64,000 nt of DNA from Bacteroidales bacterium (GTDB taxonomy: Bacteria; Bacteroidota; Bacteroidia; Bacteroidales; UBA932), in NCBI GenBank assembly GCA_028690215.1, contig JAQVBQ010000003.1:8272-72271 (forward strand), given 5' to 3'. The translations under genes were made by a program, and so were the position numbers. The notes under the pieces were generated by a model. That model saw only the letters and a program-made list of their open reading frames with translations. It did not search any database and was not told the origin of the DNA. Of this stretch, positions 1-64,000 are shown piece after piece (the stretch's first letter is position 1; every line of letters begins with the position of its first letter).

Positions 1-2
1 CG

Positions 3-281
3 CTTCCGGATGAATTTTTGTTCGCATTTGCTGGGATATATTCTCCAAACGGGACCTTTACTCTCCTTACTACGGAGTCAAACAGCCTTATGGCAGAGAT
101 TCACAATACCAGGCAAAGAATGCCGGTAATATTAAGACCAGAGCAGGAGGAGATGTGGTTGGGCAATTCAGATATAAAGAATTTTAGCAAACCTTTTGAG
201 TATGAACTTTCTGCAAAATTTGTCGATACAGAACAGGATTTCAAAAAAAACTCTAACTTAGACGATATTTTAATTTTTTAA
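3..281 (+). CDS. SRAP/HMCES-family protein (SOS response-associated peptidase), C-terminal part, 5' truncated by window edge
   Basis: The track starts this ORF at an internal TTG, but the same frame stays open to base 3 (reading LPDEFLFAFAG), so only the C-terminal 92 residues are visible. The segment FAFAGIYSP, TTESNSLMAEIHN and RMPVIL matches the end of the SRAP domain (YedK in E. coli, HMCES in animals). Family members crosslink to abasic sites in single-stranded DNA through an N-terminal Cys2, which lies outside the window; the visible histidine of the EIHN..RMP segment belongs to the active-site region. The gene sits on the same strand as umuDC downstream, fitting a DNA-damage context. 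Family assignment is good; catalytic competence cannot be judged from this fragment. Confidence 0.85.
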   Translation, partial: LPDEFLFAFAGIYSPNGTFTLLTTESNSLMAEIHNTRQRMPVILRPEQEEMWLGNSDIKNFSKPFEYELSAKFVDTEQDFKKNSNLDDILIF

Positions 282-290
282 ATATCTGTT

Positions 291-662
291 ATGAATTATT
301 CTGGAAAAACAGCTCTTATAGCAGATGATGATAATTATAGCGCTTATCTGCTTAGTACTCTTCTTAAAAGAATCGGCTTCGATTCAATTATTGTAGAGAA
401 TGGTATCCAGGCTGTTGAGACCTGCAAGCAACATCCTGAGATATCTTTGGTAATGATGGATCTGAGTATGCCTGAAATGAATGGTATTGAAGCAACAAAA
501 GTTATAAAAAGCTTTATGCCTGATACTACAATTATTGCACAGACAGCCTATTCCATATTCGGGGACAAGGAGAAGACTATTGAAGCCGGTTGTAATGCCT
601 ATCTCTCCAAACCGATAGACAAAGAAGAACTTTATGCTACTATTAACAAATTGATTAAATAA
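291..662 (+). CDS. Single-domain response regulator (CheY-like receiver)
   Basis: The 123-residue protein is one receiver domain with no output domain. The acidic pocket is D12-D14, the phosphoacceptor is D57 in MMDLSMP, the switch threonine is T85 in AQTAY, and the conserved lysine is K107 in LSKP. It starts 9 bases after the SRAP stop. Stand-alone receivers usually act by protein-protein contact or as relays in phosphorelay chains. No histidine kinase or phosphotransfer protein is in the window, so its partner is unknown. The sequence style (MNGIEATKVIK, SKPIDKEELYATI) resembles receivers of hybrid histidine kinases, so it may derive from, or work with, a hybrid kinase encoded elsewhere. 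Confidence 0.9.
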   Translation: MNYSGKTALIADDDNYSAYLLSTLLKRIGFDSIIVENGIQAVETCKQHPEISLVMMDLSMPEMNGIEATKVIKSFMPDTTIIAQTAYSIFGDKEKTIEAGCNAYLSKPIDKEELYATINKLIK

Positions 663-674
663 TAAACATTACAG

Positions 675-2162
675 ATGACTTCTAACCGACTTCCGGACTT
701 TGCGAAACTTTTTCTTCTAATATCTTTTATATCATTCTTTGCTGTATCCTGCTCTAAGGATGACAATCCTAAACCAGAACCTGAAGAGGAGGAACTTCCA
801 CTAGAATATAATTCAACAACAGACAATATAGTCCTCAAACATGAATTCAGGGCAGCTTGGCTGACAACCGTGGGGAATTATGACTGGCCTGTCAAGGGTG
901 CATCTGCTGAAGCTCAGAGAGCATCACTAATATCTATAATTGATCAGCTCAAAAACCTCAATTTCAACGTTATACTTTTCCATGTCAGGCCAACTTCTGA
1001 TGCTTTCTATCAGTCAAATCTGGTTCCTTGGTCATATTACCTGACCGGTACTCAGGGGGCTGACCCGGGGTTTGATCCGCTTGCGGTTGCAATTGAAGTA
1101 GCACATGAGAGAGGCATGGAGGTTCATGCATGGCTTAATCCATACAGAATAGGCTCTACATCGATAACCCTGGCATCAAACCACCCGGCCGTCCTTCATC
1201 CTGAATGGGCAATACTCTATAATGGCAATAGGTATCTAAATCCGGGCCTGCCTGCAGTTAAATCCCACCTGAGAGCTGTAGTGACCGAGATAGTACAGAA
1301 TTACAATGTAGATGGTATCCATTTTGATGACTATTTTTATCCATCAGGAGCAAAATCTTCATCCAATCCATTTGGATTCGACGACCAGGAGACATTTAAC
1401 ACCTATGGAGGTTCGATGACTATAGATGCATGGAGAGAGGCAAATGTAGACGAGATGGTTCAAGATATCGGGAACACCGTTAAAACACTTAATCCAAAGG
1501 TACTATATGGGATTTCGCCTCAGGGTAAGCAGGAGAACTCAATGACTGTTTATGCTGATGCTCAATCATGGTTACAGCAGAGGTGGGTCGATTATCTTGC
1601 TCCTCAGATATACTGGCAGATAGGTCATGCAACTGCTGATTTTGCTACAGTTCTGAGTTATTGGAATACAAATGCCAACACTATCCCTATTATTCCGGGA
1701 CTTGCAGCTTATAAGTACGGAGATCCAACTTATCCTGCATATACATTAAATGAGCTCCTGAATGAGGTTGACATGGGTAGATCCTATGCAAGTGTTTACG
1801 GGAACTGCTGGTTCAGAGTCGTGCATATATTCAATGGTTCACTCAGCTCTTATATTCGAGGTACAATATATCCTTATAGAAGTCTGGTTCCAAAAATGGG
1901 TTCTGATACATCAACTCCGGTTCCGTCAGCTCCCGTGGTTTCACTAAATGCAAAGACATTGACATGGTCTGCTGTTAATAATGCCACATCATATGCTGTT
2001 TACGAATTGGAGAGGAGTGGAAAAACAAAAAAATGGAATGCAAATTGCAAACAGATCGGTACAGGCTTGACCTATCAGGGTATAAGCGGGAAAAACTATT
2101 TTGTTATTGCTGTTAACGGGCGTGAAAAGTCCCCTAATTCTAATTTAATATACATTCCATAG
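675..2162 (+). CDS. Lipoprotein with glycosyl-hydrolase-like 10 (GHL10/DUF187) domain
   Basis: Residues 1-25 form a lipoprotein signal ending in FFAVSC, with lipidated Cys26. The following SKDDN resembles the acidic surface-export signal of Bacteroidota lipoproteins, so surface exposure is likely. Residues about 50-400 match the GHL10 fold: EFRAAWLTTVGNYDWP, HVRPTSDAFY, HAWLNPYR and DGIHFDDYFYP, the last carrying candidate acidic catalytic residues. About 85 C-terminal residues look like a fibronectin-III-like module (TLTWSAVNNATSYAVYEL). Members are thought to act on peptidoglycan-derived or other glycans, but the substrate here is not known. It lies between a receiver protein and umuD, with 12- and 9-base gaps, an odd setting for a glycosidase. 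Confidence 0.85.
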   Translation: MTSNRLPDFAKLFLLISFISFFAVSCSKDDNPKPEPEEEELPLEYNSTTDNIVLKHEFRAAWLTTVGNYDWPVKGASAEAQRASLISIIDQLKNLNFNVILFHVRPTSDAFYQSNLVPWSYYLTGTQGADPGFDPLAVAIEVAHERGMEVHAWLNPYRIGSTSITLASNHPAVLHPEWAILYNGNRYLNPGLPAVKSHLRAVVTEIVQNYNVDGIHFDDYFYPSGAKSSSNPFGFDDQETFNTYGGSMTIDAWREANVDEMVQDIGNTVKTLNPKVLYGISPQGKQENSMTVYADAQSWLQQRWVDYLAPQIYWQIGHATADFATVLSYWNTNANTIPIIPGLAAYKYGDPTYPAYTLNELLNEVDMGRSYASVYGNCWFRVVHIFNGSLSSYIRGTIYPYRSLVPKMGSDTSTPVPSAPVVSLNAKTLTWSAVNNATSYAVYELERSGKTKKWNANCKQIGTGLTYQGISGKNYFVIAVNGREKSPNSNLIYIP

Positions 2163-2171
2163 CTCCAATTT

Positions 2172-2603
2172 ATGAAAAACAGAGATATAGAAATTTTCTC
2201 CCCGGAGATAAATGAACCATTGTTCATCTCTGTGTCTGATTCTCCGGTTCACGCGGGATTCCCCTCTCCTGCCGAAAACATTATGGAGAATAAATTAGAT
2301 CTTAACAAATTACTTATTAAGAATCCCTCTTCAACATTCTTTGCAAAGGTAAGTGGAGAGAGCATGATAGATGACGGAGTTGAAGACGGCGATATACTTG
2401 TAATAGACAAGTCTGTGAACACATATGACGGAGCTATTGCAGTATGTTATCTGGATGGAGAGTTCACTCTGAAAAGAGTCAGGTTTATGGATGGGTTCAT
2501 CCTGCTTGTTCCCTCCAACAGCAAATTCAAGTCAATAAAAGTTGATAAGGATAATGAATTCCTTGTCTGGGGAGTGGTAAGATATATTATCAAGAAGAGA
2601 TGA
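2172..2603 (+). CDS. umuD: UmuD-type S24 autoproteolytic subunit of error-prone DNA polymerase V
   Basis: The 143-residue protein matches UmuD through its length. The self-cleavage site is Ala28-Gly29 in HAGFPSPAE. The serine nucleophile is S64 in SGESMIDDG and the general-base lysine is K101 in FTLKRV. It has no DNA-binding domain, which separates it from LexA and phage repressors. In the family, RecA-stimulated cleavage yields UmuD', which joins UmuC as Pol V. It starts 9 bases after the GHL10 gene and its stop overlaps the next start (ATGA). No convincing LexA-type operator is visible in front of it, so damage induction is presumed rather than seen. Confidence 0.95.
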   Translation: MKNRDIEIFSPEINEPLFISVSDSPVHAGFPSPAENIMENKLDLNKLLIKNPSSTFFAKVSGESMIDDGVEDGDILVIDKSVNTYDGAIAVCYLDGEFTLKRVRFMDGFILLVPSNSKFKSIKVDKDNEFLVWGVVRYIIKKR

Positions 2604-3007
2604 AAGGATTTCATATTTCCAACTCTCTGATAAAGATTTTTTTCTTCGTATATGTAATTGTAATTATCTCGATAATGGTTTTTACAATTAACACAGAAGA
2701 TATTAAAGCCCCTGCTCTTATATTCGGAATTGAGATTGACAAAGTCGTTCATTTTATTGTTTTTCTGCCTTACCCTTTCCTCCTCTGGCTCGCTTTTAAC
2801 AAAAGATTTACCAGACACAGGAAACTCTTTTTGCGTTTTTTAATACCCATGAATGGTCTTCTATTTGCCATAATTACGGAGTTGCTACAATCTTTAAACC
2901 CGTCAAGGGATTTTGATTTTTTTGACATTTTAGCAAACATTCTTTCTATTATCTTTGCGTCGATGGTTTTAAATGTCATCCATTTTATAAATGATAGGTC
3001 TCGCTGA
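2600..3007 (+). CDS. VanZ-like small membrane protein
   Basis: This 135-residue protein has about four hydrophobic segments (roughly residues 8-28, 44-64, 78-96, 108-128) and the VanZ-like hallmarks DKVVHFIVF and ITELLQSLNPSRDFDFFDILANI. It overlaps umuD by 4 bases and umuC by 17, so it is translationally locked into the umuDC operon. VanZ-like proteins are widespread and mostly of unknown function; the name comes from teicoplanin resistance, which should not be inferred here. A role linking the envelope to translesion synthesis would be speculation; the placement is the notable fact. Confidence 0.85.
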   Translation: MKGFHISNSLIKIFFFVYVIVIISIMVFTINTEDIKAPALIFGIEIDKVVHFIVFLPYPFLLWLAFNKRFTRHRKLFLRFLIPMNGLLFAIITELLQSLNPSRDFDFFDILANILSIIFASMVLNVIHFINDRSR

Positions 3008-4250
3008 CTGTAACTCCTTTTTTGTTAGCTGTGAAAGGGTATTTAATCCGTCATTGCTTGGTAAACCTGTGGTAGTACTCAGCAACAATGACGGATGTGT
3101 TATTTCTCGTTCAAAAGAGGCTGTAAAACTTGGAATTAAGATGGGACAGCCGGTATTCAAGATTATGGATATGATAAGGGAGAATGGTGTTGCAGTTTAT
3201 TCTTCAAATTATGTTCTATATGGTGATATGTCTCAAAGAGTAATGGATACTTTAAGAGAATCAGTCCCTTCGATTGAAATCTACTCTATTGATGAAGCTT
3301 TCCTCTATCTTAACGGTATTGACAATTCGTCTTTGAAAGAATTTGGAGAGAATCTTGTCCGAAAAGTTGGGAGAAACACAGGAATTTCAATAAGTGTCGG
3401 AATTTCTCACACAAAAACCCTTGCAAAAATTGCAAGTAAGCTTGCCAAGCAGTACCCAAAGCTTAATGGAGCTTGCTATATGGAAGATGAGAGGGATATC
3501 AGAAAAGTATTAAAGGGTTACCCTGTGTCAGAGGTTTGGGGTATTGGAAGAGAGTATGCCAAGATGCTGAATAGTAATAAAATCAATACAGCCTATGAAT
3601 TCACAATGGCATCTCCTCAATGGGTCAGGACAAAAATGAGTGTTGTGGGGCTCAGGACATGGAAAGAGCTTCGTTGTGAGCCATGTATCGACTTTGAGGA
3701 GAGTGTCGGAGATAAGAAACAGATATGTACCAGTAGAAGTTTTTCCAGGGAGCTCAAAACTCTTGATGAACTATCACAGGCGGTCGCCTCTTTTGCAACA
3801 ACCTGTGCTGCATCATTAAGAAGACAGCGCTCAGTATGTCGTTCTATGCATGTGTTTATTCTCACCAATCCGTATAAAGAGGTGACTGGCAGTTATTATC
3901 GCAGTGTAATTGTCCCAATGGAGACCCCTACAGACAGCACTCTTATGATAGTTAAGGGGGCAATGAGTGGTCTAGTAAAGATATTCAGAGAGGAGTTTTC
4001 CTATAAAAAAGCAGGGGTAATTTTGCTTGATATTTCTAGAAAAGAGACTACTCCGGCAGATATGTTCTGCGGATATGATTCTCAAAAGCACACAGCGCTT
4101 ATGGATACATTGGATGAGATAAATACGAGATATGGACGCAATACATTGGTGACAGCAACTCAGGGAGTTTCAAAGATAAAGGCAAATTCCAATCATCTTT
4201 CAAGAAGATATACAACGTGTTGGGATGATATTATTGAAGTGAAAATTTAA
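2991..4250 (+). CDS. umuC: UmuC, Y-family translesion DNA polymerase (catalytic subunit of Pol V)
   Basis: The 419-residue protein is full length for UmuC. The palm residues are D6 in GLADCNSFF and D101-E102 in YSIDEAFL, with the UmuC-typical LSNNDGCVISRS segment after the first motif. The thumb helix-hairpin region (VSEVWGIGREYAKML) and the little-finger domain follow. It overlaps the VanZ-like gene by 17 bases, so umuD, vanZ-like and umuC are probably co-translated. Its 3' end overlaps the convergent amylase gene by 20 bases. Confidence 0.96.
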   Translation: MIGLADCNSFFVSCERVFNPSLLGKPVVVLSNNDGCVISRSKEAVKLGIKMGQPVFKIMDMIRENGVAVYSSNYVLYGDMSQRVMDTLRESVPSIEIYSIDEAFLYLNGIDNSSLKEFGENLVRKVGRNTGISISVGISHTKTLAKIASKLAKQYPKLNGACYMEDERDIRKVLKGYPVSEVWGIGREYAKMLNSNKINTAYEFTMASPQWVRTKMSVVGLRTWKELRCEPCIDFEESVGDKKQICTSRSFSRELKTLDELSQAVASFATTCAASLRRQRSVCRSMHVFILTNPYKEVTGSYYRSVIVPMETPTDSTLMIVKGAMSGLVKIFREEFSYKKAGVILLDISRKETTPADMFCGYDSQKHTALMDTLDEINTRYGRNTLVTATQGVSKIKANSNHLSRRYTTCWDDIIEVKI

Positions 4251-5892
4251 GTATCCTCACCCAGTTTCTTTTTACAAAAATTTTGTATTTAATATCGGGC
4301 TGAATGGCTTCATCGATGTTTGTGCCATCAAGCATGTCTATTCCGGATGTTGCAATTTTACTATCTGATCCCAGGAAATCGAATGCATGAAAAGGAATGT
4401 TAATGCCTAAATGTGCATCAGTATCCGAAAAATTTACAGCAAACAGAATCATATCTTTGCCATACGATCTAATGAATGAATAGTGTTTAGATGGGTCATA
4501 CAGATCAGATTTTTTGTTTGCATATTGCAGATCATAGCTTTTGCCCTCCGATACAGCCTTTTCGGTTGTTGCTATATTCAACAATCTGCTATAAATAGGT
4601 CTAATGCTGCTCTTCTCCCCTGATCTCCAGGATATGATAGATTTTAGAGCCCAATAGTCATATATCGATGTTTTACCGTCAATCCCGCTGAATCCTTCAC
4701 TATCCATTCCTCTCTCTCCAAGTTCCTGGGCAAAATATATCATAAATGGCGCAGTATTAAGCATCAGAGATACAGTAAGTGCAGGAATAGCCTTAAAAGG
4801 ATCTCCAGCATAAAAATCTGAAGCTGCTCTTACTTCATCATGATTCTCAATGAAATTCAACATTTTAGATTGAATTGCCCCCAACTCTTGCCATCTGAGT
4901 GTTATTTCAGCGGCAGAAGCTTTACCGGTAGTAATCAATCTCAGGGTATCATACAACCCGACTTTATCATACAGATAGTCAAATCCGGCAATATCAAGGT
5001 ATTCGGAGTAGTTCTCCCTCTTATATACTTCACCTATAAAGATTGAATCAGGGTGCTTTCTTTTTGTTTTATCAATAACCCATCTCCAGAATTGAACAGG
5101 TACCATTTCAGCCATATCACACCTGAATCCGTCAACTCCAAATTGAAGCCAGTATTCAATTATTTCTCCCATTTTATTCCAGGTATCTGGAATGGGCTTG
5201 AAATAACTGACCTTATTATTCATATAATCAACTCCATAGTTAAGTTTTACAGTCTCAAACCAATCGTGAATTGAGGGATCCGGTTTAAAACAGTCATTAC
5301 CTGATGCTCTAGCGGGAGTTTCGGTATAAGTATCAGAAATATTGGGAGATTGAATTGGTGATATGAAGTTTTGGTTTGGTAAATAATAGTAATTATTCAT
5401 AGGGTGAAACGGGTATTCAGGATTATCTGCAAACCCTAAATCCATTACACCTGAAGGGCAAGAATCGGAGTGATATTGCCTTGAAACGTGGTTTGGTACA
5501 AAATCTACAATTACATACATCCCCGAGTCGTGTACTCTTTTGACTAAGTCTTTGAATTCCTGTACCCTAGATGGTATGCTATCTGCCAGATCGGGATCAA
5601 TGTCAAAATAGTCCTTTATTGCATATGGAGACCCTGCTTCACCTTTAACTACTTGATTGTTATCTTTTAATATACCATATTCTGTATAATCAGTTTTGGT
5701 TGCATGTTCTATTATGCCTGTAAACCAGATATGTGTACATCCTAAATCTTTGATTGATGACAGCATCTGGTAGGTGAAATCGGATAATTTCCCACAACCA
5801 TTCACATATATAGAAGAATTGGGAACACAACTTGCGTTTGTGTTCCCAAAAAGTCTAGGCAAAACCTGGTATATTATGAGCTTTGAACTCAT
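4231..5892 (-). CDS. GH13 alpha-amylase-family enzyme, cytoplasmic
   Basis: The 553-residue protein begins MSSKLIIYQVLPR with no signal peptide, implying a cytoplasmic glucan enzyme. The GH13 signatures are present: region I DFVPNH (130-135), nucleophile D259 in GFRCDMAE, acid/base E288 in FIGEVY and transition-state D352 in ENHDEV. A small C-terminal beta-domain follows (about 470-553). It starts 7 bases after the phosphofructokinase gene, so the pair is probably one operon joining alpha-glucan breakdown to glycolysis. Exact specificity (amylase, maltogenic or glucosidase) is not decided by these motifs. Confidence 0.9.
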   Translation of the reverse strand: MSSKLIIYQVLPRLFGNTNASCVPNSSIYVNGCGKLSDFTYQMLSSIKDLGCTHIWFTGIIEHATKTDYTEYGILKDNNQVVKGEAGSPYAIKDYFDIDPDLADSIPSRVQEFKDLVKRVHDSGMYVIVDFVPNHVSRQYHSDSCPSGVMDLGFADNPEYPFHPMNNYYYLPNQNFISPIQSPNISDTYTETPARASGNDCFKPDPSIHDWFETVKLNYGVDYMNNKVSYFKPIPDTWNKMGEIIEYWLQFGVDGFRCDMAEMVPVQFWRWVIDKTKRKHPDSIFIGEVYKRENYSEYLDIAGFDYLYDKVGLYDTLRLITTGKASAAEITLRWQELGAIQSKMLNFIENHDEVRAASDFYAGDPFKAIPALTVSLMLNTAPFMIYFAQELGERGMDSEGFSGIDGKTSIYDYWALKSIISWRSGEKSSIRPIYSRLLNIATTEKAVSEGKSYDLQYANKKSDLYDPSKHYSFIRSYGKDMILFAVNFSDTDAHLGINIPFHAFDFLGSDSKIATSGIDMLDGTNIDEAIQPDIKYKIFVKRNWVRILKFSLQ

Positions 5893-5899
5893 GTAATGA

Positions 5900-7132
5900 T
5901 TACCAGTTCAGAATTTTATTGAAATCGTATTCTTCAGGATTTTCAAGATATTTTGAAGCTGCAGCGTAGTCGTTTTCAGTTATGAAATGGAATATGTTTT
6001 TGATAACAGCCTGAACTCGGTCAGAATCTATACTAACGCCTCTAGGTGGGATCTTTCCTGTTGTAGGGTCTTGAATTTCTGATAAATAAAGCGGCTTAAC
6101 CTTTCCGAGGTGGTCAATATATACCATGCAGCCTGTATTACCTTCTGTAAATAACTGATATACACCGATACCCAGCTCTGTACAGTAAACAAGGTCATAA
6201 GCCACAGGAGACTGACACCTGAGCTCATATCCGAGTTCTACGGGACGAACTTTTATGCCGATTTTCAATTCACTAAGTCTTTTCTCAACTAACTCGCAAA
6301 AAATGTGAGCCTTAGATATCTTGCCAAGTTCCGGGTGACCGTGGTCATCATATGAAAATATAATCCCGGACTTAGTCAGCTCTTCGTTGCTAAGTTCGTG
6401 AAAGACTCCTTCTGAAATCATAACAGTACCATATTTGATACCCAGAATCTCTCTCTTTACAATTGCAGAAATTGATAGTTTAATAATCTTATCAAGAGTT
6501 ATAGGGGTCTTATTAAACATCTCAGGGATTACAGTCATCGGATAGTGAGCAGCAGATGCTATTCCGAAGGCAAGGTGACCGGCTGATCTTCCCATAGCGC
6601 ATATAATAAACCAGTTATTGCTGGTCCTTGCATCCTCATAAATAGTTGTTGCTAAACGAGCTCCCTCTGCTTTTGCAGATTCATAACCAAATGTAGGTCT
6701 CTGAAGAGGAAGTGGTAAATCGTTATCAATAGTTTTTGGAACGTGAATATTTGAAATCTTATGATTGTGCTCATGTAGGAATTTTGCAACCCTGTTTGCT
6801 GTTGATGCAGTATCATCTCCACCAATTGTTATCAGCAGCTTTATGTTGTTCTTTGTGAATAGTTCCAGATTGAAATTTTTCTCGAAATCCTCCGCTGTTG
6901 GTTTATACCTGCTCATAACCAAATATGAGCCTCCTCTATTAAAAATTGAATCAGCCAAAATAAAATCCAATTCAACGACATCAGGGTTTTTTGAAAAAAT
7001 CCCCTTGTATCCGCCATTAATTCCCAGAACCCTATACCCTTTGGCTATAAATGTTTTAGCAATACTACCAACAACGGTGTTCATTCCCGGGGCAGGTCCC
7101 CCTCCAGTTAAAATAATAATCGTCTCTTTCAT
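5900..7132 (-). CDS. pfp: Diphosphate-dependent 6-phosphofructokinase (PPi-PFK)
   Basis: The 410-residue PFK-A-family protein carries the residues that mark the PPi-dependent type: GGDD (104-107), where ATP enzymes have GGDG, and PKTIDND (132-138), where ATP enzymes have PGTIDND. The MGRSAGHLA segment and the C-terminal sugar-phosphate region are present. It should catalyse the reversible phosphorylation of fructose 6-phosphate with pyrophosphate, saving ATP in a fermenter. It is first in a two-gene operon with the GH13 enzyme. A promoter element for it lies in the gap shared with the divergent ligA. Cofactor use is inferred from the motifs. Confidence 0.92.
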   Translation of the reverse strand: MKETIIILTGGGPAPGMNTVVGSIAKTFIAKGYRVLGINGGYKGIFSKNPDVVELDFILADSIFNRGGSYLVMSRYKPTAEDFEKNFNLELFTKNNIKLLITIGGDDTASTANRVAKFLHEHNHKISNIHVPKTIDNDLPLPLQRPTFGYESAKAEGARLATTIYEDARTSNNWFIICAMGRSAGHLAFGIASAAHYPMTVIPEMFNKTPITLDKIIKLSISAIVKREILGIKYGTVMISEGVFHELSNEELTKSGIIFSYDDHGHPELGKISKAHIFCELVEKRLSELKIGIKVRPVELGYELRCQSPVAYDLVYCTELGIGVYQLFTEGNTGCMVYIDHLGKVKPLYLSEIQDPTTGKIPPRGVSIDSDRVQAVIKNIFHFITENDYAAASKYLENPEEYDFNKILNW

Positions 7133-7152
7133 CTTATATTTTATTGATGCCG

Positions 7153-7187
7153 CAAAGGTAGCAATAATTAAAAAATATCTAAATTTG
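7153..7187. promoter_or_regulatory. Divergent -7 promoter elements for pfp (-) and ligA (+)
   Basis: The 66-base gap holds two TAnnTTTG elements, the Bacteroidota primary-sigma -7 consensus. On the minus strand TACCTTTG occupies 7160-7153, ending 20 bases before the pfp ATG. On the plus strand TAAATTTG at 7180-7187 sits 11 bases before the ligA ATG, implying a very short leader. The -33 boxes are not clear. Confidence 0.6.
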
Positions 7188-7198
7188 TAACATATTTT

Positions 7199-9220
7199 AT
7201 GAAAAAATCAGATTCATTAGCATTTGAAAGAATTTTAAAGCTCCGTAAAGAGCTGGAAGAGCATAACCGAAGATATTATGTTGATAATAAGCCTTCAATC
7301 TCAGACTTCGATTATGATATACTTATGAACGAACTTATAACCCTGGAGAAACGCTATCCTCAATTCTCATCAGAGGTTTCCCCAAGTGTCGTTGTAGGAA
7401 GTGATGTGCAAAGTCAGAACTCTGGTAATCAGTTTGTTCAGGTTGCTCACAAATTTCCTATGCTTTCTATCAGTAATACATATGACAAGACAGAACTTGC
7501 CCTGTTTGATGAAAGAGTCCGCAAAGCATTACAGCACAACGTAAATTATGCTTGTGAGTTAAAAATTGACGGTACAGCCATCTGTCTGACATATATTAAA
7601 GGGGAACTTTCAAGAGCTGTTACCAGAGGTGATGGTTCTGTGGGAGATGATGTTACCCGAAATGTTCTTAAGATTAATTCTATACCAAAAGTTCTGAGTG
7701 GTTCCGGTTTCCCGGAAGAGTTTGAGGTAAGAGGTGAAATATTCATGCCATGGAAATCTTTCGATGAACTGAATCTTAAAAGAGAAGAGAATGAGGAGGA
7801 GTTATTCGCAAATCCAAGAAATGCGGCATCCGGTTCTTTAAAGCTTCTGGATAGTGAGGAGATTGGCAAACGTGGATTACAGGCTCTTTTTTATCACATA
7901 TTATATGATGAAGAGCTTAACTACACAAGCCATTTTCAATTGCTGGAGTCGGCAAGAAACTGGGGACTTCCTACATCTCCCTATGTAACTCTTTGCGAGA
8001 GCATTGAACAAGTAAATGGTTTCCTTGATTTATGGGATGTTGAGAGGACGAGTTTGCCCTATCCAACAGACGGCGTAGTAATAAAAGTAGATAATCTACT
8101 TGATCAGAAGGTGTTGGGCAACACATCAAAATCACCTCGTTGGGCAACTGCTTATAAGTTTAAACCTGAGCAGGCACTTTCAAGGGTAATTTCAGTTGAT
8201 TTTCAGGTTGGAAGAACAGGCGCGGTAACGCCTGTAGCCAATCTTGAACCGGTCCTTTTGTCCGGCACCACCGTAAAGAGAGCTACCCTGCACAATCTGG
8301 ATCAGATCAGAGCTCTGGATCTTCATATTAATGATATGGTATATGTTGAAAAGGGAGGTGAGATAATTCCAAAGATTACTGCAGTTGACCTTTCCAAAAG
8401 AGATAATATTATCTTCCCTGTCGCTTTTCCACAAAACTGCCCTGATTGCGGGACACCTCTTGTAAGAGAAGAGAGTGAGGCTAAACACTATTGTCCGAAT
8501 CAGTTTGGATGTCCGACTCAGATAAAGGCAAAATTCATACACTTCTGCGGTCGGAAAGCTATGGATATACTTGCCGGTGAAGCAACCATAGATCAATTAT
8601 ATGAAAAAGGGTATATATCTGTATTGTCGGATTTATATAAGATTACAGAGGAGCAACTATTGTCGCTTCAGGGGTGGAAAGAGAGAGCGGCAGACAGGTT
8701 CCTTCAAAGTCTTGAAAAATCAAAAAATGCACCATTCTCAAAAGTGCTTTTTGCAATAGGGATAAGATTTGTAGGTGAAATTACTGCAAAGACTCTTGCC
8801 AGGCATTTTGGAAATATTGACAGTATTATATCAGCTAAAAGAGAGGAGCTTCTTCAGGTAGAAGAGGTAGGTGAAAAGCTTGCTGATTCTATATTGGCAT
8901 ACTTTACAGAACCTTCAAACCTGTTGTTGATAAGTGAGTTGAAGCGTCTGGGTATAAATCTTGAGGAGAAACAATCTAAGGAGAGTTTGTCCGACAAGCT
9001 TTTCGGTCTCAATATTGTTATTTCTGGTGTTTTTTCTCTTCCGAGAGAGGAGATAAAGTCAATTATAGAGGCTCATTCAGGAAAATCAGTCAGTTCTGTC
9101 ACTTCAACTACCTCCTATCTTTTAACCGGAGAAAATCCTGGTCCTTCCAAGTTGCAAAAAGCTAAACAGTTGGGAGTCCCGACTATTTCTGAAGCTCAAT
9201 TCATGGCTATGATCAGATAA
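7199..9220 (+). CDS. ligA: NAD-dependent DNA ligase LigA
   Basis: The 673-residue protein is full length. Domain Ia (HNRRYYVDN) comes first, then the adenylation domain with nucleophilic lysine K122 in CELKIDG. The OB fold, a four-cysteine zinc finger (CPDCG...CPNQFGC), helix-hairpin-helix repeats and a C-terminal BRCT domain (about 598-673) follow. It seals nicks in replication and repair using NAD+. It appears to be a single-gene unit, with its own -7 element upstream and an 81-base gap downstream. Confidence 0.98.
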   Translation: MKKSDSLAFERILKLRKELEEHNRRYYVDNKPSISDFDYDILMNELITLEKRYPQFSSEVSPSVVVGSDVQSQNSGNQFVQVAHKFPMLSISNTYDKTELALFDERVRKALQHNVNYACELKIDGTAICLTYIKGELSRAVTRGDGSVGDDVTRNVLKINSIPKVLSGSGFPEEFEVRGEIFMPWKSFDELNLKREENEEELFANPRNAASGSLKLLDSEEIGKRGLQALFYHILYDEELNYTSHFQLLESARNWGLPTSPYVTLCESIEQVNGFLDLWDVERTSLPYPTDGVVIKVDNLLDQKVLGNTSKSPRWATAYKFKPEQALSRVISVDFQVGRTGAVTPVANLEPVLLSGTTVKRATLHNLDQIRALDLHINDMVYVEKGGEIIPKITAVDLSKRDNIIFPVAFPQNCPDCGTPLVREESEAKHYCPNQFGCPTQIKAKFIHFCGRKAMDILAGEATIDQLYEKGYISVLSDLYKITEEQLLSLQGWKERAADRFLQSLEKSKNAPFSKVLFAIGIRFVGEITAKTLARHFGNIDSIISAKREELLQVEEVGEKLADSILAYFTEPSNLLLISELKRLGINLEEKQSKESLSDKLFGLNIVISGVFSLPREEIKSIIEAHSGKSVSSVTSTTSYLLTGENPGPSKLQKAKQLGVPTISEAQFMAMIR

Positions 9221-9258
9221 TTCGTGTTTTGGTAAAACAGGAATTTTTATTATATTTA

Positions 9259-9274
9259 TATCTTATAATAGATA
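9259..9274. promoter_or_regulatory. Short inverted repeat TATCT-N6-AGATA upstream of the flavodiiron gene
   Basis: A perfect 5-base dyad with a 6-base TATAAT spacer lies about 28 bases upstream of the flavodiiron start in an AT-rich gap. It could be an operator near the promoter, but a dyad this short can occur by chance here. No TAnnTTTG element is obvious in the gap. Confidence 0.3.
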
Positions 9275-9301
9275 ACTCAATTAAGAAAAGTTTTTGTTTT
9301 G

Positions 9302-10480
9302 ATGAAAAAGATAGTAGTAAGTAATAGAATACATTATATTGGTGCTAATGACAGAAGAAAAGCCCTTTTTGAGAATAACTGGCCATTGCCACAAGGTGTT
9401 GCTTATAACTCATATTTGATATCGGATGATAAATCACTTCTAATAGACACGCTGGAGTTCGGCTCTAAAGATGACTATATAGATGAGATTGAGTCAATTT
9501 TGCAGGGTAAACCACTTGATTACCTTGTTGTAAATCACATGGAACCGGATCATTCAAGTATGATTGGTCTCCTTTTGAGGGTTTTCCCCTCAATGAAGAT
9601 AATTGGGAACAACAAGACATTCAAAATATTAGAGGCATACTATAAGTTGAAACCCGGGCAATTTTTTGAAGTCTGCGACGGTGAGGAGCTGGATCTCGGT
9701 TATCATAAACTTAAGTTTGTAATGACACCTTGGGTTCATTGGCCGGAGACAATGATGACATATGATATGACTGATAAGGTCTTATTCTCTTGTGATGCAT
9801 TCGGATCCTTTGGGACTCTGGATGGAGGTGTATTTGATGATGAGATTGATTTTGAAGCTCGTTATGAGGGTGAGATGCTTAGGTACTATTCTAATATAGT
9901 AGGCAAGTACAGTAATATGGTACAGAAGGCTTTGGCAAAACTTGAAGGAGTTCCGGTGAAATTTGTGTGTCCTTCCCATGGTCCTGTCTGGCGCAAAGAT
10001 CCGATTAAGGTAATATCTCTGTATGACAAATGGAGCAAGTATGAGTCTGAACAGGGAGTTGTCATTGCCTTCGCTTCGATGTACGGCAATACAGAAAAAA
10101 TGGCTGACTATATTGCAAGGCTGATTGCAGAAAAAGGAGAAAAGAATATTATTATTCATGATGTCTCTAAGACACACATCTCCTATATAATTAGGGATAT
10201 ATGGAAATACAACACACTTATACTGGGTTCATGTGCATATAATGCAGGCATGCATCCTATGATGGCTCAGTTGTGCCATGAATTGGAGGTTGCAGCTCCC
10301 AAGAACAAGAGATACTCTCTGTTCGGTTCATACAGCTGGAGTGGAGGCGGACTTAAGATGCTTGAGTCTTTCTCATCAAAAATGTCATGGCAGTTGGCAG
10401 AAAAACCGGTAGAGGTTCTGGGTATTCCTGATTATGATAAAATGGAAGGTTTTATTTCAATTGCTGATAAATTGATATAA
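9302..10480 (+). CDS. Flavodiiron protein (class A, O2/NO reductase)
   Basis: The track begins at TTG 9299, but an ATG one codon later (9302) is the better start, giving 392 residues. The N-terminal metallo-beta-lactamase-like domain carries the diiron ligands in VNHMEPDHSSM (H79, E81, D83), then WVHWPETM and SCDAFGSFG. A C-terminal flavodoxin domain begins at VIAFASMYGNTEKMADYIA. There is no rubredoxin or flavin-reductase extension, so it needs an outside electron donor. The family scavenges O2 or NO in anaerobes. It is followed after 2 bases by a thioesterase gene and likely starts an operon running through hydG and spoT. Confidence 0.95.
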   Translation: MKKIVVSNRIHYIGANDRRKALFENNWPLPQGVAYNSYLISDDKSLLIDTLEFGSKDDYIDEIESILQGKPLDYLVVNHMEPDHSSMIGLLLRVFPSMKIIGNNKTFKILEAYYKLKPGQFFEVCDGEELDLGYHKLKFVMTPWVHWPETMMTYDMTDKVLFSCDAFGSFGTLDGGVFDDEIDFEARYEGEMLRYYSNIVGKYSNMVQKALAKLEGVPVKFVCPSHGPVWRKDPIKVISLYDKWSKYESEQGVVIAFASMYGNTEKMADYIARLIAEKGEKNIIIHDVSKTHISYIIRDIWKYNTLILGSCAYNAGMHPMMAQLCHELEVAAPKNKRYSLFGSYSWSGGGLKMLESFSSKMSWQLAEKPVEVLGIPDYDKMEGFISIADKLI

Positions 10481-10482
10481 TT

Positions 10483-10854
10483 ATGGAAACAGGCAAAAAA
10501 TTGATAATTGAAAAGCTTGTCACAGAGACTGACACTGCGGAGTATTATGGATCAGGCCTGCTAAAGGTCTTTGCTACTCCCGCCATGATTGCGCTGATGG
10601 AAAAATCGGCACACTTGTTGGCAAAATTTTCATTGCCTTCAAATCAGGATACAGTCGGGATTGAAGTGAACATCAAGCATACAAGGGCTACTCCACTTGG
10701 AGCGAAAGTGTATGCTGAAGCTGAACTTATTGAAATTGACAACAAAAAACTAACATTTTCAGTCGTTGCCTTCGATGAAATGGGAGAGATAGGAAGGGGT
10801 ACCCATATGAGGTATATTATCAATCCTACAAAATTCATGGGTAAAATATCTTGA
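10483..10854 (+). CDS. Hotdog-fold thioesterase (fluoroacetyl-CoA-thioesterase-like)
   Basis: This 123-residue single-domain protein has the hotdog pattern of FlK-like thioesterases: TPAMIALMEKSAH in the central helix, then GIEVNIKHTRATPLGAKVYAEAEL along the sheet. It probably hydrolyses a small acyl-CoA or protects CoA pools; the substrate is unknown. It starts 2 bases after the flavodiiron gene and overlaps the next gene by 4 bases, so it belongs to the same transcript. Confidence 0.85.
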   Translation: METGKKLIIEKLVTETDTAEYYGSGLLKVFATPAMIALMEKSAHLLAKFSLPSNQDTVGIEVNIKHTRATPLGAKVYAEAELIEIDNKKLTFSVVAFDEMGEIGRGTHMRYIINPTKFMGKIS

Positions 10855-11798
10855 AGAAAATACCGGTAAAACACACTTATCAAAGGGTGCTCAAGTTCAT
10901 CATGGTTGACATCTGGCATCTGGATTTATCCGAGCTGAGTATCATGAGGGCACGGATGATAAGGTATCTTAAAGCTTTTATTATTACAGTCAGAGGTTTC
11001 ACTTCTGACAAAGTTAATCTCCAGGCGCAAAGCCTTACATACTTCTCCACGATGTCTGTAGTACCATTTGTTGCAGTTGTCTTTGCTGTTACAAACGGAT
11101 TTGGATATGGCAGTGAGATGGAAAATTTGATTTATAAGTATTTTGAGGGAAATGAATTGATTATTAATTACCTGTTGAAATTTGCAGGTAATATTGTTAC
11201 CTCTCTTGAGAATGGTATATTTGGAATGATAACATTCTTGATGCTTATATCTACGGTAATTTTTCTGATGCTGAATATAGAAAAGGCATTCAATGATATT
11301 TGGAAGGTCTCCGGAGGCCGTCCCATACATAAAAGATTGACCTACTACCCTATTCTACTTTTAGTCTCTCCATTTGTCGTATTGATATTTATGTCATTGG
11401 GGCTAATATACACTGATTCCTTAAAATCAATAGGACTGGAGGTTGACTGGATTATTCCTATTACATCAATTTTCACTTGGATTATACTTTATGGTGTGGT
11501 AGTTGTTGTATTTACAATGATGTATTTTTTAATACCAAATACTAAAGTTAAATTTGCTGCGGCATTCAATTCGGCATTAATACTTGCGCTGGCTTTTATT
11601 GTCGTTCAGGTGTTTTATGTAGAAACGCAATTGCTTGTTTCGGGACTCAATGCTGTATATGGAGTTTTTGCTGCCATTCCTCTTTTTCTGGTTTGGATGA
11701 ACATCAGTTGGACTCTAATACTGTTTGGTGCGGAACTTTCACATGCGTTCCAGAATGTTGACAATTATACAATAGATCATGAACAGGATATTATCTGA
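10851..11798 (+). CDS. YihY/BrkB-family inner-membrane protein
   Basis: The 315-residue protein has about six hydrophobic helices and the YihY-family entry motif LQAQSLTYFSTMSVVPF. The best start is TTG at 10851, overlapping the previous stop, because family conservation begins before the first internal Met (residue 18, near FIMVDIW). The function is unsettled; older names such as ribonuclease BN or serum-resistance factor are not supported for this family. Its 3' end overlaps hydG by 20 bases. Confidence 0.85.
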   Translation: MKKIPVKHTYQRVLKFIMVDIWHLDLSELSIMRARMIRYLKAFIITVRGFTSDKVNLQAQSLTYFSTMSVVPFVAVVFAVTNGFGYGSEMENLIYKYFEGNELIINYLLKFAGNIVTSLENGIFGMITFLMLISTVIFLMLNIEKAFNDIWKVSGGRPIHKRLTYYPILLLVSPFVVLIFMSLGLIYTDSLKSIGLEVDWIIPITSIFTWIILYGVVVVVFTMMYFLIPNTKVKFAAAFNSALILALAFIVVQVFYVETQLLVSGLNAVYGVFAAIPLFLVWMNISWTLILFGAELSHAFQNVDNYTIDHEQDII

Positions 11799-13191
11799 AA
11801 ATGCAGTGGACTTTATAGATGACTCTCTGCTGCATTCATTAATTAAGAACACAAAAGAGGACAAAGCCCGTCTCAGGGATATATTCGACAAGAGTAAGGC
11901 TAAACAGGCCCTCTCTCTTGAAGAGACAGCCGCCCTCCTTGCAATCGAATCTCCGGAAGGTCTGGAGGAACTCTACCAGACTGCACGCGATTTGAAGAGA
12001 TCGATATATGGTAACCGTATAGTTCTCTTTGCTCCACTCTATATAGGTAACAATTGTATCAATAATTGCACCTATTGCGGCTTCAGAAGTTCCCTCAAAG
12101 ATGCTGTAAGAAAAACTCTTTCAGATCAGGAACTTGTTGCTGAAGTGGCTTCTCTGGAGAGAGAGGGTCACAAAAGGCTCATTCTTGTATATGGTGAGCA
12201 CCCTAAATATACACCAGAGTTTATAGCAAGTACAGTAAGAACCTGCTATAATGTCAAGGTAGGAAAAGGTGAAATCAGACGGGTAAACATAAATGCCGCC
12301 CCTATGAGTGTTGAGGGATTCAGAACAGTAAAAGAGTCAGGAATCGGAACTTTCCAGGTTTTCCAGGAGACCTATCATAGAGAGACATATGCCAAGTACC
12401 ATCCGGTAAACACCGTGAAGGGAGATTATATGTGGCGTCTTAATGCCATGGACAGGGCGTTTGAAGGAGGAATTGACGATATGGGTATCGGAGCATTGTT
12501 TGGACTGTATGACTGGAGATATGATGTTCTTGGCTTGATAAGCCATGCTATTCACTTGCAGAAGACTTACGGTGTAGGACCTCATACAATCAGTTTTCCT
12601 CGTATTAAACCGGCATTTGGTCTAAATTTAGATTTACCTTACGAGGTATCCGATAACCAATTTAAGCATCTTGTTGCAACTTTAAGACTGTCAGTTCCTT
12701 ACACTGGACTAATCATGACTGCAAGGGAGAGTGCTGAAATCAGAGATGAGGTAATTGAGTTTGGTGTTTCTCAGATAGATGCCGGTACAAGACTTGAAAT
12801 CGGCGGTTATCAGGAGAAGAGAGAACTCAAACAAAATCTTGACAGAGAACAGTTTGAGGTTGGAGACCAGAGAGAGTTGGATGCTGTGATACGTTGGCTG
12901 CTAAACAGAGAGTTTATTCCTAGTTTCTGTACTTCATGTTACAGGGTTGGAAGGACTGGTGAACACTTTATGGAATATGCAATACCAGGTTTTATCGGTA
13001 ATTTCTGTACACCAAATGCAATGTTGACTCTTACTGAATATCTTGAGGATTATTCATCAGAGGAGACTAAACAGGCTGGTTACAAGCTTATTGCCAATGA
13101 GCTGGCAAAAATAAAGGATCCGGCAAGGCGTGAGGATATTTCAGGAAAGATTGAACAGATAAAAAGAGGAAAAAGAGATCTTTTATATTAA
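11779..13191 (+). CDS. hydG: HydG, radical SAM tyrosine lyase of [FeFe]-hydrogenase maturation
   Basis: The 470-residue protein shows both HydG cluster sites. The radical-SAM CX3CX2C is C93, C97 and C100 in NCINNCTYCGF. The C-terminal CX2CX22C (FCTSCYRVG ... NFCTPN) holds the auxiliary cluster that separates HydG from ThiH, HydE and BioB. HydG splits tyrosine to make the CO and CN ligands of the H-cluster. HydE, HydF and the hydrogenase are not in this window. It overlaps the YihY gene by 20 bases, and spoT follows 3 bases later. Confidence 0.95.
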   Translation: MNRILSENAVDFIDDSLLHSLIKNTKEDKARLRDIFDKSKAKQALSLEETAALLAIESPEGLEELYQTARDLKRSIYGNRIVLFAPLYIGNNCINNCTYCGFRSSLKDAVRKTLSDQELVAEVASLEREGHKRLILVYGEHPKYTPEFIASTVRTCYNVKVGKGEIRRVNINAAPMSVEGFRTVKESGIGTFQVFQETYHRETYAKYHPVNTVKGDYMWRLNAMDRAFEGGIDDMGIGALFGLYDWRYDVLGLISHAIHLQKTYGVGPHTISFPRIKPAFGLNLDLPYEVSDNQFKHLVATLRLSVPYTGLIMTARESAEIRDEVIEFGVSQIDAGTRLEIGGYQEKRELKQNLDREQFEVGDQRELDAVIRWLLNREFIPSFCTSCYRVGRTGEHFMEYAIPGFIGNFCTPNAMLTLTEYLEDYSSEETKQAGYKLIANELAKIKDPARREDISGKIEQIKRGKRDLLY

Positions 13192-13194
13192 TAA

Positions 13195-15390
13195 ATGGAC
13201 ATATTTACTCCGGAAGATAATGCTCTGATAGAGCGGGAATTTGAAGAATTAAGGTTGGCAAGTCTGAAAAGATGTGCCGATCAGGCTGAATATGAGATTG
13301 TCCTTAAAGCTTTTGATTTTGCCCGTTCTGCACATAATGGCGTAAGAAGGCGTTCCGGTGAACCCTATATTATTCACCCTATTTGTGTTGCAAAAATTGT
13401 AGTACAGGAGATAGGACTTGGATATAAATCGATCGTCAGTGCCCTAATACATGATGTCGTAGAGGACACTGAATACAATATTGAGGATATTGAGAGGCTC
13501 TTCGGTGCAAAAATTGCGTCGTTGGTAGATGGCCTGACCAAGATCAAGAGTGCTTTTGACAGCACAACTACAGGGCAGGCAGAAAATTTTAAAAGGATTT
13601 TACTTACATTGAATGATGATGTCAGGGTTATTTTGATTAAACTCGCTGACAGACTTCATAATATGAGGACTATCGAGTCTATGCCCCAGCTCAAAAAAGA
13701 CAAGATTCTCAGTGAGACAATGTATATTTTTATTCCTTTGGCACACAGGCTGGGGCTCTATAGCATCAAATCCGAGATGGAGAATATCTGGCTGAAGCAG
13801 TCTATACCGAATGAGTATGAGGAGATTCAGGAACAGATTGCAAAAACTGTTGCAGAGAGAGGTTGTGCGATTGATCAGTTTATTGAACCAATTTCTGAAA
13901 GTCTTCGTCAGGATAACTTTGAATTTACAATCTCCAAAAGGACCAAGACCCCCTACTCCATCTGGAGAAAGATGGTGGAGAAGAACATCCCGTTTGACCA
14001 GGTATATGACCTGTTTGCCGTTAGAATAGTCTTTGAACCAAAGGATAATCAGCCTGAAAGAGTTCAGTGCTGGCATATTTACTCTCTTATTACTGAGACA
14101 TACCTCTCCAAGACAGACAGAATCAGAGACTGGGTGAGTACTCCAAAAGTAAACGGATACGAGGCTTTACACTGTACAGTTTTGGGAAAACTTGGAAACT
14201 GGATAGAGGTTCAGATCCGGTCAAAGAGGATGGACGATGTAGCAGAGAGAGGAATAGCGGCTCACTGGGCATATAAAGGGGCAACTCCTACTGAAAATGA
14301 GCTCGAAAACTGGCTGAATAGGGTTCGCGAAGTTCTTGAGAATCCGGATGTAAACGCACTGACGTTTCTTGACAATTTTCATAAAGAGCTGTTTGCATCG
14401 GAGATCTTTGCATTTACTCCGAAGGGTGAGTCGGTTTCTCTTCCCAAAGGCTCCACCGCACTTGATTTTGCCTATGCAATTCACAGCGAGGTGGGAAATA
14501 AAGCCATTGCAGCCAAAGTAAATTATAAGCTTGTTCCGCTCTCTTATGTTTTACGCAACGGGGATCAATTGGAGATTATTACTGCGGAATCTCAGAGACC
14601 TCACCGAGAGTGGCTGGATTTCATAAAGACTCCAAAAGCGAGATTCCATATAATGGATGTTCTTAACGCTGAAGTTAAAGCGTTGATGCGTGATGGTCAG
14701 GCAAAATTGACAGCGAAGTTAAAGGAGCTCAATATTACATCGGATCCCGCTATCTACAAGAAACTGCTGGATATTTACAAGCAAAAGGATAAAGAAGAAC
14801 TGGTGTCACGTATAGGTGCATCATTGATTGATTTGTCCGATCTGAAGGATAAACTTGGAAAATATGAGTCCAAAGGGCCCCTTATTAAGTTGAAAAAGAG
14901 TTCCAAGGAGGATTTTCTTTTGGAGGAAAATCCTATGGACAAGACACTTACTTATGTGATAGCTTCCTGTTGCGGTGCTATTCCGGGAGATCCTGTTATT
15001 GGTTTTCAGGATGAAAATGGCAAGGTTATTGTCCATAAGAAGAGTTGCCCTAAGGCGATATCCCTTGCGGCCAGTGTTGCTGAAAGGATTGTTAGGGTAA
15101 AATGGGCAATCCACTCGAATCTCTCCTTTTTGGCCAGAGTTACCATGAAGGGGCTTGATAGAAAAGGAATTCTCAATGAATTGACTCAGATTATTGCTAA
15201 GGTGATGAATATCAATATCAGAAAGGTTAGTATAGATACTCATGACAATATTTTTGACGGATGTATAGATCTTGATGTCCACAACAAAGAGGACCTTGAC
15301 AAACTAATTAAGGAGCTCTCTCATGTAAAAGGAATTGAGAGTGTAATCAGAACTGAAATAAAAGATAATACGATTAATGAAAACAAATAA
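13195..15390 (+). CDS. Bifunctional (p)ppGpp synthetase/hydrolase (RelA/SpoT family)
   Basis: The 731-residue protein has all Rel/SpoT domains in order: HD hydrolase with H61 and HDVVEDT (86-92), the synthetase domain with DLFAVRIVFEP and PKVNGYEALHC, the TGS domain (FAFTPKGESVSLPKG), a helical and cysteine-containing region (IASCCGAIPGD), and a C-terminal ACT domain. Because the hydrolase motif is intact, it should both make and degrade the stringent alarmone. It starts 3 bases after hydG, and its last 14 bases overlap the next gene. Confidence 0.95.
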   Translation: MDIFTPEDNALIEREFEELRLASLKRCADQAEYEIVLKAFDFARSAHNGVRRRSGEPYIIHPICVAKIVVQEIGLGYKSIVSALIHDVVEDTEYNIEDIERLFGAKIASLVDGLTKIKSAFDSTTTGQAENFKRILLTLNDDVRVILIKLADRLHNMRTIESMPQLKKDKILSETMYIFIPLAHRLGLYSIKSEMENIWLKQSIPNEYEEIQEQIAKTVAERGCAIDQFIEPISESLRQDNFEFTISKRTKTPYSIWRKMVEKNIPFDQVYDLFAVRIVFEPKDNQPERVQCWHIYSLITETYLSKTDRIRDWVSTPKVNGYEALHCTVLGKLGNWIEVQIRSKRMDDVAERGIAAHWAYKGATPTENELENWLNRVREVLENPDVNALTFLDNFHKELFASEIFAFTPKGESVSLPKGSTALDFAYAIHSEVGNKAIAAKVNYKLVPLSYVLRNGDQLEIITAESQRPHREWLDFIKTPKARFHIMDVLNAEVKALMRDGQAKLTAKLKELNITSDPAIYKKLLDIYKQKDKEELVSRIGASLIDLSDLKDKLGKYESKGPLIKLKKSSKEDFLLEENPMDKTLTYVIASCCGAIPGDPVIGFQDENGKVIVHKKSCPKAISLAASVAERIVRVKWAIHSNLSFLARVTMKGLDRKGILNELTQIIAKVMNINIRKVSIDTHDNIFDGCIDLDVHNKEDLDKLIKELSHVKGIESVIRTEIKDNTINENK

Positions 15391-17191
15391 GATACTGGTA
15401 TCGATCTTATTGATAGCTGTTATAGCTGCGGCTCATTCATGTGCTAACACCTCCGCTCCCCCTTCAGGAGGGCCAAAAGATACACTGTCCCCTGTGCTTC
15501 TTAAGGTATTACCCGATTCAAATAAAACCAATTTTCCAAGGAAGGGAGGGAAGGTTGAGCTTCGGTTTAATGAATATGTGGTAATAAAAGATGCCCCGAA
15601 ATTAATATATCTATCTCCTCCTCAAAAAAAGATGCTGGAGACAAAAATAAAAGGGAAGAGCGTTGTGGTTACATTTCCCGAAGAGCTTGACTCTGCTGTT
15701 ACCTACTCTATCAATTTCAGCAGTTCAATCTCCGACAATAATGAAGGAAATCCATTTTATCCGTATGTCTATCCTTTTTCAACCGGAGAAACGATTGACA
15801 CTATGATTCAGTCCGGCACCGTGATGAATTATCAGACATTGTTGCCTATTGAGAATGTAGTTGTAGGCTACTTTAACAATATACCAGATTCATCTATAAG
15901 CAAGACATATCCATCTGTGATGGCAAAAAGTGATAAGTGGGGCTATTTTACTGCCCGTTACCTGAAGAATACTCCATACAGGGTCATTGCATTCAAGGAT
16001 GATAATAATAATAATCTCTATGATTCCGGTACAGAGCTTGTGGGGTTTCTGGATTCTCTTCAGACACCCACTCTGCCATTAACTAAGGGAATGAAAGAGA
16101 CTGAGTATGTTAAGGAGAAGGATACTCTAAAAGCTTTGTCCAGACCTTATGAGAATGTATTATATATGTTCAAGGAGATATCATCAACTCAATATATTAA
16201 AGACAGTAAAAGACCACAGAGAAGGATGGCATATATCACTTTCAGGGCTCCGGGAGTGAGGATTGACTCTATGGGCTTCAGAGGTGTTGACTCTTCAAAG
16301 GTCCTTTCTCAGTTTAACATTACAAGAGATAGTCTTGTACTTTGGATCAAGGACACTCTCTTGGTTGTTCCGGATACTATGCATTTTGATATAAAATACT
16401 ATAAAACAGACACGTTAAATAGGCTTGTGCTTGAAAAAGAGTCGGTTAAGTTGATATCTGTCACTAAAAAGAGAACTTCTGAGGATGTCAAATTGTCCAC
16501 TGGAAAGGGTAAGAAATTTGATGAAAAAGAGAAACGGAAGGATTTGCTGGAGCTTAGAGTAGAGGCTGAACCATCTATGATTGAGCAGATTGGATATAAA
16601 TTGATTTTCCCTGCACTGCCGGTAAAGATTAAATTAGATTCAATCAAGGTTAAATCATTGAGTCCCAAAGGAATTAAGGCTGAGGAGAAGTATACATTTG
16701 TAAAGGATAGCGTTGAAAATTTATGGTATTATGTGAGGTTTAAAAATAAAGTTCTTCCAGGTTTTACCTACACGCTTTCCATACCTGAAAGGACATTTAC
16801 TGATGTCTACAGATATACCAATGATTCAATAAATGTTCCTGTAATGTTGCCTAACACAGATAAGTTGGCACAGCTCACTCTAAATATTACCGGTACTAAA
16901 GGATCACATGTGGTTGAATTGACCAATCAGACAAGGGATAAAGTATTCCGTACATACAAGATTCTGAAGGACACCGTACTGGTATTTCCTTACATTCAGC
17001 CCGGAATTTATAGTATTCGTATTACACAGGACATAAATGGAAATGGAATATTGGATACAGGTAACCTCACGGAGAGGAGACAGCCGGAAATGGTCAGACT
17101 TGTTAAATTGCCAAATGGGAATAATCTTATAGAATTAAAGGAGGGGATGGAATTGGAACAGAGTGTTAACTTAAAGGAGATTTTCAAGTGA
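15377..17191 (+). CDS. Lipoprotein with N-terminal Ig-like (Big_5/SbsA) domain
   Basis: The 604-residue protein begins with a lipoprotein signal ending AAAHSC (Cys22). It continues with the PPSGGPKDTLSPV segment typical of a conserved Bacteroidota family, then an Ig-like Big_5 domain (about 40-140; VELRFNEYVV, VVVTFPEELDSAVTY). The rest is beta-rich, ending with a prealbumin-like segment (GIYSIRITQDINGNGILDTG). Its role is unknown, though a periplasmic or outer-membrane structural role is likely. The start lies inside the end of spoT, and the next gene overlaps by 4 bases (GTGA). Confidence 0.75.
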   Translation: MKTNKILVSILLIAVIAAAHSCANTSAPPSGGPKDTLSPVLLKVLPDSNKTNFPRKGGKVELRFNEYVVIKDAPKLIYLSPPQKKMLETKIKGKSVVVTFPEELDSAVTYSINFSSSISDNNEGNPFYPYVYPFSTGETIDTMIQSGTVMNYQTLLPIENVVVGYFNNIPDSSISKTYPSVMAKSDKWGYFTARYLKNTPYRVIAFKDDNNNNLYDSGTELVGFLDSLQTPTLPLTKGMKETEYVKEKDTLKALSRPYENVLYMFKEISSTQYIKDSKRPQRRMAYITFRAPGVRIDSMGFRGVDSSKVLSQFNITRDSLVLWIKDTLLVVPDTMHFDIKYYKTDTLNRLVLEKESVKLISVTKKRTSEDVKLSTGKGKKFDEKEKRKDLLELRVEAEPSMIEQIGYKLIFPALPVKIKLDSIKVKSLSPKGIKAEEKYTFVKDSVENLWYYVRFKNKVLPGFTYTLSIPERTFTDVYRYTNDSINVPVMLPNTDKLAQLTLNITGTKGSHVVELTNQTRDKVFRTYKILKDTVLVFPYIQPGIYSIRITQDINGNGILDTGNLTERRQPEMVRLVKLPNGNNLIELKEGMELEQSVNLKEIFK

Positions 17192-17802
17192 TCAGGAGGA
17201 TTTTAATAGCAGTATCGGCTTTTTTATTATTATCCAATGTTGTTTCTGCTCAGATGAGAGAGCACCTGGTGGGATTTAAGGCTGCATACAATATCAGTGG
17301 AGTCGATTTTACACCTGAACTGCTGGAGGTAAAGGATATAAAGAGTGTCAGCAACTACTCTGTGGTTTACACTTTTTATCACGACCTATGGAAAACAATG
17401 CCTTATTTCGGATTTCAGCTAGGACTCTCATCTCAGGAACAAGGTTATTCGATAGGCGGGATTGAGAAGAGGATGACTGTCTGGGAAGTCCCTTTTGTAT
17501 CCCAATTTCATATTGACTTCTGGCATATGAGGTTTTTGGTGAATCTCGGCGGTTTTGCCGGATACCGGAGTGATAAGACAGGTGGCTTCGAAGATACAGA
17601 CTATAAAATCGATTACGGATTTATTGCCGGTGGTGGACTTGCATTTGTCCTCAAACCATTCGAGTTGCATTTAGAGGGCAACTATCAATATTCTTTATCA
17701 TCTCTATATAACGCAAAGAGAATAAGTACAACAGAATTAGAATATGCTTATCCGCGGCAACTGCTGTTTAGTGCAGCTCTCTATATACATCTGAATAAAT
17801 GA
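17188..17802 (+). CDS. Outer-membrane beta-barrel protein (PorT-like family)
   Basis: The 204-residue protein starts at a GTG overlapping the previous stop. It has a signal peptide ending VVSAQ, then alternating amphipathic strands (GFKAAYNISGVD, PYFGFQLGLSS, FLVNLGGFAGYRS, FIAGGGLAFVLKPFELHLEGNYQYSLSSL) and a terminal strand LLFSAALYIHLNK, consistent with a small eight-stranded barrel. I do not recognise a specific function. It is coupled to the upstream lipoprotein and overlaps ispG by 4 bases. Confidence 0.75.
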   Translation: MIRRILIAVSAFLLLSNVVSAQMREHLVGFKAAYNISGVDFTPELLEVKDIKSVSNYSVVYTFYHDLWKTMPYFGFQLGLSSQEQGYSIGGIEKRMTVWEVPFVSQFHIDFWHMRFLVNLGGFAGYRSDKTGGFEDTDYKIDYGFIAGGGLAFVLKPFELHLEGNYQYSLSSLYNAKRISTTELEYAYPRQLLFSAALYIHLNK

Positions 17803-19154
17803 AAAAAATTGAGGTAAAGGTTGGTAATGTCACTATAGGGGGCAATCAGAGACCTATAGTCCAGACTATGTGCAATACAGCCACTCAGGATGTCGAATCC
17901 TCCTTCAAGCAATGTGTCAGGCTCTATGAGAAAGGTGCTGAGATAATCAGACTCACAACTCAGGGAATTAAGGAGGTTGAAGCTCTTAAAGCAATCAAAT
18001 CAAGGCTTAGAGATAATGGAATATATGTTCCGCTTGTTGCTGATGTCCACTTCTCTGCTGATGTGGCTATAGCTGCGGCGAAAGTTGCAGATAAGGTGAG
18101 GATAAATCCGGGAAACTTTGCCAAGGATTTTGATATTGCTGCCAAGAAGTTTTCTGAACTGATTGAGGTTTGTAAGGATGAGGGAACAGCATTGAGGATA
18201 GGTATTAATCATGGATCTCTCGGAGAGCGCATTGTGGAGAAGTATGGTGATACACCTTTAGGGATGGTAAATGCTGCGTTGGAATGGATAGAGATGTCCA
18301 GAGATAACAGTTTCGATCAGATTGTATTATCGCTCAAATCAAGTAACACGAGAGTAATGGTTGAAGCATACAGGTTGTTATACATAGAGATGACAACATT
18401 CGGAGAGGTTTATCCTTTACATCTTGGTGTGACAGAGGCAGGAAACGGAGAGGCCGGCAGAGTGAAGTCTGCTGTGGGGATATCTGCTCTCCTCTCTGTA
18501 GGAATTGGAGATACAATCAGGGTTTCTCTAACTGAAGACCCTGCAAACGAGATACCTGTTGCCCGTTTTATAGCCGATTACTTCTATCAAAGGCAGAATA
18601 GCTATTTTAGTAATTCCAAGATAAGCAAGCAAGAAGACGGGACACTCCTATGCGAAACCACTTTTGATTGTCAAAATTGGGATCAATTCATTCTGACTGC
18701 CTCTTGTGAACTTGGGCCACCACTCCTTGACAAGATTATTGATGATGTCAGCATAAAACTAAATTGCCCGGAACTTTTCACTATAGATGATATAAACAGA
18801 TTCAGGGATACTCTTTTACAGGCATCCCGCAGGAAGTTTTCTTCTCCTGAGTATATTGCATGTCCGGGTTGCGGAAGAACGCTATTCAATTTAGAGAGTG
18901 TCTTTAACGAGGTTAAAAGAAGAACATCTCATCTTGCCGGTTATAATATTGCCGTAATGGGGTGTATAGTAAACGGCCCGGGAGAGATGTCCGATGCAGA
19001 TTATGGATATGTCGGAGAGGGCAAAAATAAGGTCACAATTTACAGAGGAAAAGAGCCTGTTTATAGGTCTGTTCCTGAGGATAGGGCAATAGATATGCTG
19101 TTAGAGCTTATTGAGGAAGATGCTCGCAATAAAGTCTTCCTCCCTCGGATCTGA
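17799..19154 (+). CDS. ispG: IspG (GcpE), 4-hydroxy-3-methylbut-2-enyl diphosphate synthase
   Basis: IspG makes HMBPP in the MEP isoprenoid pathway. The TIM-barrel part is clear (PIVQTMCNTATQD, VADVHFSADVAIAA, RINPGNF, LGVTEAGNGE), and the [4Fe-4S] part has Cys pairs in ACPGCGRT and MGCIVNGPGEM. At 451 residues it lies between the two-domain E. coli type (about 370) and the long three-domain type usual in Bacteroidota (about 600 or more). The insertion between barrel and cluster domain is only about 70-80 residues. Its last 47 bases overlap the convergent NfeD gene. Confidence 0.95.
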   Translation: MKKIEVKVGNVTIGGNQRPIVQTMCNTATQDVESSFKQCVRLYEKGAEIIRLTTQGIKEVEALKAIKSRLRDNGIYVPLVADVHFSADVAIAAAKVADKVRINPGNFAKDFDIAAKKFSELIEVCKDEGTALRIGINHGSLGERIVEKYGDTPLGMVNAALEWIEMSRDNSFDQIVLSLKSSNTRVMVEAYRLLYIEMTTFGEVYPLHLGVTEAGNGEAGRVKSAVGISALLSVGIGDTIRVSLTEDPANEIPVARFIADYFYQRQNSYFSNSKISKQEDGTLLCETTFDCQNWDQFILTASCELGPPLLDKIIDDVSIKLNCPELFTIDDINRFRDTLLQASRRKFSSPEYIACPGCGRTLFNLESVFNEVKRRTSHLAGYNIAVMGCIVNGPGEMSDADYGYVGEGKNKVTIYRGKEPVYRSVPEDRAIDMLLELIEEDARNKVFLPRI

Positions 19155-20418
19155 CAATTTTAACGTGATCTCCCGGAAGAGCTGTTCCATTTTCCATAGT
19201 AGCCTCATACCATATCCCTTGAACCTCTACTTTTCCGGATGGATACATCTTACTTCTGACAATCCCCTCCTCTCCTTCTAGTTTGTCAACTCGTGCTACT
19301 CCGACAAAACCCTCTTTGTCCCTAAGTTCAGTATGTAATGCTAGTCTAATAAAGCTGTTCCCCCTGGAAAAACGGCTGGCCAACAGAATTGATAAGATTA
19401 GTGACAGGAAGGAACTGAGAAGAACTATTGCTAATGGCTTTATAACGGGCACAAAGTTAAATTTACCGTGGTAATAGAATAAGTCATTGTCTATCATTGC
19501 AAATACCAATCCTGTTATAGTGAGTATCAATCCTGTTACACCGGCTACTCCGAACCCAGGAATTACAAATATTTCAATGATAATCAATACTATGCCTAGT
19601 GCAAATACTATTATCTCCCAATTTTCTGCAAGACCTTCAATATATAGTGGCAAAAAGTAAAGAAGAGCTCCTAAAATCGCTACTATCGATGGCATTCCAA
19701 GTCCTGGGCTCTGCATCTCAAAATAGATACCTCCTATTATAAACATCAGGAAAATACCTTGCAGATATGGAGTGATTAGAAAGGAGATCAGCTTGTCAAG
19801 GAATGAGACCTCCTGTTTTGATGTAACTATGGTTGAATCTTTGGCGATAATCTTTTCCACCTCATCTATGCTCTCTGCCTTACCTTCACAATATCCGATA
19901 TTGATTGCCTCTTCCGGAGTCAGGCTGAGTACTTTTACACTATCTGTTACCATTGATTCTGCTATTGATGGGTCTCTTCCGTTTACCTGGGCTGTCGCAC
20001 GCATCATAGCTCTCATGAATGCCTGATATTTATCCGGCATAACCTCTCCGGTCTGGTTTACTACAGTAGAAGCCCCGAACGTACTCCCTTTACTCATATA
20101 TATACTGTCACATGCAATAGATATCAATGCCCCGGCAGAGACTGCCTGATGATTAATGAAAGCCACTGTTGTAATATGTGTCCTTAGTATGGATGTTCTT
20201 ATGCTGTCTGCTGCATCGACAGCACCGCCATAAGTATTGATATCGAATATAATATAGTCTGATTTTTGTTTTTCAGCCTCCGTGATTCCTTTATTCACTA
20301 TTCTGAACAGACCGGGGCCAACCTCTCCTTTGAGGTTAATCACATAGAAAGAGATATCTTTTCCAAATGCAGGAAAGAAGATAATTAAGATGAGATATGT
20401 TAATATTAATCTTTTCAT
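19108..20418 (-). CDS. NfeD-family membrane-bound serine protease (ClpP-class)
   Basis: The track ORF starts at 20460, but the first 14 residues are unlike a signal peptide. The ATG at 20418 gives MKRLILTYLILIIFFPAFG, a clean signal, so I use it (436 residues). A ClpP/SppA-like protease domain follows, with Gly-rich NTYGGAVDAAD and serine in HQAVSAGALIS. Then come several transmembrane helices and a C-terminal NfeD OB-fold (about 380-436; GVARVDKLEGEEG). Family members act in membrane quality control with stomatin/flotillin partners, none of which is adjacent. Convergent with ispG. Confidence 0.9.
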   Translation of the reverse strand: MKRLILTYLILIIFFPAFGKDISFYVINLKGEVGPGLFRIVNKGITEAEKQKSDYIIFDINTYGGAVDAADSIRTSILRTHITTVAFINHQAVSAGALISIACDSIYMSKGSTFGASTVVNQTGEVMPDKYQAFMRAMMRATAQVNGRDPSIAESMVTDSVKVLSLTPEEAINIGYCEGKAESIDEVEKIIAKDSTIVTSKQEVSFLDKLISFLITPYLQGIFLMFIIGGIYFEMQSPGLGMPSIVAILGALLYFLPLYIEGLAENWEIIVFALGIVLIIIEIFVIPGFGVAGVTGLILTITGLVFAMIDNDLFYYHGKFNFVPVIKPLAIVLLSSFLSLILSILLASRFSRGNSFIRLALHTELRDKEGFVGVARVDKLEGEEGIVRSKMYPSGKVEVQGIWYEATMENGTALPGDHVKIVRSEGGRLYCEHLPQ

Positions 20419-20444
20419 GAAAGTAAAGATAGAGTGATTTTTCC

Positions 20445-20452
20445 TATTTTTG
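20445..20452 (+). promoter_or_regulatory. -7 promoter element of the C69 dipeptidase gene
   Basis: TATTTTTG matches TAnnTTTG and sits about 43 bases before the ATG at 20496, in the gap divergent from the NfeD gene. On the other strand TATCTTTA, just before the NfeD ATG, is a one-mismatch candidate. Confidence 0.5.
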
Positions 20453-20495
20453 TAAATCAAGGTTTAATAATCCTAAACAAATCTGAATAATCAAT

Positions 20496-22070
20496 ATGAA
20501 AAAAACACTATTCTCGTGTCTGCTCTCAATGACCTTTTTTGTCGCTTCCGCTCAGACAAATTTGTATAAAGAGAGCTGTACATCTATCATGGTTGCCAAA
20601 GGTGCAAGTACAGACGGTTCCGTTATGACAGCACACACATGTGATGCAAATTACAGAACCTGGGTCGAGATGACTCCATCAAAAACATATAAAGCAGGAG
20701 ATACAGAACCTGTTTATTGGGGTGTTTTGCACAATGAAGAACCGTGGGATATGAGAAATGTGGTTGAAAAAGGGAGGATTCCGGCTGTAGCAAGCACTTA
20801 TGCATATCTGAACACAGCATATCCTTGTCTGAATGAAAAACAGCTGGCGATAGGTGAAACTACGATTGAGGGAAGAGAGCTTTTACTAAACGAAAACGGA
20901 CTTTTTCTGATAGAGGAGCTGGAAAGGATTGCTCTTCAGAGGTGTGACAATGCTGTTGATGCTATCAAACTGGTGGGTAAACTTGCTGAACAGTACGGTT
21001 ATGCAGATTGGGGCGAATGTATTACTATTGCTGATAAAAAAGAGGTGTGGCAAATGGAGTTATTCGGTTCAGGACCCGGTAAGCCTTCCGCAATATGGGT
21101 TGCCCAGCGAATCCCGGATGATCATGTAGGTATATCTGCCAACATTCCAAGAATTGCAAAGGTAGATTTCAACGATCCCAGGAATTTTCTCTATAGTTCT
21201 GATATCAAGGAGAGAGTTAAAAAGCTGGGACTATGGGACGGAAAAGAGGAGTTTGTATTTTGGAAAATAAACAATGGCAAGAAGCCTTTCTCTGTTAGAG
21301 AGTACTTTGTTTTGAATGCTTTGGCTCCATCTCTGAACCTTAAATACGAGGCTGATGAGCTGCCATTTTCTGTAAAACCTGATAAGAAGGTTGATGTTAG
21401 GGATGTACTGGCCTTATATCGTCAGACTTACGACGGGACAAGGTTTGACCAAGTCGCAAATCTCTCTGTTGTTGTGACAAGAAAAGATGCTATCAGAGGT
21501 GAATACAAGGATACCGTAAGACCTATATCAACTTTTATGACAAACGATATGAGAGCTCTCCTTAATTCATTAAAGCCGGGAGTTACAGAACGTAACAGGA
21601 CTATTGCTGTAATCCAGTGCTCTTATTCGCATGTAATTCAGCTCAGAGATTGGTTGCCTGATGAAGTTGGAGGTGTTGCCTACTTCTCTTTTGACAATCC
21701 TGCTCAGAGTCCTAAAATCCCGATTTACGCAGGTATTACAAATTTACCCAAGAGTTATTCTGTATGCGGACAAAAAAGATATAGAGAGGATGCTGCAATC
21801 TGGACATTCAGGGAGACTAACAGGATTGCAACTATCAATTGGGACAAAACCAGAAAAATTATAGAACCTCAGGTAATGGGTTTTGAGAATATGCATTTTA
21901 GAGACGCTTCTCAAATTGAAAATCTGGCTGTTCAGCTTATTAAGGAGGGTAAAAAAGAGGAAGCCAGAAAGCTGCTGACAGACTATACAAACAACTTTGC
22001 AGCATCGGCAATGAGAAGATGGATAGAACTTAAGGCTGAACTGTGGACAATTTTTGCAAGGAGCATGTAG
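20496..22070 (+). CDS. C69-family (PepD-like) dipeptidase, exported
   Basis: The 524-residue protein has a signal peptide (LLSMTFFVASAQ) and then KESCTSIMVAKGASTDGS, the start of peptidase family C69. Cys28 is the expected N-terminal nucleophile, exposed after removal of a short propeptide. Conserved downstream segments include AIGETTIEGRELL, YGYADWGECITIAD and AIWVAQRIPDDHVG. Family members cleave dipeptides, which fits an amino-acid-fermenting anaerobe. It appears to be a single-gene unit between NfeD and carA. Confidence 0.92.
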   Translation: MKKTLFSCLLSMTFFVASAQTNLYKESCTSIMVAKGASTDGSVMTAHTCDANYRTWVEMTPSKTYKAGDTEPVYWGVLHNEEPWDMRNVVEKGRIPAVASTYAYLNTAYPCLNEKQLAIGETTIEGRELLLNENGLFLIEELERIALQRCDNAVDAIKLVGKLAEQYGYADWGECITIADKKEVWQMELFGSGPGKPSAIWVAQRIPDDHVGISANIPRIAKVDFNDPRNFLYSSDIKERVKKLGLWDGKEEFVFWKINNGKKPFSVREYFVLNALAPSLNLKYEADELPFSVKPDKKVDVRDVLALYRQTYDGTRFDQVANLSVVVTRKDAIRGEYKDTVRPISTFMTNDMRALLNSLKPGVTERNRTIAVIQCSYSHVIQLRDWLPDEVGGVAYFSFDNPAQSPKIPIYAGITNLPKSYSVCGQKRYREDAAIWTFRETNRIATINWDKTRKIIEPQVMGFENMHFRDASQIENLAVQLIKEGKKEEARKLLTDYTNNFAASAMRRWIELKAELWTIFARSM

Positions 22071-22099
22071 TTCTGTTTTACATAACTCTATTTTTTCAT

Positions 22100-22107
22100 T
22101 ACCTTTG
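22100..22107 (+). promoter_or_regulatory. -7 promoter element of carAB
   Basis: TACCTTTG is an exact TAnnTTTG match followed by C, 33 bases before the carA ATG, within a 69-base gap. I see no pyrimidine attenuator or clear terminator hairpin in the leader. Confidence 0.65.
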
Positions 22108-22139
22108 CCCGATTTTAATAATTTTAATCAGAAAAAGTA

Positions 22140-23210
22140 ATGAGCGACAACAAACCGGCAACATTGCTCCTCGAATCTGGGGTGGAATTTAAGGGTTACT
22201 CATTTGGAAACGACCAAGCCATTGATGGTGAGGTCGTTTTTTCTACCGCTATGGTGGGTTATCCAGAGAGTCTCACTGATCCATCCTATTCCGGGCAGAT
22301 TCTATGTGTCACTTATCCTTTGGTAGGAAACTACGGAGTGCCAGAGGATACGATAGTAGACAACCTTTCCACCCTTTTTGAATCAGAGAGGATCCATGTC
22401 CGAGGATTGATAATATCAGATTATTCCTTCAACTACAGTCACTGGAATGCAGTAAAAAGCCTTGATAAGTGGCTTAAAGAGCACAATATACCCGGTATTT
22501 ATGGGGTAGATACCCGAGAATTGACAAAGATCCTCAGAGAAGAGGGTTCTCTTCTTGGAAAGATTATCCCGGAAGGAAGAGAGCTTGAAGGTTTTTATGA
22601 TCCGAACCTGATCAGTCAGGTTGACCTTGTAAGTTGCAAAGATGTTATGCATTACGGTTCGGGTAAGAAAAAAGTTGTTCTTGTAGACTGCGGAGTAAAG
22701 CATAATATTATCAGATGTCTTGTAAAACGCGGAGTTGAAGTTATCAGAGTTCCATGGAATTTTGATTTCCATACCATTGAATATGACGGACTGTTCATTT
22801 CAAACGGACCGGGCAACCCTGACTTTTGTACTACAGCTGTTGAGAATATTGCTAAAGCTTACCAGATGGACAAACCAATCTTCGGTATTTGTATGGGTAA
22901 TCAGTTGATGGCAAAAGCCGGTGGAGCCAAGACATATAAGATGAAATACGGTCACAGAAGTCATAATCAACCGGTAAGGATGGCAAATAGTGACAGATGT
23001 TTCATAACTTCTCAGAATCACGGTTTTGCCGTTGACAACAACACTTTGGGCGCAGATTGGGAACCACTGTTCATAAATATGAACGATAACTCAAACGAAG
23101 GTATTAGACATAAATCCAAACCTTTCTTCTCATGTCAGTTCCATCCGGAGGCCTCAAGCGGACCAACCGATACTGAATTTCTTTTTGATGACTTTATTAA
23201 ACTGCTTTAA
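22140..23210 (+). CDS. carA: Carbamoyl-phosphate synthase small subunit (glutaminase)
   Basis: The 356-residue protein has the small-subunit N-terminal domain (GEVVFSTAMVGYPESLTDPSY) and a class I glutamine amidotransferase domain. The latter has nucleophile Cys in FGICMGNQLM, SQNHGFAV, and the His-Glu pair in CQFHPEASSGP. It supplies ammonia to CarB for carbamoyl phosphate, the precursor of arginine and pyrimidines. carB follows 2 bases later. Confidence 0.97.
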   Translation: MSDNKPATLLLESGVEFKGYSFGNDQAIDGEVVFSTAMVGYPESLTDPSYSGQILCVTYPLVGNYGVPEDTIVDNLSTLFESERIHVRGLIISDYSFNYSHWNAVKSLDKWLKEHNIPGIYGVDTRELTKILREEGSLLGKIIPEGRELEGFYDPNLISQVDLVSCKDVMHYGSGKKKVVLVDCGVKHNIIRCLVKRGVEVIRVPWNFDFHTIEYDGLFISNGPGNPDFCTTAVENIAKAYQMDKPIFGICMGNQLMAKAGGAKTYKMKYGHRSHNQPVRMANSDRCFITSQNHGFAVDNNTLGADWEPLFINMNDNSNEGIRHKSKPFFSCQFHPEASSGPTDTEFLFDDFIKLL

Positions 23211-23212
23211 AA

Positions 23213-26200
23213 ATGGATAAAAATCTGAATAAAGTACTTCTTCTTGGATCTGGAGCTCTAAAGATCGGTGAAGCCGGAGAATTTGACTATTCCGGTTCTC
23301 AGGCACTTAAGGCGCTCAAGGAAGAGGGCATAGAGACAATTCTCATAAACCCGAATATTGCAACTGTTCAGACATCTGAAGGTGTAGCAGACAAAATATA
23401 TTTTCTTCCGGTAACTCCCTTCTTTGTAGAGGAGGTTATCAAAAAGGAAAAACCAGATGGTATTTTACTTGCTTTTGGAGGACAGACCGCACTTAATTGT
23501 GGTGTGGAGTTACATAGAAGTGGAATATTTGAAAAATACGGAATTCGTGTTTTAGGAACACCTGTTCAGGCCATAATGGATACCGAAGATAGAGAGCTGT
23601 TTGTCAAAAAGCTCGATCAAATCTCGGTGAAAACTATAAAAAGCCATGCGGTTGAAAATCTTGAAGATGCCATTGATGCCGCAAAAAATCTCGGGTATCC
23701 GGTTATTTTAAGAGCTGCCTATGCATTAGGCGGACTTGGAAGCGGTTTTTGTGACAATGAAGAAGAGTTGAAAGTGCTGGCGAAGAAGGCATTCTCCTAC
23801 TCTCCCCAGGTGTTAGTGGAAAAGTCTCTCAAAGGGTGGAAAGAGATTGAGTATGAGGTTGTAAGAGATAAATATGACAACTGTATTACTGTATGTAATA
23901 TGGAGAATTTTGACCCTCTCGGTATCCACACCGGAGAGAGTATTGTTGTTGCACCCTCTCAGACCCTCACTAACAGCGAGTTTCATCTCTTGAGGGAGCT
24001 TGCAATAAGGATTGTAAGACATATAGGTATTGTAGGTGAATGTAATGTTCAATATGCATTTGATCCTAAATCAGAGGATTATAGAGTGATTGAAGTAAAT
24101 GCAAGGTTGAGTAGATCGTCTGCATTAGCTTCTAAAGCAACAGGTTATCCTTTAGCATTTGTCGCAGCGAAACTTGGTCTTGGCTATGGGCTATTTGATT
24201 TAAAGAACTCTGTTACCAAGACAACACCTGCATTTTTCGAACCTGCCTTAGATTACATTGTTTGTAAGATTCCTAGATGGGATCTCTCTAAATTCCAGGG
24301 AGTTTCAAGAGAGATAGGTTCAAGTATGAAGAGTGTCGGAGAGGTGATGGCAATTGGAAGGAGCTTTGAAGAGGCGATTCAAAAGGGCCTAAGGATGATC
24401 GGGCAAGGGGCGCACGGGTTTGTTGCCAACAGAGAGATTAATGTTGAAAACATTGAAAAATCTTTGAGAGAGCCTACTGATAACCGTATTTTCGTAATAT
24501 CAAAGGCATTTCAGGAAGGTTATACAGTAGATCAGATACATGATTATACAAAGATTGACAAATGGTTCCTTGACAAATTGTTCAATATCTTTAAGACATC
24601 ATTGGAGATAACTGAGGTGAACAAGTTGGAAAACCTCTCGCTGGATTTATTGAAACTTGCAAAAAGACAGGGCTTTTCTGATTTCCAGATTGGCAGACTT
24701 GTTTTCAAGGATAAGATAGATGTTGATGAGTCATCCTATCTTGTGAGACGATTCAGAAAAGAACATGGTATTACTCCGGTTGTCAAACAGATAGATACAC
24801 TTGCAGCAGAGTATCCTGCCCAGACAAATTATCTATATCTTACTTATAACGGAACTCACAATGATGTCAAGTATTTAGGTGACCATAAGTCAATTATAGT
24901 TTTAGGTTCAGGAGCGTACAGAATTGGTAGCTCTGTTGAGTTTGACTGGTGTAGCGTTAATGCTTTGCAGACAATCCGGAACCGGGGATGGAGAGGTGTT
25001 ATGATTAATTATAATCCCGAGACCGTCTCCACTGACTATGATATGTGTGACCGACTCTATTTTGATGAGCTTACATATGAGAGAGTTATGGATATCTACG
25101 AGCTGGAGAGACCGAATGGTCTGATTGTCTCTGTTGGCGGGCAGATACCTAATAACCTTGCACTCAAACTTGACCGGTCTGGTGTTAATCTGTTAGGCAC
25201 CAGCGCAAAAAGCATAGATAATGCCGAGGATAGACATAAGTTCTCTTCAATGCTTGACCGTCTTCAGATTGATCAGCCTAGGTGGAAAGAGTTGTCCACA
25301 ATGGCAGATGTAAAGGTGTTTGTCAAAGAGGTGGGGTATCCTGTGTTGGTAAGACCTTCATATGTGCTTTCAGGAGCGGCAATGAATGTCTGTTCAAATA
25401 ACGATGAGCTGGAGCAGTTCCTTCGTCTGGCAGCAAATGTATCTAAAAAGCACCCTGTCGTAGTCTCTGAATTCATACAGAATGCTAAGGAGATAGAGTG
25501 TGATGCAGTGGCAGACAAAGGTAACATGATTGCTTATGCGATTTCAGAGCATATTGAATTTGCAGGTGTTCACTCAGGTGACGCTACAATTCAGTTCCCT
25601 CCCCAGAAGCTTTATGTAGAGACATTCAGACGAATAAAGAAAATTGCCAAAAAAATTGCCGAGGAGTTACAGATCTCAGGTCCTTTTAATATACAGTTTC
25701 TTGCAAAAGAGAATGATATAAAGGTTATTGAGTGTAATCTAAGAGCTTCAAGAAGCTTCCCTTTTGTCTCCAAGGTTTTGAAAATAAACTTTATAGATCT
25801 TGCAACCAGGATTATGATCGGCGAAGAGGTACAGCCTCCTCATAAGAGTGCTTTTGATCTGGATTACGTAGGTATAAAGGCTTCTCAGTTCTCCTTCTCA
25901 AGACTTCAGAAGGCTGATCCTGTACTGGGAGTTGACATGGCTTCTACCGGAGAGGTGGGTTGTATCGGGGACGACACAAACGAGGCAATTCTTAAATCAA
26001 TGCTTTCAGTGGGTTATAAAGTTCCAAAGAAAAATATCCTGATATCATCCGGAGATGCAAAGCAGAAAGCAGAACTCCTTTCTACTTCTGTCTTGCTGAC
26101 AAGTAAAGGCTATAATTTATATGCAACGGGTGGAACCTATAAGTTCCTGGTTGACAATCACGTGGAAGTAACACATGTGTTATGGCCAAGTGAGGAGGGA

Positions 26201-26437
26201 AATGAGCCACAGGCCTTGAAGATGATTCAAAACAAGCAGATAGATCTGGTCATAAATATTCCTAAAAACCTTACCCAGGTTGAGTTGGAGAATGGCTACA
26301 AGATAAGAAGGGCTGCAGTTGATTTCAATATACCACTTTTAACCAATGCAAGACTTGCTTCTGCCTTTATTAATGCATTCTGCAGTATGTCTCTTAATGA
26401 CATACACATTAAAAGTTGGGATGAGTATATCTCATAA
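23213..26437 (+). CDS. carB: Carbamoyl-phosphate synthase large subunit
   Basis: The 1074-residue protein is full length, with two homologous ATP-grasp halves. The first starts LLLGSGALKIGEAGEFDYSG and the second IIVLGSGAYRIGSSVEFDW. Each is followed by ATP-binding and acidic metal-ligand segments (VIEVNARLSRSSAL; VIECNLRASRSFPF). The C-terminal MGS-like allosteric domain begins near KAELLSTSVLLTSKGYNLYATGGT. It makes carbamoyl phosphate from bicarbonate, ammonia and two ATP. Its stop lies 5 bases from the end of the convergent rmuC. Confidence 0.98.
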   Translation: MDKNLNKVLLLGSGALKIGEAGEFDYSGSQALKALKEEGIETILINPNIATVQTSEGVADKIYFLPVTPFFVEEVIKKEKPDGILLAFGGQTALNCGVELHRSGIFEKYGIRVLGTPVQAIMDTEDRELFVKKLDQISVKTIKSHAVENLEDAIDAAKNLGYPVILRAAYALGGLGSGFCDNEEELKVLAKKAFSYSPQVLVEKSLKGWKEIEYEVVRDKYDNCITVCNMENFDPLGIHTGESIVVAPSQTLTNSEFHLLRELAIRIVRHIGIVGECNVQYAFDPKSEDYRVIEVNARLSRSSALASKATGYPLAFVAAKLGLGYGLFDLKNSVTKTTPAFFEPALDYIVCKIPRWDLSKFQGVSREIGSSMKSVGEVMAIGRSFEEAIQKGLRMIGQGAHGFVANREINVENIEKSLREPTDNRIFVISKAFQEGYTVDQIHDYTKIDKWFLDKLFNIFKTSLEITEVNKLENLSLDLLKLAKRQGFSDFQIGRLVFKDKIDVDESSYLVRRFRKEHGITPVVKQIDTLAAEYPAQTNYLYLTYNGTHNDVKYLGDHKSIIVLGSGAYRIGSSVEFDWCSVNALQTIRNRGWRGVMINYNPETVSTDYDMCDRLYFDELTYERVMDIYELERPNGLIVSVGGQIPNNLALKLDRSGVNLLGTSAKSIDNAEDRHKFSSMLDRLQIDQPRWKELSTMADVKVFVKEVGYPVLVRPSYVLSGAAMNVCSNNDELEQFLRLAANVSKKHPVVVSEFIQNAKEIECDAVADKGNMIAYAISEHIEFAGVHSGDATIQFPPQKLYVETFRRIKKIAKKIAEELQISGPFNIQFLAKENDIKVIECNLRASRSFPFVSKVLKINFIDLATRIMIGEEVQPPHKSAFDLDYVGIKASQFSFSRLQKADPVLGVDMASTGEVGCIGDDTNEAILKSMLSVGYKVPKKNILISSGDAKQKAELLSTSVLLTSKGYNLYATGGTYKFLVDNHVEVTHVLWPSEEGNEPQALKMIQNKQIDLVINIPKNLTQVELENGYKIRRAAVDFNIPLLTNARLASAFINAFCSMSLNDIHIKSWDEYIS

Positions 26438-26442
26438 AAGTA

Positions 26443-27726
26443 TTAACTAAGCTGCTCCTCTTCAGGAGTGCTTTTCTCACTGTCACCTAAAATGAGTCTG
26501 GAGCTCTCGTCATCAAGAGCTTCAACTCCTTTTAGCTTCCTTCTGATAGCATTTGTCCTTGTTCCGACGAGTTTGTCTATATCATCCAGACCTCCCTGGA
26601 TGTTCTTTTGGGCTTTCTGAAGAAGTCCGCCAAATGTCTCAAATTCAGTCTTTACAGCACCGAGAATTCTCCAAACTTCACTGCTTCTCTTCTCTATGGC
26701 TAGTGTCCTGAATCCCATTTGAAGGCTGTTAAGAATAGCTGCAAGTGTTGTCGGCCCTGTTATTATTACTTTATATTTCTGCTGTATCTCCTCAAGCAAT
26801 GATGCTTTCCGTACAATCTCCCCGTATATACCCTCAAAAGGAAGAAACATAATAGCGAAATCTGTTGTGTATGGTGGATCTATATATTTGTCAAATATGT
26901 CCTTAGCCATTTTTTTAACAGCATTTTCCATACTCTTCTGTTCACTATCAATTTTTACAGGATCATTTGCATCATATGCATTTTGAAGCAGTTCGTACGC
27001 CTCTCTCGGGAACTTTGCATCGACCGGCAACCAGATATTTTTTATTGTATCATCCTTCCCGGGCAGTTTTATTGCAAATTCTACAAATTCCCTGCTACCA
27101 TGTTTAGTCTTGACATTTGCCTCATATTGATCCGGAGCAAGGATTTGTTCCAACAGCATTGAAAGCTGCACCTCACCTATTCCACCCCTCATTTTAACAT
27201 TGCTCAAAACTCTTTTGAGACCTCCGACATCCTGTGCAAGGACCTGCATCTCCCCCAGCCCTTTCTGTACTTCAACAAGTTGTTTTCCAACCGTCTCAAA
27301 ACTTTGTCCGAGTCTTTCGCTAAGAGTCTTTTCTAGTTTTTCCTCAACCACTCCCCTGATTTTTTCAAGCTTATCTTCGGTATGTTTAATCATTTCGTTC
27401 TGGCGATTTTCAATTTGGCTCAGTTTATCTTTCTGAATATCAGATAGCATATTCATACCTTTTTCCGAGGATTCCTGGAAGTTCTTAATACTTAAACCGA
27501 CTGATGCCGAAAACATTTTCAGAGCCTCATTGAGCTCATCCCTGTTTTCTTTCAGTGAGCGGGAGTGCTCCTCTCTGAGATATCGGATATCATCTGAAAA
27601 ACGGGTCTCTAACCGTTCAAGATTGCTCCGTATTGCAATAACCTTCTCGATTCTGACAATGAGAATAACCAACAGGATGGCTATTATCAGCAAAAATACA
27701 ATTGATATAATAATTAGTGTAACCAT
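26443..27726 (-). CDS. rmuC: RmuC-family DNA recombination protein
   Basis: The 427-residue protein has an N-terminal membrane helix (about 3-25) and a long coiled coil (about 30-175, rich in Glu/Lys). The conserved RmuC nuclease-like core follows: VKMRGGIGEVQLSMLLEQIL, LPVDAKFPREAYELL, DFAIMFLPFEGIYGE and ITGPTTLAAILNSLQMGFRTL. RmuC limits recombination at inverted repeats in E. coli; its biochemical action is not settled. It is convergent with carB and divergent from marR. A weak -7 candidate (TTAATTTG, one mismatch) lies just upstream. Confidence 0.95.
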   Translation of the reverse strand: MVTLIIISIVFLLIIAILLVILIVRIEKVIAIRSNLERLETRFSDDIRYLREEHSRSLKENRDELNEALKMFSASVGLSIKNFQESSEKGMNMLSDIQKDKLSQIENRQNEMIKHTEDKLEKIRGVVEEKLEKTLSERLGQSFETVGKQLVEVQKGLGEMQVLAQDVGGLKRVLSNVKMRGGIGEVQLSMLLEQILAPDQYEANVKTKHGSREFVEFAIKLPGKDDTIKNIWLPVDAKFPREAYELLQNAYDANDPVKIDSEQKSMENAVKKMAKDIFDKYIDPPYTTDFAIMFLPFEGIYGEIVRKASLLEEIQQKYKVIITGPTTLAAILNSLQMGFRTLAIEKRSSEVWRILGAVKTEFETFGGLLQKAQKNIQGGLDDIDKLVGTRTNAIRRKLKGVEALDDESSRLILGDSEKSTPEEEQLS

Positions 27727-27751
27727 ACAAGCAAATTAATGAAAATTCAGT

Positions 27752-27792
27752 TATATTTGCAATAGTAAATACTTATACTATCGTATATGATA
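27752..27792 (+). promoter_or_regulatory. marR promoter with two overlapping inverted repeats (putative MarR operator)
   Basis: TATATTTG at 27752-27759 matches the -7 consensus. Just downstream lies the dyad ATAGTA-N8-TACTAT (27762-27781), partly overlapped by TATC-N6-GATA (27779-27792), which covers the marR start codon. Dyads placed between promoter and start codon suit autorepression by a MarR dimer and would control the whole hdr operon behind it. Binding is inference. Confidence 0.5.
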
Positions 27793-28230
27793 CTAAATAA
27801 AAAGGTTGGAGTTTTCCTGAACCTGGTTCACTGCCGATTTAAATTATATTTAAGTACAATTTTTCAGAGGAACGGGTATGATATTACCCCGGAACAGTTT
27901 CTGGTTCTTGACACTCTTTGGGATGACGGTGTCCAATCTCAACAGGAGATAGCTGATAAGATCAAGAAGGACAAGAACTCTGTAACCAAATTGATAGATG
28001 CGCTTGAGAAGAAGGATTACGTTAAAAGGACTACCTTCAAACAGGATCGTAGGCTCAATCTTATCAACATAACTGAATCGGGATTACAGATTAAGGATCC
28101 TGTCACCAAGATAGCCATGGAAGCTACAAATCTGATAATAAAGGATATCCCTATTGAGGATCTGCACACTTTCATCAGAGTCTCTGGAAAGATGTTGGAT
28201 AATATGATAATTAATGAAGAGGTAAGATAA
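27787..28230 (+). CDS. MarR-family transcriptional regulator
   Basis: The 147-residue protein has the MarR winged-helix layout: N-terminal dimerisation helix, helix-turn-helix (SQQEIADKIKKDKNSVTKLIDALEKKDYV) and the wing KRTTFKQDRRLNLINITESG. It is the first gene of a run of five hdr-like genes, starting 1 base before hdrC, so it is probably their local regulator. The ligand is unknown; no cysteine lies in the usual redox-sensing position in the visible motifs. Confidence 0.92.
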   Translation: MILNKKVGVFLNLVHCRFKLYLSTIFQRNGYDITPEQFLVLDTLWDDGVQSQQEIADKIKKDKNSVTKLIDALEKKDYVKRTTFKQDRRLNLINITESGLQIKDPVTKIAMEATNLIIKDIPIEDLHTFIRVSGKMLDNMIINEEVR

Positions 28231-28231
28231 G

Positions 28232-28924
28232 ATGGGGAAACTATATGAAAAACTGACCGAGGACTACCGGTTCAGGGAAGGATTGAATGCTTGTATAAAT
28301 TGTGGTACATGTACAGCTATTTGTCCTGCTGCAGAGTTCTATAAGTATGATCCTAGGATTATTACAGATACTGTCCAATCCAAAAATGAGGAAGCTATCG
28401 AAGAGTTGCTCAAAGGTGACACAATCTGGTATTGTGGAGAGTGTATGTCTTGTGTAACGAGATGCCCAAGAAAAAATGCACCGGGTCTGATCATAATGGC
28501 TCTCCGCTCATTGTCTATGGACACAGGCCTTTTCATCCACTCGGAAAAAGGGAGACAACAATATGCACTTTCACTTGCTCTTAACAATAACATTCTGAAC
28601 TACGGCTATTGTGTATATCCCAGGACTTTCAAGTATAAGGCTCATCCTGAATATGGCCCTGTCGGTAAGTGGATTGAAGATAACCTTGATGCAGTTCACA
28701 AAAAGGTAGGCTCAAATCTGGATGGTGAGGGTCCAGGTATTCTGAGAAAAATCCCTGATGAGGATCTCAGGGAGTTAAAAAAGATTTTTGACGCAACTGG
28801 AGCAACAACCAGAATGGATACAATCGAGAAGTATTCAATTGAAAAAGCTGAAGAGATGGGTATGTCCAAGGAGGAGTATCTGAATCATATATTCACAACA
28901 TCATTAAAAGAACATCACAGATAA
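28232..28924 (+). CDS. HdrC-like iron-sulfur protein (two [4Fe-4S] sites)
   Basis: The 230-residue protein has two CX2CX2CX3CP sites: C21/C24/C27/C31 (ACINCGTCTAICP) and C68/C71/C74/C78 (YCGECMSCVTRCP). This is the HdrC pattern. The 150-residue C-terminal extension has no extra cysteine motif and is longer than methanogen HdrC, resembling the larger HdrC1 of sulfur-oxidiser Hdr-like complexes as I recall them. It likely wires electrons between the FAD subunit and the CCG subunit. Its stop overlaps the next start by 1 base (TAATG). Confidence 0.88.
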   Translation: MGKLYEKLTEDYRFREGLNACINCGTCTAICPAAEFYKYDPRIITDTVQSKNEEAIEELLKGDTIWYCGECMSCVTRCPRKNAPGLIIMALRSLSMDTGLFIHSEKGRQQYALSLALNNNILNYGYCVYPRTFKYKAHPEYGPVGKWIEDNLDAVHKKVGSNLDGEGPGILRKIPDEDLRELKKIFDATGATTRMDTIEKYSIEKAEEMGMSKEEYLNHIFTTSLKEHHR

Positions 28925-29940
28925 TGATAATAAACGGAAAGAAGAAAATTTGGAGTGAATATCAGAAAGATATACCCGAAGATCACTATTTTTATGTAAG
29001 AAGCTGCATCCGGCAAAACTTTTTCCCTGCTTCAGAAAAACTTTTTCTTGAAATTGTCAGGGATCGGCTCAATCTGGATTTCTTTGAAACAGAGCATCAT
29101 ACAACATGCGGGGGAATTGCCTACCATAGCGACACCATTCCACAAGAGACTGTAATGACTATTGTGGCAAGACAATTCGCTCTTATGACTGAGGCCGGCT
29201 ATAAGAATTATGTTGCTTCTTGTATAACATCATTCGGATTGTATACAGAAATACTTGATACATGGCACCATTTCCCTGAACTCGAGGCAAAAATCCGTGA
29301 TTACTTGTGGAAAACAACAAAAAGGGAATTTCAAAAGCCTGAATATCTTGCCCATGCAAGTGATGTTGTTTACAAATTACGCGATAAAATAGCAAGTCAG
29401 GCAAAATTTAGACTTGTAAACAAGGAGACCGGAGAGCCACTAAAAGTGGTAGAACACATTGGTTGCCACTACTCTAAGATGTTCCCATCGAAGGGTGTGG
29501 GAGGCGCAGAATATCCTTATGTTCTGACTGGAATGATTGAAGCCTGGGGTGGTGAAATAGTTGATTATCCGGAGAGAAGACATTGCTGTGGATTCGGATT
29601 CAGACAATATCTGGTCCAGGCAAACAGAGGGTATTCAATATCCAATACTCATAAAAAATTCGAATCAATGGCTCCGTTCAAGCCTGACATGATTATTACA
29701 AATTGTCCCGGATGTCCATATTTCCTTGACAGATGGCAATATGTGATAAAAGAGATGGAGGGGACGACATATGGGCCTGATGGAACCGGAATACCTGTAT
29801 TCACTTATGAAGAGGTGGCAGGGCTGGTTCTTGGCTATGATCCATGGTATCTCGGACTGCAGATGCATCAGACACCTGTTGAGCCTTTGCTTGATAAAAT
29901 TGGAATCAAATATAATAAGGAAGAAAAATATCTTTTGTAA
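28924..29940 (+). CDS. HdrB-like CCG-domain protein with degenerate first CCG motif
   Basis: The 338-residue protein has two CCG (cysteine-rich) domains. The second is complete: C181, C221-C222 (RHCCGFGF) and C261/C264 (NCPGCPY), enough for one noncubane-type cluster. The first is reduced: C28 and C62 and C100 remain, but the CC pair reads T61-C62 and the final Cys is S103 (SCITS). It should therefore differ from methanogen HdrB, which binds two noncubane clusters for disulfide cleavage. It overlaps both neighbours by 1 base, indicating strict co-translation with HdrC and HdrA. Confidence 0.88.
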   Translation: MIINGKKKIWSEYQKDIPEDHYFYVRSCIRQNFFPASEKLFLEIVRDRLNLDFFETEHHTTCGGIAYHSDTIPQETVMTIVARQFALMTEAGYKNYVASCITSFGLYTEILDTWHHFPELEAKIRDYLWKTTKREFQKPEYLAHASDVVYKLRDKIASQAKFRLVNKETGEPLKVVEHIGCHYSKMFPSKGVGGAEYPYVLTGMIEAWGGEIVDYPERRHCCGFGFRQYLVQANRGYSISNTHKKFESMAPFKPDMIITNCPGCPYFLDRWQYVIKEMEGTTYGPDGTGIPVFTYEEVAGLVLGYDPWYLGLQMHQTPVEPLLDKIGIKYNKEEKYLL

Positions 29941-30944
29941 TGAATAGAGAGATTTTAGTTATAGGAGGTGGTCCTGCCGGAATCGAATGTGCAAACTCGC
30001 TCATTTCTCTTGGATATAAGGTGTTTATTGTTGAAAAAAGCAGTGAACCTGGCGGGCATCTCAGAAAATGGGACAGGCTTTTTCCTTATGGTGTTTCTGC
30101 ATCCGAAACTCTTGACAAGTTGTTGCATAATTCGGGTAAGGCAATCTTTTTTTATGATACGGAGGTTCAGACAATAAACAAGGTCGATGGGAAATTTGTA
30201 ATTACACTCTCAGATGATACTCAGTTACATGTCTCCTCAATTGTTGTTGCAACGGGCTTCACACTGTTTCCTGCCTCAAAAAAAGAGGAATATGGCTATG
30301 GTATCTACAATAGTGTAATTACTAATGCTGACCTTGAAGATGGGTTTAAAACCCATAAAAAGGAGCTTTTTAAGGCTAATCGTGTAGGCTTTGTGCATTG
30401 CGTCGGTTCAAGAGATGAAAAAGTCTGTAACCGTCACTGTTCCAAAGTGTGTTGTGTGACTGCCGTAAAACAGGCATGTGAGTATAAGGATTTAAATCCT
30501 GATGCCGAAGTTTACTGTTTTTACATGGATTTGCGAATGTTCGGCAGAGGGTATGAGGATCTTTATCTGAAAGCCCAGAACAAATATGGAATAAGATTTA
30601 TAAGAGGAAGAGTATCCGAGGTTGCAGAAGATGTTAATGGCTCTCTTGTTGTGAAGGCTGAGGATACACTTACATCCAGACCATTGAAGGTTACTCTGGA
30701 TCTACTTGTTTTGATGAGTGGTATGTCAAAAAATCCTGATAATGATAAGATTGCGGAGATGCTTGGAATAGAGACTGAGGATGATGGTTTTCTTTCTATA
30801 CCTGAACCTACCTTAAATAACAGTCAGACAGGTTCTGACGGAGTATTTCTCGCAGGTTCTGTAACAGGTCCTAAAACACTGCCTGAGACACTTAATGAGG
30901 CTAGAGCTGCTGCTCTGTCGGTCCATAAATATTTATCAAGATAA
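29940..30944 (+). CDS. HdrA-like FAD/iron-sulfur flavoprotein (short form)
   Basis: The 334-residue protein has an FAD-binding GGGPAG motif (residues 9-14) and the HdrA/QmoA cysteine segment C154, C163, C167, C171 in HCVGSRDEKVCNRHCSKVCC. The MDLRMFGRGYEDLY segment and the closing VFLAGSVTGPKTLPETLNEARAAA are also family features. It lacks the N-terminal and C-terminal ferredoxin modules of bifurcating HdrA, so it is the short type seen in QmoA and in sulfur-oxidiser Hdr-like complexes. It is probably the flavin core of the complex encoded here. Bifurcation is possible but not shown. Confidence 0.88.
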   Translation: MNREILVIGGGPAGIECANSLISLGYKVFIVEKSSEPGGHLRKWDRLFPYGVSASETLDKLLHNSGKAIFFYDTEVQTINKVDGKFVITLSDDTQLHVSSIVVATGFTLFPASKKEEYGYGIYNSVITNADLEDGFKTHKKELFKANRVGFVHCVGSRDEKVCNRHCSKVCCVTAVKQACEYKDLNPDAEVYCFYMDLRMFGRGYEDLYLKAQNKYGIRFIRGRVSEVAEDVNGSLVVKAEDTLTSRPLKVTLDLLVLMSGMSKNPDNDKIAEMLGIETEDDGFLSIPEPTLNNSQTGSDGVFLAGSVTGPKTLPETLNEARAAALSVHKYLSR

Positions 30945-30949
30945 AAACC

Positions 30950-31285
30950 ATGAAAGAATTTGGATATTCATTGTCTCCCAGTTCCAGGGTTGACCTTGAT
31001 AAGGTTGATAAGATTAAACAAGAGCGTTTGTTTGTGTTGGAACCGGGTTTCAAAAAATGTATCAGCTGTGGATCCTGTTCAGCCACTTGTAGTGCAGGCA
31101 ACTTTACCGATGTAAGCCTCAGGAGGGCTATAGCATATATTCAGAATGGCCATGATAATGAAGCTGTCTCTTTACTCAAACACTGTATGTTGTGCGGGAA
31201 ATGCCTTGTTGTATGTCCAAGAGGAATAAACACTCGTAATCTTATCATGAACATACTTAAAGTATACGGGGAGAAGCAGATATGA
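30950..31285 (+). CDS. Second HdrC-like ferredoxin subunit (short)
   Basis: The 111-residue protein carries two [4Fe-4S] sites: C37/C40/C43/C47 (KCISCGSCSATC) and C79/C82/C85/C89 (HCMLCGKCLVVCP). It has no transmembrane segment. It starts 5 bases after hdrA and overlaps the following membrane gene by 4 bases (ATGA). Its place between the FAD subunit and the membrane subunit suggests it carries electrons from one to the other. Confidence 0.88.
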   Translation: MKEFGYSLSPSSRVDLDKVDKIKQERLFVLEPGFKKCISCGSCSATCSAGNFTDVSLRRAIAYIQNGHDNEAVSLLKHCMLCGKCLVVCPRGINTRNLIMNILKVYGEKQI

Positions 31286-33075
31286 GAGAGAGATTTCTTT
31301 TTGGTTATGATCCTTTTGTGTTGCCATTCACACTTGGAATGGTTTTTATTGTTCTCTATCTTTTGATAGGATCTGTCAGGATTATTTTAGCTCTTAACAA
31401 GGAGGAGAGATTATTGTTGCTAAAGTCTCTTAATCCCAGACAGTTGCTCGTAACAGCCAAGGATGTATTTGTAGATTGCCTATTGCATGTTAAAGTATTC
31501 AAAAGGAATCTACTTCTTGGTTATATGCACTTTAGCATTGCTTTCGGATGGTTCATGATAATACTTGTGGGACATCTTGAGGTTATCCTTTACACTCCAC
31601 AAAGAAATGGAGTGCTCTATTATCCGGTCTTCTTCCGTTATTTTGTTATGGAGACTCAACAGACATTAAGAGGTGCATTTTTTTTCTTCCTGATGGACCT
31701 TTTTCTGCTGATGATTCTTTCCGGTGTTGCTCTTGCGATATTCAAGCGTTTCAGATCAATGGCACTTGGCATGAGGAGAACTACAAAGCTTAAAATCGGT
31801 GACAGGTTTGTTCTCTACTCACTCTGGGCAATTTTCCCTTTGAGACTTCTTGCAGAGAGTTTTACCGCAAATATAAGTGGGGGCAGTTTTCTCACAAAAT
31901 CCATTAACCACCTCGTACATGGATTTGTCACAAATCCTGACAATGCTTTACCAATCTGGTGGAGCTACTCCATTGCACTTGGTATATTTCTCTTTACCCT
32001 GCCTTTCTCAAGGTATATGCACATTCCTACTGAGATAATTCTAATATTTCTCCGTAATGCGGGGATAAAATCGACAAGTTACAGAAACGGTTATGCAGAG
32101 TCTGAGATTTACTCCTGCTCAAGGTGCGGTATCTGTATTGATGCTTGTCCGATGGGCATTAACCGGGGGGATATCAAATTCTCTTCAGTTTATACTATCA
32201 GATTGTTGAGACGAAGGGAGAATCCTCTTGAGGGGGTTGATAAGTGCCTTATGTGCAATAAATGTGTCGAAGTCTGCCCTGTAGGAATCAACTCAACCAG
32301 GTTGAAACTTCTATACAGGCAAAGTGTTAACGATTCAGGACAACATGATTTTTCATACCTATCACCCTTGAAAGAGAGTGACTCGTCCGGAAAAGTTTTA
32401 TACTATGCTGGTTGTATGACCCATCTTACTCCCGGCATTTACCGTTCTCTTTTCAATATCCTTGATAAAGCAGGAGTAGAATACTCTTTCATGGACAAGG
32501 ATGGTTCTGTTTGTTGCGGGCGACCTCTGATGCTTTCAGGAGATATTAAAGGGGCCTCAGAGTTGATTGAAAAAAATACAAAATTGATCAAAGCTTCCGG
32601 ATGTAAGACATTACTGCTCTCCTGTCCTATCTGTTACAAGATTTTCAGGGAGGAGTACAAACTAGAAGGCATAGAGGTTATACATCACTCAGAGTATATA
32701 AATAATCTCTTAAAAGGTGGAAAAATAAAGGTTAAAAAAGGGATAGAGAGATATGTCTATCACGATCCATGTGAATTGGGAAGAGGTGCAGGAATTTATG
32801 AACAACCTAGGGAATTACTTTCAGAAACCGGTATTTTAATAGAGTCTCCAGAGGAGAGAGGCGAAAGTGTCTGCTGCGGGGGAAGTCTGGGCAGCCTTAC
32901 GATGTCATACGACAAACGAAGAAAAATTAGTGAGCACTCTTTGGAATTACTCAATACAAATAATCCGGATATTGTTGCAACAGCTTGCCCTCTGTGTATG
33001 AGGACATTCTCTCCGCTTAACAAAAAGTCTGAAACTGAAGATATTGCACAGATAATATCAAGAAACTTAATATAA
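31282..33075 (+). CDS. Membrane HdrE-HdrD-like fusion (heme-b-type membrane domain, two [4Fe-4S], two CCG domains)
   Basis: Residues 1-250 hold about five transmembrane helices with histidines suited to heme b ligation (GYMHFSIAFGWF, GHLEVIL, INHLVHGF), like HdrE/DsrM/NarI-type subunits. Two ferredoxin sites follow (CSRCGICIDACP and CLMCNKCVEVCP). Then come two complete CCG domains: YYAGCMTH / SVCCGRP / SCPICYK and YHDPCELG / SVCCGGS / ACPLCMR. The order equals a DsrM plus DsrK, or HdrE plus HdrD, fusion. It likely exchanges electrons with menaquinone and carries out chemistry at the noncubane clusters; the substrate is unknown. Confidence 0.88.
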   Translation: MRERFLFGYDPFVLPFTLGMVFIVLYLLIGSVRIILALNKEERLLLLKSLNPRQLLVTAKDVFVDCLLHVKVFKRNLLLGYMHFSIAFGWFMIILVGHLEVILYTPQRNGVLYYPVFFRYFVMETQQTLRGAFFFFLMDLFLLMILSGVALAIFKRFRSMALGMRRTTKLKIGDRFVLYSLWAIFPLRLLAESFTANISGGSFLTKSINHLVHGFVTNPDNALPIWWSYSIALGIFLFTLPFSRYMHIPTEIILIFLRNAGIKSTSYRNGYAESEIYSCSRCGICIDACPMGINRGDIKFSSVYTIRLLRRRENPLEGVDKCLMCNKCVEVCPVGINSTRLKLLYRQSVNDSGQHDFSYLSPLKESDSSGKVLYYAGCMTHLTPGIYRSLFNILDKAGVEYSFMDKDGSVCCGRPLMLSGDIKGASELIEKNTKLIKASGCKTLLLSCPICYKIFREEYKLEGIEVIHHSEYINNLLKGGKIKVKKGIERYVYHDPCELGRGAGIYEQPRELLSETGILIESPEERGESVCCGGSLGSLTMSYDKRRKISEHSLELLNTNNPDIVATACPLCMRTFSPLNKKSETEDIAQIISRNLI

Positions 33076-33100
33076 TTACTATAATTCAAAATTACAATTA

Positions 33101-34375
33101 ATGACTAGCTACAAACTTCAGAATATCTCTACCGGCAGGATATTCGATGATACAGGTTGGCTACTGGCTGATCCGGAGGCATCTGAACCATCATTGGTCA
33201 GAGCTGTATATCAAAACAAACAGTTTACAATTGACAACAATAAAGATGGTTTCTATAAGTTTTCAAATTGGCTGCCTATATGCAGAACACTTGAAAACTC
33301 AGCGCCTACTGTAACATACAAGAGCACGGAACTAGCTAAAGCTTTGGGACTCTCCAATCTTTATATAAGTTTTAGCGGATATTGGCCGGAAAAAGGTGCG
33401 AAAATGACAACCTGCTCGTTCAAAGAGACAGAGGCTTACTCTGTTTGTGCGCGTTTTATACCTGAAAAAGACAAGATAATGGTTGTCGCTTCTGCAGGAA
33501 ATACTGCAAGGGCTTTTGCCAGAGTATGTTCCGACAATTTAATTCCTTTGGTTGTATGTATCCCGGAAGACAATATTGATGCCTTATGGTTTGAAAAACC
33601 ACTTGCAGACTGTGTTAAGATTGTATGCACACCAAAAAAGACCGACTATTTTGATGCTATTGATTTGGCAAACAAGATATGTAAGTCACCTCTTTTCTTT
33701 GAAGAGGGAGGGGCAAAAAATGTTGCCAGAAGAGATGGAATGGCCACTACCCTTCTATCTGCAGTATCTGTTATCGGAAGGATACCTGATTACTATTTTC
33801 AGGCAATCGGCAGTGGAACCGGCACAATAGCAGTTTGGGAGGCTAATCTCAGATTAATTGATGACGGACGTTTTGGTAATCATAAAATGAGACTAATGCC
33901 TTCTCAGAACTATCCATTTACACCGATGTACGATGCATGGAAGGCAGGAAGCAGGGCTCTTCTCCCTTTCAATGATGATGAGGCTCGTGATAAGGCTCTT
34001 CAGATTAAAGCCAAGGTGCTTTCAAACAGAAGACCTCCCTACTCTGTTCCGGGCGGTTTGTTTGATGCACTGACTGACACAAAAGGTGACATTGAATATG
34101 CAAATAACCAAGAGTCAGAGGAGGCTTGTGAGCTTTTCAAAAAAACAGAGGGGATAGATATCTATCATGCTTCAGGTATAGCTATTGCCGGGATGATCAA
34201 GAGTATTAACTCCGGAAAGGTTGACAAGGATAAGGTTATCATGTTAAATATAACCGGAGGCGGAGAAGAGAGATTTAAATCCACTCACAAAGTTGCTTTG
34301 GGAAGACCAGATCTTATTATTGATAACAAAACAGATGTAAAAGATATTTATACATCAGTTGAAAAGCTTTTCTAA
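33101..34375 (+). CDS. Cysteate synthase-like PLP enzyme (threonine synthase paralogue)
   Basis: The 424-residue fold-type-II PLP enzyme has Schiff-base lysine K108 in TCSFKETEA, the SAGNTARAFAR loop, and the phosphate-binding GSGTGTIAVWEA. Overall it matches the cysteate synthase branch, which makes L-cysteate from O-phosphoserine and sulfite, rather than ordinary threonine synthase. In archaea cysteate feeds coenzyme M; in Bacteroidota it can feed sulfonolipid (capnine) synthesis. It begins 25 bases after the Hdr fusion gene with no terminator between, and SulP follows, so sulfur metabolism is the likely theme. The branch is assigned from memory of the family. Confidence 0.75.
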   Translation: MTSYKLQNISTGRIFDDTGWLLADPEASEPSLVRAVYQNKQFTIDNNKDGFYKFSNWLPICRTLENSAPTVTYKSTELAKALGLSNLYISFSGYWPEKGAKMTTCSFKETEAYSVCARFIPEKDKIMVVASAGNTARAFARVCSDNLIPLVVCIPEDNIDALWFEKPLADCVKIVCTPKKTDYFDAIDLANKICKSPLFFEEGGAKNVARRDGMATTLLSAVSVIGRIPDYYFQAIGSGTGTIAVWEANLRLIDDGRFGNHKMRLMPSQNYPFTPMYDAWKAGSRALLPFNDDEARDKALQIKAKVLSNRRPPYSVPGGLFDALTDTKGDIEYANNQESEEACELFKKTEGIDIYHASGIAIAGMIKSINSGKVDKDKVIMLNITGGGEERFKSTHKVALGRPDLIIDNKTDVKDIYTSVEKLF

Positions 34376-34376
34376 A

Positions 34377-36134
34377 ATGAATTTCATTCCAAGACCTATT
34401 TTTCGCCCTAAAATTTTTGAACTATTTCAGAAAGGTGAATACAATAAAAAATTATTCACATCAGATTTAATTGCAGGTATAATCGTAGGTATAGTTGCTC
34501 TTCCTTTGGCGATTGCGTTTGGTATTGCATCCGGCGTCACTCCTCAACAGGGACTTGTTACTGCAATTGTAGCAGGTTTGCTCACCTCTTTGTTCGGTGG
34601 TTCCCATTTTCTTATCGGTGGCCCTACCGGAGCTTTTATAGTTGTTGTGTATGGAATTGTTACAAAGTTCGGTATGTCCGGGCTTATTATTGCAACATGT
34701 CTTGCCGGAATTATTCTCGTAGTAATGGGAGTATTTAAATTCGGCTCAATTATTAAATTCATACCATATCCAATCGTTGTCGGCTTTACCAGTGGTATTG
34801 CTTTAGTGATTTTTTCAACACAAATCAAAGACTTGCTTGGTTTACAGATTGATAATCTCCCGGCTGAGTTTATACCAAAGTGGGGCAGCTATTTTCAGCA
34901 TCTTTCTACCATTAATTACTATGAAGCTGCTCTGGGTTTGTTATGTCTGCTTATTATTATCTTTTGGCCTAAGGTCACAAAAACAGTTCCCGGGTCACTT
35001 ATTGCTATAATTGTTGGTACAGTTGGCACACTAATCATTTCGAATGTGTACGGGATAGAGTTTGCAACAATCGGAAGCAGATTCCCGGAACTTGCTCAAG
35101 GTGTGACGATGCCAAAACCACAGGCACCTCATATGACATTTGCGCTGATCAAGGAGCTCTCACAACCGGCAATTACAATAGCGATACTATGTGCAATTGA
35201 ATCCCTTCTGGCAGCAATGGTTGCTGATGGTGTTACGGGTAAAAGGCATGATTCCAATACCGAATTGATCGGTCAGGGCATTACAAATATCATTACTCCA
35301 TTTTTTGGAGGTATACCTGCAACCGGAGCAATTGCCAGGACAATGGCCAATATTAATAATGGGGGTAAAACTCCGCTAGCAGGAGTGATACACGCGATTG
35401 TCCTTTTGCTAGTATTTTTCTTCCTTATGCCTTATGCAGTCTACATTCCTCTTTCATGTCTTGCAGCAATCCTGATAATAGTTGCTTATAACATGAGTGA
35501 ATGGAGGACTTTCAGATCTTTGCTTAAAGGTCACAGGGCAGATGTTGTTGTACTATTGATAACATTTTTCCTTACAGTAGTGTTAGACCTTACTGTTGCA
35601 ATAGAGTTCGGTGTTATTCTCGCGATTATTCTGTTTGTAAAAAGAGTTTCAGAGACATCATCAATTAAAGTTGTTGACAATGAAATGATTGAAGCCACAG
35701 AACTGAGTGAATTCCCTCAGGATGTGGAGAAGTATAAAATTCCAAATTCTGTTGAGGTTTACGAAATTTATGGTCCGTTTTTCTTTGGTCTTGCCAGTAA
35801 GATCGATGAGCTGGACGTTTCTACTCATAAGAGGGTTAAGATCCGTATTATAAGGATGAGAAGAGTTCCGTTCATAGACTCTACAGGTTTGAATAACTTG
35901 AGAAACCTATGTAAAAGATCCAAAAAAGAGCATATTCAGGTTATACTATCTGGTGTGACTGAATCTGTAAAGAAAAGTCTTGATTCTTCAGGCTTCTCTG
36001 AAGAGCTCGGGCAGGAGTATATATTTCCTCATATCTCTCTAGCCGTTGAGAAAGCGAACGAACTCGCAGATAAAATAGCTCAAGTGGAAAAGGAACAGGC
36101 TGAAAAGAGACATCATAAGATAAAAACAGAATAG
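34377..36134 (+). CDS. SulP-family anion transporter with STAS domain
   Basis: The track opens at TTG 34359 inside the preceding gene. The ATG at 34377, one base after that gene's stop, is preferred and gives 585 residues. About 10-12 membrane helices carry SulP features (LIAGIIVGIVALPLAIAFGIASG, GGSHFLIGGPTGAF, GGIPATGAIARTMANINNGGKTPLAG). A cytoplasmic STAS domain closes it, with VPFIDSTGLNNLRNL. SulP members carry sulfate, bicarbonate or other anions. Its place behind a cysteate-synthase-like gene favours sulfate or sulfite, but this is inference. It ends 55 bases before a strong hairpin. Confidence 0.9.
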   Translation: MNFIPRPIFRPKIFELFQKGEYNKKLFTSDLIAGIIVGIVALPLAIAFGIASGVTPQQGLVTAIVAGLLTSLFGGSHFLIGGPTGAFIVVVYGIVTKFGMSGLIIATCLAGIILVVMGVFKFGSIIKFIPYPIVVGFTSGIALVIFSTQIKDLLGLQIDNLPAEFIPKWGSYFQHLSTINYYEAALGLLCLLIIIFWPKVTKTVPGSLIAIIVGTVGTLIISNVYGIEFATIGSRFPELAQGVTMPKPQAPHMTFALIKELSQPAITIAILCAIESLLAAMVADGVTGKRHDSNTELIGQGITNIITPFFGGIPATGAIARTMANINNGGKTPLAGVIHAIVLLLVFFFLMPYAVYIPLSCLAAILIIVAYNMSEWRTFRSLLKGHRADVVVLLITFFLTVVLDLTVAIEFGVILAIILFVKRVSETSSIKVVDNEMIEATELSEFPQDVEKYKIPNSVEVYEIYGPFFFGLASKIDELDVSTHKRVKIRIIRMRRVPFIDSTGLNNLRNLCKRSKKEHIQVILSGVTESVKKSLDSSGFSEELGQEYIFPHISLAVEKANELADKIAQVEKEQAEKRHHKIKTE

Positions 36135-36189
36135 TTGCCTTAATTAACAATGGTGTTAGACTGTCTGTTATTCTGATGATTATAAACAA

Positions 36190-36223
36190 AAAAGAGGGTT
36201 GCCTTAAATGGCAATCCTCTTTT
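36190..36223. terminator. Bidirectional hairpin terminator between SulP (+) and thiolase (-)
   Basis: A 14-base stem (AAAAGAGGGTTGCC pairing with GGCAATCCTCTTTT, one G-T wobble) closes on a 6-base TTAAAT loop. The stem ends in A runs on one side and T runs on the other, so it works for both strands. It separates the marR-hdr-sulfur operon from the lysine-fermentation operon, which converge here. Confidence 0.9.
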
Positions 36224-36247
36224 CAATAATTCAGTAATTAAATGGGA

Positions 36248-37453
36248 TTAGCACTTTTTTACTATGATGGCAGTTCCCATTCCTCCTCCTATACAAAGAG
36301 ATGCAAGGCCCAGACTCTTGCCTGTAGCAATCAGCTCATGTATCAGAGAGACAATAATTCTGTTTCCTGAAGCGCCTATTGGGTGACCCAATGCGATAGC
36401 TCCACCGTTGATATTTGTCCTCTCATCAATCCACTCTCTGGTGACTTTATGTTCGTCAATCAACTCTTTGATTACACCAAGGGATTGTGCAGCAAAGGCT
36501 TCATTGAGCTCAATGAGTTCCATCTCTGACAATTTCATTCCGGCATTTTTCAATGCTTTTCTGATAGCAGGAACAGGACCCAGACCCATTACCTTAGGAT
36601 CAACGCCTCCTTGTCCTACTGCAACAATCTCACATAATGGCTTAAGTCCGTATTTTGCAACAGCCTCCTCACTCATCAGCATGACAAATGAAGCACCGTC
36701 ATTGACTCCTGAAGCGTTTCCTGCTGTAACTGTACCATCTTTCTTGAAAGCAGGTTTAAGTGCAGCCAGTTTTTCTGGATTACTTGCCCTATTTGGAAAC
36801 TCATCCTTATCAAAGATAATGGTCTCTTTCTTGGTCACTATGCTAACAGGTACAATCTCTTTTGCAAAGGCTCCTGAGTCTATTGCCTTGATTGCCTTTT
36901 GTTGAGATGAATAAGAAAACGCATCTTGTTGTTCTCTGGTTATTCCATATTTTTCGGCAATATTTTCGGCAGTGATTCCCATATGGTAATTGTTAAAGGC
37001 ATCGGTCAGACCGTCACATACCATATGATCGACAGCTTTAAGATCTCCCATCTTAACACCGCTTCTTAATGAACCATTCAGTACAAATCCTGCATTGGAC
37101 ATTGTTTCAGTACCTCCTGCTATTACAACATCTGCCATTCCGGACAATATACCTGAATAACCATTCATTACAGCTTTCATACCCGATCCGCAAACCATAT
37201 TGATCGAATATGCTGGTACTTCAACAGGAATTCCGGCCTTAATAGATGCCTGTCTTGCAACACCTTGCATTTGACCGGCTGAAAGGACATTTCCGGCTAT
37301 AACAGTGTCTACAACTGCGGGGTTAATACCGGTCTCTTTGATCAGCTCTTTGATTACAATTGCTCCCAGTTCTCCGGGATTGATTGATGCCAGTGAGCCC
37401 ATGAACTTACCTATGGCAGTTCTTTTGGCAGCAACAATAAATACTTTTTTCAT
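36248..37453 (-). CDS. Acetyl-CoA C-acetyltransferase (thiolase)
   Basis: The track starts at GTG 37459; ATG 37453 gives MKKVFIVAAKRT, the usual thiolase start, and is preferred (401 residues). The nucleophile is Cys88 in INMVCGSGMKAV, and the C-terminal catalytic motifs are GGAIALGHPIGASG and CIGGGMGTA. It is the last gene of the lysine operon. In this pathway acetoacetyl-CoA made by the CoA-transferase is cleaved to two acetyl-CoA. It lies 2 bases past the end of the CoA-transferase B gene. Confidence 0.96.
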   Translation of the reverse strand: MKKVFIVAAKRTAIGKFMGSLASINPGELGAIVIKELIKETGINPAVVDTVIAGNVLSAGQMQGVARQASIKAGIPVEVPAYSINMVCGSGMKAVMNGYSGILSGMADVVIAGGTETMSNAGFVLNGSLRSGVKMGDLKAVDHMVCDGLTDAFNNYHMGITAENIAEKYGITREQQDAFSYSSQQKAIKAIDSGAFAKEIVPVSIVTKKETIIFDKDEFPNRASNPEKLAALKPAFKKDGTVTAGNASGVNDGASFVMLMSEEAVAKYGLKPLCEIVAVGQGGVDPKVMGLGPVPAIRKALKNAGMKLSEMELIELNEAFAAQSLGVIKELIDEHKVTREWIDERTNINGGAIALGHPIGASGNRIIVSLIHELIATGKSLGLASLCIGGGMGTAIIVKKC

Positions 37454-37455
37454 AG

Positions 37456-38118
37456 TCACACTCTCATTTTTATTAGGTTATCTGAAATAATCAATTTAGC
37501 GCCTGTTGCATTCTGAACCTCCTCAACCGAGAATTCAGGATGTATTTCAGTAAGCATGATCTTACCTTCAGGCAAGATTGTCATAACTCCCATTTCTGTG
37601 ATTATCATACTCACTTTACCTGCAGCAGTCAGTGGTAAGGAGCAATTTTCCAAGATTTTATGATTTCCTTTCGCTGTGTGTTCCATGGCCAGTATAACCT
37701 TTTTAGCACCAGTGATAAGATCCATGGCTCCACCCATTCCTGGTGTTTTTTTACCAGGTATCATCCAGTTGGCAAGATTTCCTTTCTCGTCAACCTCAAG
37801 TGCTCCAAGAATTGTGACATCTACATGGCCTCCTCTTATTATTGAAAATGACATAGATGAGTCGAAGCACGATGCGTCTTTTGTGTAGGTGATATAACCA
37901 CCCCCCGCATTTGTATAATCATCATTCTCTTCTCCGGGGGCAGGTTCCGGTCCCATACCCAGAAGGCCATTCTCTGACTGCAGAGTTACACGAACACCCG
38001 CAGGCAAATAGTTAGGAATAAGGGTGGGAAGTCCTATACCAAGATTAACCACATCACCATCCTTCAGTTCGAGAGCTGCCCTTTTGGCAATCACCTCTCT
38101 GATTTGATTCTTATCCAT
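37456..38118 (-). CDS. Acetoacetate/butyrate CoA-transferase subunit B
   Basis: The 220-residue protein matches the beta subunit of family I CoA-transferases. The catalytic glutamate is in LQSENGLLGMGP, with GIGLPTLIPNYLP near the start and TEMGVMTILPEG near the end. With subunit A, encoded at the other end of this operon (47454-48101), it should move CoA between acyl-CoA and acetoacetate, the ketoacid released by Kce. It precedes the thiolase that uses its product. Confidence 0.93.
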   Translation of the reverse strand: MDKNQIREVIAKRAALELKDGDVVNLGIGLPTLIPNYLPAGVRVTLQSENGLLGMGPEPAPGEENDDYTNAGGGYITYTKDASCFDSSMSFSIIRGGHVDVTILGALEVDEKGNLANWMIPGKKTPGMGGAMDLITGAKKVILAMEHTAKGNHKILENCSLPLTAAGKVSMIITEMGVMTILPEGKIMLTEIHPEFSVEEVQNATGAKLIISDNLIKMRV

Positions 38119-38139
38119 ATTGTCTGTTTTATTGATTAT

Positions 38140-38928
38140 TTACATTTTGTTTCTTCTTACAAACTCCTGTGCTATGTAAGATGCTACATCATCTGCATAT
38201 GTATTCATGCCGAATCCCGCATCATATCCCAACTCTTGAGCAAGTTCATGAGAGATTCTCGGCCCGCCGCAAGCAAGAATGACTTTACTTCTAAGTCCTT
38301 CTGCCTCTAAAAGTTCTACCAACTCTACCAGATTTTTAATGTGAACATCTTTCTGTGTAACTGTCTGTGAAACCAGTAGTGCATCAGCTTTAAGCTCTAT
38401 GGCTTTGGCTATGAACTCCTCATTTGGTACCTGAGAACCCAGATTATATGCATCAATCATCTCATATCTCTCAAGTCCGTAGTGGCCTGCATATCCCTTC
38501 ATATTCATGATGGCATCAATACCCACTGTATGAGCATCTGTCCCTGTACTTGCACCTATTATTACCAGCTGGCGGCCAATATTGTCCTTAATGTACTGAT
38601 CTGTTTCATGCATGTCCATCACATCAGACTCAACCTTAGGCACATAGATTGTTGAATAATCTACAGTGTGAGTTGTAGATCCGTAACAATTAAAGAATGT
38701 ATAACCGGGTGTAAGCTCTTTGTAGAATACTACCTGAGGATTGTCAAAACCCATTTGTTTCAATAACTGTTTTGCAGCCTCGATGGCCTCTGCTCCGGTT
38801 GGGACAGGCAGTGTGAAACTCAGCTGTACCTTACCGTCATTCATGGTGTCTCCGTATGGTTTTACTTTCGATAAATCCAGTGTTTTGTCAAAATCCTTTG
38901 ACTGCATTGAGTATAAACCTCCGCTCAT
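38140..38928 (-). CDS. kamE: Lysine 5,6-aminomutase beta subunit (B12-binding)
   Basis: The 262-residue protein has a Rossmann-like B12-binding domain whose base-off motif DAHTVGIDAI gives cobalt ligand His133. Lys144 in MNMKGY is the PLP-binding lysine, at the same number as in the characterised enzyme. With KamD it moves the terminal amino group of beta-lysine to give 3,5-diaminohexanoate, using adenosylcobalamin and PLP. Its ATG overlaps the kamD stop by 1 base (TAATG), consistent with an equimolar complex. Confidence 0.97.
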   Translation of the reverse strand: MSGGLYSMQSKDFDKTLDLSKVKPYGDTMNDGKVQLSFTLPVPTGAEAIEAAKQLLKQMGFDNPQVVFYKELTPGYTFFNCYGSTTHTVDYSTIYVPKVESDVMDMHETDQYIKDNIGRQLVIIGASTGTDAHTVGIDAIMNMKGYAGHYGLERYEMIDAYNLGSQVPNEEFIAKAIELKADALLVSQTVTQKDVHIKNLVELVELLEAEGLRSKVILACGGPRISHELAQELGYDAGFGMNTYADDVASYIAQEFVRRNKM

Positions 38929-40484
38929 TACTTGGCTCCTCCTTTCATTAAATCAATAAATGGGTTGATATAGTTTGTCCCTTTTTCTACAACTCCCTCA
39001 AGACCCTTTCCTCCGTTTTTTGGTCTCTTCACATCTGCAAAAATCCCTTTTTCAAGAGCAGAAAAAAGACCCTCTTTTTCGATTCTTTCCAATAGAGATA
39101 TGGCTCCTTCCAAAACCTCCTTAGCTCTGGTTTTGATAATTCCACCCTCTTTATATTCAACTTCTTCACCTATGCTCTTCATATTGCCGAATATATATTT
39201 GGCATTTTCAATGGATAGATATCTGTCTGACATAAATGGAGTATGAATTGCCTCAGTCGGCATTCCAAGCAGCTGTATACCCTGATTGGTCCATATGCCA
39301 ATCATATTGAACAGTGCATCCTGAATGTGACCTCTGAAAATATTTCCGGTCATGAACTTTGTTGGCGGCATATATTTAAGAGGAGCTTTAGGGAAAATCT
39401 CTCGTGTCATCTGAGCCTGAGCCAACTCGTATAGGAATCCGTTTTCAAGTTCAGGATTCATTTCAAATGCGTGGCCAAGTCCCATCTGCTCTTCGGGTAA
39501 TCCCGCAAGTAGGGCAAGTTGTTCATTTATTAAATCCGATGCAAGGACTGTGTGTGCCTCTTCGTAAGCATCAGCTGTGGTAAGATAATTATCCTCACCG
39601 GTATTTATTATAACACCTGCAAAGCCGTTAATAACTCTCGAGAAATACTGGTCAACAAGTGTTCTTTGCATATTGATGTCTCTGAATAGTATGCCGTAAA
39701 GGGCATCATTCAGCATAACATCCAGACCTTCAAAAGCGCCCATTACTGCAATTTCCGGCATACACAATCCTGAGCAGTAGTTGCATAATCTTATGTAACG
39801 TCCGACCTCTTCACCAACCTTGTCAAGAGCGGATCTCATAATCCTGAAGTTTTCCTGTGTTGCAAATGTTCCTCCGAACCCTTCAGTAGTGGCACCGTAT
39901 GGCACATAGTCCAGCAGTGACTGACCTGTTGTCCTTATGACAGCAATGACATCTGCTCCCTGACGGGCAGCAGCCTCGGCCTGAATAACATCTTCATAAA
40001 TATTACCGGTGGCAACTATTACATATAAATAGGGTTTTGAACCCTCTCCCAATGTCTTGATGTATTTCTCCCTTCTCTCCCTGTTCGACCTGATTTTAGC
40101 CATACTGGCATCAATAACAGATGTTATTGCTCTCATACGGTCACTTTCAGCTGCCACCGGCAGTTTTGTAATATCCAGTGTGCCAAGGGCAACTCTTTCA
40201 GCTATTTCCTGAGGAGTAAGTGAAGTATTGACCATTGCATTTGAGATATAGAAAAGCGCTCCGTGAGATAGAACACCCTTATTCTTAAGCTCGTCTGTAA
40301 CGACATTGGGAAGAGGTATCTGGTTGATATCTGTTCCATCTATTCCCATCAGACGGCATAACGTTCTCTCAACTGCAATAGTAGTATAATTGCCGACAAA
40401 TTGTTGTACCCCGTCGGCTATACCTTTTGAAATATTTCTGGCATATTCTACTCTTGTAAAATCCAGTCCTAGTTTACTGTGCAT
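38928..40484 (-). CDS. kamD: Lysine 5,6-aminomutase alpha subunit
   Basis: The 518-residue protein is full length for KamD, the TIM-barrel subunit that binds substrate, PLP phosphate and the adenosyl group. Recognisable segments include MGIDGTDINQIPLPN, the TTGQSLLDYVPYGATTEG region and IRLCNYCSGLCMPE. It partners KamE directly downstream and lies 6 bases after kamC. Confidence 0.96.
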   Translation of the reverse strand: MHSKLGLDFTRVEYARNISKGIADGVQQFVGNYTTIAVERTLCRLMGIDGTDINQIPLPNVVTDELKNKGVLSHGALFYISNAMVNTSLTPQEIAERVALGTLDITKLPVAAESDRMRAITSVIDASMAKIRSNRERREKYIKTLGEGSKPYLYVIVATGNIYEDVIQAEAAARQGADVIAVIRTTGQSLLDYVPYGATTEGFGGTFATQENFRIMRSALDKVGEEVGRYIRLCNYCSGLCMPEIAVMGAFEGLDVMLNDALYGILFRDINMQRTLVDQYFSRVINGFAGVIINTGEDNYLTTADAYEEAHTVLASDLINEQLALLAGLPEEQMGLGHAFEMNPELENGFLYELAQAQMTREIFPKAPLKYMPPTKFMTGNIFRGHIQDALFNMIGIWTNQGIQLLGMPTEAIHTPFMSDRYLSIENAKYIFGNMKSIGEEVEYKEGGIIKTRAKEVLEGAISLLERIEKEGLFSALEKGIFADVKRPKNGGKGLEGVVEKGTNYINPFIDLMKGGAK

Positions 40485-40490
40485 ATTATT

Positions 40491-41846
40491 TTATCTTTGA
40501 TTTACTATTAGTTCCGCTTCATTTATCCAACTTTCGTCTATATTAAGAGAGCGGGCAATTTTAATTGCCTCTCTCGGGGCTTCGTTGCCTTCAGCGGCAA
40601 CGAGTGAATAATCCATTTTCCCATCACAATATCCTTTAACTCTTAATCGTTTACAGTCTGAATTGTCAATATTGTAATGTGTAGTTATAACTATGAAAGA
40701 CTCTTTGCCTGACAATCTGTTCAGGAGTGCAGAGACCAAAGCTGTTCCTTCAGATGGGTTTGTTGTTCCTGCAGGTTCGTCAATTAGCGCTAAAATCCTC
40801 TTTCCTGAATTGAAAGCCTTAATAACCTCGTCAATTTTAATCATTTCAGAGGCAAAAGATGACAGCCCTTTAGAAATGTCCTGATAATCACCGGAAATCA
40901 AAAAAACTTCATTCACCGCAGATATAGATGCAGATGTTGCAGGGATACCAAAAGAGAAGTGAAAAAGTAGTTGTGATAGTGCTAATGTCTTTAAAGTTAC
41001 ACTCTTGCCTCCCATATTCGCTCCTGTGATGAGTACAGGCTTAGAATTTCCAGTAGTTATGTCGATTTTTTGAAAATCTCTTCCATCCTTAGAGATGTTA
41101 TCGCTCACCTCCGGATTGAAAAGTTCGGTATATGACAACTCCTTTTTTGAAATCTCAGGGAAAGTAAATTTTAACTCTTTAATTTGTAACGACTTGGCTA
41201 TGATAATGTCTAGGTTTGCCAAAGCAGAAAGGGATTCTCTAATTGTTTTAACATAAGCCATTAACTTACCGCACAACTCTTTTCTAACCTTCTCTTCTAT
41301 TAGAGATGCCCTATAGTGCAACTCCTCGTTAAAACTCTCTTGGGATTTTATCTCCTTTCTTATCTGGGAGAGCTCTTCAGAGTATGATTCATATACATAA
41401 AAAGAGCTTATCCGGTGACCTTCGGGATCAAGTATGTTTAATACAGATGAAAGATCACAAAGATTTAAATATTCGATATTTAGCCCTGTCTCTTTAAATA
41501 TATGCTTTACATCTTCAGAAATCAATGCAAGAGACTTAATCTCAAATAGTTCCACATCATCCAAAGTAACACCTCGTTCCAATCTTAAAACAGAGCCTCT
41601 GATATCCCTTACAAGCGATAGTTTATCCTTTATTCCAAGGATTGTAAAATGAAACTTACCTTTTTCTACATATTGTCTGTAAAAAGTAACAAGATTCTCA
41701 TACTCTGCCTTTATATCCTTTACTGTAGAGGTAAAGGGAGTATCCATCAATACCTGACGTGAGTATGATGAACTCAGGGAGAGCCTCTCTATTATATACC
41801 TGAATCCGGACTGAGAATCCAAAAATGATCTAAGCTTCATAACCAC
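40491..41846 (-). CDS. kamC: KamC, MutS-like ATPase of lysine-fermentation operons
   Basis: The 451-residue protein has the MutS core and clamp helices followed by an ABC-type ATPase: Walker A GANMGGKSVTL (275-285), the MutS-like signature DISKGLSSFASEM (323-335) and Walker B LALIDEPAGTTNPSEG. It lacks the mismatch-recognition and connector domains, so it is not a mismatch repair protein. Such genes recur beside kamDE in lysine fermenters, where a role in activating or repairing the B12 aminomutase has been suggested. The start overlaps kamB by 17 bases. Confidence 0.85.
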   Translation of the reverse strand: MVMKLRSFLDSQSGFRYIIERLSLSSSYSRQVLMDTPFTSTVKDIKAEYENLVTFYRQYVEKGKFHFTILGIKDKLSLVRDIRGSVLRLERGVTLDDVELFEIKSLALISEDVKHIFKETGLNIEYLNLCDLSSVLNILDPEGHRISSFYVYESYSEELSQIRKEIKSQESFNEELHYRASLIEEKVRKELCGKLMAYVKTIRESLSALANLDIIIAKSLQIKELKFTFPEISKKELSYTELFNPEVSDNISKDGRDFQKIDITTGNSKPVLITGANMGGKSVTLKTLALSQLLFHFSFGIPATSASISAVNEVFLISGDYQDISKGLSSFASEMIKIDEVIKAFNSGKRILALIDEPAGTTNPSEGTALVSALLNRLSGKESFIVITTHYNIDNSDCKRLRVKGYCDGKMDYSLVAAEGNEAPREAIKIARSLNIDESWINEAELIVNQR

Positions 41847-42852
41847 CTTTTATTATATCGTAAACAGGAATCTTTATCTCCGCTTCTATCTCGGAACACA
41901 AAATACTGGAATTCAGCACAGTGCCATTTGGAGAGACGGGATTGACACATACAGCTATAAGATTGCTTCTTTGAAGGACTCTGATTCTTCCTCCCCTCCT
42001 TTTATAATTGAAAAGGATTCTATGATCGGCAAAGATTTTTGTGAAATCTCTAACTATCAATTCGAAGTCATCAACATTTATTCTGTTCATCAGAACAGTC
42101 AGGAATCTGTCTGTAAGAGCACCGGAAATAAAAATAGCCTCCATTGATTGTAACAAGTTGGTATCTACGCGTTCGATCTCCAAAGCTGAAGATATTTCCA
42201 GATCAACTAACTCCTTCTCTTTGGTTATTCCCCAAATTCCTGCCTGAACACTCTCAAGTGCAGCAATAGTATTACTCGCAGCAAGAGGTAGTCTTACAAG
42301 ATCTACCAAACGGCTGGTCTTTTGAACCAGATGGTTGATGTTGAGTGACAGAGCTGCTCCCGTAGTCAGGATCATTGCCTCTGAAACTGCCGGAGAGGCC
42401 AGACTCATTCGAGAAAGGGCTCCGTCGACAATGCACAAAGGCAGCTTATACTTTATTCTCATATCTTCCATCCATTGTCTGAGATCGGATGTTCCGGTGG
42501 GTCCTGCAAGCATAACCTTGCCACAAGCCAGTGTTCTGGCTGTTATAATCCTGCCCAGGGATCCGGTAGAATCACTTATACCGACAACCTCAGACAGGAT
42601 TTTTCTTCGTTTATATAGCTTCTCGCTTGTAGCAAAATATATCCCCTTCCTGAGAAAAATCTCAGGTTTTTTAGTGCCCGTAACAGAGTCTATCCGCTCC
42701 CCATCCAATCCTATGGATGTAACGGCAATGTTAAGGTTGTCTGCCGGTAATCGCTTGATTATGTAATTAAAACACTCGGTTTTTCCTGTGTTTTTCTCAA
42801 GACCGACTATCGACAGGCTTCTGCACTTTAGGATATCTTGTACAAACGGCAT
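41830..42852 (-). CDS. kamB: KamB, P-loop protein of lysine-fermentation operons
   Basis: The 340-residue protein has a nucleotide-binding loop at its N-terminus (SIVGLEKNTGKTE, residues 14-26) and acidic and hydrophobic segments later (CIVDGALSRMS, IFISGALTDRFL). There is no well-known domain otherwise. It lies 7 bases after kamA and overlaps kamC. The constant company with kamA-kamC-kamD-kamE suggests it works with KamC on aminomutase maturation or reactivation. That role is inference. Confidence 0.75.
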   Translation of the reverse strand: MPFVQDILKCRSLSIVGLEKNTGKTECFNYIIKRLPADNLNIAVTSIGLDGERIDSVTGTKKPEIFLRKGIYFATSEKLYKRRKILSEVVGISDSTGSLGRIITARTLACGKVMLAGPTGTSDLRQWMEDMRIKYKLPLCIVDGALSRMSLASPAVSEAMILTTGAALSLNINHLVQKTSRLVDLVRLPLAASNTIAALESVQAGIWGITKEKELVDLEISSALEIERVDTNLLQSMEAIFISGALTDRFLTVLMNRINVDDFELIVRDFTKIFADHRILFNYKRRGGRIRVLQRSNLIAVCVNPVSPNGTVLNSSILCSEIEAEIKIPVYDIIKGGYEA

Positions 42853-42859
42853 TGTATAA

Positions 42860-44107
42860 TTAATGTTTGTGAGAGCGTTCCTTTCTTAAAAGATGAGCAG
42901 GCTCTATTGCCAACTTCTGTCCTTTAAGCAGTGCAGAGACTCCCTCTACAGCTTCATTCTTCTGACAATCAGTGCAATTACAGTGATTTACATAGTTTTC
43001 AGGCTCTGTATATGTTGTAATTACCCCTTCAAAATTCCTGAGAATGACTTTTCCGGGAGATTGTGATATAACATAGTTCGGCATAACAGGAGTCTTTCCA
43101 CCTCCACCCGGAGCGTCAACCACAAAAGTAGGTACAGCATATCCGGATGTATGTCCTCTCAAACCTTCGATGATTTCAATACCCTTAGATACAGGTGTCC
43201 TGAAGTGTTCCAATCCCATTGAAAGGTCACATTGATAGATATAGTACGGCCTTACTCTCATCTTTACAAGAAGATGAACCAGCCTCTTCATGATGTTCAC
43301 ACAGTCATTTACGCCTCTTAGCAATACAGATTGGTTTCCGAGAGGGATACCTGCATTTGCCATTCTTTCGCATGCTGCGATTGCCTCTGGTGTAACTTCA
43401 TTTGGGTGGTTGAAATGGGTGTTCAGCCAAATAGGATGATATTTTTTGAGCATATCGACCAGCTTGTCTGTAATCCTTTGCGGGCAAACAACAGGTGTTC
43501 TGGAACCTATTCTGATGATCTCAACATGAGGTATGGCTCTCAATTTTTTGATGATTGTTTCCAACTTTGCATCAGAAACCATAAGGGCATCACCTCCGGA
43601 GAGTAGGACATCCCTTACTTGCGGTGTCCTGGCAATGTAATCAATAGCCCTGTCAATGTTGTTTGCAGGAGACTCATCATCCTTCTGACCGGCAAAACGC
43701 CTCCTTGTACAGTGTCTGCAATACATTGAACACATGTCTGTAATCAAAAGGAGTACCCTGTCCGGATACCTGTGTGTCAAACCCGGAACCGGAGAGTCTT
43801 CATCCTCGTGGAGAGGATCCAAGAGATCGGCTGCAGATTGATGTGTTTCAGATCCTGTTGGTATTGCTTGTTTCCTTATAGGACAATCAGGATTTTCAGG
43901 ATCTATCAGAGAGAGGTAGTATGGAGTTATGGCCATTCTGAGGGTTGCAAGAGATTTCTTGACTCCCTCCTCCTCCTCTTTGGTCAGACTTATATATTTT
44001 TTTAATTGTTCCAGGGTTTCGATCCTGTTCTTTACCTGCCATTTCCAGTCATTCCATTGTTCATCAGTAACTTCCGGAAACAATATTTTTCTTCTGTCAA
44101 CTGCCAT
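42860..44107 (-). CDS. kamA: L-lysine 2,3-aminomutase (radical SAM/PLP)
   Basis: The 415-residue protein has radical-SAM cysteines C126, C130 and C133 in CSMYCRHCTRRRF and PLP lysine K338 in DAPGGGGKTP. The two aspartates that hold the substrate side-chain amine are D294 (YQCDLSMGLEHF) and D331 (VVDAPGG), near D293/D330 of the clostridial enzyme. A C-terminal zinc site (HCNCTDC) with C269 is also present. It turns L-lysine into L-beta-lysine, the first step of the pathway. It starts 2 bases after the second kdd gene. Confidence 0.97.
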   Translation of the reverse strand: MAVDRRKILFPEVTDEQWNDWKWQVKNRIETLEQLKKYISLTKEEEEGVKKSLATLRMAITPYYLSLIDPENPDCPIRKQAIPTGSETHQSAADLLDPLHEDEDSPVPGLTHRYPDRVLLLITDMCSMYCRHCTRRRFAGQKDDESPANNIDRAIDYIARTPQVRDVLLSGGDALMVSDAKLETIIKKLRAIPHVEIIRIGSRTPVVCPQRITDKLVDMLKKYHPIWLNTHFNHPNEVTPEAIAACERMANAGIPLGNQSVLLRGVNDCVNIMKRLVHLLVKMRVRPYYIYQCDLSMGLEHFRTPVSKGIEIIEGLRGHTSGYAVPTFVVDAPGGGGKTPVMPNYVISQSPGKVILRNFEGVITTYTEPENYVNHCNCTDCQKNEAVEGVSALLKGQKLAIEPAHLLRKERSHKH

Positions 44108-44109
44108 AA

Positions 44110-45144
44110 TTAGATATAAATTTTTTCAAATAAATCACGTATTTGTTTTGATTCTCTCAATATGTTGAGAGTAAGATTAGCATGACCCTTAGCGTAACCA
44201 TTACCTACAATAAGGTTGATGTCTTTTCCCACACCTTCGGCTCCAAGAGCTGCTTTCGTAAAGCTGGTTGCCATAGAGAAGAAATAGACACAACCTTGTC
44301 CTTTAGTGACAAGGATTGATGTCATCTCTGTGGATGGAACGTTCACATTGTTCACAGTCACGTCACAACCTCTTCCTCCGGTTACCTCCATGACCCTATT
44401 GTAAACATCCATAACATTTGTTGCGTCTGCAACAATGACGTTAGTTGCAAGATTCATGTCAATAATACGCTGGGCATTATCCTTAGAATACTCAACAACA
44501 ATCACCTTTCCTGAAGGCCCAACATTCTGCATAGCCTGATAGCAACAAAGAATTCCGGATTTTCCTCCTCCACCGATGATACATACAATATCTCCCTCAG
44601 TTACAAGGCGGTCAACCTGAGCCGGAGCACCGGCAACGTCCAACGCTGCTAAAGCCAATTTCTCAGGGATATCTTCAGGCAAGACTGCAAACAAGCCACT
44701 TTCAAACAAAATAGCCTGAGCATCAACATCTACCTGATCTGAATCAGGAGAGAGATTTTTAATTGAGTTGAGCTTTAAGGGGGTCAAGGATAGGGAGACA
44801 AGCGTTGCTATCTTGTCCCCTACCTTTAACCTATTTGCAGGAAATGCCTTCCCAATCTCTTTTACTGTTCCTATCAGCATACCTCCGGAACCGGTAACAG
44901 GATTTTGGAGTTTTCCTCTCTCCTCAACAATAGAGATTATCATCTCTTTCATCTTTTCAGCATCTGAATTGCATGCCTTCTTAATCTGAGTATATGAGGC
45001 AGAATCGATGTTAAGTGTAGTAACATCAATGAGAACCTCATTTTCATAGATTGACATGCTATTGTCCAGTTTGTATGCCGGCTGAGGGAGAGTGCCTATG
45101 GGAGAAATCACTCTGTGAGTGCCATATCTGCAAATTTTTGTCAT
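44110..45144 (-). CDS. 3,5-diaminohexanoate dehydrogenase paralogue 2
   Basis: The 344-residue protein is clearly homologous along its whole length to the gene just upstream (shared PVTGSGGML, DKIATLVSLSLTPL, LDVAGAPAQ, FFSMATSFTKAALGAEGVG). The nucleotide-binding loop is GGGGKSG. After the second strand it reads VIVVEYSKDN, with an acidic residue that often favours NAD over NADP. It is either a second Kdd with different cofactor use or a relative with another substrate in the pathway. It lies 9 bases after the first copy. Confidence 0.85.
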   Translation of the reverse strand: MTKICRYGTHRVISPIGTLPQPAYKLDNSMSIYENEVLIDVTTLNIDSASYTQIKKACNSDAEKMKEMIISIVEERGKLQNPVTGSGGMLIGTVKEIGKAFPANRLKVGDKIATLVSLSLTPLKLNSIKNLSPDSDQVDVDAQAILFESGLFAVLPEDIPEKLALAALDVAGAPAQVDRLVTEGDIVCIIGGGGKSGILCCYQAMQNVGPSGKVIVVEYSKDNAQRIIDMNLATNVIVADATNVMDVYNRVMEVTGGRGCDVTVNNVNVPSTEMTSILVTKGQGCVYFFSMATSFTKAALGAEGVGKDINLIVGNGYAKGHANLTLNILRESKQIRDLFEKIYI

Positions 45145-45153
45145 AGACTTAGC

Positions 45154-46194
45154 TTATGCGTAAAGTTCAGTGAAGACTTTCCTTAATTTCTCGCTCTCTC
45201 TCAAAAGCTGCAGGGTGATTTCTGCGTGGCCTTTTGTGTAGCCGTTTCCTACAATCATAGTAACATCGCTGCCCACACCTTCTGCACCAAGAGCTGCTTT
45301 TGTGAAACTTGTAGCCATTGAGAAGAAGTATACTACACCTGTATCTTTTGTGCAAAGAATAGATGTCATCTCTGTGTCAGTGATATTTACATTGTTGATT
45401 GTAACATCACACATCTTACCGTTTGTAAGTTCCTCTATCTTTTCGAGTATTGCTACAGGTTGTGTTGCGTCACCAGAGAAGACATAGTCACAAAAACCGA
45501 GATCCTGAAGTCTCTTTGTACTCTTTTCACTATGGCACAGACCTATTACTTTACCTGTAACACCGGCACGTTTTTTAGCCTCATAGCAGCATAACATACC
45601 TGATTTTCCACCTGCTCCAATTATAAGAACAGTATCTCCAGGTTTAACCAGTTTAGCTGTCTGAGCAGGTGCGCCAGCTACATCAAGAGCTGAAAGGGCC
45701 AGATTCTCAGGCATATCATTAGGAATCTTTGCGTAAATTCCACTTTCGAAAAGAATAGCTTTTCCGTCAATATCAACCTGATCAATATCAGGTCTTATAT
45801 CTTTGATTTTGTCAATTCTTAGAGGGGTGAGTGAAAGGGATACAAGAGTAGCAATCTTATCACCTACTTTAAGATCTGTTTTGCCAATAAGAGCATCACC
45901 GATTTTCTCAACAACGCCGAGAAGCATTCCGCCTGAACCGGTCACAGGATTTCTGTGTTTTCCCTGTTTTGCAACTATACCTAACATTATCTCAGCTATC
46001 TTTGCCTTATCTCCACCGGCCTGTTCCTCTATCTGAGTGAAACTTGCAGAATCGATATTGAGAGTCTTAACGTCAATGAGGATTTCATTGTCGTAGATCT
46101 CATCCATGTTATTATCAATCTTATTTGCCGGTTGTGGAAGTACTCCTTTTGGTTCAATTACTCTGTGAACGCCGTATTTATTACCTTTTTTCAT
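45154..46194 (-). CDS. kdd: L-erythro-3,5-diaminohexanoate dehydrogenase
   Basis: The 346-residue protein begins with the GVHRVIEPKGVLPQPA segment I associate with characterised Kdd, and has the GAGGKSG cofactor loop followed by VIGLCHSEKS. It oxidatively deaminates 3,5-diaminohexanoate to 3-keto-5-aminohexanoate. Of the two tandem copies, this one looks closer to the known enzyme. It lies 27 bases after kce, the next enzyme in the path. The cofactor difference from its neighbour is a prediction from sequence. Confidence 0.93.
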   Translation of the reverse strand: MKKGNKYGVHRVIEPKGVLPQPANKIDNNMDEIYDNEILIDVKTLNIDSASFTQIEEQAGGDKAKIAEIMLGIVAKQGKHRNPVTGSGGMLLGVVEKIGDALIGKTDLKVGDKIATLVSLSLTPLRIDKIKDIRPDIDQVDIDGKAILFESGIYAKIPNDMPENLALSALDVAGAPAQTAKLVKPGDTVLIIGAGGKSGMLCCYEAKKRAGVTGKVIGLCHSEKSTKRLQDLGFCDYVFSGDATQPVAILEKIEELTNGKMCDVTINNVNITDTEMTSILCTKDTGVVYFFSMATSFTKAALGAEGVGSDVTMIVGNGYTKGHAEITLQLLRESEKLRKVFTELYA

Positions 46195-46221
46195 TTTTTA
46201 TTATTTTTTATATTAATCTTA

Positions 46222-47046
46222 CTATTTTGATTTAAGACCCAGAATTTCACGGGCTTCGGCCGGTGAAGCTATATCTCTTCCTAGCTCCTTGGCCATTCTG
46301 ACAACCTTAGCTACAAGTTCCCCATTCGATTTTGCAAGAACACCTTTTGAGAGGAAAACATTATCTTCAAATCCTACTCTAACGTGACCTCCATCAATAA
46401 TTGCGGCAGCAGCCAAAGGAAATTCATATCTCCCGACACCGGCAACAGTGTATGTTGCATCAGCTGGTAAACTACCACGTAGGAAAACGAAGTCCCTTAA
46501 TTCACCGGATATTCCTCCGTTTACTCCCATAACGAAGTCAAAATGCATAGGGGTTTGGATAAAACCCTTTTTGCCAAGGCGCAATGCCATATCAATCATA
46601 CTTTTGTCAAAAACTTCGAGCTCGGGTTTAATACCCCTTTCTATCATTTTTGTTCCAAAGTATTTTATTGTGTTTTCAGTATTTTCAAAAATATCATCAC
46701 CACCGAAGTTAAGTGTCCCGCAATCCAGTGTTGCCATTTCAGGTATAAGCTCAGTAGGCTGAAGCCTTTCATCATTTGTCATACCGACAGCACCCCCGGT
46801 TGAAGGTTGAATTATAACGTCCGGACACAATTTATAGATTGCATCCATCACATCTTTGAATCTATTCTTATCCTGAGTAGGTGTTCCGTCATCGTTGCGG
46901 ACATGTAGGTGTATAATACTAGCACCTGCATCATAAGCAGATTTCGCCTCTCTGGCGCACTCCTCTATTGTATACGGAACCGCAGGATTGTGCTCCTTGA
47001 GCACCTCTGCACCGCATATAGCGGCTGTGATAATAAGCTTTGCCAT
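46222..47046 (-). CDS. kce: 3-keto-5-aminohexanoate cleavage enzyme
   Basis: The 274-residue BKACE-family TIM barrel has the zinc ligands H46 and H48 in IIHLHVRND and conserved segments QPSTGGAVGMTNDER and RVGFEDNVFL (acidic zinc ligand). It condenses 3-keto-5-aminohexanoate with acetyl-CoA to give 3-aminobutyryl-CoA and acetoacetate. Its position between kal and kdd matches the reaction order and supports this specificity over other BKACE activities. The gap to kal is 8 bases. Confidence 0.95.
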   Translation of the reverse strand: MAKLIITAAICGAEVLKEHNPAVPYTIEECAREAKSAYDAGASIIHLHVRNDDGTPTQDKNRFKDVMDAIYKLCPDVIIQPSTGGAVGMTNDERLQPTELIPEMATLDCGTLNFGGDDIFENTENTIKYFGTKMIERGIKPELEVFDKSMIDMALRLGKKGFIQTPMHFDFVMGVNGGISGELRDFVFLRGSLPADATYTVAGVGRYEFPLAAAAIIDGGHVRVGFEDNVFLSKGVLAKSNGELVAKVVRMAKELGRDIASPAEAREILGLKSK

Positions 47047-47054
47047 GATTTATA

Positions 47055-47441
47055 CTATTTTCTCTGACATGATTTTGGGGTAACACAAGTACCTGAAGCC
47101 TTGCATACTATAATAGGTTCATCAAGAATATCTGCAGCAGATGGTGAAATATCCGGTCTAGGGATTATTACCTTCTTTGCAACAAACTCCATTTTCCTTG
47201 AGCTGTTTCCTACTGATGTAATCTCTCCAGTTGCCTCAATATAGTCACCTGCATATACAGGGGCCATAAATTCTATGTTATCATATGCTTTGAAAAGACC
47301 TTCATCTCCATCCTGCTGAATCAAAAGCTCAGTAGCTACATCACCGAATAGTTGAAGCATCTTTGCTCCATCCACTAAGTTTCCACCATAGTGGGCATCA
47401 TGAGAACTCATTCTCATTCTTATCATTGCTTGTTTTGCCAT
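47055..47441 (-). CDS. kal: 3-aminobutyryl-CoA ammonia lyase
   Basis: The 128-residue hotdog-fold protein ([39 protein letters not shown]) matches Kal. It removes ammonia from 3-aminobutyryl-CoA to give crotonyl-CoA. It lies 12 bases after the CoA-transferase A gene and 8 bases before kce. The enzyme that reduces crotonyl-CoA to butyryl-CoA is not in the window. Confidence 0.93.
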
Positions 47442-47453
47442 AATTAAAATATT

Positions 47454-48101
47454 TTATTTAGATATAATAAAATCTATAAGAATTGCCGGTGTGTGGGCGT
47501 TTTCTGGTTCTATCCCACCACATTCAACAATCTGTTCCGGTTCTGCAATTACTAAATCGGCTGCCATTGCAACAATCGGATTGAAATTCTTCTTGGTTCC
47601 CTTATAATAGAGGTTACCAGCAGTATCAGCGGTAGATGCACCAATAATTGCCACATCTGCCCTGAGCGGTTTCTCAAGGAGGTAATCCTTGCCGTCTACA
47701 TTGATAATTTGCTTGTTTTCAGCCACAACTGTACCAAGACCTGTTGAGGTAAGTACTCCACCCAAACCGGCGCCGTATGCACGGATTTTCTCTATGAGAG
47801 TGCCTTGTGGTGAGAATTCTATCTCCATCTCTCCGGAGTTCATAAGGTCAATAGCCGCAGGATTTGAGCCAATATATGAAACTATGAGTTTTTTAACCTG
47901 CTTGTTGGCTATTATTTTGCCTAGACCTTTATCTGCATATGCAGCATCATTGCATATCAGGGTAAGTTCTTTGACATCCTTTTCGGCCAGGGCTTCCATA
48001 AACTTATTTGGCCCACCTTTGGTCAGGAATCCCCCAACCATGATTGTCATGCCGCTCTTTACCTTAGAGACGGCTTCTTCAAGATTGATTATTTTATTCA
48101 T
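47454..48101 (-). CDS. Acetoacetate/butyrate CoA-transferase subunit A
   Basis: The 215-residue alpha subunit of a family I CoA-transferase carries the CoA-binding GGFLTKGGPNKFMEAL motif (usually GGF..G.P..L) and VSYIGSNPAAIDLMNSGEMEIEFSPQGTL. It is the first gene of the lysine operon, while its partner subunit B is the eleventh, about 9.3 kb away. It likely recovers CoA from butyryl-CoA while activating acetoacetate. The promoter region upstream contains several repeats. Confidence 0.93.
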   Translation of the reverse strand: MNKIINLEEAVSKVKSGMTIMVGGFLTKGGPNKFMEALAEKDVKELTLICNDAAYADKGLGKIIANKQVKKLIVSYIGSNPAAIDLMNSGEMEIEFSPQGTLIEKIRAYGAGLGGVLTSTGLGTVVAENKQIINVDGKDYLLEKPLRADVAIIGASTADTAGNLYYKGTKKNFNPIVAMAADLVIAEPEQIVECGGIEPENAHTPAILIDFIISK

Positions 48102-48142
48102 TATATAACAGGTTTTTAAGATATATGCTTCTTACTATTTAA

Positions 48143-48202
48143 AATTAGCAATAAATCCCTAAAAACAATTCAACTTGCACCTTTATTGCTAATTCGCTAA
48201 TT
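48143..48202. repeat. 13-base inverted repeat and GCTAATT tandem in the lysine-operon leader
   Basis: AATTAGCAATAAA (48143-48155) and TTTATTGCTAATT (48182-48194) are exact reverse complements separated by 26 bases. The right arm is extended by a second GCTAATT (48188-48194 and 48196-48202). The region lies 42-101 bases upstream of the first lysine-operon gene. It could be a paired operator or, if transcribed, a leader hairpin. Confidence 0.6.
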
Positions 48203-48210
48203 AACAAACA

Positions 48211-48249
48211 ATGCAACCATTTAGTTACAGCATGCAACACTCTGGTTAC
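48211..48249. promoter_or_regulatory. Two 18-base direct repeats, 21-base period, upstream of the lysine operon
   Basis: ATGCAACCATTTAGTTAC (48211-48228) and ATGCAACACTCTGGTTAC (48232-48249) share ATGCAAC-N6-GTTAC and are offset by 21 bases, two helical turns. Each is itself an imperfect dyad (GCAAC/GTTAC). This is the usual look of tandem dimer sites for a regulator. No clear -7 element was found on the minus strand here. Confidence 0.6.
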
Positions 48250-48260
48250 ATTTTTGGCGT

Positions 48261-48282
48261 GCTTACTTGATATCAAGCAAGC
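48261..48282. repeat. 22-base near-perfect palindrome between acyltransferase gene and lysine operon
   Basis: GCTTACTTGATATCAAGCAAGC pairs with itself at 10 of 11 positions per arm, with no central loop. It abuts the acyltransferase stop codon on the minus strand. It may help end that transcript, but no T run follows, so an operator for the lysine operon is as likely. Confidence 0.5.
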
Positions 48283-49433
48283 TATTGAATATCTGTTACT
48301 TCTACTCTTTCGTTGTTGAATACCGGACCTGCATAGATTGAGAGGAAAATCTCCTCCATCTCTTTTTGATTATCGTCAATATCTGAAAGTTTATACTTCA
48401 GATAACTGAGAAAAGAGAGTTTGTCAGATTCAGTGTATTTTGATGAATATTTATCTGTGCCATTAAGTACATCATAGGCAATATAGTTGTTCTTCCACAA
48501 CTGGTATGAACCTATAATTTTCTTGTCTATTATCTCCGCAAGAGATTTAAAACGATCATTTTTCTCCATACTAGAACACTTTTCCAACTCCTCAGTTGAA
48601 ATAGGCTCACAAAAACTAATATGGATATTTCCCTTAAACTGCATTATGCCGGTAAGAATACTATTTAAATCCTCACCGGGAATCTTTTCGTACTTTCTTC
48701 TTCTGGAAACAAATAATTCTTTGGCTTTCAGCAAATCACAAGGTTCATACTCATAGGAGATTGAAACAGGTACGATAGAGAGCTCATTGAAATCATTAGC
48801 GAAATCATTATTTGTAGAACTCATATCGAACATTTTCAACAGACCTTGCTCAGTCATGTCATTCCCATCTTTGGTTCGGCCATTTCTCTGTGCTATCCAG
48901 ACAGAACTGTTGCTGCTTTTTATTGAATCACGGATATATTGTGACAGTAGCATTGAGGAGTTATAGAAATCTCTGGGATTTTTATTTCGCTCAACTTTGA
49001 TCATTTTATTTGTACGGGCAATATCCTCAATAAACATGTCTGTGATCAGGTTATCCCCTACTGCCATCTCAGAGGTCTGAATCCCGTTCATGAAAAGAAT
49101 TATCTGAATAATACCGGAATCCAGGAGTATATCTCTATGATTGGATATGTATAGATGCTTCTTGCTGTTTTTATATTGTTCAACACCGGAATAAGACAAT
49201 GTTCTGGCTGTGTCTGAAATAATTTTGTTTATTGCAGGAAACATAACCTTGGCCTGAAATTCATCAACAGTACCAAGAGAAGCAATAAGCTGCCTGACTT
49301 GGTCAGGCTGTTTGTTTGGAAACAGATATAGAGATATAGGAGAAAGAAGCGGATGCTTTGCAAGCCTCATCATTGCCTCCTTAGCCTCTGTGTCATTAAA
49401 AGGCCTTATGTCTATGAATTTTTCATTTTCCAT
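48282..49433 (-). CDS. PlsC-like acyltransferase
   Basis: The track opens at TTG 49439; the ATG at 49433 is preferred (383 residues). The acyltransferase motif I is SNHRDILLDSG (NHX4D-like, here NHRDILLD), followed by a region with RNGRTKDG, consistent with glycerolphosphate acyltransferase-like enzymes in Bacteroidota. It is 12 bases downstream of an acyl-CoA synthetase gene, so the pair probably activates and transfers fatty acids to a lipid acceptor. The acceptor is unknown. Confidence 0.8.
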   Translation of the reverse strand: MENEKFIDIRPFNDTEAKEAMMRLAKHPLLSPISLYLFPNKQPDQVRQLIASLGTVDEFQAKVMFPAINKIISDTARTLSYSGVEQYKNSKKHLYISNHRDILLDSGIIQIILFMNGIQTSEMAVGDNLITDMFIEDIARTNKMIKVERNKNPRDFYNSSMLLSQYIRDSIKSSNSSVWIAQRNGRTKDGNDMTEQGLLKMFDMSSTNNDFANDFNELSIVPVSISYEYEPCDLLKAKELFVSRRRKYEKIPGEDLNSILTGIMQFKGNIHISFCEPISTEELEKCSSMEKNDRFKSLAEIIDKKIIGSYQLWKNNYIAYDVLNGTDKYSSKYTESDKLSFLSYLKYKLSDIDDNQKEMEEIFLSIYAGPVFNNERVEVTDIQ

Positions 49434-49445
49434 GCACAAAAATAA

Positions 49446-51305
49446 TCATTTTTCTTCCAAACCAAGGTTAAATTTATTGAAAAGATTTTTCCCCTCGGCT
49501 GTGTATGCATAATTTATTCTCTCCATATATGCCTCTTCAACCTTTGAACGGACCATTTTCATGGTAGAATTGATCATTTTGTTCTGCTCAGTGAATGGCT
49601 CCTGAGAAAGGATAAATGTTGCCGGCAACCACCTCTCAGGGAATAATCCCGCGAATTCTCCTTTACCCTTATACCGGTTCAGATCTTCAGAGACCTTTTT
49701 TATCAGCTCCTCTCTGCTCTCCTTTCTGTTCTTGTCCACCACAATAACAGCAATTGTATATGGAGATTGATTGTTATAGAGCATTATCTGCTGAATCAAC
49801 TTAGATTGAGTGACTATTGTCTCCTCAATATCTTCAGGAGAGTATTTCTCTCCGTCACTACCTATCAACAGAGATTTGAACCGTCCCTGTACATATAGGA
49901 ATCCGTCATTATCCATATAACCCAGATCACCTGTATGAAGCCACCCGTCAATAATAGCCTCTGCAGTAGCTTTAGGATTCTTCCAGTACCCGGCCATAAC
50001 ATTCTCTCCTTTGATTACAATCTCTCCGGCTACCCCATTTCTCAATGCATTTCCTTCAGAATCCTCTATTCTTATTTCCAGTGGTTTCACTAAAATTCCG
50101 GAAGAACCAAGTTTGTGTCTGGCCGGAGTATTTGTGGAAATAACAGGAGTTGCCTCAGAAAGTCCATATCCTTGGAACATTGGAATACCTATAGCATAAT
50201 AGAACTTCTGCAGTTCTTTGTCCAAGAGTGCCCCTCCGCCCACAAAAAAGTCAAGTTCTCCACCCATGGCAAGCCTTACCTTAGAAAAGAGAATCTTATC
50301 AAAGAGAGAAACAAGAGGTTTAAGGAGAAAAGACCACCCGGATCCCCTGTTCCACCCGTCTTTATTATAGGTAATGGCGGTTTTGAGAGCAAAGTCAAAA
50401 AGACTTTCGGTCATCTTTCCTTTAGCCTTTACTGATTGTTCGATGTTTTTCTTAAAACTTTTAGCAAGAGCCGGTACAGATAAAAGTAAGTTAGGTTTTA
50501 CCTCCTGTATATTTATAGGTATATTCTTCAATGACTCTATTGCAGTTTTTCCGGGTTGTACCGTTGCCACAATCGCGCCTTTTGCTATCATTATGTAAAA
50601 ACCGACCACATGTGCAAAACAATGATCCAATGGTAATATTATCAGATTTTTATACCTTGGGGGAATATCCATGCATGTGAGTGATTGCTCTACATTGGCA
50701 GTGTAATTACGATGTGTGAGTATGACTCCTTTCGGGTCGGCTGTTGTACCGGAAGTATAAGTTATTGTGGCATAATCGTCATTCTGTATTGATTTGCCAA
50801 GTTTCTCGAACTCTTCCCGGTTTTTCTCAAGGTACTCTATACCCATCTTTATCACATCACCATAATATATCTCCCCTTCAAGATACTCGTCCATCTCGTC
50901 AAAAACCACAATATGCTTGACAAGCGGCAGTTTTTCCCTGATTATTCTTATTTTTGCCAGCTGCCTTGACGAGACCATTATAAGGGTAACATCAGCATGA
51001 ATCAATCTGAAAAGAAGATCGGAACTCTCTTCGAGTTTGATTGAGAGAGGTACGTTTACACCTGCAGCGTAAAAGATGGCCAGTTCACCAATTATCCACA
51101 GGTTTCTTCCTTCTGAAAGAATTGATGCATTGCTCTTTTTACCGAAACCGAGTGAACAAAGGCCTGCACCGAATTGTTGTGCTAGTAACCTCGTTTGTGA
51201 GTAGGTTGTAGAGTTGTAGATGCCATTTTCCTTTTCAAGCAGGAATGTCTCTTCTCCAAATTTTTCAACTGACTCCTCGAATAGGTCGATTAGTGTTCTT
51301 TTCAT
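49446..51305 (-). CDS. Long-chain acyl-CoA synthetase (AMP-forming)
   Basis: The 619-residue ANL-superfamily enzyme has the P-loop YTSGTTADPKG, the GYGLSEATP motif, the hinge-side GWLHTGDLGYMDNDGFLYVQGRFK, and a C-terminal domain with the catalytic-lysine region near NKMINSTMKMVR. It probably activates fatty acids to acyl-CoA for phospholipid synthesis through the adjacent acyltransferase. A -7 element (CAAATTTA on the plus strand) lies in the gap shared with the divergent YyaL-like gene. Confidence 0.93.
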   Translation of the reverse strand: MKRTLIDLFEESVEKFGEETFLLEKENGIYNSTTYSQTRLLAQQFGAGLCSLGFGKKSNASILSEGRNLWIIGELAIFYAAGVNVPLSIKLEESSDLLFRLIHADVTLIMVSSRQLAKIRIIREKLPLVKHIVVFDEMDEYLEGEIYYGDVIKMGIEYLEKNREEFEKLGKSIQNDDYATITYTSGTTADPKGVILTHRNYTANVEQSLTCMDIPPRYKNLIILPLDHCFAHVVGFYIMIAKGAIVATVQPGKTAIESLKNIPINIQEVKPNLLLSVPALAKSFKKNIEQSVKAKGKMTESLFDFALKTAITYNKDGWNRGSGWSFLLKPLVSLFDKILFSKVRLAMGGELDFFVGGGALLDKELQKFYYAIGIPMFQGYGLSEATPVISTNTPARHKLGSSGILVKPLEIRIEDSEGNALRNGVAGEIVIKGENVMAGYWKNPKATAEAIIDGWLHTGDLGYMDNDGFLYVQGRFKSLLIGSDGEKYSPEDIEETIVTQSKLIQQIMLYNNQSPYTIAVIVVDKNRKESREELIKKVSEDLNRYKGKGEFAGLFPERWLPATFILSQEPFTEQNKMINSTMKMVRSKVEEAYMERINYAYTAEGKNLFNKFNLGLEEK

Positions 51306-51325
51306 TGTTTTAAATGTTTAATAAG

Positions 51326-51333
51326 CAAATTTA
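51326..51333 (-). promoter_or_regulatory. -7 promoter element of the acyl-CoA synthetase operon
   Basis: On the minus strand TAAATTTG matches TAnnTTTG and lies about 20 bases before the acyl-CoA synthetase ATG at 51305. The 37-base gap also has to serve the divergent YyaL-like gene, for which I see no consensus element. Confidence 0.55.
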
Positions 51334-51342
51334 TAATAAATA

Positions 51343-53103
51343 ATGTTCAATACGTGCTCTCCATACCTGAAAATGCTGTTTGGCAAGGGTATCACCTGGT
51401 ATCCATACCTAACGGAGGATCTTATTGACTTAGCTGAGAAAGAGGGTAAACTTATCTTTCAACATATTGGTTATATGAGCAATATGCACATCAGAGAGAT
51501 GGCAGAAAAGCTCTTTTCAGATCAAAGAGTGGTTAAAATTCTCAATGATAATTTCATCTGTATTGCTGAAGATAAGGAGAGTGATCCGGAATCCTATCTT
51601 ATAGGACTCGACCTTCTATTCCTGAATCAGGATTTCTCCTATGGCCCTATGAATTTGTTTGTTATGACGGACAGAAAGCCGATCATCTGTTTCTCAGACT
51701 GCGATCCGGAATACTTTCTCGATGTTGCTGGAAGCATTGTAGAAGCAAATAAAGGAAAGAAGCATCTTTTAGCTCAACTCTCCGATGAGTTGTCAAAAAG
51801 AGCAGTCAATACAGGCATCATAACAAATAAGATTACATCAGAAAACATAACTCCGGAGGTTATGGAAGCCAATACCAGACAATGGTATCTAGCAATGTTT
51901 GAGAATGATTTCATATATCAGAGGAGACCTTTTACCCCAAATCCCAGTTCTTTAATTACTCTGGTTGAATATTTACAATATTTTAAAGATCAGGAGATTT
52001 CAGACAAAATAGAATCATTGCTCGACCATCTGCAATATTCAGCATTGTTCGATCCTATAGATGGAGGATTCTTCAAACAGGCAAGCGATTATAGTTGCAA
52101 TACTCCGTTTTATGAAAAGACTTTGGAGGAAAATGCACATTTTGTTAATCTTTATTCTCTAGCTTACAAGCATTTTAATAAAGAATCTTATAGGAAAACA
52201 GCATTATTGACGTACTCTTTTATAAAGGAGAAATTATACTCTAAAAATGGTGGCTTCATAGGAAGCACTACCCTAACGACATCTTCTTATGAATCAAACT
52301 ATTATCAGTATTCTCTCAATGAATTATTGTTAATGTTTCCTGCAAGATATATGGATATTGCATTAGCTTTAGGAATGGACATTACTGTAAATAAGTTTGA
52401 TAAACAGATACCGGTGCGCAATTCAAGAACTTACAGTATAATTCATGATGAGGAGATTAAAATACTCAAGGAGAGAAGGTCGGAACATCGTGGATATTAC
52501 ACTGATAAAAGAGAGGTCACTTCGTACATCTCCCAGCTGGTGGAGTCCCTGGCGATATCCTCTGTGTTATTGAACGAACCTTCACTATATAAAGAGGCAG
52601 CGGAAATCATGGAGTATCTGTTGGTACACAACAGAAATGAAGACGGGAGATTGTACCGTTACAACTGCTGTCAGAAAAGTTCCATCCCCGGCTATCTTTC
52701 CGATTATTCAGACTTGATTGCGGCTCTGATTGAATTACATAAAGCGTCAGGTGAAGAAAACAGTGATTTTAAACTATATGCAGGGAAATATATAGACTTT
52801 GTATTAAAGCATTTTTATAAACCGGATAATGGAATGTTCAGTAAATCTGAGTGTTCTATACTGCCTGACACTATTCCGTATAAGAGAGAGTCCAATATAG
52901 ACTTTATCAAGCCATCAGCCAATTCAGTTATGGCAGGCAATCTAATCTCTTTCTACGAAATTAGTGGAAATAAAGAGTATCTGGATATTGCTGCTCAACA
53001 AATTATGAATATAGCTCCCAATCTGCACGCAGCAGGTCCGATGCTCGCAAGCTGGGCTCAGAAAATATTGAAATATATACGCCTTAAAAAGCAGATGTCC
53101 TGA
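51343..53103 (+). CDS. YyaL/SSP411-family protein with degenerate thioredoxin-like domain
   Basis: The 586-residue protein follows the DUF255 family: a thioredoxin-like N-terminus (SPYLKMLFGKGITWYPYLTED, IFQHIGYMSNMHIREMAEKLF, LNDNFICIAEDKESDPES) and then an alpha/alpha barrel with DPIDGGFFKQASD and FYEKTLEENAHFVNLY. In normal members the first domain reads IGYSTCHWCHVM and the later DREERPD; here the CHWC cysteines are replaced (MSNMHIR) and the acidic motif is altered. It is also about 90 residues shorter than usual. A redox role is therefore unlikely; the barrel may still be active. Its 3' end overlaps queA by 20 bases. Confidence 0.85.
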   Translation: MFNTCSPYLKMLFGKGITWYPYLTEDLIDLAEKEGKLIFQHIGYMSNMHIREMAEKLFSDQRVVKILNDNFICIAEDKESDPESYLIGLDLLFLNQDFSYGPMNLFVMTDRKPIICFSDCDPEYFLDVAGSIVEANKGKKHLLAQLSDELSKRAVNTGIITNKITSENITPEVMEANTRQWYLAMFENDFIYQRRPFTPNPSSLITLVEYLQYFKDQEISDKIESLLDHLQYSALFDPIDGGFFKQASDYSCNTPFYEKTLEENAHFVNLYSLAYKHFNKESYRKTALLTYSFIKEKLYSKNGGFIGSTTLTTSSYESNYYQYSLNELLLMFPARYMDIALALGMDITVNKFDKQIPVRNSRTYSIIHDEEIKILKERRSEHRGYYTDKREVTSYISQLVESLAISSVLLNEPSLYKEAAEIMEYLLVHNRNEDGRLYRYNCCQKSSIPGYLSDYSDLIAALIELHKASGEENSDFKLYAGKYIDFVLKHFYKPDNGMFSKSECSILPDTIPYKRESNIDFIKPSANSVMAGNLISFYEISGNKEYLDIAAQQIMNIAPNLHAAGPMLASWAQKILKYIRLKKQMS

Positions 53104-54301
53104 ATAGTATGGAGCTGTCTCCATAACTGAGAAATCTGAAATCATTGTTGAGAGCATATTGATATATCTCTTTCCAGTAATCTCCCACAAATGCAGCAAT
53201 AAGAAGCAATAGAGTACTATTAGGCTGATGGAAGTTCGTGATAAGTATCTCTACTATCCTGAATCTGAAAGAGGGAACTATTATTATTCCTGTTTTTGTG
53301 TCAATATGATCTCTTCCGTTCTTATCCATCCATTCCAGAAGAGCCGTCAAGGATTCTGTTGTCGTGTATCTATACTCTCTCTCATAAGGTTCCCACTGAT
53401 TTACCGGAGTCGGACTCCCCTCTTCAATGCAATGAATTCCGAGATAATATAAAGATTCCAGGCATCTTGTAGATGTAGTCCCTACAGATATTACCTTTTT
53501 ATCACCCCTGTCAATCAGCTTTTCAATTAATTCTCTTGATACTGTAAATGGTTCATAATGCATGTGGTGGTTCTTTATAAACTCGGATTTAACCGGTAAA
53601 AAGGTTCCGGCCCCAACGTGCAGGCATATATTATTTATATCAATCCCTTTCTCTTGAATCCTTTTTAGTACGTTTTCTGAGAAATGAAGCCCTGCAGTCG
53701 GCGCAGCCACTGATCCCCTGTTTTGGGCATATAATGTTTGATATCTTTCAGTATCAGATTCTTCAGCCTCACGATTCAGATATGGAGGAATAGGTACTTT
53801 TCCGCATTTTTCCATTAGTTCAGAAAAAGGAATTTCCCCTTCCCATGAGAACTCTACAATTGATTTATCCTCTACCTTGCTTATCAATTTAGCCTTTAGA
53901 CAGTATTCATCCAATGAATTATGGCCATTGGAGTCAAAATAGATATATCCATCCTTCCATTTTTTACTGTTACCTATTATACATATCCATGAACAGGATT
54001 CAGTAGATGCAAATGAGACATTGTATTCATATGGCAGGTTAGGTTCCAGACAGAAGATCTCGATTTGAGCGCCACTCTCTTTTCTGAAAAACAATCTTGC
54101 AGGAACGACTTTGGTATTATTGATTACCATCAATGAGTCATTTGGCAATAACTCGTCGAGATTTGAAAATTTTGAATCGCGAACCTTGTTGTCTTGAAAT
54201 ATTAAAATCTTGGAATCTTCTCGGTTTGGAAGAGGGTATTTAGCAATTTTCTCTTCAGGCAGTATATATGTATAGTCTTTAATGCTGATTTCCGGGTACA
54301 C
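53084..54301 (-). CDS. queA: QueA, S-adenosylmethionine:tRNA ribosyltransferase-isomerase
   Basis: QueA adds the epoxycyclopentane ring to 7-aminomethyl-deazaguanine in tRNA, forming epoxyqueuosine. The family begins near ISIKDYTYILPEEKIAKYPLPNRE; other conserved segments are NNTKVVPARLFF, GSVAAPTAGLHFS, HVGAGTFLPVK and ITNFHQPNSTLLLLIAAF. The track extends 47 residues upstream, but that part is unlike QueA and overlaps a -7 promoter element. The GTG at 54301 (406 residues) is the best start. Confidence 0.93.
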   Translation of the reverse strand: MYPEISIKDYTYILPEEKIAKYPLPNREDSKILIFQDNKVRDSKFSNLDELLPNDSLMVINNTKVVPARLFFRKESGAQIEIFCLEPNLPYEYNVSFASTESCSWICIIGNSKKWKDGYIYFDSNGHNSLDEYCLKAKLISKVEDKSIVEFSWEGEIPFSELMEKCGKVPIPPYLNREAEESDTERYQTLYAQNRGSVAAPTAGLHFSENVLKRIQEKGIDINNICLHVGAGTFLPVKSEFIKNHHMHYEPFTVSRELIEKLIDRGDKKVISVGTTSTRCLESLYYLGIHCIEEGSPTPVNQWEPYEREYRYTTTESLTALLEWMDKNGRDHIDTKTGIIIVPSFRFRIVEILITNFHQPNSTLLLLIAAFVGDYWKEIYQYALNNDFRFLSYGDSSILFRTSAF

Positions 54302-54315
54302 AATATTTTTTTTGA

Positions 54316-54323
54316 CAAAAATA
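54316..54323 (-). promoter_or_regulatory. -7 promoter element of queA
   Basis: On the minus strand TATTTTTG matches TAnnTTTG and lies 14 bases upstream of the GTG at 54301. Its position inside the track ORF argues that the upstream ATG at 54442 is not used. Confidence 0.5.
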
Positions 54324-54744
54324 TAAAAATAGAAGTGTGGAAAAAAATATTTAATAATATTAACTTTGTTTACAAATGTTACACACAACAATAACCATTG
54401 TATGTTACATAAGTATACATTAATATAGGTTAAATATCTCAATCCTTACTCACAAATGTATACATTACATATGTAATATTGAAATTACTATTAAGCATTA
54501 CATATACTACATATCCAGTTTGTTATGTGATTTAAATGAAGTTATTTATTGGTTCTAATACCCTATTTAACCCCTATTTAAGGCAATTAGTTGATAAAAT
54601 TGTGATTATCCATTCATAACTATTGGAATACCAGATATATAGATGTTTTAATTGGATTATTGGCTTAGATTAACCCTATTTATATTAGACTATATCAAAA
54701 GTACTGATAGAAATAGACTTTAATAATATTATCCCATCTCTTAA

Positions 54745-54806
54745 TTACATTTGTATAAACAATATATGTTACATATGTAATTAATATAATGCTTACATTT
54801 GTATAA
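54745..54806 (+). promoter_or_regulatory. Three operator-like sites at exact 24-base spacing over the XRE promoter
   Basis: TTACATTTGTATAA (54745), TTACATATGTAATT (54769; its first 12 bases are a perfect palindrome) and TTACATTTGTATAA (54793) are spaced exactly 24 bases apart. The outer two include TACATTTG, a match to the -7 consensus, so operator and promoter coincide. The downstream copy ends 5 bases before the first ATG of the XRE gene. Autoregulation by the XRE protein is the simplest reading. Confidence 0.65.
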
Positions 54807-54810
54807 CTTA

Positions 54811-55296
54811 ATGTTTACAAAAATGAGAAACAGGTTACAGCAGTTTTTAAATGCAGAACAATTATCTCCTGCCCGATTATCTGATATTATTGGTATTCAA
54901 AGATCCGGAATGTCACATATACTATCAGGAAGGAATAAACCCAGCTTTGACTTCATACAGAAGCTATTGCTTAAGTTCCCTACCCTTAATTCAGAATGGC
55001 TGATAACAGGAAAAGGAAAAATGTACAAGGAGAGTCAGGTTGTAAACCACCAGAGTTATCAAAATCTTGTTTTACCGGAAGTCGATGAAATTGCAGAAAA
55101 CCATCAGGAATCAAAAGAGATACAGCAAGATAGAAGAATTTCGGAGAATTCTGAACTCTCTGAGAATTCAATAATCGGATCCGAAAAGGAAGAAGCACGT
55201 AATAATTCAAAGCAAATTGTGAAAATGATCCTTATTTATTCTGATGGTACATTCTCTGATTTTAGACATGAGGATAGATTATATCCTGCAGATTAA
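54811..55296 (+). CDS. XRE-family helix-turn-helix regulator
   Basis: The track begins at TTG 54799; ATG 54811 or ATG 54823 (MRNRLQQFLN) is more likely, and the second leaves room for a leader after the overlapping -7 element. Residues up to about 75 form an XRE-type HTH with SPARLSDIIGIQRSGMSHILSGRNKPSFDFIQKLL and LNSEWLITGKGKMYK, a common Bacteroidota family. A polar, Glu/Ser/Asn-rich linker and a short conserved tail (VKMILIYSDGTFSDFR) follow. No S24 peptidase domain is present. It probably controls its own promoter; other targets are unknown. Confidence 0.85.
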   Translation: MFTKMRNRLQQFLNAEQLSPARLSDIIGIQRSGMSHILSGRNKPSFDFIQKLLLKFPTLNSEWLITGKGKMYKESQVVNHQSYQNLVLPEVDEIAENHQESKEIQQDRRISENSELSENSIIGSEKEEARNNSKQIVKMILIYSDGTFSDFRHEDRLYPAD

Positions 55297-55300
55297 TTTC

Positions 55301-55308
55301 TACCTTTG
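55301..55308 (+). promoter_or_regulatory. -7 promoter element of pyrD
   Basis: TACCTTTG followed by CA is an exact TAnnTTTG match 18 bases before the pyrD ATG and just after the XRE stop, so pyrD-cinA has its own promoter. Confidence 0.65.
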
Positions 55309-55325
55309 CATAAACATTCTGTTTA

Positions 55326-56351
55326 ATGTATAGATTTATTCGTCCTTTACTTTTTTCAATACTTCCTGAGCGGGCTCACATTCTCACTGTGAATCTGCTG
55401 GTTTTTTTAAGATATATCCCCTTCTCAGGGATGGTTTTAAGATGGCTCTACTCATATAATAATAAGAGTCTGGAGCGTGAGGTTTTTGGGCTTAAATTCA
55501 GAAATCCTATTGGAATGGCGGCCGGATTCGATAAGAACGGTGACATTTACAACGATCTTTCGAACTTCGGGTTTGGTTTTGTCGAAATAGGTTCATTAAC
55601 ACATGTTGAGCAGATTGGTAATCCAAGACCAAGGGTATTCAGAATCATTGAGGAAAATGCCATTATTAACCGCATGGGTATAAACAACAAAGGAGTAAAA
55701 CATGCTGTAAGCTATATGAAATCTAATAAACCCAGATTGATTATAGGTGGAAACATAAGTAAAAGCACCTCTTGCAGTAATGAAATGGCGGCTCTGGATT
55801 ATGAGAAATCATTTACTCAGCTCTATGATTTTGTCGATTTCTTCGTGCTCAATGTCTCTTGTCCAAATGTTAAAGGGTTGGTTAAACTACAGAATATTAC
55901 CGCTCTTTCTGAGATTATCGACAGACTTACTGCAATTAGAAGATTCAACGATGAATATAGGCCGATATTGCTGAAGGTATCACCTGATCTTACAAATGAC
56001 CAGCTTGACGAGATAATTGAATTGATACTTATTTCAGGAATTGATGGAATTGTAGCAACAAACACAACCAGCACAAGAGAGCTTTTAAAAGATAATGGAG
56101 CTGCTATTGAGGCAATTGGTGATGGTGGTCTAAGCGGAGAGCCGCTCTTCAAAAGGAGTCTTGAGGTTGTCAGGTATATCCATAAGAAGAGTGCAGGAAT
56201 GTTGCCAATCATAGCTGTTGGAGGTGTTACAACCCCTGAAAGAGCTAAGGAGATGCTTGATGCCGGAGCTTCATTGGTTGAGGTGTATACCGGTTTTATA
56301 TATAATGGTCCTGGTTTCGTAAAGAGTATTCTTAAATATCTATCTAAATAA
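55326..56351 (+). CDS. pyrD: Dihydroorotate dehydrogenase, class 2-type (quinone-linked) architecture
   Basis: The 341-residue protein has the class 2 N-terminal membrane-associating helices (about 1-40) and the FMN barrel: NPIGMAAGFDKNGD, FVEIGSLTHVEQIGNPRPR, NRMGINNKG, GDGGLSGEPL, AVGGV. It oxidises dihydroorotate in pyrimidine synthesis, passing electrons to quinone. The catalytic-base segment reads NVSCPNVKG, with Cys179 where class 2 enzymes usually have Ser and class 1 have Cys. cinA follows after 8 bases. Confidence 0.93.
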   Translation: MYRFIRPLLFSILPERAHILTVNLLVFLRYIPFSGMVLRWLYSYNNKSLEREVFGLKFRNPIGMAAGFDKNGDIYNDLSNFGFGFVEIGSLTHVEQIGNPRPRVFRIIEENAIINRMGINNKGVKHAVSYMKSNKPRLIIGGNISKSTSCSNEMAALDYEKSFTQLYDFVDFFVLNVSCPNVKGLVKLQNITALSEIIDRLTAIRRFNDEYRPILLKVSPDLTNDQLDEIIELILISGIDGIVATNTTSTRELLKDNGAAIEAIGDGGLSGEPLFKRSLEVVRYIHKKSAGMLPIIAVGGVTTPERAKEMLDAGASLVEVYTGFIYNGPGFVKSILKYLSK

Positions 56352-56359
56352 TTTAAAGG

Positions 56360-57628
56360 ATGTTAACTGCTTCTATCTGCACAATTGGTGACGAGATTCT
56401 GATCGGGCAAATTGTGGATACAAACTCCTCTATGATTGCAAAGGAGCTAAATAAATGTGGAATAAAGGTCAATAAAATGATATCTATTCAGGATGATGAG
56501 AGTGAGATTGTTTCGTCCCTGGAAGAGTGCTCACATATAAATGATATTTTGATTGTTACAGGTGGATTAGGTCCTACCAAAGATGATATAACAAAAAGAT
56601 CATTAGCACATTTGTGCAGATGTGACAAATATAGATATGATGCTTCTCAGGCATCAATAATAGATGAAATTTGTAGTAGAAGGGGTATAGTTCTTTCTCA
56701 ATTAAATAAAGATCAGGCACTTGTTCCTGAATGTTGCAGGGTTCTACCTAATAGAATGGGAACTGCTCCCGGAATGGTATTCACCCTCCCTGCCGCGGAA
56801 GATAGAAAAGTCCTTCTTTTTTCCCTTCCAGGTGTACCATATGAGATGGAACATCTGTTACCATCTGTTATTAAGACGATTAAAGAGGAGTTTGTTTGTG
56901 AAAACATATTCCACAGAACCCTGCTGACATATGGAATTCCTGAGTCATTACTGGCATCTAAGATAGAGAGTTGGGAGGATAGCCTACCTGATGAGATAAA
57001 ACTGGCCTATCTTCCAAGTCCACAGAGTGGTGTAAAATTGAGAATCTCAATATATGGCGGTGATTTCTCTAAATCTTCACTTATAGCAGAAGAAGAGGCA
57101 AATAAACTCAGACCCTTACTAGGCAGTGCTTTATATGGTGAAAATGAGGAAACGCTGGAGTCTGTTATTGGAGAGTATCTCCTAAAGAACGGAAAGAAAA
57201 TTTCTGTGGCTGAGTCTTGTACATCAGGAAAATTATCATCTCTTCTGACCTCTATCCCCGGTTCTTCCGCCTACTTTACCGGCGGAGTTGTTGCCTATGG
57301 CAATAACATTAAGATGAATATACTTGGTGTGAAGGAAGAGACCATTGAGAAATATGGTGCTGTCAGCTGTGAATGTGTGAAGGAGATGGCTGAGGGAATT
57401 AAAAGGCTGATGAAAACAGACTATGCAATAGCCACATCCGGTATAGCGGGACCCTCGGGTGGTACTGATACAAAGCCAGTAGGTACAATATGTATAGCTA
57501 TAGCCGGCCCTGATTTTATTGAAACATATGTTAAAGTATTCAATGGAGACAGAATCAGGAACGTTCAGAGGTTTTCTGCAGAGGCACTCAACCTTTTGCG
57601 CTTAAAGCTTGGTATACAGCTAATGTAA
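56360..57628 (+). CDS. cinA: CinA-family protein (MoCF-like domain plus NMN deamidase PncC domain)
   Basis: The 422-residue protein has an N-terminal molybdopterin-binding-like domain (ICTIGDEILIGQIVDTNS, VTGGLGPTKDDITK, RMGTAPGMVF, LFSLPGVPYEM). The C-terminal PncC domain carries VAESCTSGKLSSLLTSIPGSSAYFTGGVVAYGN and TSGIAGPSGGTDTKPVGT. PncC deamidates nicotinamide mononucleotide in NAD salvage, here perhaps matching the NAD-using LigA, since NMN is a ligase product. It is probably co-transcribed with pyrD. Confidence 0.95.
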   Translation: MLTASICTIGDEILIGQIVDTNSSMIAKELNKCGIKVNKMISIQDDESEIVSSLEECSHINDILIVTGGLGPTKDDITKRSLAHLCRCDKYRYDASQASIIDEICSRRGIVLSQLNKDQALVPECCRVLPNRMGTAPGMVFTLPAAEDRKVLLFSLPGVPYEMEHLLPSVIKTIKEEFVCENIFHRTLLTYGIPESLLASKIESWEDSLPDEIKLAYLPSPQSGVKLRISIYGGDFSKSSLIAEEEANKLRPLLGSALYGENEETLESVIGEYLLKNGKKISVAESCTSGKLSSLLTSIPGSSAYFTGGVVAYGNNIKMNILGVKEETIEKYGAVSCECVKEMAEGIKRLMKTDYAIATSGIAGPSGGTDTKPVGTICIAIAGPDFIETYVKVFNGDRIRNVQRFSAEALNLLRLKLGIQLM

Positions 57629-57636
57629 TATAAACA

Positions 57637-57649
57637 TTACACATTGTAA
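57637..57649. promoter_or_regulatory. Dyad TTACA-CAT-TGTAA upstream of the serine hydrolase gene
   Basis: A perfect 5-base dyad with a 3-base spacer lies 35 bases before the serine-hydrolase ATG. It resembles the TTACATATGTAA sites of the queA-XRE gap, with one extra base in the centre, so it may be another target of the XRE regulator. This is a weak inference. Confidence 0.35.
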
Positions 57650-57683
57650 CAAAAATGTGATATAACGCCTTATAACTCTATAT

Positions 57684-58805
57684 ATGAAAAACTTAACACT
57701 AATAATCGCAATTATTCTAATATCTATGCAATCTTGTACATCTGATCAAAATAATAAAGACAGTATAGCCCTGGAAAGGGTAGATTCTCTTTTTAACTCA
57801 CTCTATCCGGCAAATGAGCCCGGGGTGGCTGTTCTCATAATGAAGCAGGATTCTATAATTTTTGACAAAGGATATGGAATTGCAGATATGGAAAAACTAA
57901 CCCCGATTGATGGGAATACTTTTTTCAACATAGCCTCTGTATCCAAACAATTTTCCGGAGTGGCACTGATGATGCTTGCTGAAGAGGGTAAGCTTTCGTT
58001 GGATGATAGTGTTAAAAAGTGGTTTCCTGAATTTAAGGCAGACTTCTTCGAAAAGATTACTTTAAGACACCTCCTATCGCACACTTCCGGCATTCCGGAT
58101 TCCAGAGACAGGAGTGACAGAAATTTTGTCCTTACATCAACAGATGTAGAGTCGTATTCATACCTGGAGGATCTGGACTCGCTCAATTTTGAGCCAGGAA
58201 CATCCTACGAGTATATGAATCCTACTTTCCAACTTATGTACACAATCATAGAGAAGGCTTCAGGAGTACAGTTCGACACCTTTATGAGAAAAAGAATTTT
58301 TGACCCATGCGGAATGGCAGAGGCTACATATTTTGAAGCAGGGAAAATTATTCCGAGAATGGCTCACGGTTACCTTTACGACTCTACCACACAGAAATAT
58401 AATGAATTTGATTATGGTGAGGAGTCTTTTTTTGCAACAAAGGCTGATGGTGGCCTGTATACATCAACCAGAGAGTTTGTTCAATGGGAGAAAGGGTTGA
58501 GAGAGAATAAACTCATAAGCGAGAAGATGAAATTATCGGCACATTCGCCAAAAATTGCCATCAATGACATGCCATACACTTCATATGGTTACGGTTGGTT
58601 TATTGAAGAGAAGCCGGGTTATCCTGTAAAGGTATTCCATACAGGTGACAATGGTGGATTCCATATTTATGCGGGAAGATATCCTGAAAACGGAATTCTC
58701 TATCTCTTCTTTTCCAATAGGAACGATAGAGATAGAGAAGCAACAGCATCGAAGCTCGATGAGATATTCAAGCAAGCCGGATGGCTTAGCTCTGTTTCCG
58801 ATTAA
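57684..58805 (+). CDS. Serine hydrolase lipoprotein (class C beta-lactamase/DD-peptidase fold)
   Basis: The 373-residue protein has a lipoprotein signal (ISMQSC, Cys18). The beta-lactamase-fold motifs are SxxK as S85-V-S-K88 (IASVSKQFS), the YxN-type YEYMNP, and HTGDNGG in place of KTG. Such proteins hydrolyse peptides or esters, and antibiotic resistance should not be assumed. Its 3' end overlaps the convergent SDR gene by 20 bases. Confidence 0.88.
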   Translation: MKNLTLIIAIILISMQSCTSDQNNKDSIALERVDSLFNSLYPANEPGVAVLIMKQDSIIFDKGYGIADMEKLTPIDGNTFFNIASVSKQFSGVALMMLAEEGKLSLDDSVKKWFPEFKADFFEKITLRHLLSHTSGIPDSRDRSDRNFVLTSTDVESYSYLEDLDSLNFEPGTSYEYMNPTFQLMYTIIEKASGVQFDTFMRKRIFDPCGMAEATYFEAGKIIPRMAHGYLYDSTTQKYNEFDYGEESFFATKADGGLYTSTREFVQWEKGLRENKLISEKMKLSAHSPKIAINDMPYTSYGYGWFIEEKPGYPVKVFHTGDNGGFHIYAGRYPENGILYLFFSNRNDRDREATASKLDEIFKQAGWLSSVSD

Positions 58806-59550
58806 ATATTGTGGCAGAAGCCTGAGCTGCTGGCAGTATTACTACATCGCTTATGTTAACATGGGCAGGTGCCTTGACTATGTATAAAATCACATCTGCG
58901 ATATCTCCTGCACTCAGAGGCTGAAATCCGTCATAAACAGCAGCAGCCCTCTTTTCATCACCTTTAAAACGTACTATGGAGAACTCTGTCTCCACGGCAC
59001 CTGGACAAACCTGAGAAACTTTTATGTTTTTCTGGTTGAAATCCATCATCATACCTTTTGATAAAGCATCCACGGCGAACTTGGTCGCACAATATACATT
59101 TCCGTTTGGATATGCACTTTTGCCTGCGATTGATCCTATATTGACTATATGACCTCCTCCGTTTGCTGTCATAAGGTTTGAAACAATACGGCTGACATAA
59201 AGAAGACCCTTTATGTTAGTATCGATCATTCTTTCCCAATCATCAATAGAGCCATCATTAAGAGGAGCAAACCCGGCAGCAAGTCCTGCATTGTTAATTA
59301 GAATGTCAATTTTTCTCCACTCTTCAGATAAATTTGAAAGATTTGCCTCAACCTGATTCAACACCCTTACGTCAAAATTGAGAGCAAGTATCTCTACATG
59401 ATATTTGCCCTTCAGTGTGTTAGCCAGTAGATTCAGTCTTTCAGCCCTGCGTCCGGTTATTATAAGTCTGTATCCCTCTTTCGCAAATGCTTCAGCAACA
59501 GCCTCTCCTATTCCGGATGTGGCACCTGTGATTAACGTTGTCTTTGTCAT
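58786..59550 (-). CDS. Short-chain dehydrogenase/reductase (YdfG-like)
   Basis: The 254-residue classical SDR has the TGATSGIGEAVA cofactor loop, ITGRRAERL (arginines after strand 2, typical of NADP use), NNAGLAAGFAPL, catalytic serine in IVNIGSIAGKS and YCATKFAVDAL (Y-x3-K). The likely substrates are 3-hydroxy acids or serine-like alcohols, as in YdfG. It begins 8 bases after the stop of the dipeptidase gene upstream, so the two are probably co-transcribed. Confidence 0.92.
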   Translation of the reverse strand: MTKTTLITGATSGIGEAVAEAFAKEGYRLIITGRRAERLNLLANTLKGKYHVEILALNFDVRVLNQVEANLSNLSEEWRKIDILINNAGLAAGFAPLNDGSIDDWERMIDTNIKGLLYVSRIVSNLMTANGGGHIVNIGSIAGKSAYPNGNVYCATKFAVDALSKGMMMDFNQKNIKVSQVCPGAVETEFSIVRFKGDEKRAAAVYDGFQPLSAGDIADVILYIVKAPAHVNISDVVILPAAQASATIFNRKQS

Positions 59551-59558
59551 AAATGTAT

Positions 59559-60647
59559 TTAAAAATTAAGATCCATAACCCTCATAAAATTGCCACCCAG
59601 GATTTTGTGTATATCACTTTCCGAATAGCCTCTGTTTACAAGCTCTTCAGTGATGACCGGAAGCTTGTCAACGCCTTCCAGACCGACAGGAGTCACCTCT
59701 ATGCCGTCAAAATCGGAACCAAGCCCGACACTGTCCACTCCTACAAGTTTAACAACATGGTCAATATGGTCGACAACCTCTTTGTATGAAGGTCTTTCCA
59801 AGGCCAGCATGTTTGCAAGAGCCTCATTATATTCAGCTTCATGCTTCTTTTTGTTTCCCTTGTACAAAGCTTCAGCAGCTTCAAATGCATCACACAAAGG
59901 CCAGAATTTGTCAGCATAAACCTTGTTCAGGAAGGGAGGATAAAAATTTATCTGAATCACACCACCGTGAGAAGCGAGATCTCTTATCATCTGATCCGTC
60001 ATGTTTCTTGGCAAATCTGCAATTGCCCTGCAACAAGAGTGTGTTGCAACTACCGGTTTTTTTGAATATTTTAAAACGTCATAAAATGACTCATCAGAGA
60101 TATGCGATACGTCTATAATCATTCCAAGACGGTTCATCTCCTTGATAACCTTCTTTCCGAAAGGGCTGAGACCATTCCATTTTTTCTCCTTAGGTGCGCA
60201 GGAGTCGCAGATATCATTATTCCCGGCATGAGTAAGGGTCATGTAACGGATTCCCATATCATAGAACAATCTTAGTAATGAGAGGTCTTTCTGAATAGGT
60301 AAACCGTTTTCCATTCCTAAGAATATTGCACCCAAGCCCTTTTCTCTCAGTTCAAGGGCGTCCTCCAATGAGAGAGCCACTCCTACTTTATCTTCGTTTT
60401 GTTCAACTGCATCATAGGTTCTGGCAATCAGCTGCAACGCCTTTCTTGTGGCTGCATCCGGTTCAAGCTTGTTTGATGTGTAGATTGCAAAAAAGGCAGC
60501 ATTGAGGCCACCCTCCTTCATTCTTATAAAATCAAAATGCCCTTGTTCATTTTTCTTTCCCATATCGATTCCGTCATACAACCTTAATGGTGAATCGCAG
60601 TGAGAATCAAGAACAAAGGCACTTTCGTGCAACTTTTTATAATTCAT
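59559..60647 (-). CDS. M19-family (renal-type) dipeptidase
   Basis: The 362-residue metallo-dipeptidase has zinc ligands H16 and D18 in LDSHCDSPLRL, the bridging Glu in LGMENGLPI, and histidines in THAGNND, DVSHISDESF and ATHSCCRAIADLPRNMTD. The GVDSVGLGSDFDGIEVTP segment closes the barrel. There is no signal peptide, so it is probably cytoplasmic. It is a second dipeptidase besides the C69 enzyme, fitting peptide-based growth. A near-consensus -7 (TACCTTTA) lies upstream. Confidence 0.94.
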   Translation of the reverse strand: MNYKKLHESAFVLDSHCDSPLRLYDGIDMGKKNEQGHFDFIRMKEGGLNAAFFAIYTSNKLEPDAATRKALQLIARTYDAVEQNEDKVGVALSLEDALELREKGLGAIFLGMENGLPIQKDLSLLRLFYDMGIRYMTLTHAGNNDICDSCAPKEKKWNGLSPFGKKVIKEMNRLGMIIDVSHISDESFYDVLKYSKKPVVATHSCCRAIADLPRNMTDQMIRDLASHGGVIQINFYPPFLNKVYADKFWPLCDAFEAAEALYKGNKKKHEAEYNEALANMLALERPSYKEVVDHIDHVVKLVGVDSVGLGSDFDGIEVTPVGLEGVDKLPVITEELVNRGYSESDIHKILGGNFMRVMDLNF

Positions 60648-60690
60648 AATACCTTTAATTATTTTTTTATAAAGGTAGTAAAAAGGAGAC

Positions 60691-61569
60691 TTAATTTATC
60701 TTTCTAATGCTTGAAATTGAATTCACGGAAGCCTTATTAATGATTGGAGATCCTTTATATTCTATGCTGGAACCTCCGGATACCTCGGCCTCAAGGCTCT
60801 TCTGAACATTTACTACAGCTTTGGAAACTCCGCTTATATCAATATCTGCATCGTTTACAACAAACTCTATTGCATTTAATTTTGACGCACCAGTAACCTC
60901 AGCTTCCATATTATCTCCCGTACCCTTGAGTTTAAGGCCTGCAGCACCTGATATTTCTGCCTCCAGATTTATGATCCTGCCTGTCAGATTCATTGTTGAA
61001 GCACCACTACATTCTACAGAAAGATTAGTGATGTCCTGATTAATGATTGCTGTACATGCCCCTGAAAGCTCATACTCTGCAAAATTCACATTACCCTTTA
61101 ATGATAAATCAGAGGCTCCGCTAAGTGATATTTTTGCACTTTCACATTCTATATCAAGGCCTGAAACAGAAGAGGCTCCACTTATCTGTCCTTTAAATGT
61201 TACCGGTTTGAATGATGAAGATGTTACTAAATCGGACGCACCTGATATAGAGAGCCAAGAGAGTTCGCGTTTCATATTAACCTTAACTTTGATTAATTTG
61301 ATGTTTTTTTTCATGCTTCTTGGCATTCTGTATGTGTCGAGATTAAGATTCAGTTGGCCCATGACTACTTTTGCCACTACATATTGCATAACCTCTTTGT
61401 CTGCAATTACAACTACTGATTCAACATCTGATTTTGTCAGTTCTATATAAAATAGATTTGATGCTGTAATACCTGAAAAATCGTTGGCAATGAAACTTTT
61501 GGTGATCTGTTGTGCTGATGACGCAATGGATATCAGCAATACAGTAATAATTAATAATGCTCTTTTCAT
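60691..61569 (-). CDS. Exported DUF2807 (head-GIN adhesin-like) protein
   Basis: The 292-residue protein has a signal peptide (LLIITVLLISIASSAQQ) and a DUF2807 domain made of repeated short strands with recurring SGAS motifs (LSISGASDLV, GQISGASSVS, ISLSGASDLS, LSGACTAIIN, EVTGASKLN). These predict a parallel beta-helix. Ligand and function are unknown. It is the last gene of an ECF sigma - putative anti-sigma - DUF2807 set, which suggests envelope-stress regulation. Confidence 0.88.
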   Translation of the reverse strand: MKRALLIITVLLISIASSAQQITKSFIANDFSGITASNLFYIELTKSDVESVVVIADKEVMQYVVAKVVMGQLNLNLDTYRMPRSMKKNIKLIKVKVNMKRELSWLSISGASDLVTSSSFKPVTFKGQISGASSVSGLDIECESAKISLSGASDLSLKGNVNFAEYELSGACTAIINQDITNLSVECSGASTMNLTGRIINLEAEISGAAGLKLKGTGDNMEAEVTGASKLNAIEFVVNDADIDISGVSKAVVNVQKSLEAEVSGGSSIEYKGSPIINKASVNSISSIRKIN

Positions 61570-61585
61570 AAATTATATATTTTAG

Positions 61586-62026
61586 TTATTCTATACTTTC
61601 TGCATATGCCAGAAGCTTGTCTGCTCCCTCAATTTTGGTTTTGTAGTAATTTGTTATGATTTCATTCTTGGTCTCCCCCGTCAAGGTCTCCGGTAATTGT
61701 TCCTCCAGAGGAATACTCTCTTTTACAAGTTGGTCCAGGATCATAAGGATGCTTTTTTTATCTCGTTCATCCATAGATGCTGCCAAAACAGTGATCTGAT
61801 CCTCTCTCTCTTTTAGCATCTGCTTATATTTCTCGGGGCCACCATTAAAAAAACTATTATATAACATAGGTGAAACTATGCCGAGTACAAGTATTGCGGC
61901 GGCTATCACATATTTTTTCATATCTATGCCTCCTCTGACATAAAAACGCATTTTGTGACCCAATGGCAATCGGACCTCATCAAAAGCATCCCGGTTGTTT
62001 TCTATAAAATTCTTAAGATTGTCCAT
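61586..62026 (-). CDS. Small single-pass membrane protein, putative anti-sigma factor
   Basis: The 146-residue protein has a cytoplasmic N-terminus of about 36 residues, one membrane helix (YVIAAAILVLGIVSPMLY, about 39-56) and a charged helical extracytoplasmic part. It begins 5 bases after the ECF sigma gene, as membrane anti-sigma factors often do. I recognise no zinc-binding ASD motif (no HX3CX2C), so the role rests on context. The segment MDNLKNFIENNRDAFDEVRLP recurs in similar Bacteroidota genes beside sigma factors. Confidence 0.6.
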   Translation of the reverse strand: MDNLKNFIENNRDAFDEVRLPLGHKMRFYVRGGIDMKKYVIAAAILVLGIVSPMLYNSFFNGGPEKYKQMLKEREDQITVLAASMDERDKKSILMILDQLVKESIPLEEQLPETLTGETKNEIITNYYKTKIEGADKLLAYAESIE

Positions 62027-62031
62027 TTCTG

Positions 62032-62574
62032 CTATTTTTTAATCTTTTCTGTCAAATCTTTCATCAATTTTGCTTTTCCTCTCATATATTGTGATCGTAT
62101 CGATGTTGGTTTTAATAAAGTGATCTGTGCTATTTCATCGTAATCCATCCCTTCAAAAAGATGCAGCGAGAGAATCAGCCTATAACCATCAGGCAAACAT
62201 GACATTGCGTCTTTTACCATCTCCACTGTTATCCCTTTGTAATTGAAGTTATCATCATTCTCACTCTCCTGCTCTACTACATTTCTTTGTAAATCAAATC
62301 CTTCAAGAGAGTCTGTTATTGGTCTTTTTTTTCTGAGCTTGTCTATTGACAGGTTTATACACACTCTTCTCATCCATGCATTTCTGTTCTCTCTGGATTC
62401 AAACTCCTGTTTTGTATCAAGGTATTTAATAATAGTGTCATGCATAATCTCTTCAGCATCCATACTATTATTCAGAATCCTTAGACTCGTACTATACAGG
62501 AATCTGTGGCACTCTTCATAGAGAAGCCTCGAATTGCTATCTTTTTTATCTTTTTTTAAAAAAAATCTCTCCAT
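62032..62574 (-). CDS. ECF-type RNA polymerase sigma-70 factor
   Basis: The 180-residue protein has region 2 (LYSTSLRILNNSMDAEEIMHDTIIKYLD ... RNAWMRRVCINLSIDKLRKK) and region 4 (DAMSCLPDGYRLILSLHLFEGMDYDEIAQITLLKPTSIRSQYMRGKAKLMKDL). It should direct transcription of a small regulon, probably including the two genes downstream. Its start lies 75 bases from the divergent pruA, so the promoters share a short gap. Confidence 0.93.
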   Translation of the reverse strand: MERFFLKKDKKDSNSRLLYEECHRFLYSTSLRILNNSMDAEEIMHDTIIKYLDTKQEFESRENRNAWMRRVCINLSIDKLRKKRPITDSLEGFDLQRNVVEQESENDDNFNYKGITVEMVKDAMSCLPDGYRLILSLHLFEGMDYDEIAQITLLKPTSIRSQYMRGKAKLMKDLTEKIKK

Positions 62575-62610
62575 TTATAACAAATCTCTGCATAATAGAC
62601 GGATTCTGTT

Positions 62611-62618
62611 TAAATTTG
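62611..62618 (+). promoter_or_regulatory. -7 promoter element of pruA
   Basis: TAAATTTG matches TAnnTTTG, 31 bases before the pruA ATG, in the gap divergent from the ECF sigma gene. Confidence 0.55.
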
Positions 62619-62649
62619 TTGCAGGCGAATTAAAATTTTCAATAAAATC

Positions 62650-64000
62650 ATGAATAACTCTATTAACCATTTTCCTCTTCCAGCAAATGAGCCCGTGCTC
62701 AAGTATCTGAAAGACAGTCCGGAAAGAATTGCTCTGGAAAAAGAGCTTGAAAAACAAAGTTCAAATGTAATTGAAATTCCGTTGATTATTGGCGGAAAGG
62801 AGATCTACACAGGAAACACTGCAAAGGTTGTCATGCCTCATAACCATTCACATGTTCTGGCAATTTATCACAAAGCAGGTGAAAAAGAGGTTCAGATGGC
62901 TATAGATGCAGCAATGGATGCACACAAGATTTGGAGTGAAATGAACTGGGCAACCCGTGCTTCGATAATGCTCAAGACCGCTGAGTTGCTCTCTACAAAA
63001 TACAGAGCAACCATCAATGCCGCCACAATGCTTGGCCAAAGCAAGAACATATATCAGGCAGAGATTGATTCTGCTTGTGAAACCATAGATTTTTTCAGGT
63101 TTAACGCCTCATTCGCAGCTGAAATTTACAAAACACAGCCTGCATCAAACTTCAGCCAACTGAACAGAATGGAGTACAGAGCTCTAGAAGGTTTCATCCT
63201 TGCCGTCAGTCCATTCAATTTCACATCTATTGCTTCAAATCTGAATATGGCTCCGGTGATGATGGGCAACACAACTTTGTGGAAACCTGCAACAACTGCA
63301 ATTCTATCCAATTACTGGCTGATGAAGATATTTATTGAAGCCGGCCTTCCTGACGGAGTTGTAAACTTCCTGCCTGGCAGCGGTGCTTTAATAGGAAAGA
63401 TAGCTTTGAGCTCAAAAGACTTTGGTGGAATTCACTTCACAGGTTCAAATACAACATTTAACACTCTTTGGAAAGAGGTTGGTGAAAAATTGTCAACATA
63501 CAAGTCTTATCCTCGACTGGTTGGTGAAACTGGTGGTAAAGACTTTATTTTCGTTCATCCATCGGCTCAGGCAAGAGAGGTTGCAACTGCCGCATTCTGT
63601 GGTGCTTATGAATTCCAGGGTCAGAAATGCTCTGCTGCTTCAAGGATGTATGTACCTGAATCTTTGTGGGCTGAAGTGAAAAATGAGATGACATCTTTTG
63701 CATCACAGGTTAAAATGGGTGATGTGATGGATTATCGTAATTTTATAAATGCGGTTATTGATGAGGCTTCATTTGAGAATATCGTATCTTATATAGAGTA
63801 TGCAAAAAAATCAAAAGATGCTGAGATAGTCTTTGGCGGAACATACGATAAGTCTGTGGGTTATTTTGTTGCCCCAACTCTTATCCTGACTACCGATCCT
63901 CATTTCAAGAGTATGGAGGAGGAGATTTTCGGCCCTGTGCTTACAGTATATATATACAAGGACAATGAAGTATTTGAGACAGCAGAGATTTGTAACACAA
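62650..64000 (+). CDS. pruA: L-glutamate gamma-semialdehyde (1-pyrroline-5-carboxylate) dehydrogenase, 3' truncated by window edge
   Basis: The ORF track misses this gene because it runs off the window. From ATG 62650 the frame stays open for 450 codons. It reads NHFPLPANEPVLKYL, the start of the P5C dehydrogenase family, then AVSPFNFTSIASNLNMAP and GGIHFTGSN. The catalytic glutamate is E293 (GETGGKD) and the nucleophile is C327 (QGQKCSAASR), with EEIFGPVLTVYIY near the edge. It oxidises glutamate semialdehyde to glutamate in proline or arginine breakdown. Only the last roughly 90 residues are missing. Confidence 0.95.
   Translation, partial: MNNSINHFPLPANEPVLKYLKDSPERIALEKELEKQSSNVIEIPLIIGGKEIYTGNTAKVVMPHNHSHVLAIYHKAGEKEVQMAIDAAMDAHKIWSEMNWATRASIMLKTAELLSTKYRATINAATMLGQSKNIYQAEIDSACETIDFFRFNASFAAEIYKTQPASNFSQLNRMEYRALEGFILAVSPFNFTSIASNLNMAPVMMGNTTLWKPATTAILSNYWLMKIFIEAGLPDGVVNFLPGSGALIGKIALSSKDFGGIHFTGSNTTFNTLWKEVGEKLSTYKSYPRLVGETGGKDFIFVHPSAQAREVATAAFCGAYEFQGQKCSAASRMYVPESLWAEVKNEMTSFASQVKMGDVMDYRNFINAVIDEASFENIVSYIEYAKKSKDAEIVFGGTYDKSVGYFVAPTLILTTDPHFKSMEEEIFGPVLTVYIYKDNEVFETAEICNT

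Follow-up and report, generated by a model that had tools for sequence, protein, structure and literature searches.

Genes and putative operator sites between queA and xre

The window, a 64,000-nucleotide stretch of a Bacteroidales genome, contains the divergent genes queA and xre, separated by a gap of 522 bp with a G+C content of 22%, followed downstream of xre by pyrD and a cinA-family gene (Table 1). Judging from the sequence, the start of queA is probably the GTG at 54301, and the reading frame is open to 54442; pyrD is probably co-transcribed with xre. A preliminary description of this DNA had claimed an operator array in the gap, and the sites on which that claim was built were all found. 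Three TTACAT-TGTA sites lie at exact steps of 24 bp (54745, 54769 and 54793), the putative promoter element TACATTTG is present in the first and third of them (P1 and P3), and a second group near queA contains overlapping palindromes, AATGTATACATT overlapping the copy of TTACATATGTAA at 54465-54476. The latter 12-mer is common to both groups, its copies at 54465 and 54769 being 304 bp apart.

Table 1. Genes, putative XRE sites and E elements of the queA-xre region (window positions; site offsets are given from the xre ATG)
Feature	Position	Strand	Sequence	Remarks
queA, tRNA preQ1 ribosyltransferase-isomerase	53084..54301	-		Divergent from xre; TIGR00113/NF001140 above cut-off
Distal XRE site D1 (putative)	54370..54381		TTACAAATGTTA	-453; class -456/-444 populated among orthologs
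Distal XRE site D2 (putative)	54405..54416		TTACATAAGTAT	-418; 35 bp from D1
Weak site	54450..54466		TCACAAATGTAT	Overlaps palindrome AATGTATACATT (54455-54466); conservation below D1
Distal XRE site, perfect (putative)	54465..54476		TTACATATGTAA	-358; overlaps AATGTATACATT
E1	54509..54552	+	Core YCAGTNNNTTA...TTTA..T.AAGT	PWM score 28.2
E2, second copy of E	54625..54668	+		PWM score 21.9; 116 bp (11 helical turns) from E1
Proximal XRE site P1 (putative)	54745..54756		TTACATTTGTAT	-78
Proximal XRE site P2 (putative)	54769..54780		TTACATATGTAA	-54
Proximal XRE site P3 (putative)	54793..54804		TTACATTTGTAT	-30; encloses putative -7 box TACATTTG at 54794-54801
xre	54823..55296	+		Conserved ATG 54823; further in-frame ATG at 54811
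pyrD, class 2 (quinone) dihydroorotate dehydrogenase	55326..56351	+		Conserved neighbour downstream of xre
cinA-family gene	56360..57628	+		Downstream neighbour in this family
Isolated 13-bp dyad	57637..57649		TTACACATTGTAA	Upstream of serine hydrolase

We compared the number of sites in the gap with the numbers obtained from dinucleotide shuffles of the gap itself. Five matches to TTACANNTGTAA (≤1 mismatch) were observed against 0.18 expected; the maximum in 1000 shuffles was two, the observed count thus being reached in 0/1000, and an equally spaced triple of sites was obtained in 0/3000 shuffles. Such words are commoner in sequence as AT-rich as this gap, but the idea that the array arose there by chance is refuted by these shuffles, together with the order-wide conservation described below, and its probability is negligible. 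An Rfam search of the gap gave no match.

The XRE protein and its distribution

Numbered from the ATG at 54811, XRE comprises an HTH domain (residues 3-66), a disordered linker and C-terminal beta strands. It matches Pfam HTH_19, yet below the cut-off, and a sequence search of the PDB found no relative. The predicted model shows a well-predicted five-helix HTH (pLDDT > 90), with the linker disordered and the C-terminal beta segment short. The folds nearest to the HTH model were those of C.AhdI (1y7y), P2 C, P22 c2, SinR and 434 Cro, all with weak E-values, 1y7y being the closest solved structure. Phage repressors and C proteins of this kind autoregulate via paired operators. A literature search on TTACATATGTAA and on an XRE gene beside queA/pyrD or pyrK found nothing relevant.

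With the HTH as a query, strong matches were found in 107 of 129 complete Bacteroidales genomes, of which 106 had a single match and the remaining one had two, and a phylum-wide draw gave matches in 14 of 118 genomes. The gene is near-universal and single-copy across complete Bacteroidales genomes, and almost every genome of the genus has an ortholog in the same surroundings (queA <- / -> xre - pyrD - cinA); among named relatives, Bacteroidales bacterium CF (CP006772.1) is the nearest. Given a fold closest to those of phage repressors and restriction-modification C proteins, and given that XRE relatives are common in mobile elements, xre could be a domesticated mobile-element or prophage repressor whose old operator region was passively retained. 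However, the single copy throughout the order, the kept synteny and the strongly conserved non-coding architecture imply that the locus is under selection now, which contradicts passive retention. We consider this explanation very improbable; xre may nevertheless have had an ancient mobile origin.

Conservation of the proximal array and its overlap with the promoter

Among 81 orthologous loci, a site (within 2 bp, ≤2 mismatches) was found at -78 from the xre ATG in 43, at -54 in 49 and at -30 in 65, and control offsets had sites in 0-2 of 76 loci (≤1 mismatch). The array proposed as an operator of the XRE gene is accordingly kept at fixed positions and overlaps the promoter; a lack of conservation among relatives had been named in advance as grounds for rejecting it, and this comparison of the gap did not provide them. 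The -30 site had the centre TT and the right half TTTG in every ortholog that possesses the site (65/65), and P1 and P2 used TT, AA and TA centres freely. The -7 promoter consensus is TAnnTTTG (PMC7366714). The invariant TTTG of the -30 site therefore fits a -7 box lying inside the operator, an arrangement that, as its most direct reading, indicates that xre would be autorepressed. The -33 element of the xre promoter was not clear, and the spacing to P2 is short.

Across loci, the sites were spaced 13, 24 or 35 bp apart, in steps of about one helical turn, as expected if adjacent dimers touch; the 35-bp spacing recurred in 16 pairs. An XRE-type HTH gene thus lies directly downstream of conserved palindromes that overlap its promoter, as would be expected of an autoregulatory array. 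The array is degenerate in two far families (L227 and L247). In XRE homologues from outside the order (L283 and L287), TTACATTTGTAA is present at -40 or -33 from the start codon. Given these two loci, the operator and its overlap with the promoter may be older than Bacteroidales.

Distal sites and two helically phased elements

Distal sites around -455, -420 and -360 recur across orthologous loci and share the motif of the proximal sites. They are kept in loci where queA was not detected adjoining xre (L095, L099, L100, L105, L110, L121 and L123), and they are also present in other families (L237 and L265). The preliminary description had placed this second group at the service of the queA promoter. 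Because the sites persist without queA as a neighbour, a role as the queA operator is ruled out and the distal group belongs to xre. Looping between the distal and proximal groups is plausible, and the case for it is strengthened by two phase-locked elements that lie between them.

These elements were absent from the preliminary description and were found in the present analysis, in which an alignment of the gap revealed that two conserved blocks between the XRE groups are same-orientation copies of one element (E1 and E2). Judged on related sequences, the E1-E2 separation was 105-108, 115-119 or 127 bp in 42 of the 45 loci with a pair, with empty stretches between the classes, which correspond to 10, 11 and 12 helical turns; the three pairs off these classes (84, 102 and 135 bp) were weak-scoring matches. 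Families outside the motif building gave separations of 116 bp (G166, G120 and G192) and 104 bp (G189), which takes the lowest class to 104-108 bp overall. On the protein tree, where many branches are weak, the spacing class changed at least nine times, and a difference of 10 bp separates the closely related L083 (117 bp) and L089 (127 bp). The class changes and the close pair suggest that the spacing has changed mostly by whole turns. In L227 and L247, the gap upstream of xre is still 800-1200 bp long and AT-rich, and E was undetected with the profile used, beyond which it may have diverged.

The E element is nearly confined to the xre locus. When 2.46 Mb were scanned (the window and nine other genomes, with one place counted twice owing to overlapping stretches), 12 of 13 strong matches were in the gap. 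The exact consensus matched the window's own genome at the E1 locus only, and with ≤1 mismatch it was found in nine whole genomes only at the xre gap. The exclusivity depends on the full profile, since the short consensus, when three mismatches are allowed, is no commoner than background. An E-like match at about 1.37 Mb in CP006772.1, seemingly within an IS66-type transposon and accompanied by no XRE sites, was taken as chance. The E core WWYCARNNNNTTA fits the IHF core consensus WATCAANNNNTTR (PMC8942017) except for the preferred C at the third position, although a general bend site would not be expected to be so nearly confined to one locus. The lack of an inner palindrome rules out E as a Xer site of 11-6-11 geometry. 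The E1/E2 alignment shows a series of conserved blocks, within E and beside it, with a period of about 8 bp over about 48 bp, which is at odds both with a single helical turn and with a simple dyad.

Confinement of the sites and association of xre with pyrD

In the whole 2.65-Mb assembly, TTACATATGTAA occurs at two places only, both in the queA-xre gap, and paired TACANNTGT sites 13-17 bp apart occur in the same genome only at this locus (reversed control, 0). The tandem pattern is likewise almost exclusively upstream of xre in related genomes. Single TTACANNTGTAA sites numbered eight genome-wide versus five for the reversed control, so that enrichment is not clear. The genome-wide set of such sites for which the preliminary description had advised a search was thus not found, and because single sites elsewhere are at background, the genome-wide search shows no sign of a regulon of scattered XRE-type sites. 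The related dyad reported upstream of the serine hydrolase is present as a 13-bp palindrome, but it is one base longer than an XRE site and its spacer differs. At the corresponding place, CP006772.1 (L172:12085-12219) has TTACATTATGTAA, in which the arms are kept and the centre is changed. The dyad may be weakly targeted by XRE or may serve a different regulator.

A class 2 pyrD adjoins xre in 73 of 80 loci, and a class 1B pyrD, with pyrK where the sequence was read, lies beside xre in all seven far-family genomes tested (L227, L237, L247, L257, L265, L272 and L279). In the family of the window, a non-orthologous class 2 pyrD has taken the place that the class 1B gene (with pyrK) holds in other Bacteroidales families, and because both types are found beside xre, the xre-pyrD link survived the swap of enzyme type. 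This persistence would be explained if XRE were a conventional regulator of pyrimidine synthesis that acts on xre-pyrD through a loop between several operators and perhaps responds to a metabolite; the position of the locus near the chromosome terminus (see below) would then be historical. However, XRE is without a recognisable ligand domain, the terminus position would be left unexplained, and in three loci (L080, L095 and L100) the array is retained and the stretch read contained no pyrD. Other pyr genes are unlikely to be XRE targets because tandem arrays occur almost only at xre. We regard this explanation as possible, albeit somewhat unlikely.

Position of xre on the chromosome

We took the terminus as the + to - switch of the GC skew at third codon positions, corrected for gene strand, and located xre relative to it in single-contig genomes of 2.4-6.8 Mb (G009, G010, G216, G192, G143, G176, G166, G120 and G189). 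In all nine (9/9), xre lay at or near the switch, although these are not nine independent cases because only six families are represented. The bounds on the distance were about 60-180 kb in eight genomes and 80-400 kb, the loosest, in G189; the skew is noisy, above all in G010. G009 also fits the geometric midpoint, with xre at 1.291 Mb and half the genome at 1.329 Mb. For the window's own genome, whose assembly is fragmented, the position of xre is presumed from that in its close relative. In G010, the third-position skew of one sampled stretch near 840 kb (L214) is opposite in sign to that of the adjacent sequence, which may reflect a recent inversion or an island. No strongly polarised octamer suited to fine mapping of the terminus was common to the genomes examined, and nothing like the XerCD dif site (28 bp, ATAA-N6-TTAT inner palindrome) was detected in the window or, for two genomes, in the stretches sampled around the terminus.

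As a control, neighbours of xre from one genome were mapped in 13 genomes. Elsewhere, the distance from xre reached about 2 Mb for ribH, holA and queA and about 1.2 Mb for ligA, but ligA was within 0.46 Mb in many genomes, and symmetric inversions could preserve part of the position pattern. The scatter of the neighbours compared with the stable xre favours selection on the position of the xre locus. These results raise the possibility that the complex is primarily a terminus element, such as a fork barrier, tether or segregation site, and that autoregulation is secondary. For Tus and RTP, autoregulation results from a ter site within the promoter of the protein's own gene (PMC10331603). Such a role would agree with the position of xre in six families, with its near-universal single copy and with sites that are confined to one locus and serve no detectable regulon. 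However, palindromic sites are by themselves non-polar, one site cluster was found rather than a set flanking the terminus, and xre is often tens of kilobases away from the switch. The proximity of ligA in many genomes means that symmetric inversions could explain part of the stability, and the pyrD linkage suggests ordinary gene control. We therefore hold a primary terminus function to be unlikely, though worth retaining as an alternative.

A model of the xre control region

The reading that we consider likely is that the XRE protein assembles at, and is controlled from, the gap next to its gene, where it would form an autoregulated, phase-locked and probably looped nucleoprotein complex. From the conserved palindromes we infer that XRE dimers would bind TTACAnnTGTAA and that three of them, at -78, -54 and -30 and hence 24 bp apart, would cover the xre promoter, with TACATTTG in the -30 site. 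Because the dimers would cover this promoter, XRE may repress its own gene and probably also the co-directional pyrD. The second cluster, 280-380 bp further upstream, would be held by the same protein. The parallel E1 and E2, whose separation is kept at whole helical turns, would be bound by a separate protein, which might be a DNA-bending protein like IHF or HU or else a dedicated factor. The XRE dimers at P1-P3 would contact the distal cluster across two phased bends or protein clamps at these elements. The simplest geometry would be a looped or wrapped complex in which the distal and proximal XRE clusters meet. The site set may have a further role beyond switching its own gene. Even if only xre-pyrD is regulated, the locus offers a well-resolved natural case of order-wide helical phasing, with a partner protein to find.

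Comparison with known systems

The CI-type operator clusters (OR and OL) of lambda, 434 and P22 resemble the arrangement proposed for the xre gap in that dimers of the XRE fold occupy three palindromic operators over their own promoter and a distal cluster could pair with them by looping; the operators of lambda are about 24 bp apart, as in the xre array. The xre locus differs in that its distal cluster is just about 300 bp away and two dedicated phased elements lie between the clusters. It is also a chromosomal core gene rather than a phage gene, and it is without a lambda-like C-terminal domain and without an opposing cro. The restriction-modification C proteins, which autoregulate by tandem operators, include the closest solved fold (1y7y, C.AhdI); however, no restriction-modification genes are present here, the sites are more numerous, and a distal cluster and E elements are added. 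In P1 parS, ParB boxes surround an IHF bend, so that protein sites lie on either side of a bend element beside the gene of the protein, as may be the case at xre, although no relative of ParA or ParB was seen adjoining and there are two bend-like elements. The half-site letters TACA-TGTA are shared with the CopY/CopR copper operator TACAnnTGTA (PMC7253601), but the regulator family is unrelated and the gene context is different.

Among terminus systems, a domain of the MatP/matS type with many spread sites was rejected since the sites are confined to one gap. The fork traps Tus-ter and RTP-ter are similar in having the gene of a small DNA-binding protein near the terminus, which at xre, too, is probably autoregulated; gene and site were near the skew switch in 9/9 genomes. 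The xre locus differs from them in fold and in having one compact palindromic cluster instead of oriented sites flanking the terminus: the tandem pattern and E (0-1 mismatch) were found essentially only at the xre gap, and oriented sites on both arms were not found. Literature searches for a fork trap or a protein devoted to the terminus gave no example from Bacteroidota. In this dominant gut group, XRE, which is near-universal, single-copy and encoded beside an elaborate set of sites close to the terminus, offers a concrete and testable candidate. We offer as a speculation, doubtful at present, that the XRE clusters and E1/E2 with their factor mark, tether or stop replication while controlling their own protein; if so, the gap would be a previously undescribed terminus element of Bacteroidales, the third such invention and independent of Tus-ter and RTP-ter.
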